From positions 1 through 38,114 of the forward strand of contig JACOEH010000047.1 of NCBI GenBank assembly GCA_024998685.1: a DNA stretch of 38,114 bases, written 5' to 3'. Below the pieces are notes generated by a model. It did not search any database and was not told the origin of the DNA. It was given only the letters and a program-made list of their open reading frames with translations. Origin of the DNA: Nitrospira sp. GTDB lineage: Bacteria > Nitrospirota > Nitrospiria > Nitrospirales > Nitrospiraceae. Numbering within the stretch: position 1 is the first letter of the stretch; each line of letters starts with the position of its first letter. The translations under genes were made by a program, and so were the position numbers. This document shows positions 1 to 38,114 of this stretch, piece by piece.

Positions 1-32
1 TACGTGCCGAAATACCGCCAGCCCCTCGACGG

Positions 33-968
33 TCATTTTGTTACGCGCTCTAAGGCCTCTTTTGCCGACGCGGTGAATGTCGCCGTATTCTTTCTGACGA
101 ATTCCTGCACGCTCAGAGGCCCTTGCCCCGTCAGCATGAGCACGTCGTCCGACATCCGGTCGTAGCGCCCCGCCCTGTGCAGATCAGCCATCGTCGCGAG
201 GTGGTTCACCACGTGAACCGGCAAGCCGCGCTCGAGCAGCCCGTCCCGCCAGGGCTCGACCGGAATGTCCTGATAGGTAATCGTGCGGCCAAGCGCCTTC
301 GAATACTCTTGTGCATAGAAATGCATATTCTCGGACTGTGGACCGGTCAGGTGATAGATCTTGCCGATGTGCGGCTGCGGATTCACGAGCAGGGCGGCGA
401 CCACACGTGCAACGTCTTCCGCTGCGACCGGAGAGGTCTTGCCCTCGCCGAACGGTAGCCTGATCTGATGTGATTCCCTGACCGAATCCGAAGTAAAAAT
501 CAGGAAGAAGCCCTCAAGAAACACTGTCGGCCGCACGTGCACGAGCGGCAGACCGGACCAGTTCAACGCCTGCTCGGAGAGCCACTGTAGCTTGTGCTGC
601 GGGCTCGCGGTGGTTTCGGTAATGCTCATCTGTGAGAGCGTCATCTGCGACATGTTGATGAATGTCTTCACACCGTGATGCTTTGCCACAGCCGCCACAT
701 TGACCGTCGCAGCCAGATAGGTCTCAGAAACGGACATGCCGAAGTACATCGTCTCGCAGCCGGCAATCACCCTATGCATCGACTCGAGATCGAGCAGATC
801 GCCGACCACGACCTGCGCGCCCATGTCGCGCAATGTCCGTGCGCGTTCGTCTTCATTCCGCACCATCGCGCGCACCGCTTTGCCTTGCTTCAACAGCAGT
901 TCGGTGACCGTGCGCCCGATCGCTCCGACGCGGCCCGCCGCGCCGGTTACCAGAATCGGACTTGCCAT
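33..968 (-). CDS. NmrA-like NAD(P)-binding oxidoreductase/regulator
   Basis: A 311-residue protein of the atypical short-chain dehydrogenase (NmrA/NAD(P)H-binding) type. The N-terminus has a beta strand followed by a glycine-rich TGAAGRVG dinucleotide loop near residues 8-15, and VGDLLD around residues 54-60 is the usual adenine-pocket strand. The central part (SPVAAEDVARVV, then YHLTGP) matches the NmrA fold, whose members either reduce small molecules or sense NAD(P) redox state. No YxxxK catalytic pair is obvious, so enzyme activity is uncertain. It is a single-gene unit read leftwards, ending 32 bases from the window edge. The substrate cannot be told from sequence. Confidence 0.85.
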   Translation of the reverse strand: MASPILVTGAAGRVGAIGRTVTELLLKQGKAVRAMVRNEDERARTLRDMGAQVVVGDLLDLESMHRVIAGCETMYFGMSVSETYLAATVNVAAVAKHHGVKTFINMSQMTLSQMSITETTASPQHKLQWLSEQALNWSGLPLVHVRPTVFLEGFFLIFTSDSVRESHQIRLPFGEGKTSPVAAEDVARVVAALLVNPQPHIGKIYHLTGPQSENMHFYAQEYSKALGRTITYQDIPVEPWRDGLLERGLPVHVVNHLATMADLHRAGRYDRMSDDVLMLTGQGPLSVQEFVRKNTATFTASAKEALERVTK

Positions 969-1363
969 GTTTTTTCCTATGCATTCACATAATCGAAGTC
1001 AGTGTTAAATCGAGCCTCAACCAGCAAAACCACTTGCTTTTCGGTCGCTATAGAACGGCGTTATCGAGGAAGCACCTGAAGGACGTCATCCATGTAGCGG
1101 TCGGCGGTTGCTCCTGCCTCCTCCGGACGCCTTACCGTTCATCACATGACACCTCCGGTAATGTTATGGTGTCTGTAATGATCCGACCGATTCCCATCGG
1201 TTCAACCACATCAGTGTGCATGTGGCGATTCGGAAGATTTGTTTTGTGCGGCGTAACCGATCAGGACTCGATAAAGATTTGTCCCTACGGGAGTGAACAG
1301 GAGGGTAGTCCTATTCGACATGGGCGGAACTAGGTATTACCCTGGTACATTATTTAAACTAGC
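969..1363. other. Intergenic region with no supported gene
   Basis: A 395-base gap between two divergently read genes. The open frames across it have no recognisable protein character. It should hold the promoters of both flanking genes. A 6-base inverted repeat (GACACC at 1148-1153, GGTGTC at 1168-1173) could be an operator, but it is too short to claim. Confidence 0.5.
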
Positions 1364-1642
1364 ATGTGCGCTCCAGAAAAATGGGGCGGCGGCCAATGGC
1401 TGATTCTGACCGGGAGGCGGGGCTGGTGGTGGCTGTTGCGCCTTATCGTGGCGTCGTTCTTTGGCGTGATAATCGCCTCTTTTGCAGCCAGGGGGATTGA
1501 CTACCACGATTCCTGCAACTCGGGCTTGGTTGGCACACCCTTTTATAGCCTAGCCATCGGACTATTCGTGCTAGTTCCAGGCGTTGTAATTGCGGCGATC
1601 GTATTGTTTTGGAGAAGGCGCAAGGCTGGAATGTTGATATGA
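1364..1642 (+). CDS. Small two-helix membrane protein, unknown function
   Basis: A 92-residue protein with two hydrophobic helices, roughly residues 23-43 and 60-84, joined by a short polar loop holding a Cys and a His-Asp pair. The C-terminus is strongly positive (WRRRKAG), which predicts a cytoplasmic end. It lies 21 bases upstream of the dihydrofolate-reductase-family gene on the same strand, so the two may be cotranscribed. I recognise no family. Reality of the gene rests on the clean membrane pattern and the compact spacing. Confidence 0.6.
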   Translation: MCAPEKWGGGQWLILTGRRGWWWLLRLIVASFFGVIIASFAARGIDYHDSCNSGLVGTPFYSLAIGLFVLVPGVVIAAIVLFWRRRKAGMLI

Positions 1643-1663
1643 CGAGCTGGAGAGGGAGATGGC

Positions 1664-2224
1664 ATGAAAGACGACCATGTTGTGCCGGAGTGCGCGGTTT
1701 TCGTGGGCGTCAGCCTTGACGGATTTATCGCGCGGCCCAACGGCGATCTCGATTGGCTGATGGGCGAGGGCGGTGGCGACAGCGCCGAGTACGGCTACAA
1801 CGAGTTCATTGCCGACATCGATGCGATCGTCATGGGCCGGAGGACGTTTGAGAAGGTTTTGACTTTTGACAAGTGGTATTACGGCAAGAAGCGAGTGGTC
1901 GTCGTGACTAACCACCCGATCGATCTCTCGGTTGCTCAGGCGCGCGGAGGCACCGTTGAGGTGACGGCCGGATCTCCGGCACAGATTGTCGACAAACTGG
2001 CGGCTTCCGGTGCCCGCCGTCTGTACGTGGACGGCGGGATCACTATTCAGGAATTTTTGCGCGCCGGCCTCATACAGCGCCTGATCATCAGCCGTCTTCC
2101 TGTTCTTATCGGCAGTGGAATTCCGCTTTTCGGCTCTCTCCCGCGCGACATCCGCCTCAGCCATATCGCGACGCGCACTTATCAAGAGGGAATGGTTCAA
2201 AGTGAATATCGCGTGGTGACGTGA
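1664..2224 (+). CDS. Dihydrofolate reductase family protein (RibD C-terminal-like)
   Basis: A 186-residue protein of the RibD_C / DHFR-fold family. Visible hallmarks are the N-terminal SLDGFIA strand-loop, the MGRRTFE segment (NADPH-binding loop in the family), a VDGG turn before the C-terminal half, and LIGSGIPLFG near residue 147. Homologues reduce pteridine- or pyrimidine-like substrates with NADPH, but many stand-alone members have no assigned substrate. It is the second gene of a possible two-gene unit with the small membrane protein upstream. Length is normal for the family. Confidence 0.85.
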   Translation: MKDDHVVPECAVFVGVSLDGFIARPNGDLDWLMGEGGGDSAEYGYNEFIADIDAIVMGRRTFEKVLTFDKWYYGKKRVVVVTNHPIDLSVAQARGGTVEVTAGSPAQIVDKLAASGARRLYVDGGITIQEFLRAGLIQRLIISRLPVLIGSGIPLFGSLPRDIRLSHIATRTYQEGMVQSEYRVVT

Positions 2225-2447
2225 GTCGGCAGCATGTCGAGGAACGTCTAGTGAGGATCGGTAAGGTCTCAGGCTTCCTTCTCGGAAAGCCCTTAGGCGT
2301 TCGGCTTCCCGGTTCAAGGGGTAGAGTCGGGAGTAGCTATTCAATAGAGGTATTTCACAAGTCCTCGTGCAGCGCCCGAATGCGTGCTGCAACAGGTCAT
2401 TGCCCATGACATGGCATAGGAGATGAAGACTTCGCTTGCAGAGCGGT

Positions 2448-3386
2448 TCATCCGCTCGACGCAGGCTCACTGAGTTCCTTCAGAAGAAACTCTCGAACCC
2501 GTTCGCGCGCGTCTCGCGAAGGCCGTCCCGCTTCGCCCTGCGCTCTCCACGAACCGATCAGTGTGCTGTGCGCCTTGACCGGCTTTCCTTCGACTTGATA
2601 TGCGCTCGCCGGGATCTCGCCATTCATATAGCGATCGCCGAATTCGTCGCGCAGCGTGTCTTGTTTAGCCGGCGCCGACATGCAATCTGTTTCAAATCTC
2701 AGTCCGTAGATTTTTGCAGCACTCTTTCTCGCATACTGCAGATCGTCGGCCGACAGACCGAGAGATCGGCGGTCGGCATCCGTGTGCCGCCAGACACGGA
2801 GAGGCAGCGACGGCTGGGCCACCACCGCGGCATTGACGCGAGGATGATTCAGCAGCGCGAGAGGAAGAGGGCCTGTCAAACAGTTTCCGATGATGCCGAT
2901 GCGCTGTTGAGTATGCCGTTCTCCAACCTTCTGCACCACATCTCGCAGCCAATTCACAATAGGAGCACTTCCCCGAGAGGGAACGCCCCATTCACCACCT
3001 GGGAAAAAATCCATTGATCCTTGGAACCAATAGGCCGACAGTCCTTTTGTCAGAGAAAACTTGCCTTTCTCTCCGAAGAGCAGGGGCACGTACACAGTGA
3101 AGTCTTTCGAGAGCTCTTCGGCGTAGGCAAGTGTCCCTGGAGATAGTCCGGTCAATTCATGGAGCAGCAACACCGGCGGCTTGTCGGTATCGTCATGCAG
3201 GCAAAACACTGAATGGGTCATACCTCCGTGCGAGAATGGTTGATCGAAACACTCGACCCAATTCCGAGTAGGCGTGCCTTCTTCTTTCGTATGCGGCGCG
3301 CACGTCCCAAGCTGCGCAGCCCCGCAGCCGGATAATAACAAGGCAACCACGATGGTCTGGAAAAGAGAGTAGTGTGGTCTCTCCAT
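2448..3386 (-). CDS. Dienelactone hydrolase family lipoprotein
   Basis: A 312-residue alpha/beta hydrolase. A lipoprotein signal (VVALLLSGC, lipobox Cys21) predicts anchoring in the cell envelope. The strand-loop VLLLHELTG near residues 72-80 is the oxyanion region of dienelactone hydrolases, and GIIGNCLTG near 164-172 places a cysteine (Cys169) at the nucleophile elbow, as in classical dienelactone hydrolases. A histidine in KAHSTL near the C-terminus is the likely general base. It is monocistronic, read leftwards. A periplasmic hydrolase on an ester or lactone is inferred; the substrate is unknown. Confidence 0.8.
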   Translation of the reverse strand: MERPHYSLFQTIVVALLLSGCGAAQLGTCAPHTKEEGTPTRNWVECFDQPFSHGGMTHSVFCLHDDTDKPPVLLLHELTGLSPGTLAYAEELSKDFTVYVPLLFGEKGKFSLTKGLSAYWFQGSMDFFPGGEWGVPSRGSAPIVNWLRDVVQKVGERHTQQRIGIIGNCLTGPLPLALLNHPRVNAAVVAQPSLPLRVWRHTDADRRSLGLSADDLQYARKSAAKIYGLRFETDCMSAPAKQDTLRDEFGDRYMNGEIPASAYQVEGKPVKAHSTLIGSWRAQGEAGRPSRDARERVREFLLKELSEPASSG

Positions 3387-3515
3387 GGCTCTTTTGTATC
3401 ACAAGACTTGCTGAAAGATCGCAGATAGCCCAGTGTCTGTGGGCGCCGGGTTACCTTCTTCCTGTTGGGCGACCTCCCATATCGGTCACGGCAGCCGAGT
3501 TCGTAACCGTCTCTC

Positions 3516-3764
3516 TCAGTGGGACCGTTTCCCCGGCTGATCAGTTCCGGTTAAGATTGAACGACCGGTCGATGAGACAACAAGTTGTGGGTGTGATTGA
3601 ACGAGGGTGTTGATGCACATCGCTTCACATGCGTCATGGTCTTTCGGTATGAGGAGCCGCTGCGCCAGGGGATCTGCAAAGATCTTCTTGTCATCGTAGG
3701 CGAAATGATAGGCGCGCATGAACGCCCCAGCGATCGCCGTATGGCTGTAACTCGATGGATCCAT
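3516..3764 (-). pseudogene. Truncated LCMT/TIGR00027-type methyltransferase remnant
   Basis: The frame encodes an N-terminal segment typical of the leucine-carboxyl-methyltransferase-like SAM family: SYSHTAIAGAFMRAYHFAYD, then KKIFADPLAQRLL. After about 45 matching residues the similarity stops and the frame ends at 83 residues, whereas intact members are about 280-300. The SAM-binding GxGxD region is absent. I read it as a degraded gene left between two oppositely oriented genes. Confidence 0.6.
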
Positions 3765-3846
3765 CTCATGTTCCAAACGAGGCCAAGGCAATCGAGATAG
3801 ATCCTCGATTGTCCACCATGAGCCCGCTCGCGGCGTCAGCCAGAGT

Positions 3847-5247
3847 ATGCTATTGTCCAGCATGCCGGATCCGACACCGTCATTCACGCTTGTCGATGTT
3901 CCCGGCGCGGTGCCTCTCCTGGGCCATCTGCGTGCGTACAAGACACGTCCTCTAGACCAGCTCTCGACCTGGTGGCGCCGGCACGGTGATGCGCTGCGCT
4001 TTCGGCTGGGCCTGAAGACGCGTTATCTGTTCAGCCATCCCGATCTTGCCGAAGACGTGCTCGTCAAGCACGCCGACCGGTTTGCGAAAACGTATGATCC
4101 GAGACGACCGTCCGGCCTGGCGTTGGTATTAGGCAATGGGTTGATCACCGCGTCGGGCGACGTGTGGAAGCGACATCGTCGTATCATCCAGCCCATCTTC
4201 CATCGCGCGCGCATCGCGACCATGGTCGATCAGATGGCCCAGGTGGGCGAACACCGGATGGTCGGGTGGGCAGCCGAGGACGGATTGTCAGTCGATATCG
4301 CGGCCGAAATGCGGCAACTGACCCTCGAAGTGATCTCTCACACGATGTTCAGCACCAGCATGGCTCAACACATCGACCGGATCATCCATGAGTTACAAGT
4401 GAGCAGCAAGTACGCCGTCGACTCCGACAGCAATCCCCTGTTCCTCCCCCTGTGGATGCCCACCTCGCGCAACCGGGAATTTCGTTCTGCGCTGCGGTCC
4501 ATGGACGAGTTGATCTATGGGTTGCTGGCCAGACGGCGGCAGAGCGGCGAAAGGCATGGCGACCTCCTTGATGTGCTCCTCCAAGCACGGGATGACGAGA
4601 CCGGGAAGGGACTGACCGACCAGGAGCTGCGGGATGAAATATTGACCATCTTTGCCGCAGGCCACTCCACCACCGCCAATGCACTCTCCTGGGCCTGGTA
4701 TCTCCTCGCGACGCACCCCGAAGCAAAGGCCCGGTTTCATGAAGAAGTGGACCGGGTGCTCCACGGAAAGACGCCGAACGCCGACGACCTTGAGCACCTC
4801 CCGTATACGCGCGCCGTCTTCGAGGAAACACTCCGTCTCTACCCGACAGCCCCGCTCCTCCAGCGCACGGTGGCGACGTCCACCACCGTCGGCGGAGTGT
4901 CCCTGCCATCAGGCGCGCGCGTATTAATCAGTCTCTACAATCTGCACCGCCATCCAGACTTTTGGCCACACCCGGAACAGTTTCTGCCGGAACGGTGGCT
5001 GGGCAGTGACCGACCACGTTCCCGCTATGCCTATCTGCCATTTGGCGCCGGGCCGCGTGCCTGCGTGGGCCTCCATTTCGCGTCGGTCGAAGGACTGCTG
5101 CTCTTGGCGCTCATCGGTCGCCGCTATGATCTGCAGCTGGCGCAAGAACGCGTCGAGCCTCAGTTCATGGTGACCTTGCGGCCGAAAGGTGGCCTTCGCA
5201 TGGCGCGTCAGCCACGGAGCACACCGGCGGTCTCCGCGGCGAGATAG
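3847..5247 (+). CDS. Cytochrome P450
   Basis: A full-length 466-residue P450. The I-helix oxygen-activation motif AGHSTT lies at residues 271-276, the K-helix ExxR is in FEETLRLYP, the PERW segment follows (FLPERWLG), and the heme-binding loop FGAGPRACVG supplies Cys406 as axial ligand. There is no N-terminal membrane anchor, so it should be a soluble bacterial monooxygenase needing ferredoxin and reductase partners, none of which is nearby. An alternative ATG at 3862 gives a five-residue shorter protein, and neither start has a strong ribosome-binding site. It is the first gene of a rightward trio with a kinase-like and a methyltransferase gene. The substrate is unknown. Confidence 0.95.
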   Translation: MLLSSMPDPTPSFTLVDVPGAVPLLGHLRAYKTRPLDQLSTWWRRHGDALRFRLGLKTRYLFSHPDLAEDVLVKHADRFAKTYDPRRPSGLALVLGNGLITASGDVWKRHRRIIQPIFHRARIATMVDQMAQVGEHRMVGWAAEDGLSVDIAAEMRQLTLEVISHTMFSTSMAQHIDRIIHELQVSSKYAVDSDSNPLFLPLWMPTSRNREFRSALRSMDELIYGLLARRRQSGERHGDLLDVLLQARDDETGKGLTDQELRDEILTIFAAGHSTTANALSWAWYLLATHPEAKARFHEEVDRVLHGKTPNADDLEHLPYTRAVFEETLRLYPTAPLLQRTVATSTTVGGVSLPSGARVLISLYNLHRHPDFWPHPEQFLPERWLGSDRPRSRYAYLPFGAGPRACVGLHFASVEGLLLLALIGRRYDLQLAQERVEPQFMVTLRPKGGLRMARQPRSTPAVSAAR

Positions 5248-5364
5248 GGGGGACTGGACTCAGCGTGAGTCTCCGGACTCCGAGCCCGCATCACGCGCAT
5301 GGATGGCAGGCCGTCGTGGAGCGAGGGGTCGCGTCTTCTATCGCATACCTATTTAGGAGAGAGT

Positions 5365-6510
5365 GTGATATCTTCTGCAGTCATGATGATGCAGGAGTCC
5401 GACGACCCGCTGTTCATTCCTGCCACACTGAATGCCATCACCGCCGAGTGGCTCACGCGAGTGTTGCATCGTGTCGGTATCCTCAAGCGCGCCAAGGTTG
5501 TGGCCATTGAGGTCCAGCCGATCGCGGTCGGCAGCGGCTTCCTGGGACAAACAGCTCGTCTCATCATTGAATACGATGAGCGAGAAGCAGGCGCTCCCGC
5601 TTCGATCTTTGCCAAACTTTCCTCGGCCGATCCCGCCGTAAGGCAACAACTCCGGAAGGTGGGACTCTATGAGACCGAGGCCGGGTTTTACCGCGACGTT
5701 GCGCCGCTGCCGGATTTCCCTATGCCGGTCCCTCGTCCCTATCTCAGTCTCTATAACGAACGAACGGGTGAATGTCTCCTGCTGCTCGAGGATCTTAGTC
5801 AGGCGGAGTTCGGGGACAATCTCACCGGTTGCTCTTCTACAGATGCCATGGTCGTGGTCCGGCAGCTCGGGCTCTTGCACGCTCACTATTGGAGCGCCCC
5901 CTTCCTTAAGCAGTGGTCGTGGCTGCGTTCTCTCACCGACGAAGCCGAAGTCAGGATCGCTCTGTATCGGGGGATGTTACCGCGCTTCGAACAACGGTGT
6001 GGCCACTTCCTCTCGCCACGTATATTGGAGACCGCGAGACGGTTTGCGCAGATCCTGCCGACCTATATTGATCGGATGGTGGACAGGCCGCAGACGCTCA
6101 CCCACGGCGATTTCAGGGCCGACAATTTGGCCTTTGCAACGTCACGTGGGGAACGACGTGTGACCGTCTTTGATTGGCAGGTGGTGCGGCGTGCACCCGG
6201 CCCCCGCGATGTGGCTTATTTCCTCTCCCTCTCACTGACGGTCGAGCAGCGTCGCGCGACGGAGGCGTCGCTCCTCAAGTTGTATCACGAGACGCTGGTG
6301 GCCCAGGGCGTCGGAGGGTATTCCGCCGAAGACCTTCGATCGGATGTTGCAGTCGGCCTGGGGTCCCCACTGACCATGTGGGTCATCGCCAGCGGCATGC
6401 TGGACTTCTCCAGTGAACGCGGGGCGGACTTGCTCAAGCAGCTTTGGGAACGTCTGGGCGCGGCGCTGGACGATCATCAGTTTATGAGCTATCTCGACGA
6501 CCTTGCCTGA
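5365..6510 (+). CDS. Phosphotransferase of the aminoglycoside/ecdysteroid-kinase-like superfamily
   Basis: A protein-kinase-fold small-molecule phosphotransferase of about 381 residues. LTHGDFRADNLAF gives the Brenner motif (catalytic Asp, then the Asn metal ligand), and VFDWQVV gives the second metal-binding Asp. The N-lobe has a glycine-containing loop (AVGSGFLG) and an Ala-Lys pair (FAKLSS). I chose GTG at 5365 because AGGAG at 5355-5359 precedes it with a five-base gap; ATGs at 5383-5391 lack such a site. The layout resembles bacterial EcKinase/APH proteins that phosphorylate hydroxylated hydrophobic substrates. Standing between a P450 and a methyltransferase, it may act on the P450 product, which is inference. 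Confidence 0.85.
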   Translation: MISSAVMMMQESDDPLFIPATLNAITAEWLTRVLHRVGILKRAKVVAIEVQPIAVGSGFLGQTARLIIEYDEREAGAPASIFAKLSSADPAVRQQLRKVGLYETEAGFYRDVAPLPDFPMPVPRPYLSLYNERTGECLLLLEDLSQAEFGDNLTGCSSTDAMVVVRQLGLLHAHYWSAPFLKQWSWLRSLTDEAEVRIALYRGMLPRFEQRCGHFLSPRILETARRFAQILPTYIDRMVDRPQTLTHGDFRADNLAFATSRGERRVTVFDWQVVRRAPGPRDVAYFLSLSLTVEQRRATEASLLKLYHETLVAQGVGGYSAEDLRSDVAVGLGSPLTMWVIASGMLDFSSERGADLLKQLWERLGAALDDHQFMSYLDDLA

Positions 6511-6534
6511 CGCTGCACTGATTGCGTCACCAAC

Positions 6535-7344
6535 ATGTCCCTGGAAAAACACGAAGTCTATTCCGCCGGCTACGATCCGCTGGTGTTACAGGGATTGGCC
6601 AGACGAGAGGCCACTCGGGATGCCGCGTTTTTTGTGCCGCATCTCACACCCGCCATGCATGTGCTGGATTGCGGATGTGGTCCAGGCGGAATCACGGTCA
6701 CTCTTGCGGCGTTGGTCCCGCAGGGACGAGTCGTGGGGATTGATATTGAGGACCGCCAGCTCGATATGGGTCGCCGAGAGGCGCAGCAACGTGGGATCGG
6801 CAACGTCGAGTTTCACCATGCCAGCCTGTATGCCCTTCCGTTCGAGGACGGAACCTTCGACGCCGTCTTGGCTCACGCCGTTCTCTATCATCTTGCCGAG
6901 CCGATGAAAGCCGTGCAAGAACTGTGGCGTGTCCTGAAGCCGGGAGGTGTGATTGGGTTGCGCGATGCGGATTTCGATGGCGATGTATATTTCCCTCCTC
7001 ATGAGGACGTCGATCGGTTTTGGAAGCTGATGGAGCGGGTGATCGAGCACAGCGGCGGCGATACGCGGTTCGGACGCAAACAGCGCCGGTTGCTGCGAGA
7101 AGCCGGATTTCAGAACATTGCCGCCTCGGCATCGTGCGATGCCTTCGGCACACCGGAGTTTACCTTCGGCTTCAGCCGTTACTTCGGCGGCGTCTTCTTA
7201 AATCAGCACCGAGCGCTGATTTTGAAGGAACAATGGGCCACTGAATCAGAGCTTGCTGAAATGCAAAACGCACTGACCTCGTGGGGAAGTCACCCGGATG
7301 CCTTCTACTCTCGTTGTCGCTGCGAAGTCGTGGGTTGGAAGTGA
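6535..7344 (+). CDS. Class I SAM-dependent methyltransferase
   Basis: A 269-residue UbiE/Methyltransf_11-type enzyme. Motif I is VLDCGCGPGG at about residues 43-52, the acidic end of strand 2 is VVGIDIE, the FDAVLAHAVLYHL segment is motif post-II, and LKPGGVIGLRD is motif III. The C-terminal third is an alpha-helical cap likely to bind substrate. It starts 24 bases after the kinase-like gene, so the two are very likely cotranscribed. The substrate is not deducible. A small-molecule O- or C-methylation in series with the P450 and kinase is a reasonable inference. Confidence 0.9.
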   Translation: MSLEKHEVYSAGYDPLVLQGLARREATRDAAFFVPHLTPAMHVLDCGCGPGGITVTLAALVPQGRVVGIDIEDRQLDMGRREAQQRGIGNVEFHHASLYALPFEDGTFDAVLAHAVLYHLAEPMKAVQELWRVLKPGGVIGLRDADFDGDVYFPPHEDVDRFWKLMERVIEHSGGDTRFGRKQRRLLREAGFQNIAASASCDAFGTPEFTFGFSRYFGGVFLNQHRALILKEQWATESELAEMQNALTSWGSHPDAFYSRCRCEVVGWK

Positions 7345-7365
7345 GTCTGTTTTTCGTTGGTCTTC

Positions 7366-7761
7366 TTAGTTGGACAACAAAACGGTTGAGGCTTCGGCCA
7401 ACACTTTCTTCGCGTCGTAGAAATCCACAGTCCCTATGGGTTGTGGGCCTTTGTACAGCGTGACCGTCATGGCCGTGCGGCGTGAGAAGCCCAGTACGTC
7501 GGTGCGCTGAGCCAGGTGAAAAAAGTCATACCCCTCCCGGAGGGTCAGCTCCGCACAGCGGCGACGGAGATAGAGATCCAGCTGTTCCTGCGAGGTGAAG
7601 GGACTCGTTCGATATTCGACCCGATACACATCCTCTTTGAGTTGTTCGATCTCCGCCGTATCTGCATCACCCAAAGGCGTATAGTGCTTGGTTGCGCAAC
7701 CGACGAGAGACGCGGTCAGCATCATCACTGTCACTCCTGTCTTCAAAAACTTGGGCCACAT
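7366..7761 (-). CDS. CC0125/CC1285-type lipoprotein
   Basis: A 131-residue lipoprotein with a clean signal ending in the lipobox ASLVGC (Cys22). The mature part has the pattern of the CC0125/CC1285 lipoprotein family: a YRVEYRT strand, a repeated arginine stretch leading to a conserved Cys (YLRRRCAELT), then EGYDFFHL. The family has no known function. Its 3' end faces the methyltransferase with only 21 bases between them, so the genes converge. Confidence 0.75.
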   Translation of the reverse strand: MWPKFLKTGVTVMMLTASLVGCATKHYTPLGDADTAEIEQLKEDVYRVEYRTSPFTSQEQLDLYLRRRCAELTLREGYDFFHLAQRTDVLGFSRRTAMTVTLYKGPQPIGTVDFYDAKKVLAEASTVLLSN

Positions 7762-7945
7762 AGGCGGTGGCCATCGTAGCGAGACCGGTCCATGAGATCA
7801 ACAGCAGACTCACTCTCTTGTCTTTGAGTTCTACGGGCGGGTTCTTAGCTTCTGAGGGGATCGTCACAGGGGGGATTGGGGAAACCTCGCGTGCCTTGAT
7901 ATAATGATTGTAATGATACCAAGCAACATCGATCGGCCTTCTCAT
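7667..7945 (-). CDS. Possible small membrane protein overlapping a lipoprotein gene
   Basis: A 92-residue frame with a polar proline-rich N-terminal half (about residues 1-45) and one hydrophobic helix (VSLLLISWTGLATMATAYV). It fills the gap upstream of the lipoprotein gene and runs 95 bases into it in another frame. The upstream part reads like protein, but the overlap and the weak ribosome-binding site (GGATGC) make it doubtful. It could instead be untranslated promoter DNA between the divergent lipoprotein and lysophospholipase genes. Confidence 0.3.
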   Translation of the reverse strand: MRRPIDVAWYHYNHYIKAREVSPIPPVTIPSEAKNPPVELKDKRVSLLLISWTGLATMATAYVAQVFEDRSDSDDADRVSRRLRNQALYAFG

Positions 7946-7970
7946 AGATGCATCCGCAACATCGCCTGGA

Positions 7971-9137
7971 ATGAATAATATGCCTAGAAAACATATGAGT
8001 AACTTGTGGAACTGCCTGAGAGTGTGCCGATGTTTACTGATATTTCTGAGTATGACGTCGTGTGCAAGCGTGCCCAAGCAAGAGCTTGTTGACTGTGTGC
8101 AATTTGGCAAGGTGACATGTGAGGGTCAGTTGGCAAGGGAGGAATATCAAGCAACGATAGAGCAGTTGCTGGATGCGACGAGACACAGTGGAACCTTTAT
8201 CGGGAAAGACGGTATTCAATTAGCCTATGAGAGGTATCGTCAGCCGGGACATGAGCAGGACGCCATTGTTCTGGTCATAGGGCGCGCCGAGAGCTATGTG
8301 AAATACCACGAATTGATTTATGACTTGTATCGGAACGGGTATAGCGTCTTTGCCTATGATCACCGAGGACAGGGGTTATCGGACAGGATTCTCAAAGGCC
8401 CAAATGACGAACGTAAAGGCTATGTGGATCAGTTCGATGATTATGTTGAGGATCTCAACACGTTGATTGAAGACATCGTTGCTCCGACAGCTCCCCGAAA
8501 GATATTTCTGCTCGCCCATTCCATGGGAGGGGCGATCGCATCATTGTGGGCAGAGCAGCATCCAAAAGGAGCGGATGCTCTTGCGCTCAGCTCTCCCATG
8601 CATCAGCCGGCCTTACCGGGCGGCAAGTGGTTTCACCGAGCCGTCTGCCAATACTACGTGGCGGACAAGGAGGAATCGAAACCGACGGAATATGCCGGGG
8701 ATGGTCCAGTTCAGCTCACGGAGGAGGACTTTACTGACCCTGAGAAAAATGACTTCACGCACAGTCGTATTAGGTTCGAGCGCTTTCTCATGGTGCTGCA
8801 CTCCGATCCAAGGTTGCGACTCACTGGGCCGACCTGGAGATGGGTATCTGAAGCCTGCCGGGGATCTCGCGAAGCAGTTGCCGACGCTTCAAAAATCGCC
8901 ATGCCGATCTTGCTCCTGCAAGCAGGGTCCGATACCGTGGTGAGAGCAAGCGCGCAAGTCACATTCTGCGAGAATTCTTCCAGATGTGATGGGGGAGGGG
9001 TGGTTGTTATCGATGGCGCAAAACATGAGTTGCTCATTGAAAGTGATCCGTATCGGACGGAAGCGCTTACACGCATCCTTGAGTTCTTCGAAAAATACCG
9101 CTCAAAACCATTAAGTCACGAGGTGGGCTCAAGGTAA
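7971..9137 (+). CDS. Lysophospholipase-like alpha/beta hydrolase lipoprotein (PldB type)
   Basis: A 388-residue serine hydrolase of the monoacylglycerol lipase / lysophospholipase L2 group. An N-terminal lipobox (FLSMTSC) predicts an envelope-anchored lipoprotein. The family's DHRGQGLS strand-loop follows, then AHSMGG with nucleophile Ser184, a late Asp in LLLQAGSDTVV, and His in DGAKHELL. It therefore has a complete catalytic triad. ATGs at 7980 and 7995 would shorten only the n-region. It points away from the leftward lipoprotein gene and converges with the next hydrolase operon. Likely role: release of fatty acids from lysophospholipids or monoacylglycerols in the periplasm. Confidence 0.85.
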   Translation: MNNMPRKHMSNLWNCLRVCRCLLIFLSMTSCASVPKQELVDCVQFGKVTCEGQLAREEYQATIEQLLDATRHSGTFIGKDGIQLAYERYRQPGHEQDAIVLVIGRAESYVKYHELIYDLYRNGYSVFAYDHRGQGLSDRILKGPNDERKGYVDQFDDYVEDLNTLIEDIVAPTAPRKIFLLAHSMGGAIASLWAEQHPKGADALALSSPMHQPALPGGKWFHRAVCQYYVADKEESKPTEYAGDGPVQLTEEDFTDPEKNDFTHSRIRFERFLMVLHSDPRLRLTGPTWRWVSEACRGSREAVADASKIAMPILLLQAGSDTVVRASAQVTFCENSSRCDGGGVVVIDGAKHELLIESDPYRTEALTRILEFFEKYRSKPLSHEVGSR

Positions 9138-9170
9138 CGAATGGCCTATGACTCATGGGTTGTCTACTTG

Positions 9171-11120
9171 TTATTTCGGGCTCAACACATCACGGTACAG
9201 TTGCAGAATAAATCCTACCATATGGGAATTCTGATAACCATTATGGCCATTGATAATGCGTGTATCATGGGTACGGACCACCCAAATTGGGTTATACAGG
9301 TCCCTCGGTCCTGAGCCCCAGTTATCTTTCGGTATGTTTTTCGACAGCAGCTGATTGTCCCACGGACCAGGATCGCTTGATTTGCCGGGTAAGTCCTCCA
9401 ATGGGTCCCCACCTTCCTTCACTTCCTGCATGGCAAAGCTTAATCGCACCCTGCCACAAAACGCGCGAGCAGGCCAGTCGTGTTTATTTGCTGTGCTCTC
9501 TTCTCGTTTGTTTTTCCACAGCGATGTAATCTCATCGACTGTACTCTCCGGCAGTTTATCGCCCGAGACCCCCTTGAGAGTTAAGTCGTACCAGTCTGTG
9601 GTCAGGCATGCCTTCTGGCCGGCCTCAATTTCTTTCGGCAGCTCCTTTTTCGTATCGGGGAAAATATCAAGATAATGCGTCATATATCGAGGGATGTGTC
9701 CAACGGTCTTACGGTTTGCGTTACGTTCTTCATCCGCTCTACCGGCTAACTCGGCACCGTCTCTACTTTCAGGGCTATTATCCTGAAATAGCGTACTGAA
9801 CCATCGCCCCCACTTAAAAGCATACTTCGTTGCATAGTCCGAAGTTCCTGTCACGATGACGAGTACCGGGCTCTGGGTAGGAGAATAGGGGCTCCGCTTC
9901 ATTCGGTTTAGTGATGCCTGATACAGTGGTTCAAAGCGTGCTCCCTCAAACGCCGGGTTAATCAGGACAATAAGATCTGCATATGGAGAGGAAACTTCTT
10001 CCCCGACGCGTGTTTCTTCAATCGCACTCTGATCGCTTGCAGTGGGACTGTTCTTGGGTGAGCCTATCCCTGCAGACACACTGTCGATCAAAGATTCCGA
10101 GATTGCATTGTAAATTGCCAGCGACCCAAAACTGTGCCCAAGGATTAATGTCCTCATGGCAACGCATCTACTCTTACTTCCGGCTCGTTCAACACACTTA
10201 TCGTACCATTCACGGGCTTGCCCCATCCTTTTTGCATCGTCGCCCAAGTCATTCACTTTGGCTCTGACATGTCCTAACCGCGCGAATAACTCCCGCGTTG
10301 AACCGAGCGCCACGTCCAATGCCGCTCCCTTCCGATCCCAGAAACTCAGCAGTGCTGGTAAGCCCTGCGCTAAGTCAGATAGAGTCCAATTGGTAGTAAA
10401 GGGTATACGTGGCGAATTAGGGTATTCTTTGACCAGCGCCCCGCGCCATCCCAGATACACCCCAACCACTTTCCGAGGTTTGTTCGATGGATTCCAGTGC
10501 CTTGTGGGCTGGTTTGGCCTATCAGCTTCAAACAATACTGCATTGTAGAGTACTTCTCGTAGTTGTCGTAGGTTCCAATCCTCGAAGTCTGCATTATGTC
10601 GCCACCCATGGGCCGCGACTACTAGGCTGACATCATCAAAGCAAGCTGGGCCTTCAGAAGGCTTGCAGTCCATTCGTTTTGGCGACATGGTATTCTTCAA
10701 GAACTCAAACAGGTTTTCCATCTGGTGCGGGTAATACAGTCGACCCTGGTCGTCAAATTCGACAACGAAAAGATCTGCCGTGCATGTGCCGATTTGTTTG
10801 CACAGCTTTGATTTATAGACAATTGATTCATGAGAGCAATCTGTGTTTCCGGAGCAACTATCACCGATATCAGCTTTAACGGGCTTTTTAAATGCGAAAG
10901 AGAGTTCTTTGTCCTCATTCTCTTTGTCTTCTTCTCTCGCCCGTTGATCTTTTTCAAAGAGCGTTACTGGTACTGCTTTGTGATTCTGACTTGAGAACGT
11001 GCTATCACCTCCTCGGATACTGGCGTTTGACCAGAAGCATCCAGTAGTAAGGCTAACGGCCACTGTTAGGAATACGGTCTTAGAGATCTGTGAACAAAAT
11101 GCACCATTGGTCTGTCTCAT
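9171..11120 (-). CDS. Large alpha/beta-hydrolase lipoprotein
   Basis: A 649-residue protein starting at the ATG at 11120, which has AAAGG six bases upstream and opens directly into a lipoprotein signal (VAVSLTTGC). Mature residues carry a charged linker, a Cys-rich patch (GDSCSGNTDCS), then an alpha/beta hydrolase core: LVVAAHGWRHNAD gives the oxyanion strand, and TLILGHSFGS carries the putative nucleophile Ser330. The final acid and base are not certain by eye, although FWDRKG, VTGTSDYATK and a late THDTRI are candidates. Its first mature residues share a motif with the three lipoprotein genes transcribed before it. Function is unknown; lipase or esterase is inferred. Confidence 0.75.
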   Translation of the reverse strand: MRQTNGAFCSQISKTVFLTVAVSLTTGCFWSNASIRGGDSTFSSQNHKAVPVTLFEKDQRAREEDKENEDKELSFAFKKPVKADIGDSCSGNTDCSHESIVYKSKLCKQIGTCTADLFVVEFDDQGRLYYPHQMENLFEFLKNTMSPKRMDCKPSEGPACFDDVSLVVAAHGWRHNADFEDWNLRQLREVLYNAVLFEADRPNQPTRHWNPSNKPRKVVGVYLGWRGALVKEYPNSPRIPFTTNWTLSDLAQGLPALLSFWDRKGAALDVALGSTRELFARLGHVRAKVNDLGDDAKRMGQAREWYDKCVERAGSKSRCVAMRTLILGHSFGSLAIYNAISESLIDSVSAGIGSPKNSPTASDQSAIEETRVGEEVSSPYADLIVLINPAFEGARFEPLYQASLNRMKRSPYSPTQSPVLVIVTGTSDYATKYAFKWGRWFSTLFQDNSPESRDGAELAGRADEERNANRKTVGHIPRYMTHYLDIFPDTKKELPKEIEAGQKACLTTDWYDLTLKGVSGDKLPESTVDEITSLWKNKREESTANKHDWPARAFCGRVRLSFAMQEVKEGGDPLEDLPGKSSDPGPWDNQLLSKNIPKDNWGSGPRDLYNPIWVVRTHDTRIINGHNGYQNSHMVGFILQLYRDVLSPK

Positions 11121-11302
11121 ATATACCTTTATGCCTCCATACTCTGCCGTCACGCCTCTGTGTTGGCCATGACAATGTGGGTGGAATTGTTCTCTATAGC
11201 TGATTCTGGGAACGGTGAGAGGAACAACGGAATCAGCTATCAACAACAGCTCATGGCGCCGGCCTCCTTCATCTGATGAGAGTTCAAGCTAAGCCCTTGT
11301 AG

Positions 11303-11929
11303 TTACTTGCATGTATTATCTGCGTCGCCTTCGACGAATTTATGGCGCTGTTTACTGAACCCTTTCGTGAGAATGTCTGTAGGGTGAAGGCCGGGGAAGT
11401 TAGTATCCATCCATGTCGTAACAGATTCCCAACACGCCTTGTCATCGTCCGTGGCGTTATCCTTGTGAGCGTTCCTGTAGGCATCGGCAAGTTTATCCGC
11501 GAGCTCGTCCGTTCCCGGGTCATATCCTATAAGCGCTAGAGCATAGTAGTCGCTATTCGCAATGCTTTGAGCGGCGAGGCCTGTTGCGATGTACTGTTCG
11601 ATCTTGGCTGGGCCAAACCAATTGTGGGCAAGATTGAAAGTGGCCAATACCGATGCTGCATCCCTTTTCGGTTTTGGCTGGGTGGTTGTGTTCGGTTGAT
11701 CCACCTTGTTATCGTCTTTTTTCTTAACAGGGACAAGTGCCGCCTCCGCCCTTCGGTATCCAAATGTGACGGCCGGCGCTTGCCCATCGTTGGGATTTCC
11801 CGGAGTGGCCTCCAAACCAACGAGAGTTCCTGTCGCGACAAACACCCGAGGGCCGCCACAAGCGGTGGTGAGTAGCGAAAAGGTGAGGCCAATGATCGTG
11901 ATCAGACATCTGCCTGTTGGGTTATGCAT
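11303..11929 (-). CDS. Lipoprotein of unknown function, paralogue of its upstream neighbour
   Basis: A 208-residue protein with lipobox LLTTAC and a GGAG ribosome-binding site before the ATG. Early mature residues contain VTFGYRRAEAALVPV, closely matching VVLGYKRAEVAIIPAE in the next gene upstream, and both continue with an Ala-rich helical part (IATGLAAQSIANSD versus FATGMAARAAADND). The two are clear paralogues. A Lys/Gln/Pro-rich linker sits between the strand motif and the helices. It begins 27 bases after the preceding gene, which suggests one operon. No named family is recognised. Confidence 0.7.
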   Translation of the reverse strand: MHNPTGRCLITIIGLTFSLLTTACGGPRVFVATGTLVGLEATPGNPNDGQAPAVTFGYRRAEAALVPVKKKDDNKVDQPNTTTQPKPKRDAASVLATFNLAHNWFGPAKIEQYIATGLAAQSIANSDYYALALIGYDPGTDELADKLADAYRNAHKDNATDDDKACWESVTTWMDTNFPGLHPTDILTKGFSKQRHKFVEGDADNTCK

Positions 11930-11956
11930 AGGGGTTCTCCGTCAGAAGGTGTGAGC

Positions 11957-12436
11957 CTAAAAACAATTCTTCTCCGAGGCACCGGTACGGGTATGTCGTA
12001 AAGTGGCTCGGGCAAAATGGGCTTGAATCGCGTCATTGTCGGCCGCTGCTCGGGCCGCCATACCGGTCGCAAATATCGATCTAATCTGTAGGCTGTCTTT
12101 GACGTCGTTTGAGGGCCACTTTTTTGGAGCTTTGAAGACTGTATCAATCCAGTCATACAGGGAGGGATTGGCCATGACACAAAAGTCGCCGAGAACGGCA
12201 TAGGTGTCCTCGGTTTCTGTTGCGGCCTTATGTTCAGCAGGAATAATGGCCACTTCGGCCCGCTTGTATCCCAGAACCACGTGGGGAGGTTGATTTCCGT
12301 TTTGAGAGGCGTCAATCCCGAACTTGGTGCTTGTGGTAAACACGAGATAGTTGTTGCAGCCGAAGAGACTTGTTACGGCTGTAATCGTGAATAGTGACCG
12401 GCAAAGTGTCTTGAGCATCCTCCGTCGCAGTGTCAT
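11957..12436 (-). CDS. Lipoprotein of unknown function, paralogue of its downstream neighbour
   Basis: A 159-residue lipoprotein (lipobox TSLFGC). The ATG at 12436 overlaps the TGA of the preceding gene as ATGA and has AGGAGG seven bases upstream, so translation is coupled. A TTG six bases earlier is less likely. The N-terminal strand motif HVVLGYKRAE and the C-terminal IFATGMAARAAADND are shared with the next gene downstream. It lacks that paralogue's Lys/Pro-rich linker. Function is unknown. Confidence 0.7.
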   Translation of the reverse strand: MTLRRRMLKTLCRSLFTITAVTSLFGCNNYLVFTTSTKFGIDASQNGNQPPHVVLGYKRAEVAIIPAEHKAATETEDTYAVLGDFCVMANPSLYDWIDTVFKAPKKWPSNDVKDSLQIRSIFATGMAARAAADNDAIQAHFARATLRHTRTGASEKNCF

Positions 12437-13077
12437 CGACAAGCCTCCTGGTTGATCAAGGTCGCGAATTCGGACATGGTTCGCGCAAGTTCAAATCGAG
12501 TTTGGAGTGGATTAGCTCTCCCATAGCAAAGGATGTAGTACGCATTATCTTGAGGTCTGTGGCGACTGTCTGCGGAATAACCGATCGTCACGTAGCCGTC
12601 GTCGCTTCCTCCACCCACGGATGCTCCTAAGACCGAGCGATCGTAGAACTCCGGCGAGACAATATGAACGATGCGGCCATACAAGAAATTCCACTGCCAC
12701 CCATCAGAGGCAGTCGGTGTGGAGCAAGATGTACCGAGCAACCCTTTGCACCACTGAAGTGATGCCTGCTTGTCGTGCTCGACCGGGTTTGCCGCCACTC
12801 GCTTTAAGAAACCAATTGTAAGTCCCATATGCTCTCCTCCCTCTAAGACGAGCGGTACAACAGAGCGTTCCTCCCAGAGGTAAGCGTTTCCCTGTGGCGG
12901 CTGATTCATGTGAACTAAGGCGGGGCCCCACAGGTAGTCTGTGTCGGCAGATCGCCATATGCAGCCGGTTGACAACAGCAAGAACGAAAGGATGAGAAAG
13001 CCATGAAACAAGTGCGGTAGTGAGGATGATGTTGTCACATGGCTCTCAAGAAATAATGTGATGACTGGTCGGCGCAT
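12433..13077 (-). CDS. Lipoprotein of unknown function, first gene of a four-lipoprotein unit
   Basis: A 214-residue protein if it starts at 13077, giving a long n-region and the lipobox LLLSTGC. The open frame reaches 13296, but that extension precedes the signal peptide and has no protein character. The mature part is Trp- and Cys-containing (CIWRSAD, LQWCKGLLGTSC) with a Gly-rich strand GASVGGGSDDGYVTIGY. MGLTIGFLKRV resembles the strand motif of the three following lipoproteins, and VVPLVLE resembles AVPVTLF of the large hydrolase. It is coupled to the next gene by ATGA. Function is unknown. Confidence 0.65.
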   Translation of the reverse strand: MRRPVITLFLESHVTTSSSLPHLFHGFLILSFLLLSTGCIWRSADTDYLWGPALVHMNQPPQGNAYLWEERSVVPLVLEGGEHMGLTIGFLKRVAANPVEHDKQASLQWCKGLLGTSCSTPTASDGWQWNFLYGRIVHIVSPEFYDRSVLGASVGGGSDDGYVTIGYSADSRHRPQDNAYYILCYGRANPLQTRFELARTMSEFATLINQEACR

Positions 13078-13488
13078 GCCAGCCACCTTATTGGGAGGCT
13101 TATTCAGCAAGGAACGGACCACGATGAATCCATGAGAATCACGTGAATTCTCGGACATTATGCTGTCACTCTGGAAATGGTGGCGTGTCGAGCTGAATCT
13201 CTTTCGATTCAGGGAGTATCTGAATGGATTCATGGCCTCTCCTCCGAACCACCGGACGACCGAGCTGCCATTCAGCCATGCACTAGCTTGAAGCACGTAG
13301 AGGGAAACCGAATGTCAGATGCGGCAGGATGGTAGCGCCGGAGAAAAAGCAAAGAAATAATTCGTTGGTGTAGGAATATACGGATCTACAGAATAGATGC
13401 ATTCAGCTCTACGGGCAGATAGGGATGAATGGATTCTTAAGATGTCGGGCTATGGCGGGAATTCGACGTTCTGATCTGCCGGAGCGAA
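13078..13488. other. Intergenic region upstream of the lipoprotein unit
   Basis: A 411-base stretch that includes the in-frame upstream extension of the leading lipoprotein gene (to 13296) and about 190 bases without a credible frame. It presumably carries the promoter of the leftward lipoprotein unit and the end of the leftward PIN toxin transcript. I see no RNA gene or convincing repeat. Confidence 0.45.
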
Positions 13489-13890
13489 CTACCTATCGAG
13501 TTCGGTGAGAAAGTCGGCCAATGAGATGATCCTGCAGCCCGCATGTTGCCTGAGCCCAAGCAGATGTCGATCGCCAGTAACGATCCACTGTGCTTCTGCG
13601 GCCTGTGCACATTCAAGAATGCGATTGTCCGGTTCGTCCTTCACGACGTGGAGGATCGGGCGAGGGCGGAGTACTGTTGCGGTTTGACCGATCTCCTCTA
13701 TGGCTTGCTGCGCTCTCTCTTCCACCCAATCGAACTTCGTCTGGAGCACTCGGGCAGTTTCTGTCAGGATCGCCACCGAGGTAAACAATTGAAACTGACT
13801 CTGAATGGCTTTGAGGTAGGCGTTTTCGGCGTTGCCCCCAGGAATGGCAAAGGCTGAAATATAGATATTGGTATCAAAGACGACACGCAC
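13489..13890 (-). CDS. PIN-domain toxin of a type II toxin-antitoxin pair
   Basis: A 133-residue PIN-fold ribonuclease. Acidic metal-binding positions are present: Asp6 in VVFDTN, Glu44 in LTETAR, Asp in EPDNRILECA and Asp in VTGDRHLL. This is the pattern of the 'putative toxin, PIN family' subgroup often paired with ribbon-helix-helix antitoxins. It follows the antitoxin gene by two bases, in the usual antitoxin-first order. VapC-type enzymes cut tRNA or rRNA; the target here is unknown. Confidence 0.85.
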   Translation of the reverse strand: MRVVFDTNIYISAFAIPGGNAENAYLKAIQSQFQLFTSVAILTETARVLQTKFDWVEERAQQAIEEIGQTATVLRPRPILHVVKDEPDNRILECAQAAEAQWIVTGDRHLLGLRQHAGCRIISLADFLTELDR

Positions 13891-13892
13891 GA

Positions 13893-14138
13893 TCAGCGGC
13901 CTTGGAACACCAGTTTCTCCACGTCGGCTTCAGTGAGCACTCCTTTCTTCCTGGCTTTCTTCACGCCGTATCTCTGCAATTCGTAGAACTGCTCTTCCCG
14001 TCGTCGCCGTTCATAGATCGTGAGCATTTCCCTAAACAATTGACTCTTGTTTTTGGCCTCCGCCTTAGCCAGCCGTTCAAAACTCTCGGCGAGATTGGAT
14101 GGAAGTGAAACAGTCACTGGCACGCGTGGGCGCTTCAT
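13893..14138 (-). CDS. Ribbon-helix-helix antitoxin
   Basis: An 81-residue protein. MKRPRVPVTVSLP gives the DNA-binding strand, and ESFERLAKAEAKNKSQLFRE is the two-helix part of a MetJ/Arc/CopG fold; a charged tail (about residues 45-81) would wrap the PIN toxin. I chose the ATG at 14138 over the upstream 14189 because CAGGAGG lies just before it and a promoter/operator occupies the intervening DNA. It should repress its own promoter through the palindrome at 14148-14168. Confidence 0.85.
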   Translation of the reverse strand: MKRPRVPVTVSLPSNLAESFERLAKAEAKNKSQLFREMLTIYERRRREEQFYELQRYGVKKARKKGVLTEADVEKLVFQGR

Positions 14139-14147
14139 GAAGACCTC

Positions 14148-14189
14148 CTGTATGACAAAATCATACAGTGGAGATAGGGGTGAGGTCAA
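14148..14189 (-). promoter_or_regulatory. Promoter and palindromic operator of the RHH/PIN operon
   Basis: Read leftwards: -35 TTGACC (14189-14184), an 18-base spacer and -10 TATGAT (14165-14160). A perfect inverted repeat with 8-base arms, CTGTATGA and TCATACAG, at 14148-14155 and 14161-14168 covers the -10 box and touches the AGGAGG ribosome-binding site. Binding of the antitoxin or the toxin-antitoxin complex here would block transcription. Confidence 0.65.
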
Positions 14190-14227
14190 ATGAAGGACCT
14201 CAACTCAGTGCTTTGCTTTAGCAGGTG

Positions 14228-15214
14228 CTATCGACATAGGAAAGAGCTGTTTATCGGCGGCAACGCTGCGTCGAGTTGAGTACGGTGCATCCGCAATGCC
14301 CGCTGAGCTTCGGCGATGGTGCATGGGGTAAAGGTGACGCTGTCGCCGGGGGCCAGCTGAGCGGCGAGGGGAAGATCCGCCGAAATAACCACGACGATCT
14401 TGGGATAGCCACCGGTGGTTTGTCGGTCTGCCATCAGGAGAATCGGCTGCCCGTCCTGTGGTACTTGTAGCGCTCCCATCACGGTGCCGTCGGAGATGAA
14501 TTGCATGGATCCCTTGTGGACGACCTTTGGTCCGCTCAGCCGATACCCCATGCGATCCGACTGAGGGGAAACGGTATAGGTGACTTCTGTCAATGCGGCG
14601 AGTGATTGTTTCACAAAGAAGTCTTGTTGCGGGCCGGGAATGATGCGAAGGGGTATGGACCGTTCGTAGCGAGGGAGTAGTCGGTCAGGAAGTCGCTTGC
14701 CGATCAAACGGTCTGCTAATTCCCCTGAGTTCCCACCACACAACAAGATGTCTCCCGGTTTCAATGGCCGCCCTTGGAATCCACCGGTTTCGCTTGCGCA
14801 ATGTGTCGAGCGGCTGCCCAGAACCAGTGGAACATCGATGCCACCCGCGATGGCGAGGTATGCACGAGAGCCTGTGCGCTGCTTGCCGAAGCTCAACCGG
14901 CTGCCGTATGGCACCAGAATGCTTTGCCAAAGCGGAACCGTACTGCCATTGATGGTTGGAGAGAGGTCTGCACCGGTGATGGCAATAACGGTGTCTCGTT
15001 CAAATTGGAGTACAGGTCCTTTCAGGGTGAGTTCGAGCACGGCCGCCTGGTCGGAGTTCCCTACCAATCGATTCGCAACAATGGCGGAGAAACGGTCCAT
15101 CGCGCCGGTGATGGGGACTCCATATTGCTGATAACCGTATCGTCCCAGGTCTTGCACCGTGGTCAACCATCCGCCCTTGACCACTATGATGCGACATCGT
15201 TGACGATCCATCAT
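14228..15214 (-). CDS. pxpC: 5-oxoprolinase subunit PxpC
   Basis: A 328-residue protein of the biotin-dependent carboxyltransferase-like (AHS2/KipA) family. Landmarks are the N-terminal TTVQDLGRYGYQQYGVP segment, AITGADLSP, RAYLAIAGGIDVP, and near the C-terminus ADRQTTGGYPKI. With PxpA and PxpB it hydrolyses 5-oxo-L-proline to glutamate at the cost of ATP in the cytoplasm, removing a spontaneous damage product of glutamine and glutamate. Its ATG overlaps the pxpA stop as ATGA, so it is translationally coupled. The length is normal for the family. Confidence 0.92.
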   Translation of the reverse strand: MMDRQRCRIIVVKGGWLTTVQDLGRYGYQQYGVPITGAMDRFSAIVANRLVGNSDQAAVLELTLKGPVLQFERDTVIAITGADLSPTINGSTVPLWQSILVPYGSRLSFGKQRTGSRAYLAIAGGIDVPLVLGSRSTHCASETGGFQGRPLKPGDILLCGGNSGELADRLIGKRLPDRLLPRYERSIPLRIIPGPQQDFFVKQSLAALTEVTYTVSPQSDRMGYRLSGPKVVHKGSMQFISDGTVMGALQVPQDGQPILLMADRQTTGGYPKIVVVISADLPLAAQLAPGDSVTFTPCTIAEAQRALRMHRTQLDAALPPINSSFLCR

Positions 15215-15972
15215 GAGTGGCGAGGCTTCACAATAGGGATACCGGACGATTCAATCTCATCTCGAATGAGCTGGACGAATTCGACGGCGCGCGGCGTGTC
15301 GGTATGGATGCACAGACTGTCTGCCTGTAGATCGACTCGTCGTTCCTCGATACTCATGACGTACCCGTTCAGGATCTCGTGCAGTTGCCGGCGAACGTGT
15401 TCTTCGGTCTGCAGAACAGCATCCGGTCGGGAACGTGGAACTAATGTCCCATCAGACCGGTAGGCTCGGTCGGCAAAGGCCTCTTGAACAACAGTCAAAC
15501 CGGCATTCTTTCCGCTCTCAACCAAGGCTGATCCCGCGAGGGCGAAGAGGAGGAGCTGTCGGTTGAACGATGCGACGGCTCGTGCGACGGCATTTGCCAC
15601 TGTCTGATCTTTTGCCGCTAAATTATAGAGCGAGCCATGCAGTTTCACGTGGGTCAACGTCAGATGATCCGATGCGAGTACATCGGCCAGCCTGTTCACT
15701 TGCATGGTCACTAACGATTCGACCTCTGATGGGGAGGCATGGCGGTCGTGACGCCCGAAATCCTGTGTGTCTGGAAAACCCGGATGGGCGCCGATTGCAG
15801 TTCCATGTTGCGCGGCCAGTCTCGCGGTCCGGCGCATGAGATCGGGATTGCCGGCGTGCCCGCCGCACGCGATATTGACGGACGTGAGCAGCGGCATGAG
15901 TTGGGCTTCCCGAGCCGACCACTCCGCGCTTTCGTACTCACCCATATCGCTGTTCAAATCAATGGTCCTCAT
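15211..15972 (-). CDS. pxpA: 5-oxoprolinase subunit PxpA
   Basis: A LamB/YcsF family protein of about 253 residues, starting at the ATG at 15972 (GAGG seven bases upstream). The N-terminal IDLNSDMGE, then NIACGGHAGNP and GAHPGFPD, are the diagnostic metal/active-site segments. In the PxpABC complex it carries out ring opening of 5-oxoproline. It sits in the middle of the operon, overlapping pxpB by 14 bases and pxpC by four, which implies coupled synthesis of the three subunits. Confidence 0.93.
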   Translation of the reverse strand: MRTIDLNSDMGEYESAEWSAREAQLMPLLTSVNIACGGHAGNPDLMRRTARLAAQHGTAIGAHPGFPDTQDFGRHDRHASPSEVESLVTMQVNRLADVLASDHLTLTHVKLHGSLYNLAAKDQTVANAVARAVASFNRQLLLFALAGSALVESGKNAGLTVVQEAFADRAYRSDGTLVPRSRPDAVLQTEEHVRRQLHEILNGYVMSIEERRVDLQADSLCIHTDTPRAVEFVQLIRDEIESSGIPIVKPRHS

Positions 15973-16702
15973 CCGATGCCTCACGGCTCAGACGATCGAA
16001 CTCCTCTCTGTCGATCGGTCTGAATTGAACCAGGTCGCCCGGCTTCAGTAGGAACGGAGTCGGGTTGGTTCTGCGATAGAGAGGTGTGGGGGTTCGGCCG
16101 ATCAGTCGCCAGCCGCCGGGAGTGACGGTTGGATAGATGCCTGTCTGGCGGTCGGCGATGCCGACCGATCCCGCAGGGACCTTCGTACGAGGAGTGGAGA
16201 GTCGAGGTATGGCCAGATGTGTAGAGACGAGTCCCAGGTAGGGGAAACCGGGGATGAATCCGAGCATGTAGACGCGATAGCGAGTCGATGCATGCAGGGT
16301 AACGGTTTGCTCGGGCGAGAGGCCGGCGAAGGCTGCGACATCATCCAAGTCCGGCCCCCATTCGCCGCCATACAAGACCGGAATCTCATGGAGAGCGCCC
16401 CGCTGTTCGGCCTTGCCTGGTTTGGGTCGCGGCAAAGCTTTCAACCTATCGACCAAGGCGGCTGAATCCCACTGGAGTGGATCAAAGTGGACTGTGATCG
16501 ATCGGTAGGTCGGGACAATATCAAAGATTCCGCTCCAACCTTGATCGACAATTGCTTGTGCAAAGCCGACGACGTGGGCGTTGAGCCGAGGATCGATCTC
16601 GTTGCCGAATTCGATCGTGATGGCCGAGTCGCCGAGCGGCAAGATGCGCAACATCCTTGTAGAGGTGCGACGCGGACGTCTTGATTGATCGGAACTAGGC
16701 AT
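15959..16702 (-). CDS. pxpB: 5-oxoprolinase subunit PxpB
   Basis: A KipI/AHS1-family protein of 247 residues, or 231 if translation starts at the ATG at 16654, where the conserved sequence (LRILPLGDSAITIEFG) begins. Other family marks are YMLGFIPGFPYLG and the C-terminal GGWRLIGRTP. It is the first gene of pxpB-pxpA-pxpC; in Bacillus the homologues are kipI and kipA. It partners with PxpC for the ATP-dependent step. It is transcribed divergently from the lipase-CHAT gene. Confidence 0.92.
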   Translation of the reverse strand: MPSSDQSRRPRRTSTRMLRILPLGDSAITIEFGNEIDPRLNAHVVGFAQAIVDQGWSGIFDIVPTYRSITVHFDPLQWDSAALVDRLKALPRPKPGKAEQRGALHEIPVLYGGEWGPDLDDVAAFAGLSPEQTVTLHASTRYRVYMLGFIPGFPYLGLVSTHLAIPRLSTPRTKVPAGSVGIADRQTGIYPTVTPGGWRLIGRTPTPLYRRTNPTPFLLKPGDLVQFRPIDREEFDRLSREASDEDH

Positions 16703-16857
16703 TCGTCACGGAATAGTCTTCTACCCTAACCGGTTTCAGGGAGGAGGTAAAGGAGGTACAAGCGAGGGCTTCCGTGGATTGACTCCCTCCTTCATGAGCC
16801 GTAGTCTGTGCCCTGCGTCGGCCCTAGCAGGCGAGCGTGTCGGCGAAAGGAGCAACC

Positions 16858-19800
16858 ATGGCAAAACCTAAGCGAAGGAAACGAACCGTTTCATCATCAC
16901 GACGAGCGAGGAGTCGCCGAGATGCGAAGGACTTGCAAGGCCGGGAAGACGTAGCTGCCTATTCCTATCGCGAAGACCAGATCGAAGAGGCTCTGGCGAC
17001 GGGCAAGAACGCCGACCAGTTGAAGGCGTATTTCGGCGACGCGCAGTATCAAGAGTTACAGCAGTTGGCGAAGGAAGCCGGGCGCCGGAGTGTCCGAGGG
17101 GGGGCCCGCGTTCTCATCCTTCCCGGCATCATGGGGTCGACGATCGGAAAAGAGCGTCCGATTCTTGACGATGTGCTGTGGTTTGACCCGGTCGATATCA
17201 TGCTGGGACACCTCACTCAACTTGCCCTCGATGGATCGGCCGGCAAATACACGGCACTGGGGGCGATTCCCTTGGCCTATACAGGACTCAAGCTGCGGTT
17301 GAAGCTCGCCGGGTTCGATGCGGATTTTCACTATTACGATTGGCGGCAGGGCTTGGATGTGTTGGGAAACGGATTGGTGAGCAAACTGCGGGAAGAAAGC
17401 GCGGAGCAGGTATGGCTTGTGGCGCACAGTATGGGAGGCTTGGTCGTACGAGCGGCGATCGAGCGGGACTCGTCTGCCACGAAGAAAATCAACCGGCTGG
17501 TGATGCTCGGCACTCCGAACCATGGATCGTTCGCGCCGGCGCAAGCGATTCGGGGTGTCTATCCCGTGGTGAAGCAGGTCGCCGCCATCGACCCCATGCA
17601 CGATGCGGAGGAGCTTTCGTCCCTGGTCTTTACGACCTTTCCCGGCCTGTACCATTTGCTTCCGACCAAGGAGGTGTTTCACGAGGTCGATCTGTTCGAC
17701 CTCGCCTCCTGGCCGACCAAAGGCCCCAGGCCGCCGCAGCCGATTTTGGCAAAAGTCCCGTCGGTGCAGCAGTCCCTGGCGCCTGCCGACAATCGATTTT
17801 TTCTCATCGCCGGTGTGAATCAGGAAACGGTCGTCGGCCTGAAGCTGCACGACAATGAATTTGTGTACGAACAGTCCATGGAAGGTGATGGGACGGTGCC
17901 GAGGACGTTTGCCGAGCTGGCCGGCACACAGACCTATTATATTGAGGAATCCCACGGGAGCTTGCCCAACAATCGCCTCGTCGCTCAAGCGACCATCGAC
18001 ATCATACGGCAGGGCGAGACGTCGCTGTTGCCTCGACAATGGGCGCCGGTCCGGCGCAGCCCGACTCGCACAGTTCGAGAGCAGGCACTCCGAGCACCCG
18101 CCTATGGAGGCCGTCAGGGGAAGGAGTTAACCGAGCAAGAAATCCGCCACGCTTTGGACGGCTTTGTTGCGCCTGACAGCCGAGACCAGCCGGTCGTGGA
18201 TGAAACGGCGCTCACGATCGGAGCGGCGCACCCAAGTCCGCTTGAGCAGCCGTTGAACCAAGTCATCGTCGGCCGACGGAGGCAGCAACGTCTCGACATT
18301 CGACTGGCGTTGGGCAGTATCACGGAGTTGGACAGCCGCGCCTATGTCCTGGGCATCTATCGCAATGTCACGCCCGGCGGCCCGGCGGATGCGCTCGATG
18401 AGCGGATGGGCGGCGCCGTCAAAGATTTTACGGCGAGGCGGATGTTCAGCGGCAACGTGGGTGAAGTGTTCGTCATGCCGACCGGCCGTCATCCGCTCCA
18501 AGCGGATTTCATGATCTTCGTCGGGCTTGGCGACTTCGATCAGTTCAGGAACACGGTATTACAAGTGAGTGCGGAGAACATCGTGCGCATCTGCATCCGA
18601 ACGAGCGTCGAAGAATTCGGCACGGTGCTGCTGGGTGGACGAAGCGGTCAGGACATCGAGTCGACCTTGCAAGATTTGCTGATCGGCTTTTTCCGTGCGC
18701 TGAAAGACACCGACGGGGACCATTGGCTCAGGCGGATTACGATTTGTGAAATGAATCCTCAGCGCTATCAGGACATCCGAGCGGCACTCTTGCGACTTTC
18801 CAGCACTCCGCTCTTTGAAGAAGTCGAGGTCACGTTCGACGAGGTGCGGCTCAAGCCTCCGCTGGTGCCCAGCGTGCCGCGTGCATCGAAAGGGCCCGAG
18901 CCGGCCTATCTCCTGATTCGGCAGGAAGCATCTGCTCGGGACAAGGGCGCGATCGGCTTGACGTCGTCCATCCTGACGCCGGGTTCGAAGGCCGGTGTCA
19001 TCACGGATACGCAACAGCTGCAGAGTGACGCTCTGGATAAGCATTTGGCGAAGCTGGAGTCCCCTTCGCTCAGTCTTGATGCGATGATTCGATTCGGTGA
19101 TGAGCTCGCGCAGCTCGTGCTCCCGAAACGAGTCCTCGCGGTTCTCCCACACATGAAAGAGCAACATTTGGTGGTGGTGCATGATGCACCGTCCTCCCGC
19201 ATCCCTTGGGAGACGATCAGAGTGAACGGATGGGTGCCGGCGATCAATCACGGTTTGAGCCGACGATATCTTGCCGGCAACCTGTCCGTGGCCAAGTGGC
19301 TGGAGCAGCGGCAACACACCGAGAAGCTCACACTCCTTCTCGTCGTGAATCCGACTCAAGATTTGCCGGGAGCTGAGAAAGAGGGGCAGCGAATCGAGAG
19401 CTTATTCGGCGCTCAGCCAGGAGTGGTCATTGAGACGGTGCACGGCCCGCAAGCCACGAAGGCCGAATTACTGCGGAAATTTCGATCCGGCGCGTATGAT
19501 GTGGTGCATTATGCGGGACATGCGTTCTTCGATCCGCGCGTGCCGGCTCGCAGCGGGATTTTGTGCCATGGCAAGGAAGTCTTGAGCGGAGAAGATGTGG
19601 CCGCGATCGGCAATCTTCCCAGCCTCGTGTTTTTCAACGCCTGTGAAGCAGGCCGGATCAGAAATCCGCCGGAAAAGAAGATGCAGAATTTGGATATCGA
19701 GAAGCGCCTTGCACGGACCGTGGGACTGGCGGAGGCATTCTTGCGAGGAGGTGTGGCCAATTATGTGGGAACCTACTGGCCGGTGGGTGATGAATCGGCC

Positions 19801-19962
19801 GGAGCGTTCGCGCAAACCTTCTATACTGAATTGTTACGGCAACAGACTATCGGAGCGGCACTCTTGGCCGGCCGCGAAAAGGTGCGGGTCGAGCTCGAAT
19901 CCGTGGATTGGGCCGACTATATTCATTACGGCAGCTATGATTTCGCGCTGAAACAGTCGTAA
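16858..19962 (+). CDS. Lipase-CHAT protease fusion protein
   Basis: A 1034-residue multidomain protein starting at the ATG at 16858 (AAGGAG six bases upstream; an earlier GTG at 16837 lacks a site). A basic N-terminal tail (KRRKRTVSSSRRARSRR) is followed by an LCAT/lipase-like alpha/beta hydrolase from about residue 80: ILPGIMGS oxyanion strand, AHSMGG with Ser191, GTPNHGS, and GDGTVP before a His. Residues of about 470-660 (FVGLGDFDQFRNTVLQ, LLGGRSG) look like the N-terminal macro-like domain of M17 aminopeptidases without its catalytic half. The C-terminal 270 residues are a CHAT caspase-like domain: HYAGHAFFDP with His888, and FFNACEAG with Cys929, preceded by SRIPWE. There is no signal peptide, so it should be cytoplasmic. 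A lipase as protease-gated effector is inferred. Confidence 0.85.
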   Translation: MAKPKRRKRTVSSSRRARSRRDAKDLQGREDVAAYSYREDQIEEALATGKNADQLKAYFGDAQYQELQQLAKEAGRRSVRGGARVLILPGIMGSTIGKERPILDDVLWFDPVDIMLGHLTQLALDGSAGKYTALGAIPLAYTGLKLRLKLAGFDADFHYYDWRQGLDVLGNGLVSKLREESAEQVWLVAHSMGGLVVRAAIERDSSATKKINRLVMLGTPNHGSFAPAQAIRGVYPVVKQVAAIDPMHDAEELSSLVFTTFPGLYHLLPTKEVFHEVDLFDLASWPTKGPRPPQPILAKVPSVQQSLAPADNRFFLIAGVNQETVVGLKLHDNEFVYEQSMEGDGTVPRTFAELAGTQTYYIEESHGSLPNNRLVAQATIDIIRQGETSLLPRQWAPVRRSPTRTVREQALRAPAYGGRQGKELTEQEIRHALDGFVAPDSRDQPVVDETALTIGAAHPSPLEQPLNQVIVGRRRQQRLDIRLALGSITELDSRAYVLGIYRNVTPGGPADALDERMGGAVKDFTARRMFSGNVGEVFVMPTGRHPLQADFMIFVGLGDFDQFRNTVLQVSAENIVRICIRTSVEEFGTVLLGGRSGQDIESTLQDLLIGFFRALKDTDGDHWLRRITICEMNPQRYQDIRAALLRLSSTPLFEEVEVTFDEVRLKPPLVPSVPRASKGPEPAYLLIRQEASARDKGAIGLTSSILTPGSKAGVITDTQQLQSDALDKHLAKLESPSLSLDAMIRFGDELAQLVLPKRVLAVLPHMKEQHLVVVHDAPSSRIPWETIRVNGWVPAINHGLSRRYLAGNLSVAKWLEQRQHTEKLTLLLVVNPTQDLPGAEKEGQRIESLFGAQPGVVIETVHGPQATKAELLRKFRSGAYDVVHYAGHAFFDPRVPARSGILCHGKEVLSGEDVAAIGNLPSLVFFNACEAGRIRNPPEKKMQNLDIEKRLARTVGLAEAFLRGGVANYVGTYWPVGDESAGAFAQTFYTELLRQQTIGAALLAGREKVRVELESVDWADYIHYGSYDFALKQS

Positions 19963-19973
19963 ATGCGTCTATG

Positions 19974-20007
19974 CCGATGAGCTGCCGCTCGGAAACGCTA
20001 GCGTTTT
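19974..20007. terminator. Possible bidirectional stem-loop between convergent genes
   Basis: Between the stops of the lipase-CHAT and amine oxidase genes lie an imperfect stem (GAGC/GCTC near 19979-19990) and a perfect 14-base palindrome AAACGCTAGCGTTT (19993-20006). No long T-run follows, so it is a weak intrinsic terminator at best. Confidence 0.25.
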
Positions 20008-21650
20008 CTGGCTGTTGTCAGAATCGATCGGGCCGCCGCAATGCCGGAAAGCGCCGCCCCCTCCATGAAGCCCTGCCATTCATAGAACGAGTTCGCATGT
20101 TCTCCGGCGAACAGCACGTTGCCGACAGGCACACCCTCCAAGCCGGCCATCGTCGTAAATTGGCCGGGACGGTAGCAGGTATAGCTGCCTTTCATGAGTG
20201 GATTCGACGGCCAATGTTCCAGGTGGGCGAGATACTGTCCCTGTACGATCGTGGCGGCGTCGAGTATGCCCGGATAGATGACATTCAGGTCGCTCAAAAA
20301 CCGTCGGACATCCGATTGAACCGCGTGTGGATTCAAGCTTGCTCCCCGTCCGCCGCTGGAGTAGTCGATGAGCACGCCTCTCGTCTCCGTCCCTCGTGAA
20401 GGATTGGTTTCCCACGCCGTCTGCACGCTTCCGAGATCCGCGTAAGCCGTCCCGTTCGATCCCACCGCCCGCCAGGGCCTGCTGGAAAAGCCGATCATCA
20501 GCTTGGCGTTGGTGCCGTAGCCGAGTGTCCGAATAGCCGTCAGTTGATGCAAGGGAATCGCAAGACTCGCGTCGAGTTCGACCTCACGTAGGACCGTGAA
20601 GGGGATGGCGAGCACCGTGACGTCGTGTGTTTTGATGGTCGTGCGGCCGCCGGTTTGGAGCGTCAGCTCGATGCGCCCGTCGCTGAGACGGCGGACGCGC
20701 ACAAGCCTGCTCTCATAGGAAATTTGTCCGGCGACTTCTCGCGTCAGTCCTTCGACGATGCGGTCGTTACCGTCCGCCAGATGGTAACGCTCGTCGCTGA
20801 AGACGCTGAAGGGCGTGAGCGTCGAACGAGGATCGGAGTGAACGAACAAGAGAAAATTCAGGCAACTCTGATCGGCCGCTGCCAGTCCGTATTCCGCTTC
20901 ATAGGCTGCGATGACGGCGGCCTTGGCCACGGGACCGGCCGGGACGCCGGCTCCGTTGTGTCCTTCTAAATAGGCCAGCAGATTCGTGCGATCCAGCGCG
21001 ACATCGTGCGGGGTATGAGAGAGGGCCGAGACTTGTGGAGACAGACGATTCAGATCGACCCGCGCGATCGACAAGAAATCGTGAAACTCGGCCATGATCG
21101 AGCAGTGCGAATGCCGTTGCCCGAGGAAATGATAGACCCTCTCACCGGGTTGATCGTGGTCGTCTTCGAGAGCCAGGCCGAATCGTTCGGCATACCCCAA
21201 TATAGTTTTATGGGACGTATCGATAAGCTCGCCGCCGCATTCCGCTACTTGACCGGGAAAGAAACCACGCAACGACCGGCAGCGGCCGCCGGCTCGTGTA
21301 GTCGCCTCATAGACGGAGGCTCGAATGCCTCGTGTCTTGAGCGTATCGGCGCAAGCCAGTCCGGCAAGCCCTGCACCGACAATACCCACCGACAGTGATG
21401 AGGAAAGCGGCTTGGCCTCGGTGACACGGAGCGGAAAGCCCGCGATCATCCCAAGGGCAAGCGTTGCACCGGTCGCTCCGGCGCCGAACAAAAACCGGCG
21501 GCGAGAAATCGTCGGAATAGTCTGAGCCCGAATCCGAGTCTGTTCTCGTAGCATTCCAACGGCATCCACAATTGAACAGCTTCGGCGGTCGGCCAGCAAC
21601 GCGGCGGTCATCACACGCGCAAATGAACGGAATGCGGCGGTTCGAGCCAT
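19998..21650 (-). CDS. Tat-exported flavin monoamine oxidase family protein
   Basis: A 550-residue FAD amine oxidase. A twin-arginine signal (SRRRFLFGAGA, residues 49-59) predicts folded export. It is followed by the FAD dinucleotide motif VGIVGAGLAG near residue 88 and GGRCRS, the second FAD contact. The C-terminal FAGEHANSFYEWQGFMEGA is the flavin-binding end of the family, with the Trp/Tyr region of the aromatic cage just before it. The start is ambiguous: the ATG at 21554 would give a shorter Tat leader, while 21650 has GGAAAAG upstream. The amine substrate is unknown. It converges with the lipase-CHAT gene, with 35 bases between stops. Confidence 0.88.
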   Translation of the reverse strand: MARTAAFRSFARVMTAALLADRRSCSIVDAVGMLREQTRIRAQTIPTISRRRFLFGAGATGATLALGMIAGFPLRVTEAKPLSSSLSVGIVGAGLAGLACADTLKTRGIRASVYEATTRAGGRCRSLRGFFPGQVAECGGELIDTSHKTILGYAERFGLALEDDHDQPGERVYHFLGQRHSHCSIMAEFHDFLSIARVDLNRLSPQVSALSHTPHDVALDRTNLLAYLEGHNGAGVPAGPVAKAAVIAAYEAEYGLAAADQSCLNFLLFVHSDPRSTLTPFSVFSDERYHLADGNDRIVEGLTREVAGQISYESRLVRVRRLSDGRIELTLQTGGRTTIKTHDVTVLAIPFTVLREVELDASLAIPLHQLTAIRTLGYGTNAKLMIGFSSRPWRAVGSNGTAYADLGSVQTAWETNPSRGTETRGVLIDYSSGGRGASLNPHAVQSDVRRFLSDLNVIYPGILDAATIVQGQYLAHLEHWPSNPLMKGSYTCYRPGQFTTMAGLEGVPVGNVLFAGEHANSFYEWQGFMEGAALSGIAAARSILTTARKR

Positions 21651-21789
21651 CAGAAACTTTTCCGGGTCTCTGAGTAATGAGCGGCGTATCTTACCGAAGG
21701 GACAACCGGACGAAAAGAGGCATGCACATCCCGTCGCCGTCGCGTGAATGTCGTTCCCTTGGATGATGAAATGACTGTGGAGGCAACCG

Positions 21790-22026
21790 ATGCGATTGAT
21801 CCCCGTCCGTTCCTCCGGAGTTCGAGCGGTCGGCTATGAGGAAGAACGGAGGGGTCTGTATGTCCAGTTTATCGACGGAGATCTGTATGAATACGATGAG
21901 GTTCCGGCGAGTGAGGTGATTGATTTATTCCAGGCGAAATCCATCGGTCGGTTTGTGTCAGCCCCCTCGCTCACTCTCGATCAAAACAGGACGCGACGGG
22001 CTGAGCCGGTGCGAAAAATCCGGTAG
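21790..22026 (+). CDS. KTSC domain protein
   Basis: A 78-residue protein with the small KTSC fold pattern: VRAVGYEEERRGLYVQF, then GDLYEYDEVPASEVIDLF and IGRFVSA. KTSC domains appear alone or fused to lysyl-tRNA-synthetase-like or nucleic-acid-related proteins, and no activity is established. GGAGG lies eight bases before the ATG. Its last 69 bases overlap the 3' end of the oppositely read bactofilin gene. Confidence 0.8.
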   Translation: MRLIPVRSSGVRAVGYEEERRGLYVQFIDGDLYEYDEVPASEVIDLFQAKSIGRFVSAPSLTLDQNRTRRAEPVRKIR

Positions 22027-22416
22027 GACCATGGTCGATTGTTGCAGTTCGTCGACCACCGGATGGGAGCCCATGTCGATCGAGCCCTTGAAGAACGCGC
22101 CTTCTTCCATGGAAAACGACGGAGAGGAAACATCGCCGAGCAGGACCGCCGGCTTGAGTAACTGGATCTTGCCGCTGGCAGTCACGTTTCCATGAATCTT
22201 CCCCCTGCTTACAATAGTCTCGGCAATAATCGAGCCCCGGACGACCGCATTTTCGCCGATGACCAACATTCCTTTGGCGTGGATTTCTCCTTCAAAGGCA
22301 CTATCGAGCTGGACGGTGCTGTGAAAGTGGACGATGCCTTTAAAGGTGACGTCTTTTCCTAACACGGTAAAATTCCCGTTCTCCGGCTCCATGTCGCCTC
22401 GCTTTTTGTCCCACAT
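21958..22416 (-). CDS. Bactofilin (polymer-forming cytoskeletal protein)
   Basis: A 152-residue protein from the ATG at 22416, preceded by AGAGGA. The central 100 residues form the right-handed beta-helix of bactofilins, seen as short repeating hydrophobic strands with Gly turns: VTFKGIVHF, SAFEGEIHA, MLVIGENAVVRGSI, VSRGKIHGNV, LLGDVS, AFFKGSID. Bactofilins polymerise without nucleotide at the inner membrane and organise cell-wall or polar structures. The disordered tail (about residues 120-152) is typical. Its tail coding overlaps the KTSC gene by 69 bases on the other strand. Confidence 0.88.
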   Translation of the reverse strand: MWDKKRGDMEPENGNFTVLGKDVTFKGIVHFHSTVQLDSAFEGEIHAKGMLVIGENAVVRGSIIAETIVSRGKIHGNVTASGKIQLLKPAVLLGDVSSPSFSMEEGAFFKGSIDMGSHPVVDELQQSTMVLPDFSHRLSPSRPVLIESERGG

Positions 22417-22746
22417 GATGATCCTCTTTCGGCGTGGTTTTCGAAAAAAATAAAGGCTCACCATACAGTAGTCGGAAGCAAGAATCAAAGGCTGTTTTTG
22501 GGAAGGCTGGCGCGTCTATGGACGCCCGCGAGGTCCGCGAGGCGACGAATAAGGAGCCTCACGTTTGCGGACGCGCGCGAGGTGGTGAGCGCCCCGTGTC
22601 CCGTGAGCGTCCCCTGTCTTAGGAGTCAAAGTGTCATGTGGAGCAACGGAGGGTGGATCGGTTTTTCGATCTCGGATGGAGTATTCGGTCGGGATCGCGT
22701 ATGATCCCACCGTTCCACAACCGGCACGTATTGGGAGCCAGACACG
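22417..22746. other. Intergenic region between bactofilin and DUF423 genes
   Basis: A 330-base gap between divergent genes. It contains two loosely similar GC-rich segments with GGACGC followed by CGCGAGGT (around 22514-22530 and 22567-22584), which may be remains of an interspersed repeat. No frame looks coding. The bactofilin promoter and the DUF423 promoter should both lie here. Confidence 0.4.
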
Positions 22747-23139
22747 ATGGATATCGAGGCGTCATCCCGATGGTTGGTATGTATGGGGTGTATCTGTGCC
22801 GGAGTCGGCGTGGCGGCCGGCGCGTTCGGGGCTCATATGCTCAAAGACATGCTGGATCAGCCGATGTTGGCCGTCTATGATACGGCGACCCGCTATCAGA
22901 TGTATCATGCCTTCGGTATGGTCCTGAGCGGCTTTGCCGTCCGCATCGGCCGCGATGCGGGAACGGCCAAGGCCGGATGGATGTTTTTGGCGGGAATCTT
23001 TTTATTCTCGGGTAGTCTCTATGGGGTTTCGTTATTGGGAGTGCGCTGGCTTGGAGCGGTGACGCCGGTGGGCGGAGCGCTGTTCATTGTCGGCTGGGGT
23101 CTGTTGGCTTGGCGCGCGTGGCGCTGGGCAGGCTGTTGA
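22747..23139 (+). CDS. DUF423 family membrane protein
   Basis: A 130-residue protein with four hydrophobic helices. The family pattern is clear: a first helix running into GAFGAHMLKD, YQMYHAFGMVLSGFAV, LAGIFLFSGSLYG, and a final VTPVGGALFIVGWGLLAW. The function of DUF423 (YgdD-like) proteins is unknown. The last codons and the TGA stop lie inside the interspersed repeat that begins at 23129, so the repeat supplies the protein's end (WAGC). Confidence 0.85.
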   Translation: MDIEASSRWLVCMGCICAGVGVAAGAFGAHMLKDMLDQPMLAVYDTATRYQMYHAFGMVLSGFAVRIGRDAGTAKAGWMFLAGIFLFSGSLYGVSLLGVRWLGAVTPVGGALFIVGWGLLAWRAWRWAGC

Positions 23140-23316
23140 AAAGTCCCCCAGCTTTGTTCTCGCAAGACACCGCCGCCTCACCATCTCGGCGGCGTTCACA
23201 GACGTGCCGCGCTTTATTCAGCGCGGCGTGAACCTCAAGGCCTCAACGTACCGACTGCGTACGTCTCGGTCTTTCGCTCGCTGCGGCCGCGCTGGACGGC
23301 CTTTTTGAACAGCCTG
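23129..23316. repeat. Interspersed palindromic repeat element, about 188 bp
   Basis: The ends are imperfect inverted repeats: CAGGCTGTTGAAAA at 23129-23142, and TTTTTGAACAGCCTG at 23302-23316. Inside lie shorter complementary blocks (CCGCCG/CGGCGG around 23171-23193 and GCCGCGCTGGACGGC near the right end) and no protein frame. The form and termini resemble non-coding repeats scattered in Nitrospira-like genomes, which is recollection and not a search result. Confidence 0.6.
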
Positions 23317-23361
23317 TGGGTATACCGACACATTCTGAGGTTGTAGGAGTTTTCTCGGCTA

Positions 23362-24357
23362 CTAGGGTTTGCACGCTGCCGTACGTTTGCCGCTGATCGA
23401 TCCCCATCCTCCCAGGCTGTTCGAAAATGACCCTTCGATTTTCGTATTGTCTTTCGTGAACAGTAAACTGTCTTCTTGAATGTGCCCGTTGTGCTCCCAT
23501 CGCAAGTAAATGCTGTCACCGAGAATGATCATTTCCGACGGGACGGGACTATTGGCCGGTACCTGTCCTTCCGGATGGAAGACGAGCGTGTTTTTTTGAT
23601 CTTCGTGGTGTTGGTGATTATGAATGGTCCATTGCCAGGTTCCGCAGAGACGAGCGCGGCCTTTCGTCTGTCGGATACGTTCCTTCCAGCCATAGATATC
23701 CCACCAAGCGGCGGTCGCCCGCTGACTGGCTTCAAATATCGTACGCTCGGCCGCCAACAGCAGGTCGGTGTTTTGCGGATCGGAGGGCGATTGAGAGTTC
23801 CGAAGGGACTGGTCTTCTTGGGTCAGGGGGGATAGGCCGGGGAGCGGGATGGTCTTGCTGTGGCCGCGCAACCATTCTTGTCGTGCTGCAGGGAGGGAGA
23901 GCGCGGCGGGAGATGGTCCTGCATCATGACGAATGGAATCGGCTAATTGCCATGTGGCCAGCGCCGCCATCAGTTCATGGACGGACTGGGATAATTCCGC
24001 CAACCCCAGCTCTTTGACCATTTTACTCGGGAGTCTCTTGGCTCCCAATGCCGCCGCGGCATCTTTCAGTCCGAGCGCGGGCCCGACTTCCGTTGTAAAC
24101 AGGTGCAGGGCTCTCTCGTCCGAGTCGATCGTAGCCAACTTGTCGCCCCGTTGACTCACCACGTCGGTTATCAGGGAAGGAGACACGTTTCCCTCCGCCA
24201 CGGCCGGGGACGGGGCGAGTATCGAGAACATCATGATCAGGAGAAAGCCGGTCGCGGCACGACGATAGACCGAGAAATCTTGGTTGCGGTCGGGAAATCG
24301 TTCGATCGCGACCCGGGTGGGAGGCTGATGGCGCACTGAGGAGCGACGTTCGGTCAT
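23362..24357 (-). CDS. Exported protein of unknown function
   Basis: About 331 residues from the ATG at 24357, which overlaps the stop of the upstream hydrolase gene as ATGA and has AAGGAAC just before it. A hydrophobic stretch (GFLLIMMFSILAPSPAVA) after a 35-residue basic n-region acts as signal peptide or anchor, probably cleaved after AVA. The middle is helical and Ala-rich. The C-terminal 100 residues contain CGTWQWTIHNH, a WEHNGHIQ strand and a Cys close to the end, suggesting a small beta domain that reports on an additive or lipid. No family is recognised. Coupling to the hydrolase suggests a joint role. Confidence 0.65.
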   Translation of the reverse strand: MTERRSSVRHQPPTRVAIERFPDRNQDFSVYRRAATGFLLIMMFSILAPSPAVAEGNVSPSLITDVVSQRGDKLATIDSDERALHLFTTEVGPALGLKDAAAALGAKRLPSKMVKELGLAELSQSVHELMAALATWQLADSIRHDAGPSPAALSLPAARQEWLRGHSKTIPLPGLSPLTQEDQSLRNSQSPSDPQNTDLLLAAERTIFEASQRATAAWWDIYGWKERIRQTKGRARLCGTWQWTIHNHQHHEDQKNTLVFHPEGQVPANSPVPSEMIILGDSIYLRWEHNGHIQEDSLLFTKDNTKIEGSFSNSLGGWGSISGKRTAACKP

Positions 24358-25154
24358 GTTCCTTGAAAGCAAGACTTCAAGAAGCTTGCGGTTCGTTCCC
24401 AGGCGAGGGCCGAACTGTCGGGATCGTAGGCGTGCGGCTTCATATCATTACAGAACGCATGGGATGCGTCGGGGTAGAGATGAATTTCGACTCGCTTGGC
24501 ATAGTCGACCGAGGCGCTGCGCAATTGCTCGACGTCGTCCTGAGTGACCCAGGAATCCTTTCCTGCTTGGTGATACAGCACCGGTGAAAAAAGGTCTTTC
24601 ATCAGCTCTTTGGGAACGACCGTCTTGCCGTAGTACGAGACGGCCGCGCGCAGCCGTTTCCGATGGCAGGCGAAACGAAGCGCGTAAGACCCTCCCATTC
24701 CATAGCCGACGACGCCATGGATGTTTCTCTTCACGACGTGGCTTGTATTGAGATATTCGCAGCAGGAATTGATATCCGTGATGATATGCGCGTCGTTCTG
24801 CCGTTCCAGGAGAGCGGCCGCGACGTCGTCATCGGCGGTCACCATGCCTCCCAACCGGCCGTAGAGATTCGGAATAATCACCGTATAGCCTTCACAGGCC
24901 AGCCGGGCGCCGAGATCTTTCATTTGCCCGGTCAATCCCCACCGGTCATGCAGCAGGACGATTCCCGGATAGGTTCCCGGTTGTTGCGGCCAGAAGAGGA
25001 GACAATCGACTTGATGTCCCTTCGGCATCTTGCTCTTGAAGTAAGGGTCCACCATCTGATCGGTCAGTGTGGGGATCGGCACGCCGCTTGGGAAACGGGC
25101 TGTTCCGGTTCCGATCTGCGCGAGTGTGAACGGTGCCGTCTGTATTGTGGACAT
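24354..25154 (-). CDS. Dienelactone hydrolase family protein with altered nucleophile elbow
   Basis: A 266-residue alpha/beta hydrolase with the dienelactone-hydrolase architecture: GIVLLHDRWGL oxyanion strand, VVGYGMGGSYAL elbow at 148-159, Asp200 in AGKDSW and His232 in DASHAFCND. The residue expected to be the nucleophile (Cys or Ser) is Gly152, so the classical triad is incomplete. Either another residue acts or the protein is not a hydrolase. No signal peptide is seen, so it is probably cytoplasmic. It is the first gene of a two-gene operon with the exported protein, driven by the promoter at 25204-25233. Confidence 0.82.
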   Translation of the reverse strand: MSTIQTAPFTLAQIGTGTARFPSGVPIPTLTDQMVDPYFKSKMPKGHQVDCLLFWPQQPGTYPGIVLLHDRWGLTGQMKDLGARLACEGYTVIIPNLYGRLGGMVTADDDVAAALLERQNDAHIITDINSCCEYLNTSHVVKRNIHGVVGYGMGGSYALRFACHRKRLRAAVSYYGKTVVPKELMKDLFSPVLYHQAGKDSWVTQDDVEQLRSASVDYAKRVEIHLYPDASHAFCNDMKPHAYDPDSSALAWERTASFLKSCFQGT

Positions 25155-25203
25155 GGTCGAGATGCTCTACCGAAGAAGCTTTAAGACGAACATGACTTTC
25201 GTT

Positions 25204-25233
25204 ACTATATGAAGCCGCTTGCGGGAATGTCAA
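25204..25233 (-). promoter_or_regulatory. Sigma-70-type promoter of the dienelactone-hydrolase operon
   Basis: Read leftwards: -35 TTGACA (25233-25228), an 18-base spacer and -10 TATAGT (25209-25204). Transcription should start near 25197, about 43 bases before the ATG at 25154. The -35 is a perfect consensus and the -10 matches five of six. Confidence 0.65.
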
Positions 25234-25365
25234 CGGACCTATTCCGGCAAAAGACGGGAGCAGACGGCATATGGCTTATGGCACGAAATTGTTCTGATTC
25301 GTTCCGTGCGATACGCCATTTGCTATACGCTCGTCTGATCGAGAGCGGCGTCGGCGAGGTGTATT

Positions 25366-26355
25366 GTGAACAATGATTGTATCGGTGTGGGACTGATCGG
25401 TGTGGGCCGTCATGGGGCCCGGTATGCCCAGCATCTTGTTCAGGATCTTCCGACGGCTTCCCTCAGGGCCGTGTGCCGGCGACATCCTGAACAGGGCTTT
25501 CACATATCGGGTGCCGAGTCGGTCAAGGTCTACGGCGACGCTCGATCGCTCATCGCCGATCCGACGGTCGATGTGGTCGTCGTGGTCGCTCCTCCCATCT
25601 ACGCTTCCGCTATCTGCGGACTCGCCGTCCAAGCGCATAAACCTCTATTGATCGAAAAACCATTGGCGACGACGGCCCCTGATGCCCGTACGATGGTGCG
25701 TCAGGCTTGCGAAGCCGGAGTGCCCGTGATGACGGCGCAAACCCTTAGGTTCGATCATACGATTCAGCACATGAAGACGTTCCAACCCTGTATCGGACAT
25801 TCCCGACAACTGGATCTAGAGTTCCACATTGAGAGACGAACAACGGCTCCCGACCATGCCGACGGCTATGGCAAACGGGGAGCCGTGCTGGAAATCGGAG
25901 TCCATATGCTGGATCTGGTTCGATTCCTCACCGGGGAAGAAGTACAGGCTGTGGAGTGCACGATGGACCGTCACCCACCGAGTGCGCCGGAAACGAGGGC
26001 TGCGATTCATCTCACCACGGCCGGTGGAACGACCTGCCGGATAGAAATCGCACGAGTCTTGGGATCACGCACCGGACGAGCGATATGGATCGGTTCACAG
26101 GGGCGGGTGGAAGCCGACTGGATGCAGCGCCGAATTCGCTGTGTGGATCATACCGGGGTTGAGACGATGAATGCCGAGCCTCCTCCGTCGCAGACCGTCC
26201 TCTCCACCCTGACGGCTTTTTTGCAGGCGGTGAAAACCAATTCCCCCATGCCCATCACGGGGGAGGATGGGTGTCGTGCCGTGGAAATCGCCGACGCCTG
26301 TTACCGATCAGCGCAGGCCGGAGGCAAGGCGATGACGCTCCCGCTTGAACCTTAA
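25366..26355 (+). CDS. Gfo/Idh/MocA family oxidoreductase
   Basis: A 329-residue NAD(P)-dependent sugar- or inositol-dehydrogenase-like protein. The Rossmann fingerprint VGLIGVGRHGARYA is at residues 8-21, the family hallmark EKPLAT is near residue 97, and the C-terminal domain contains EIGVHMLDLVRFLTG, where the conserved Asp/His pair of the active site falls. The start is GTG with CGAGG upstream; an ATG six bases on is out of frame. It is a single rightward gene facing the RAM-domain gene. The substrate is not predictable. Confidence 0.9.
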   Translation: MNNDCIGVGLIGVGRHGARYAQHLVQDLPTASLRAVCRRHPEQGFHISGAESVKVYGDARSLIADPTVDVVVVVAPPIYASAICGLAVQAHKPLLIEKPLATTAPDARTMVRQACEAGVPVMTAQTLRFDHTIQHMKTFQPCIGHSRQLDLEFHIERRTTAPDHADGYGKRGAVLEIGVHMLDLVRFLTGEEVQAVECTMDRHPPSAPETRAAIHLTTAGGTTCRIEIARVLGSRTGRAIWIGSQGRVEADWMQRRIRCVDHTGVETMNAEPPPSQTVLSTLTAFLQAVKTNSPMPITGEDGCRAVEIADACYRSAQAGGKAMTLPLEP

Positions 26356-26382
26356 CCGTAGTCTTCTCGGCAAGCCAGCCTG

Positions 26383-26619
26383 CTAGGGTTCCGCCACGAT
26401 GTGAGTATCCGTCTCCTCAACGCCGTCGATCGCATGGATCTTCGTGATGACGACATCGGAGAGCGCCCGTTCATCTTGTACGCTGATGAAAACGAAAATA
26501 TCCGGACGGCCGAAACAGGAGTGAGCCTGCTCCACGCCTGGTATGCGTTTCAGCGCGCCGACCACGTCTTTGGTTTTTCCCGCTTTCACTTTGATGAGAA
26601 TGTAGGCTCTCGTTGCCAC
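26383..26619 (-). CDS. Stand-alone Lrp/AsnC ligand-binding (RAM) domain protein
   Basis: A 78-residue alpha-beta sandwich: AYILIKVKAGKTKDVVGAL strand-helix, IPGVEQAHSCFGRPDIFVFI central strands, then VVITKIHAIDGVEETDTHIV. This is the C-terminal effector domain of Lrp/AsnC regulators without the DNA-binding part. Such proteins form oligomers that bind amino acids or modulate full-length Lrp proteins. A strong GGAGGGAGG precedes the ATG. It follows the exported-protein gene by 72 bases on the same strand. Confidence 0.85.
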   Translation of the reverse strand: MATRAYILIKVKAGKTKDVVGALKRIPGVEQAHSCFGRPDIFVFISVQDERALSDVVITKIHAIDGVEETDTHIVAEP

Positions 26620-26691
26620 GTTATCCTCCCTCCTTATTAGGTTGTGATATGAGTATCGAGTTACCAGAGTTATGCCGCTGACTTGCGAGGC

Positions 26692-27336
26692 CTATCGTCC
26701 CGCCGCTCCCGGCATGGCCTTTCGATGGTGAGCATAGACCTCTTCAAAACTTTGCCCTCGCGCGGCCAGCGCCGACCGGCTGTCTCGTACGAGCTGCATG
26801 AATCGCTTGAAATCATCGACCGATAGGTTGAATTGTCCGAAACCGGTTGCCAGCCGATCCAGCTCTTCCGTGGAGGTGCGCTGGTCCGCATCCGCGAGCG
26901 CTTCCAATAGTTCTGCGGTCCATCCGCTTGCGCGAAATCGTTCGAGCAGGGTAGTGGCCTCTTCGCCGTATGTATCGGCAAGGGCATGCTTCGCAAAATC
27001 CTGCACAGGGCGGTCCGTGCCTTTCGCGAAGGCGGATTGAAACTGAATGACGGACTGAATGATGCGATCCGCTTCCCGGGTGCCTTCCGGTGGAAGCACC
27101 TGTGCTTGTTCAAGAGTCGCGAGAACCGCCATGGCCGAGCCGACATGCGGTGAGGCGCGCTGTGGCCGCTGCACGGGGATGAGAGAGATGTCGCCCGCCG
27201 CGAGCCACGAAGAACCGTATTCGAGAGGAGAACACAGTACGATAGAGAGGCTAATGGCGAAGACCCGGCAAGCCTGGTGGTTGAGTCGCGATCGATTCAA
27301 AGGGATGGTCCCCTCTGGGGTAGACCAGAGGCGCAT
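26692..27336 (-). CDS. Exported protein of unknown function
   Basis: A 214-residue frame. A hydrophobic stretch (VFAISLSIVLCSPL) within the first 40 residues looks like a signal sequence; the mature part is helical, with EEATTLLERF and FNLSVDDFKRFMQLVRDSR. The ATG at 27336 lies only seven bases after a good -10 box, so the true start may be TTG at 27300, which has AGAGGGG upstream. No family is recognised. It is divergent from comM. Confidence 0.65.
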   Translation of the reverse strand: MRLWSTPEGTIPLNRSRLNHQACRVFAISLSIVLCSPLEYGSSWLAAGDISLIPVQRPQRASPHVGSAMAVLATLEQAQVLPPEGTREADRIIQSVIQFQSAFAKGTDRPVQDFAKHALADTYGEEATTLLERFRASGWTAELLEALADADQRTSTEELDRLATGFGQFNLSVDDFKRFMQLVRDSRSALAARGQSFEEVYAHHRKAMPGAAGR

Positions 27337-27342
27337 GGGCGG

Positions 27343-27372
27343 ATTATACAGAGTCGATGGGAGCGGTGCCAG
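27343..27372 (-). promoter_or_regulatory. Putative promoter of the exported-protein gene
   Basis: Read leftwards: -10 TATAAT (27348-27343), preceded by 18 bases and a weak -35 CTGGCA (27372-27367). Transcription would begin almost at the annotated ATG (27336), giving either a leaderless message or use of the downstream TTG at 27300. Confidence 0.4.
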
Positions 27373-27398
27373 TGAAGACCCGACAATCGACCGCTCTA

Positions 27399-27427
27399 TT
27401 GAAACTCCCTTAGAGACTTCCTATAAT
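27399..27427 (+). promoter_or_regulatory. Sigma-70-type promoter of comM
   Basis: -35 TTGAAA (27399-27404), a 17-base spacer and -10 TATAAT (27422-27427). Start of transcription is expected near 27434, leaving a leader of about 90 bases before the comM ATG at 27526. Confidence 0.65.
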
Positions 27428-27525
27428 TGCTCGGTTTGGCCGCGGTCCAGGCCCACATTATTCGCCGACGGTTGCCATAGAAGCGTCACGAGTAGTGTGG
27501 GCGAGATGAGAAAGGCAGTATTTTC

Positions 27526-29055
27526 ATGCTCGCCAAGGTGAGGAGCGCGGCGCTCGTCGGTCTCGACGCGCATCTTGTGGATGTCGAGGTCGATATCTCC
27601 GGCGGTCTTCCGCAATTCTCGGTGGTCGGGCTGCCCGACGCGATCGTCAAAGAAAGCCGTGACCGAGTGCGCTCCGCGCTGAAGAACACGGGATTTCATT
27701 TTCCTGCCAAACGCATTACCGTCAATCTCGCTCCCGCCGGCGTCAAAAAAGAGGGGTCGGGACTGGATCTTGCGATCGCCGTCGGGATCCTTGTCGCCGA
27801 AGAAGTCATCCCTCGCTCGGGGCTGGATCATCGAGTGCTCGTCGGAGAGTTGTCGTTGGACGGACGCGTGAGACCGATCATGGGCGCACTCTCTTTTGCG
27901 CTCGCTTGCCGGGCCGGGTACGAACTCTTGCTGCCGGCCGACAATAGTCCTGAAGCTGCGCTGGTGGACGGTGTCAACGCCTATCCCCTTCATAGTCTCA
28001 CGGAAGCTGCGGAGTTTCTGAAGGGCAACCAAACCATCGTGCCGAGCCGGTCGAACCACGACGTGCTCGAGGCAGCCAGGACGATGGAGGATGACGACTA
28101 TACGGACGTCCGTGGGCAGGACCATGCCAAGCGGGCATTGGAAGTGGCCGCGTCCGGCGGACACAATGTGCTGATGGTCGGTCCGCCTGGGTCCGGCAAG
28201 ACGATGTTGGCACGCCGACTGCCCTCGATCCTTCCGCTGTTGGAATCGGAAGAGGCCATTGAAACGACGCGTATTCACAGCGTCGCCGGGCAACTCGCTC
28301 CGGACCGACCCTTGCTCACGGTGCGCCCTTTCCGCGCCCCTCATCACAGCATCTCCGATGCCGGTCTGGTCGGAGGGGGCACTGTTCCAAAGCCCGGCGA
28401 AGTCTCGCTTGCGCATAACGGCGTCCTGTTTCTGGACGAGTCTCCCGAGTTCAAACGGGGTGTGCTGGAGGGATTGCGGCAACCGTTGGAGGATGGACAT
28501 GTGATTCTGACCAGAGCCAGCGGAACCCTGAGATATCCCGCCCGCTTCATGTTGATTGCCGCGATGAATCCTTGTCCGTGCGGATATTATGGGGATCGAA
28601 CCAGACCCTGTATTTGTACCGGCACGCAGATTCGTCGGTATCGCGCGAAGCTCTCCGGGCCGATGCTGGATCGGCTGGATATCCATCTGGATGTGCCGCC
28701 TGTTCCGATCCGAGAGCTCCGTACCGAACTGCCGCCCTCAGAAGGGTCGGCGGCAATCCGATCGCGTGTCGTCGCGGCTCGGGAACGTCAGCGGCGGCGT
28801 TACCGCAACGACGGGATCTATACAAATGCGCAGTTGAAGCCTCGGATGGTAAAGCGGTATTGTGGGCTCGATCAGCCGGCTCAAGAGCTGCTCGAACAGG
28901 CGATGGCAAGGCTGCGACTGTCGGCGCGGGCGCATGGGCGTATTCTTCGAGTCGCGCGCACCATCGCCGATTTGGCCGACTCTGATAGGATCGAGGCCGT
29001 GCACATCGCGGAAGCCATTCAATACCGTTCATTCGACCGCAATCCCGACATGTGA
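27526..29055 (+). CDS. comM: YifB/ComM family Mg-chelatase-like AAA+ ATPase
   Basis: A 509-residue, full-length YifB/ComM protein. The N-terminal ChlI-like Lon-protease-fold domain is recognised by GLDAHLVDVEVDISGGLP and NLAPAGVKKEGSGLDLAIA. The AAA+ domain has Walker A GPPGSGKT at 219-226, Walker B GVLFLDESPEF, the family CPCGYYGD zinc-like loop, and RYRAKLSGPMLDRLDIH. ComM homologues are hexameric helicases that promote branch migration during natural transformation, while in non-competent bacteria the role is less clear. The only transformation-related gene in the window is this one. Confidence 0.93.
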   Translation: MLAKVRSAALVGLDAHLVDVEVDISGGLPQFSVVGLPDAIVKESRDRVRSALKNTGFHFPAKRITVNLAPAGVKKEGSGLDLAIAVGILVAEEVIPRSGLDHRVLVGELSLDGRVRPIMGALSFALACRAGYELLLPADNSPEAALVDGVNAYPLHSLTEAAEFLKGNQTIVPSRSNHDVLEAARTMEDDDYTDVRGQDHAKRALEVAASGGHNVLMVGPPGSGKTMLARRLPSILPLLESEEAIETTRIHSVAGQLAPDRPLLTVRPFRAPHHSISDAGLVGGGTVPKPGEVSLAHNGVLFLDESPEFKRGVLEGLRQPLEDGHVILTRASGTLRYPARFMLIAAMNPCPCGYYGDRTRPCICTGTQIRRYRAKLSGPMLDRLDIHLDVPPVPIRELRTELPPSEGSAAIRSRVVAARERQRRRYRNDGIYTNAQLKPRMVKRYCGLDQPAQELLEQAMARLRLSARAHGRILRVARTIADLADSDRIEAVHIAEAIQYRSFDRNPDM

Positions 29056-29062
29056 GGCTATA

Positions 29063-29275
29063 GTGGTATCGGTCAAAGTATTTTTCTGGTGGTTTGTCGT
29101 GGGTGCGACGATGGCGCTGGCCGTCATCTTAGTGCAAGGCGGCATCAGGGAAGTGATGCAGGCCCAGGGGTCTGTGTGGGAACTGAAACTTGTCGAGCTG
29201 CTGACGACCATCATCGGAGGAGGGTTGCTGGGCGGCTGCATTGCGTTGATTCTCGATCGGATTAAAAAATCCTAA
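29063..29275 (+). CDS. Small two-helix membrane protein downstream of comM
   Basis: A 70-residue protein from a GTG at 29063, seven bases after the comM stop; GTGAGG overlapping that stop can serve as ribosome-binding site. Two hydrophobic helices (FFWWFVVGATMALAVILV and LTTIIGGGLLGGCIALIL) flank a short acidic loop, with a Lys-rich end (DRIKKS). It is almost surely cotranscribed with comM. No family is recognised. Confidence 0.65.
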   Translation: MVSVKVFFWWFVVGATMALAVILVQGGIREVMQAQGSVWELKLVELLTTIIGGGLLGGCIALILDRIKKS

Positions 29276-29426
29276 GTGTAAATTCCTCACCTCCGTACAG
29301 ATTCTCCACGATTCGTTTCCTGCTCGCAAATCACAAAATACATTCATTCTTATTACCTTCTTGTGATACGAAGGAGGGGATCATCTGCTTCGAGTTCTGT
29401 GTCGTTCTAAGTCGGACGGGTAAGCG

Positions 29427-30413
29427 ATGCCCCGCAATGATCAGGCGGTTCGGCAGCACATCGTGCTCATGAAACTGGGATCGTCCCGGTACGGCCTGAC
29501 GTTGGAACAGCTCGCAGACGGACTCGATCCTTCCCTCACTCGGCATCCACGAACGTTGCGACGGGACCTCGACGCGATCGAGTCGGCCGGGTGGCCGCTT
29601 CTGACAGAGCGAATCGGCGGCTGTACACGCTGGAAACTCCTCGACTGTGTCCGGAATGCTCCGGCGTTGCGCCTGTCCCCCACCGAATTGATGGCACTGG
29701 CGCTGAGCCGCCGACTCGTCGCTCCGCTCGAAGGGACCGCGGTGTATGCCTCGTTGCAATCGGCGTTGAACAAAGCCTCCGCGGCGCTGCCACCCGAAGG
29801 GCTTCTGATGGTTCATCAACTCGAAGACACATTTTCGGTCGGACTGGGCCCGCACAAACGATACACACATCATCGTGACATCGTGGAGCGTGTCACCCGA
29901 GCCATTACCGAGAAAAAACGACTTCAGATGCGCTATGACTCTGCCGCACGCGGCAAGATGACTCGCCGGGAGGTCGATCCTTACCGACTCTGGTACGCCG
30001 CCGGCGGGCTGTACCTGATCGGCTATTGTCACCTGCGCAAAGAGCCACGCATGTTCGCGGTGGAGCGGATCAAATCCGTCACGCTCACCGAGCTGCCGTA
30101 CCAAATTCCCTTGCAGTTCGACTTCGATGCCTTCGTGGAAGACTCGCTCACGGTCATGCGAGGGCCGCGCATCGACGTCGAACTGGAATTCGACAAGCCG
30201 ACGGCGGCCTGGGTCAAACATCGTGTCTGGCATCCCAATCAAGAGCTGAAACGGCTGCCGGGCGGGAAGCTGCGGATGACGTTGTCTGTCGCCGACAGCC
30301 GCGAACTCGTCGGGTGGGTACTCAGCTTCGGGGGCGGGGTGCGGGTCGCGCGGCCGGAGTCCTTGCGAACAACAGTTAAACGGGAGGCGGCGAAGATCGT
30401 GTCGTCCGTGTGA
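29427..30413 (+). CDS. WYL-domain transcriptional regulator
   Basis: A 328-residue regulator. An N-terminal winged-helix part (about residues 1-65: GLTLEQLADGL, HPRTLRRDLDAIESAGWPL) is followed by a helical linker. The WYL domain spans about 150-235 (KKRLQMRYDSA, VDPYRLWYAAGGLYLIGYCH, FAVERIKSVTL) and a WCX-type C-terminal extension ends the protein. WYL proteins sense single-stranded nucleic acid or nucleotides and often control phage-defence and DNA-damage genes. It stands at the left edge of the toxin-antitoxin/CRISPR tract in the same direction, so control of that region is plausible but unproven. Confidence 0.88.
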   Translation: MPRNDQAVRQHIVLMKLGSSRYGLTLEQLADGLDPSLTRHPRTLRRDLDAIESAGWPLLTERIGGCTRWKLLDCVRNAPALRLSPTELMALALSRRLVAPLEGTAVYASLQSALNKASAALPPEGLLMVHQLEDTFSVGLGPHKRYTHHRDIVERVTRAITEKKRLQMRYDSAARGKMTRREVDPYRLWYAAGGLYLIGYCHLRKEPRMFAVERIKSVTLTELPYQIPLQFDFDAFVEDSLTVMRGPRIDVELEFDKPTAAWVKHRVWHPNQELKRLPGGKLRMTLSVADSRELVGWVLSFGGGVRVARPESLRTTVKREAAKIVSSV

Positions 30414-30531
30414 CCTCGGATGTCCAACTCGGTCTATCTTGTCTATTGAGTCCCTCTCGACCCATACACGGAATAAACCAGCAAACCTAGATAGACCAGA
30501 GAACGTTCTTCGGCGAGTGACCTCGGATGTC
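30410..30531. repeat. 15-bp direct repeat flanking a short spacer
   Basis: GTGACCTCGGATGTC occurs at 30410-30424, where it includes the WYL gene's stop codon, and again at 30517-30531. Between them an inverted pair GGTCTATCT (30432-30440) and AGATAGACC (30489-30497) could form a stem after the WYL gene. The second copy ends 16 bases before the MITE-like element. Confidence 0.45.
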
Positions 30532-30547
30532 ACATCGTTGTGTGAGA

Positions 30548-30737
30548 CTAGGAGCCTGTCCGACATTGCCGTTCGTTATAAGACGAAGGAGGCGCCGGCA
30601 GATGCGCGGCCGCAGGCGTAGAAAAACCGGAATCGTATTTGCTGGAATACGTTGAGGATTTTTCTTCGCCGAGAACAACGCAGATGCGGGTGCATCGTTT
30701 GTCGCAGTAGAAAGGTCAATGTCGGACAGGCTCCTAG
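30548..30737. mobile_element. MITE-like element, about 190 bp
   Basis: A perfect 21-base inverted repeat bounds the segment (30548-30568 and 30717-30737). Its outermost four bases are CTAG at both sides, so the element proper is best read as having 17-base inverted termini GAGCCTGTCCGACATTG with a CTAG target duplication, as IS5-family transposons make. The 150-base interior has no transposase frame. It sits directly upstream of the NPVN-repeat gene, with its right end 22 bases from that ATG, and may influence its transcription. Confidence 0.65.
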
Positions 30738-30759
30738 GCCATCATACGAGGAGGTAGTT

Positions 30760-31122
30760 ATGCGGAACGTAATATGGGCGGCCATGACGCTATTTCTAGG
30801 AACCACGGCCTATGCCGACATGGGTTTCGACGATCGCTACGAACGCGAGTACAACATCTTCAATCCCGTGAACACATACCAATCGGATAATCCGCTCAAT
30901 CCGGTCAACACATACGACCCCGACAGCGTCTTCAATCCGGTCAACCGGTACGATCCCGGCAATCCGACAAACCCGATCAACCAATACAACCCAAACAATC
31001 CGTTCAACCCGGTGAACCGTTACCACCCGGACAATCCGCTGAATCCGGTGAACAAGTTCAATTCCGCCGTGCCGTTCGCCCCGTTGGATGGAAGGAGCAG
31101 TCGGAGGACCGGAGCCTGGTGA
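30760..31122 (+). CDS. Secreted protein with 12-residue NPVN repeats
   Basis: A 120-residue protein with GAGGAGG eight bases before the ATG. A signal peptide (VIWAAMTLFLGTTAYA, cleavage after Ala19) is followed by an acidic/basic stretch and six tandem 12-residue repeats of the form NPxNPVNxYxPD (residues 32-103), then a tail VPFAPLDGRSS. The repeats are rich in Asn, Pro, Asp and Tyr, lack hydrophobic core positions, and suggest an extended, possibly ligand- or metal-binding surface chain. I recognise no named family. The DNA encoding the tail recurs twice farther right. Confidence 0.7.
   Translation: MRNVIWAAMTLFLGTTAYADMGFDDRYEREYNIFNPVNTYQSDNPLNPVNTYDPDSVFNPVNRYDPGNPTNPINQYNPNNPFNPVNRYHPDNPLNPVNKFNSAVPFAPLDGRSSRRTGAW
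30853..31068 (+). repeat. Six tandem 36-bp coding repeats
   Basis: The units encode the 12-residue NPVN repeats. Third-position changes are frequent while the Asn-Pro-Val-Asn core is kept, which points to selection on protein sequence. Period and length resemble a CRISPR array, but the units are contiguous with no unique spacers. Confidence 0.75.
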
Positions 31123-31229
31123 TGTTGGAACCGATACGGAGCGACGGATCAACTCCCGGCGTCAGCCGCATGGAAGACATACTGCAGTTCGCCTTGAAGC
31201 CCAAGCCGGTCCGCCCAGTTCCAGAGGTA
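31070..31229. repeat. Recurrent module-boundary sequence, copy A
   Basis: The 149 bases at 31081-31229 are about 90% identical to 32919-33066, and 31070-31100 is 28/31 identical to 32073-32103. Copy A spans the tail of the NPVN-repeat gene and the last codons of the leftward nucleotidyltransferase gene, with both stop codons 26 bases apart. Confidence 0.7.
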
Positions 31230-31721
31230 GTCCAGGTCGAGCCGGATATGAGGATTCTTCACGACACCCAGCACATCTTCAAAGTCACGAGGGCGGCTTG
31301 CCTTGAGCTTCAACAGTATCAGGTCCTCAGGACCGCAGACATACAGAGAGACGCCGAAAAGCTGAAGGGAGCGCCTGCGAGAAAGCGCTGATTGAGACTG
31401 GGGATCGTGCGCGAAAAGAAGATCCAGAGGAATCGTGGGATGAGAACGATGAGCCAGACGCATTACCACATCCTTGGCCATCGGATTCTGCTCCGTCCAT
31501 GTCTCGTTGATCTGAAATCCTTGAGCAAGCAGCGCATCGAGCAGTTTGGTGCGAGCAGGCAAATCTGCAAGCACGAGCAAGTCAATATCGTTGGTTGCGC
31601 GAAGACGGCCCCACGCATTGACGGCCAGCGCACCGACGAGACAATACGAAGTCGATTCCGGAAGTGCCGTGACGACGGTATGTAGGTAGTCGGTGAGCGA
31701 GTCCGGGCTAGAGGACGACAT
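31149..31721 (-). CDS. Nucleotidyltransferase-fold protein (DUF6036/AbiEii-like)
   Basis: A 190-residue protein starting at the ATG at 31721. YCLVGALAVNAWGRLRATND followed by IDLLV is the NTase fold signature (Gly-rich turn, then Asp-x-Asp at residues 45 and 47). A third acidic position is in IPLDLLF, and the C-terminal PEDLILLKLKASRPRDFEDV matches antitoxin-like NTases. Such proteins act as toxins or antitoxins that modify tRNA or partner proteins. The gene overlaps its upstream partner by 14 bases. Its last 81 bases are duplicated at 32986-33066. The biochemical role here is inferred. Confidence 0.8.
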   Translation of the reverse strand: MSSSSPDSLTDYLHTVVTALPESTSYCLVGALAVNAWGRLRATNDIDLLVLADLPARTKLLDALLAQGFQINETWTEQNPMAKDVVMRLAHRSHPTIPLDLLFAHDPQSQSALSRRRSLQLFGVSLYVCGPEDLILLKLKASRPRDFEDVLGVVKNPHIRLDLDYLWNWADRLGLQGELQYVFHAADAGS

Positions 31722-31977
31722 CGCGCGACACTGAGGCAGTCCGGTCGATCGGTGAGACGCGGCGGAAAGGATTGTCAAAGGGAGGACGAGGCGGGAGCGG
31801 CGAAAAGCCCAGCGCTTGGGCACAGGCTTTCGACCAACGTCGCATGGCATCGGAGAGACGACAGCACTCCAGGATGCCTTCTTCAGGAGTGGTCGCGTAG
31901 TCACTTGGGCTGATTTGAGCCGCCGCTACATAGAGCTTGCGCAGCCAGATGGGCGGATTGTCTGGGTCGAACGCCAT
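31708..31977 (-). CDS. Small partner protein of the nucleotidyltransferase
   Basis: An 89-residue protein starting MAFDPDNPPIWLRKL at the ATG at 31977; the open frame extends further up but without protein character. An acidic helical part (EEGILECCRLSDAMRRWSK) is followed by a Pro-rich tail. It overlaps the NTase gene by 14 bases, the layout of a two-gene toxin-antitoxin-like module. A TACAAT box six bases before the ATG, with TTGCCT 16 bases earlier, would give a leaderless message. No known family is recognised. Confidence 0.6.
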   Translation of the reverse strand: MAFDPDNPPIWLRKLYVAAAQISPSDYATTPEEGILECCRLSDAMRRWSKACAQALGFSPLPPRPPFDNPFRRVSPIDRTASVSRDVVL

Positions 31978-32072
31978 GCAGCGATTGTACAGGAAGCGCA
32001 GAGAAAGGCAAAGCCGGTGAGAGCGTGCGGTTCGAGTACATTCGCAAGCTCTGGCGTAGCGATAAGCCGACA

Positions 32073-32103
32073 TGCCGTTCGCTCCGTTCGATGGAGGGAG
32101 CAG
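32073..32103. repeat. Recurrent module-boundary sequence, copy B (short)
   Basis: Thirty-one bases matching copy A (31070-31100) at 28 positions, located between the NTase pair and the end of the PIN toxin gene. Read on the plus strand it again encodes a MPFAPFDG-like tail, but in no supported gene. Confidence 0.55.
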
Positions 32104-32124
32104 GAAGAGAAGCCCATGAGGGTG

Positions 32125-32541
32125 TCATGGAAGAACGGTCAAGCCGAGGCGACGAAAGTCTTCATCGAATGTGAAGCAAGGAACATGATCGAGCAGCGTG
32201 GTGACCATGACAAACGAGAGGGCATCGCAGAAGGAGAGGCGATGATCACGGGCATAGCTCCGAAATATGCGTTCGGCTTCGTCTCTCAGGCGGTCGCCGT
32301 AGGAAACAATCTGAAGGCCAGGTTTCACATCATGAAGAAAGGCGAGGGCCGCTCGATAATTCAGCCGGTACCGAAACAACGTCACCGTTTCACTGACGAT
32401 ATCCCACGTCGTACAAAATGTCGTACCGACCGAGGCGGCCTCCGTAGCGAGGGCGTGCGCTCGCGCATGGTTGCGATCTCTGGGATCAAGGCAGGCATAG
32501 AAGAATGAGGTGTCGCAGAAGACCAGCGGGGGAAGGGCCAT
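32125..32541 (-). CDS. PIN-domain ribonuclease toxin (VapC-like)
   Basis: A 138-residue PIN protein. Acidic positions are in VFCDTSFFYA, the Glu of VSETVTLF, the Asp of LSFCDALSF and the Asp pair of TFDEDFRRLG. These are the four metal-binding spots of the fold. Its ATG shares one base with the stop of the antitoxin gene (TGATG). Substrate RNA is unknown. Together with the Phd-like partner it forms a complete type II pair. Confidence 0.85.
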   Translation of the reverse strand: MALPPLVFCDTSFFYACLDPRDRNHARAHALATEAASVGTTFCTTWDIVSETVTLFRYRLNYRAALAFLHDVKPGLQIVSYGDRLRDEAERIFRSYARDHRLSFCDALSFVMVTTLLDHVPCFTFDEDFRRLGLTVLP

Positions 32542-32807
32542 CAGCGGATCGCGCCCCGTGGACCGTACAGATGATCTTTCACGCGGGAAGAAACCGAGCG
32601 CTTTCGGCCGTGCGGCTTCGGCAGTCGTTTCATCAGCCGGAGCAGCGTTTTCGCAGCCGCTCCCGGCTCAGGTTCGGGCTGTACGGCGCGAAGCTCAGCG
32701 ACCACCTGGTCATGCACGGTAATCTGCACGCTCGTGCCCGCGTCCTGCTGGACCCGCCGCACCAGAGCCGGCAACCGCTTGCGCGCTTCACTGATCGAGA
32801 GTTTCAT
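32541..32807 (-). CDS. Phd/YefM-type antitoxin
   Basis: An 88-residue protein starting at the ATG at 32807. MKLSISEARKRLPALVRRVQ and VQITVHDQVVAELRAV give the Phd/YefM DNA-binding fold (strand, Ser-x-Ala-Arg helix, then two strands). The basic C-terminal tail (KPHGRKRSVSSRVKDHLYG) would contact the toxin. The frame upstream to 33041 crosses the promoter and copy C of the boundary repeat, so a longer protein is unlikely. Confidence 0.8.
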   Translation of the reverse strand: MKLSISEARKRLPALVRRVQQDAGTSVQITVHDQVVAELRAVQPEPEPGAAAKTLLRLMKRLPKPHGRKRSVSSRVKDHLYGPRGAIR

Positions 32808-32834
32808 TGGGCGTCCAACTGTGACTATGGCCAA

Positions 32835-32863
32835 ACTGTACAACCATGTACAAAGACTGTCAA
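32835..32863 (-). promoter_or_regulatory. Promoter with paired TGTACA sites for the Phd/PIN operon
   Basis: Read leftwards: -35 TTGACA (32863-32858), a 17-base spacer and -10 TACAGT (32840-32835). Two TGTACA palindromes at 32837-32842 and 32847-32852 lie across the -10 and spacer, a fitting operator for autorepression by the antitoxin complex. Confidence 0.6.
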
Positions 32864-32918
32864 TGCGGAGGCCCCTTCGTTGCCGCAAGCGCGCATGCAA
32901 TTGACTGGACCGTTTGTG

Positions 32919-33066
32919 CCGTTGGATGAAGGAGCAGTCGGAGGACCGGAGCATGGTGATGCGGGAACCGAGACGGAGCGACGAATCAACTCCCAGCGCC
33001 GGCCGCCTGGAGGACATACTGCGGTTCGCCCTGGAGCCCAAGCCGGTCCACCCAGTTCCAGAGGTA
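32919..33066. repeat. Recurrent module-boundary sequence, copy C
   Basis: About 90% identical to 31081-31229 across 148 bases, with one single-base gap. It holds a broken copy of the end of the leftward NTase gene (YLWNWVDRLGLQGEPQYVL) and of the NPVN-repeat protein tail, without the rest of either gene. It lies between the Phd/PIN and HigBA modules. Confidence 0.7.
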
Positions 33067-33085
33067 AGATCCTTGACGCAAGTGC

Positions 33086-33114
33086 TTGAATGATATTCGC
33101 AAATATGTGAATAT
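33086..33114 (+). promoter_or_regulatory. Putative promoter/operator of higBA
   Basis: -35 TTGAAT (33086-33091), 17 bases, -10 GAATAT (33109-33114) with an extended TG before it. An inverted repeat ATATTC (33093-33098) and GAATAT (33109-33114) overlaps spacer and -10, fitting autorepression by the HigA protein. Confidence 0.45.
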
Positions 33115-33138
33115 ACACGCGAAGAAAAAGAGGCGACA

Positions 33139-33513
33139 TTGCCGAGGACGCGGGTCGTTTTCTATCAGGAACGAGACGGTCATGTGCCGGTACTGGGATG
33201 GTTGGACACATTGCCTGCAAAGATCCAGGACAAATGCGTCGTGAAGATCGAACGACTGCGAGAACTCGGTCATGAGCTGCGTCGGCCTGAAGCGGATCTC
33301 TTGCGAAACGGCATCTATGAATTACGTATTGGGCGGAAGGGGATGAACTATCGGATCTTGTATTTCTTTCATGGCCGAATGGCGGCCGTCCTGGCCCACT
33401 GCCTCATCAAAGAGCGTGAGGTTCCGGCGAAGGACATCGAAGCGGCGCTGGAAAGGAAACGGCTCTTTGAGCAAGATCCGCACAGGCATACCTACCGGGA
33501 GGAATACACATGA
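33139..33513 (+). CDS. higB: HigB/RelE-family mRNA interferase toxin
   Basis: A 124-residue RelE/HigB-fold toxin of the Gp49-like (DUF891) subgroup: VVFYQERDGHVPVLGWLD, a helix-rich centre with LGHELRRPEADLL, and the strands NGIYELRIGRKGMNYRILYF. The final LAHCLIKEREVP and the tail ending before the antitoxin are typical. The start is TTG at 33139 with AGAGG before it; no ATG fits. The order toxin-first and the ATGA overlap with the next gene are characteristic of higBA. It is expected to cleave translated mRNA. Confidence 0.85.
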   Translation: MPRTRVVFYQERDGHVPVLGWLDTLPAKIQDKCVVKIERLRELGHELRRPEADLLRNGIYELRIGRKGMNYRILYFFHGRMAAVLAHCLIKEREVPAKDIEAALERKRLFEQDPHRHTYREEYT

Positions 33514-33845
33514 CAACACGAAAACGTGCTACGTCGGATGCCGCCCACATCCTCTATCGCCGGTATTACGAGGGGAGGCCGGAACGTGTGCGAGGGTTGG
33601 AGGCAGCGCGGGCAAGCGACAGTGTGGCACGGAAGCTCACCGCATTACGGCTGCGAGCGGGACTCACGCAACGGCAATTGGCCGATTTAGTCGGCACGAC
33701 GGCCTCAGCCATCTGTCGGCTGGAAGATGCGGACTATGAAGGCCATTCCCTTGCCATGTTGAACCGCATCGCAGCGGCCTTGAAACAACGGGTGGAAATT
33801 CGATTTGTTCCGATCGCGCAAGGCAGAGCGTTGAAATCGGCTTGA
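33510..33845 (+). CDS. higA: HigA-type XRE-family antitoxin
   Basis: A 111-residue protein with a Cro/C1-type helix-turn-helix at about residues 43-95: LRLRAGLTQRQLADLVGTT, then SAICRLEDADYEGHSLAML. The N-terminal 35 residues are basic and probably wrap the toxin. Its ATG overlaps the higB stop as ATGA. It should repress the operon through the inverted repeat at 33093-33114. Confidence 0.85.
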   Translation: MTTRKRATSDAAHILYRRYYEGRPERVRGLEAARASDSVARKLTALRLRAGLTQRQLADLVGTTASAICRLEDADYEGHSLAMLNRIAAALKQRVEIRFVPIAQGRALKSA

Positions 33846-33979
33846 GGCCTGATGAGAAGCAACCGCGTCGGGTAGGCGAATCCGTAACCGCTGCAGCCGG
33901 CTGAGCGTTGATCCGTTCGATCCCGACTCGACCGGCAACAGAATAGATGTCGAATACATGCGTATGAGGTTGGAAGGCG

Positions 33980-34237
33980 ATGCCGAAACATGACGCACAA
34001 CCGACAGACTTCGACAGACAACTGACCAGCTTCGAAGGCACGCACCGTGAACAACTCCGCCGTTGGGCGCAATTGCCATTGGAAAACATTCTGCTGGCCA
34101 TCGAAGAGATGGAAGATATCCCTCACATGCTGGGTGCGGCACCGGCTGGTGAGCACAGTGAATCCATGCGTGATTCGAGTGTCAAAGAACGGTCGGTTGA
34201 AGGGCAGACTGGTCGAGAGAAAGACCGCGAGGGATGA
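33980..34237 (+). CDS. Hypothetical small protein upstream of the cas genes
   Basis: An 85-residue acidic protein with AAGGCG before the ATG. The first half (FDRQLTSFEGTHREQLRRWA, then LENILLAIEEMEDI) looks like a genuine helical protein; the second half is polar and low in complexity. It ends 22 bases before the Cas3 fragment and may be the remains of a larger gene. No family is recognised. Confidence 0.45.
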   Translation: MPKHDAQPTDFDRQLTSFEGTHREQLRRWAQLPLENILLAIEEMEDIPHMLGAAPAGEHSESMRDSSVKERSVEGQTGREKDREG

Positions 34238-34259
34238 CAAACATGATCCGGGAGCGTCT

Positions 34260-34415
34260 ATGACTTCCAAAGTCAAATTCGCCCGCTGGTTCCAACAGGC
34301 AGCGGGACATGAGCCGTATCCATATCAGACTCGCTTCGCGTGTGAAGGGACCTTGCCAGAATTGGTGGACGTGCCGACTGGGATAGGAAGGACGGCAATG
34401 GCGATGCTGGGGTGA
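34260..34415 (+). pseudogene. N-terminal fragment of a second Cas3-like helicase
   Basis: A 51-codon frame with its own GGGAG ribosome-binding site. FARWFQQAAGHEPYPYQTRF and LPELVDVPTGIGRTAMAML match the start of Cas3 helicases of the type I-G kind, up to and including Walker A, where the conserved Lys is Arg (GIGRT). The frame then stops, 44 bases before the complete cas3 begins. The sequence differs from the start of that gene (which has LTGDEKPFHWQ), so it is a remnant of a divergent copy and not a recent duplicate. Confidence 0.65.
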
Positions 34416-34459
34416 CGATAGGGCCGATAAGAGAATATCTCAGCCTTATGGGGTGATGG

Positions 34460-37400
34460 ATGATTGACTTCGAAGAATGTTTTAGGCAATTGACCGGCGA
34501 CGAGAAACCATTCCATTGGCAAAAGCAACTCTTCGGGGAACTACTGGATGGGCGATTTCGTGAATCGTGCGATATGCCGACAGGGCTTGGAAAAACATCA
34601 GTTACCGCGATTTGGCTGCTTGCTCTTGGCCAATCCTTGATTGACCAGCGGTCTCCGAGAAGGATTCCCATTCGCCTTGTCTATGTGGTTGATCGCCGCG
34701 TCATTGTGGATCAGTCGACGGAGGAAGCGAAACGAGCAATCTATGCACTTGAGAAAGCTGAGTCCATCGATAGATCTCATAACCCACTCTATGTAGTCGC
34801 AAAAGCACTGCGGAGAGCTGCACTTGTCATGGATGGACCACTGGTCGCACTCTCAGCGTTGCGAGGTCAGATGGCAGAGAACCGTGAGTGGTGTCTCGAT
34901 CCATCCCGCCCGGCAATCATAATCGGCACTGTCGATATGGTCGGTAGTCGGTTGCTGTTCTCTGGATATGGCGGCGTAGGTCGTTCCCACCGGAGCTTGC
35001 AGGCTGGGCTGATTGGCCAGGATACATTGGTTGTGATTGATGAAGCGCATTTGTCACCGACTTTTGTTGGCACGGTTGGAGATATCAAGCAAGCAGTTCA
35101 TCACTTTAAATTGATTTGCCCTTTCGAGGTGATGTCGCTTTCCGCGACGATACCCACAGAAAGCCGAGAAGCAAATAACGACTTGCAGGAGGAGCCGCTC
35201 TTTAATCCTAAGCAGGAACTCAAAAATGATGAAGCAAGAGACCGCCTCAATGCCAAAAAATACATCGAATGGGTTTATTTCGACCAATTGACAAAGGACA
35301 AGAAAGCGACTCGCAAAGAAATAGAAGAGCAAATGGCAACGGCGATTGTCGAACGGGCGGCTCAATATGAAGGTCAGTCTCTTTCCATTGTGATGTTCGT
35401 TTCGACTGTTGGGTTGGTGAATTATGTCGCAGAGAGGATTATTGAAAAACTGGGGGATGGTTCAGCTGAGCGCATTCTGAAAATGACCGGTGAAATGCGT
35501 GGCTTTGAGCGCGACCAATTGACCGAGAACGACAAGTTCAGAGTGTTCATGCCGTACCGCGTCCGTAACGCATCGCGCCCAACACATTATCTGATCGCAA
35601 CGTCCTGTGCCGAGGTTGGAGTCAACCTGGATGCCGATCATGGAATCTGCGATCTGACTTCGCTAGACAGAATGATCCAGCGCATCGGTCGTATCAACAG
35701 GTTCGGAAAAACAACCGCAACAATCACGGTCGTGGTTGATCGGAGTGCGATGAACGCGACTGAATCCGACATTGAAAGGGAGAAGTCATATCTTCAGCAG
35801 CTACAGGATTCCGATAAGCAGGTCGAGAACGTCGAGAAAAGAGTGAAGGACCTCAAAGAGGAAATCCGGGCACTGAAAGAAAAAGACGAGAAGGCAGCAC
35901 TGAAGAAAAACATAAAAACGGCTGAAGCTGAATTAAAAAGTGCCAAGGACTCAAGAAAAAAAATCGAGAAGGAGGGGGTGAAGTATGATGAGCAATTCGA
36001 GGACGTTGACCGCATAGATCGAACGATTTACTACACCTGGCTCGCTCTAAAGAGCAGAGAAAATGGAGAGGGGAAGACGAATGCTTCTCCACTGGCCTTA
36101 CGCGAGTTACCGCGTGACTTGAAAGCATGGCCGTCTCCCCCGGTTCGCCCACCACTCGATTCCGCGCGCCTGGATGACTGGTCTATGACCTCTCTTTGCC
36201 AAGCTGAATTTCGGCGTCCCCTCGTCACCTACTGGCTGCGGGGGGTCACTGCGGATGAAACGGTGCAAACAACTTTCTGCTGGAGAGCTGACCTGAATTA
36301 TGCCGCGTCTTTGGATCAAGCCGAAGGAATAGTTAGAGCCATCCCGGTTGCTCCACGTGAGCGCGCCGTCCTAACTACTTTCCGTGCAAAGGATGTAGTC
36401 GAGGAGCTCGCGACACGTTGGCCCGACAAGCTGGTTGTTATGATCGATCCTGGTGGCGAGTATGAGGCAATCGCATTTCGAGACTTGATTGAGGACAGGA
36501 ACACGCTATTCGGTAGGCTGGCTTATGCGACTGTTGTTATTCCAAACAAGCTCGGTGGGCTCAGCGGCGACGGCAATGTATTGAATAAGTTACTCAAAAC
36601 TTCCACTGCCGTACCCGATGTGGTGGATGAGGGGGAGTGGACACGTTACGCAGTGAGGAAACTGGGTGATGGTGATTATGAGTGCGGCAAACTGAAAAGT
36701 GACGGCGATATTACCGATTGGGCGATTTATGCAAACCTGAAAGAAGTTATCCGAAGATGCGCAGAAGAAAGTGGTGGTATTTGCATCAACTCGAAGGAGC
36801 TTCAGAAAGCATTTGCAAATTCGGCGAGTGAATCAGAAGAACCGGAAGTACACGAGGAGAGCCAGCTAGAAGTGCCAAGGCTGATTGCCTATTTTCTGAA
36901 TCAGCAGTCCTCGCAGCATTACTTGCGCGAGGCGGACGATATGGCCTCACTTGGCATGGAACGTGGCAGAACCGTAGATGAACACGATGCGGATGTTGAA
37001 CGCTACGTCACAGCAATCGCCCGCAAGATCGGTCTCGATGAACAATTGATAGAAGCTGTCGGCATTGCCGGTCGTAGGCATGATCGAGGTAAGAAGCGAG
37101 ACTGGTGGCAGGCAGCGATTGGGAACCCGAAGACCGACAATAAGGATTGGCAACCTCTGGCGAAATCTACACATAAAAGTTTTGACAATAATGTGAACAG
37201 AAACTACCGTCATGAGTTTGGTTCGCTCGTTGAAACCGAGGCCGATGTGGAACTCAAGGAGCATCCCCATCGTGATCTAATTATGCATCTGATCTCGGCG
37301 CATCATGGCTATGCGCGCCCGCATTTTCCTTCAGAAGCTTTCGATAGGGCCCAGCCAACCGCTGTCAGCAGGAAGATTGCAGAAGAAGTCATGCAGCGGT

Positions 37401-37510
37401 TTGCCAACTTACAGCGCAAGTATGGGTGGTGGCAATTAGCGTATCTGGAGGCCGTGCTTAAAGCGGCGGACGCGCTGGCTTCGCGTGATTTTGATAGAGG
37501 ACGACTATGA
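34460..37510 (+). CDS. cas3: Type I-G (I-U) CRISPR-associated helicase/nuclease Cas3
   Basis: A 1016-residue, full-length Cas3. Walker A MPTGLGKT is at 39-46, the DEAH box (VVIDEAHLSP) at about 194-197, SAT motif near 227-229, and motif VI QRIGRINR at 407-414. A long charged coiled coil (about 437-518) is inserted after the second RecA domain. The HD nuclease is C-terminal, as in the I-G group: RRHDRGKK with His874-Asp875, then SAHHG with His948-His949. Cas3 unwinds and degrades DNA recruited by the Cascade complex. The last codon overlaps the next gene as ATGA. Subtype assignment rests on HD order and the csb3-like neighbour. Confidence 0.88.
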   Translation: MIDFEECFRQLTGDEKPFHWQKQLFGELLDGRFRESCDMPTGLGKTSVTAIWLLALGQSLIDQRSPRRIPIRLVYVVDRRVIVDQSTEEAKRAIYALEKAESIDRSHNPLYVVAKALRRAALVMDGPLVALSALRGQMAENREWCLDPSRPAIIIGTVDMVGSRLLFSGYGGVGRSHRSLQAGLIGQDTLVVIDEAHLSPTFVGTVGDIKQAVHHFKLICPFEVMSLSATIPTESREANNDLQEEPLFNPKQELKNDEARDRLNAKKYIEWVYFDQLTKDKKATRKEIEEQMATAIVERAAQYEGQSLSIVMFVSTVGLVNYVAERIIEKLGDGSAERILKMTGEMRGFERDQLTENDKFRVFMPYRVRNASRPTHYLIATSCAEVGVNLDADHGICDLTSLDRMIQRIGRINRFGKTTATITVVVDRSAMNATESDIEREKSYLQQLQDSDKQVENVEKRVKDLKEEIRALKEKDEKAALKKNIKTAEAELKSAKDSRKKIEKEGVKYDEQFEDVDRIDRTIYYTWLALKSRENGEGKTNASPLALRELPRDLKAWPSPPVRPPLDSARLDDWSMTSLCQAEFRRPLVTYWLRGVTADETVQTTFCWRADLNYAASLDQAEGIVRAIPVAPRERAVLTTFRAKDVVEELATRWPDKLVVMIDPGGEYEAIAFRDLIEDRNTLFGRLAYATVVIPNKLGGLSGDGNVLNKLLKTSTAVPDVVDEGEWTRYAVRKLGDGDYECGKLKSDGDITDWAIYANLKEVIRRCAEESGGICINSKELQKAFANSASESEEPEVHEESQLEVPRLIAYFLNQQSSQHYLREADDMASLGMERGRTVDEHDADVERYVTAIARKIGLDEQLIEAVGIAGRRHDRGKKRDWWQAAIGNPKTDNKDWQPLAKSTHKSFDNNVNRNYRHEFGSLVETEADVELKEHPHRDLIMHLISAHHGYARPHFPSEAFDRAQPTAVSRKIAEEVMQRFANLQRKYGWWQLAYLEAVLKAADALASRDFDRGRL

Positions 37511-38082
37511 TTGAACGACAAGCAATAAGAATCCAAGTGACTCCACAGAATCCGGTGCAATACCTCGCATGTTGCGGAATCTTCGAGATAGCGTCACGCT
37601 TCGATATTGCGGCAACCAGTCAATGGGTTGTCCTTCCCCAACCCGAATTTGTAGTCGAAACCATCATGGCCGAAAGTTCTCTGGTGAGCTGTCTTGTTCG
37701 GACATTTACGGGTTGGGACCACTGGAATTCTGTAACAGTGGGTTATGCGCAAGTTGTGCGGTTTGATGTCACTTTCAAGCTAAACGAGGAGCATCGAACG
37801 CTAACCCTTGATTGGTGGTACGAGACGCTTAATCCGGAAGGTGAGATCAAGGGGAAGAGTGCCTGGAAAATGTACGCTGGCAATCAAACGTGTGAAGATC
37901 TAAGTCAGAAGATGGTGCAGGCCGTCAAGGACACTACTACGAGCAGTCAGCTAAAGACACTTTCCGATTTAATAGAACTGTCCCAGGGAATGACCGGACG
38001 TTTTGGCTTCGATCCCCGATCTTCAAGGAATGCACTGGATGCAGGTTTTTCGGCCAACGATCTAGGGCGTGTCATCAATTAA
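37507..38082 (+). CDS. csb3: Csb3 (Cas8-like, type I-G) N-terminal part, interrupted by an insertion
   Basis: The 191-residue frame begins with IRIQVTPQNPVQYLACCGIF and ends in SQGMTGRFGFDPRSSRNALD plus AGFSANDLG, both typical of Csb3 (GSU0052-like, the Cas8-type subunit of type I-G). Similarity ends at the CTAG at 38062-38065; the final residues RVIN come from inserted DNA. Family members known to me continue beyond the GFDP segment. In the Geobacter reference locus cas3 is followed by this gene, then csb1 and csb2, which would lie beyond this window. Expressed protein would lack its C-terminal part. Confidence 0.7.
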   Translation: MIERQAIRIQVTPQNPVQYLACCGIFEIASRFDIAATSQWVVLPQPEFVVETIMAESSLVSCLVRTFTGWDHWNSVTVGYAQVVRFDVTFKLNEEHRTLTLDWWYETLNPEGEIKGKSAWKMYAGNQTCEDLSQKMVQAVKDTTTSSQLKTLSDLIELSQGMTGRFGFDPRSSRNALDAGFSANDLGRVIN

Positions 38083-38114
38083 GCCACGTGATTGAAGCGG
38101 CGAGATAGATGGCG
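38066..38114 (-). mobile_element. IS5-family insertion sequence, end only
   Basis: Reverse translation from 38113 to 38075 reads AIYLAASITWLN and stop, the usual C-terminus of IS5-family DDE transposases. The bases right after CTAG (GGCGTGTCATCAATT) would be the terminal inverted repeat. Insertion at a CTAG is characteristic of IS5-group elements, and the insertion explains the cut in csb3. The rest of the element is outside the window. Confidence 0.65.

What the first reader, a model, noticed from the sequence alone, without database searches (positions are those of the whole stretch)
9171..13077. Four consecutive lipoproteins sharing a strand motif after the lipobox, ending in a lipase-like hydrolase
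All four carry a lipobox and then a short strand with a hydrophobic-x-hydrophobic-[GA]-[FY]-x-[KR] pattern (TIGFLKR, VLGYKRA, TFGYRRA, SFAFKKP). Two are clear paralogues. ATGA and short gaps link three of them. The pattern suggests a shared assembly module that brings an envelope hydrolase and three accessory lipoproteins together. I know of no described system with this layout.
Basis: partly seen in the sequence, partly recalled or inferred. Interest (0 to 1): 0.62.

Follow-up and report, generated by a model that had tools for sequence, protein, structure and literature searches.

The report
Lipoprotein trio beside interchangeable exported lipases
A conserved set of small membrane-anchored proteins in Nitrospira and its relatives often sits beside exported fat-splitting enzymes, and the enzyme differs from one relative to the next, which hints at an undescribed cell-surface system that can swap its enzyme.

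Summary
The four genes are there, but the "shared strand" is not one feature. B and C are paralogues that share a domain of about 100 residues without Pfam or NCBIfam match. A is a separate family with a conserved, similar strand. In D (GHSFG, hydrolase-like) the strand is chance-like: missing from D's relatives, and shuffles of D give it 6% of the time.

The gene order is conserved. The B/C module is in 28 of 269 genomes of the class. In the 27 loci read it is a tandem pair (10), one fused two-module protein (14) or single (3). An A or A-like small lipoprotein gene lies directly upstream in 26; the other is cut by a contig end.

In 11 of 27 loci the next gene is an exported, hydrolase-like protein, from five sequence families of two likely folds (patatin, a/b hydrolase). 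The window's closest relatives carry different enzymes.

Best reading: an outer-membrane accessory complex (A plus a B-C pair) serving interchangeable exported lipases, perhaps for antagonism. Adjacency and swaps are shown; mechanism and use are inferred. In 14 of 27 loci no hydrolase was recognised, so incidental neighbours in a hot spot remain a serious rival.

The parts
12433..13077 (-). gene A: lipoprotein of about 214 aa (start codon uncertain; frame is open to 13296), strand LTIGFLKR
   Evidence: 9 of 269 class genomes
11957..12436 (-). gene B: lipoprotein of about 159 aa from the ATG that overlaps A's stop (ATGA)
11987..12367 (-). B/C module in gene B
   Evidence: profile match, (the row is in the model's own seed); model of mature B gives a beta hairpin, low confidence
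11303..11929 (-). gene C: lipoprotein of 208 aa, paralogue of B
11495..11869 (-). B/C module in gene C
   Evidence: row in the model's own seed
9171..11120 (-). gene D: lipobox-bearing a/b-hydrolase-like protein of 649 aa; HGW..H.A, GHSFG (Ser330), Asp428, His482 invariant in 6 aligned rows
   Evidence: no Pfam, NCBIfam or PADLOC hit
11195..11240 (.). inverted repeat ATAGCTGATTC / GAATCAGCTAT in the C-D gap, possible separate control of D
   Evidence: read directly; not tested
13104..13233 (-). conserved leader element of about 130 bp that ends 26 bp upstream of gene A; not specific to this cassette
   Evidence: no Rfam match, no covariation to speak of
7805..14225 (.). variable segment of about 6.4 kb that holds P0005, D, C, B, A and a PIN-like gene pair; absent at the same site in G352 (L117)
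7971..9137 (+). P0005: lysophospholipase-like protein with a lipobox by eye, tail to tail with D, in the same variable segment
   Evidence: Pfam Hydrolase_4 3.5e-51; NCBIfam lysophospholipase L2 3.4e-80 but under its cut-off

Best explanation
A, B and C are an outer-membrane lipoprotein accessory cassette that works with an exported lipid- or ester-splitting enzyme encoded next to it, and the enzyme is an interchangeable part. Shown: the A then B/C order and its tight packing; B and C as a pair, often fused into one protein; repeated direct adjacency to exported hydrolase-like genes of five sequence families; different enzymes next to the closest relatives of the same trio. Inferred: that the proteins meet physically; that B and C form a two-module unit; that A/B/C dock, stabilise, carry or gate the enzyme at the outer membrane. 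The use I think most likely is attack on envelope lipids, of other cells above all (antagonism), because the enzyme is swapped like an effector and the window's cassette lies in a variable chromosomal site; nothing here tests that.
For: Module census: 28 of 269 class genomes. Of 27 loci read, 10 tandem pairs, 14 fused two-module proteins, 3 single (the weaker first module of the fused proteins scores from 0.0096 in L048 to 3.9e-11). A or A-like gene directly upstream in 26 of 27 (L051 is cut by a contig end). The next called gene downstream on the same strand is an exported hydrolase-like protein (signals by eye) in 11 of 27: D in the window; patatin type 1 in L040, L043-L046; patatin type 2 with lipobox in L087 and L093; a/b type in L041 (GHSTG; best Pfam only 0.005); DUF676 type in L097 and L099 (3.3e-6, 1.6e-7). 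Patatin matches at the seven patatin loci are all over the family cut-off. Two further loci have a candidate near: L090 (relative of L041's enzyme, fourth gene on) and L092 (GHSGG protein directly upstream, no Pfam hit). Patatin is rare: 69 matches in 16 of the cassette genomes, the seven included; in G151 the one beside the cassette is the only one. Chance of 7 of 27 loci with a patatin next to them at that rate: 7e-16 (one neighbour) or 9e-14 (two); if only two independent events are counted, 3e-4 or 1e-3. Partner switching: for both modules window and L041 are sisters (98/90, 99/84) with different enzymes, and so are L087 and L090 (95/99, 98/91).
Against: In 14 of 27 loci no exported hydrolase was recognised beside the cassette; in six of these (L042, L049, L088, L091, L098, L100) the next gene is on the other strand, in others it is a membrane, CBS, pentapeptide, FRG or unknown protein (not every flanking gene was searched). 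D's family is in 13 of 269 class genomes at E 1e-6 and, set, only the window has it beside the module. In G354 the start of a D-like gene follows an unrelated gene at the same site. The site is a hot spot that also takes unrelated cargo. L043-L046 are close kin, so 11 loci are not 11 events. Three of the five enzyme families are a/b-hydrolase-like and may share distant ancestry. A-likeness of the upstream genes rests on hhalign 63-78%. No structure, interaction or expression evidence. Signal peptides were read by eye.
Confidence: 0.48

Rival explanations
1. Incidental neighbours. A-B-C are an independent envelope lipoprotein set; exported hydrolases merely collect in the same variable chromosomal sites.
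For: No hydrolase recognised in 14 of 27 loci; an empty site and unrelated cargo between the same flanking genes; D's family without the module beside it in 12 of 13 genomes, and a D-like gene start in G354 after another gene. Other patatin genes also lie near such sites (L122, L181).
Against: In 11 loci the hydrolase is the next gene downstream on the same strand, in several genera, and patatins there are far above their genome rate.
Confidence: 0.28
2. Immunity. A, B and C are lipoproteins that protect the cell from the neighbouring phospholipase, as Tli proteins protect from T6SS Tle lipases.
For: Lipoprotein next to lipase is the Tle/Tli layout; Tli1 and Tli3 are called outer-membrane lipoproteins (passages of PMC9860674). 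L097 has a weak Tle3 match (0.0055, under the cut-off). The window's genome has a T6SS sheath gene.
Against: The enzymes carry their own export signals by eye. The same trio stands with enzymes of different families, while immunity proteins are known to be enzyme-specific. No T6SS sheath match in 13 of 19 cassette genomes searched (several are drafts). 14 of 27 loci have no enzyme recognised.
Confidence: 0.13
3. Signalling or defence. A/B/C are surface sensors whose output is the neighbouring gene, be it a lipase, SIR2, FRG, CBS or membrane protein.
For: FRG gene two genes downstream in L089 (6.1e-22), SIR2-like (4.2e-5, just under the cut-off) and PhoD-like (5.2e-36) genes in L090; weak CBS matches next to the cassette in L089 and L095; membrane-protein-like genes near the cassette in L048, L090, L094 (by eye).
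Against: No PADLOC hit for A, B, C or D; for the partners tested only one weak one (AbiEii 0.013, L043). The hydrolase partners are exported. FRG, SIR2 and PhoD were each seen once.
Confidence: 0.11

Closest known systems
T6SS Tle lipases with Tli immunity lipoproteins
   Same: phospholipase or a/b hydrolase gene beside an outer-membrane lipoprotein gene; several lipase families (family layout recalled; Tle3/Tli3 from passages of PMC9860674)
   Different: here the enzymes carry export signals by eye, a constant trio goes with different enzymes, and 13 of 19 genomes gave no T6SS sheath match
SitBAI lipoprotein toxins of myxobacteria (PMC5562445, passages seen)
   Same: overlapping envelope genes, accessory protein encoded upstream of a lipoprotein effector, effector part varies, variable genomic elements
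   Different: SitB has a type I signal; SitA is one lipoprotein with variable, typically nuclease-like ends and a downstream immunity gene; here whole hydrolase genes differ and no enzyme-specific immunity gene was recognised; TraA was not looked for
Patatin-like phospholipases (PF01734)
   Same: partners in L040, L043-L046, L087, L093 match the family over its cut-off and keep GGG and DGG motifs
   Different: exported by eye, 560-1214 aa, and next to the A-B/C cassette
Lysophospholipase L2 type hydrolases
   Same: P0005 beside D resembles them
   Different: below the NCBIfam cut-off (269.5 against 362 bits); lipobox by eye; not part of the conserved cassette

Membership tests
A-B/C lipoprotein cassette (defined here) | A or A-like lipoprotein gene directly 5' of B/C module gene(s) | tested here: met
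   26 of 27 loci, the other cut by a contig end; A-likeness by hhalign 63-78%
A-B/C lipoprotein cassette (defined here) | two B/C modules, tandem or fused | tested here: met
   24 of 27 loci; window is tandem
shared strand in all four proteins | strand conserved in relatives of each protein | tested here: not met
   met in B/C and, as a similar motif, in A; missing in relatives of D
alpha/beta hydrolase (gene D) | GxSxG nucleophile with conserved Asp and His | tested here: met
   Ser330, Asp428, His482 invariant in 6 rows; that these three form a triad is inferred
alpha/beta hydrolase (gene D) | match to a family model | tested here: inconclusive
   D has no Pfam hit; relative L004 matches Abhydrolase_6 at 3.8e-4, under its cut-off
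alpha/beta hydrolase (gene D) | alpha/beta hydrolase fold | not tested
T6SS Tle/Tli pair | lipase without export signal, delivered by a T6SS of the same cell | tested here: not met
   D starts with a signal-like stretch and lipobox by eye; sheath match in 6 of 19 cassette genomes, the window's included
SitBAI | SitA-type conserved lipoprotein part fused to variable toxin, SitI downstream, TraA present | not tested
   layout compared with passages of PMC5562445 only
known anti-phage defence system | match to a PADLOC model | tested here: not met
   none for A, B, C, D; AbiEii 0.013 for one patatin partner

The most novel reading that the evidence does not exclude
A new kind of modular envelope weapon or lipid-remodelling device of Nitrospira and relatives: a constant outer-membrane carrier made of A and a B-C two-module unit, which presents or exports a lipase that is exchanged as a whole gene between lineages.
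Probability: 0.27. Interest if true: 0.8.

Novelty: new variant of a known kind. Interest (0 to 1): 0.55.

Why it matters
Two lipoprotein families without Pfam or NCBIfam match get a genomic meaning: they travel together and often stand beside exported lipase-like enzymes of different families. If they act together, this is a carrier with interchangeable enzymes at the outer membrane of Nitrospirota. The B-C fusion and the swaps between sister loci give clean predictions for interaction tests.

Tried and rejected
One strand module shared by all four: rejected. Fold of the module: B model pLDDT 54, A model 38; Foldseek of B gave nothing at E 0.001 or better, not used as evidence. PDB sequence search of D: one match at E 0.3, not credible. 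Relatives outside the phylum: D in genome contigs, none; C-type alignment in genome contigs, 4 loci, all titled Nitrospira; viral contigs none; plasmids none for four queries. Other phyla could not be searched whole, so absence outside Nitrospirota is weakly tested.

The leader element as a structured RNA: no Rfam match; one of five predicted pairs has any two-sided change; against that, the window's copy alone folds better than 199 of 200 shuffles (z -2.7). Treated as a DNA or sequence-level element. It is not specific to the cassette (it also precedes a RoxA-like lipoprotein in L115), and the model found none in G254, G055, G141 and G133. Promoter-like sites 3 against 4.5 in shuffles, terminator-like 6 against 4.0 (sd 2.0): uninformative.

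Dropped rows: G440 (28th genome, E 0.003) was not fetched. G375, brought alone, was fetched (L052) and left out of the 27. G022 lies outside the class and is not in the 27. The patatin count covered 16 of the 28 cassette genomes, chosen by me, the seven with a neighbouring patatin among them; therefore uses 27 loci as n.

Papers: no description of this layout in the listings and abstract starts; passages were seen in PMC5562445 and PMC9860674; two searches gave listings only.
Full report
What is there. The window is G000 contig 74. Four loci fetched by name, all titled Nitrospira, match genomes that the searches call same genus or family, so the organism is a Nitrospira-type member of Nitrospirota (inference). 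On the minus strand A (12433-13077), B (11957-12436), C (11303-11929) and D (9171-11120) follow each other. A's stop and B's start share ATGA; the B-C gap is 27 bp and the C-D gap 182 bp with an 11-bp inverted repeat. All four show a signal-like start and a lipobox by eye. None has a Pfam or NCBIfam match at E 1 or a PADLOC match at 0.1.

The strand. B and C share a domain, not just a strand: C-x(n)-[VI]-x-x-T-x-T-x-x-G-[LI]-[DE] ... P-x-[VM]-x-x-G-Y-[KR]-R-x-E-x-x-x-x-P ... D-x-[YA]-[SA]-V-L ... A-T-G-x-A-A (my reading; invariant over 21 rows are G, Y, R, E, P, G, A). A is another family, whose strand keeps G-[LIV]-[TAS]-[IV]-G with F, Y, L or I after it. A is probably related to the A-like proteins of other loci (hhalign 63% with A9, 76% over 138 columns with A10; A10 with A9 78%; A10 itself pools two blast families that were not tested apart). 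Whether A's hairpin and the B/C hairpin are homologous is open: profile comparisons fail (12%, 25%), while the A families score above other genes with a B/C hairpin profile (rank test P 3e-9 against 248 short genes, 1e-6 against 53 lipobox genes; rows are related, best single E only 6.2). D's strand is not conserved in its relatives and arises in 6% of shuffles.

Distribution. A: 9 of 269 genomes of the class. C: 14 of 269. B/C profile: 28 of 269. A profile of the fused type: 14 of 295 genomes drawn from the phylum, one of them (G022) outside the class; this profile misses the window's own genes. I read 27 of the 28 class loci plus G022. In the 27: tandem B,C in 10 (window, L040-L047, L093), fused in 14 (L048, L087-L092, L094-L100), single in 3 (L049-L051). 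A or A-like is directly upstream in 26 (L087's A-like gene was missed by my gene picker and seen). G022 has an A-like gene and a single module gene, with a PG-binding/CHAP protein (2.2e-13, 1.7e-6) overlapping from upstream, without a signal that I can see.

Partners. Next called gene downstream, same strand, in 11 of 27: D (window); patatin type 1 (L040, L043, L044, L045, L046); patatin type 2 lipoprotein (L087, L093); a/b-hydrolase-like lipoprotein (L041); DUF676 lipoprotein (L097, L099). These are five clusters by blast, of two likely folds. Near: L090 (fourth gene on, same cluster as L041's enzyme) and L092 (directly upstream). No hydrolase recognised: L042, L047, L048, L049, L050, L051, L088, L089, L091, L094, L095, L096, L098, L100 (14); L047, L051 and L098 are on contigs of 3.5-6.8 kb; L049 has a CHAT-containing protein with hydrolase motifs two genes on, not counted; ten further flanking genes of such loci were checked without a hydrolase. 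Patatin background: 69 matches over 16 of the 28 cassette genomes, one genome with none; the seven cassette patatins are all over the cut-off. At that rate 7 of 27 loci has a chance of 7e-16 to 9e-14 if loci are independent, and 3e-4 to 1e-3 if only two events are counted. L043-L046 are close kin, so the truth lies between.

Swaps. In the tree of modules window and L041 are sisters (98/90 for B, 99/84 for C) yet carry D and an enzyme of another cluster; L040, close by, carries a patatin. L087 and L090 are sisters (95/99, 98/91) with a patatin lipoprotein and a four-gene set that ends in a relative of L041's enzyme. The tool warned of long branches, so deep forks are not used. D's family: 13 of 269 class genomes at E 1e-6, 6 of 295 phylum genomes by the single protein. 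Of the 13, only G000 and G342 are among the 28 module genomes, and in G342 the two lie on different contigs.

The site. Between the same two flanking genes, G352 (L117) has about 210 bp where the window has 6.4 kb (7805-14225). G202 (L048) has A-like plus a fused B-C protein there, G050 (L115) a RoxA-like lipoprotein, G367 (L116) a 1104-aa protein without Pfam hit. So the window's cassette is a variable insertion. The same segment holds P0005, a second lipid-hydrolase-like lipoprotein.

Leader. A 130-bp element just upstream of A (13104-13233) recurs directly upstream of A or A-like genes in L040, L048, L087, L090, near the A-like gene in L091 (a 117-aa frame lies between), and upstream of other lipoprotein-like genes (L115, L165, L166, L171). 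In a DNA search 18 of 59 relatives have it, all in one genus; with a model, 7 of 11 genomes, 3 to 9 matches each. It is local regulation or a repeat, not part of the cassette's definition.

Mechanism. Shown: order, pairing of B and C, repeated adjacency to exported hydrolase-like genes, swaps. Inferred: outer-membrane location (lipobox without Asp at +2, a rule recalled from E. coli), physical complex, carrier or docking function, use in antagonism. Structure prediction did not help.

Verdict. What is most surprising is that the lipoproteins are constant and the enzyme changes. The half of the loci without a recognised hydrolase keeps the confidence just under one half.

Noticed in passing
window 13104-13233 (minus): Conserved 130-bp element with TGAATC repeats upstream of gene A and of several other lipoprotein-like genes in this genus; 3-9 matches per genome in 7 of 11 genomes tested.
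   Followed up: partly
window 7805-14225: Variable insertion between two conserved genes; other genomes have an empty site or other cargo there.
   Followed up: partly
window 13489-14189 (minus): PIN-domain-like gene preceded by a small putative antitoxin gene inside the insertion (read, not searched).
   Followed up: no
window 16837-19962 (plus): 1041-aa protein with an LCAT-like hydrolase part and a C-terminal CHAT domain (1.1e-30); relatives by blast lie in L048, L049 and L052.
   Followed up: no
L116 2652-5966; L051 650-2647: Related large proteins (35% identity) without a credible Pfam hit: one at the window's chromosomal site in G367, one beside a single B/C module in G402.
   Followed up: no
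window 11195-11240: Inverted repeat ATAGCTGATTC / GAATCAGCTAT in the gap between C and D, which may give D its own control.
   Followed up: no
L182 3-335 and 389-1486 (minus): In G354, at the same site, the start of a D-like gene at a contig end follows a 366-aa exported-looking protein whose C-terminus resembles an outer-membrane barrel by eye.
   Followed up: partly
L122 2903-4408; L181 1736-3574: Further patatin genes (5.4e-14, 9.5e-15) in related genomes: one in the same chromosomal region as the window's site, one behind a copy of the leader element.
   Followed up: no
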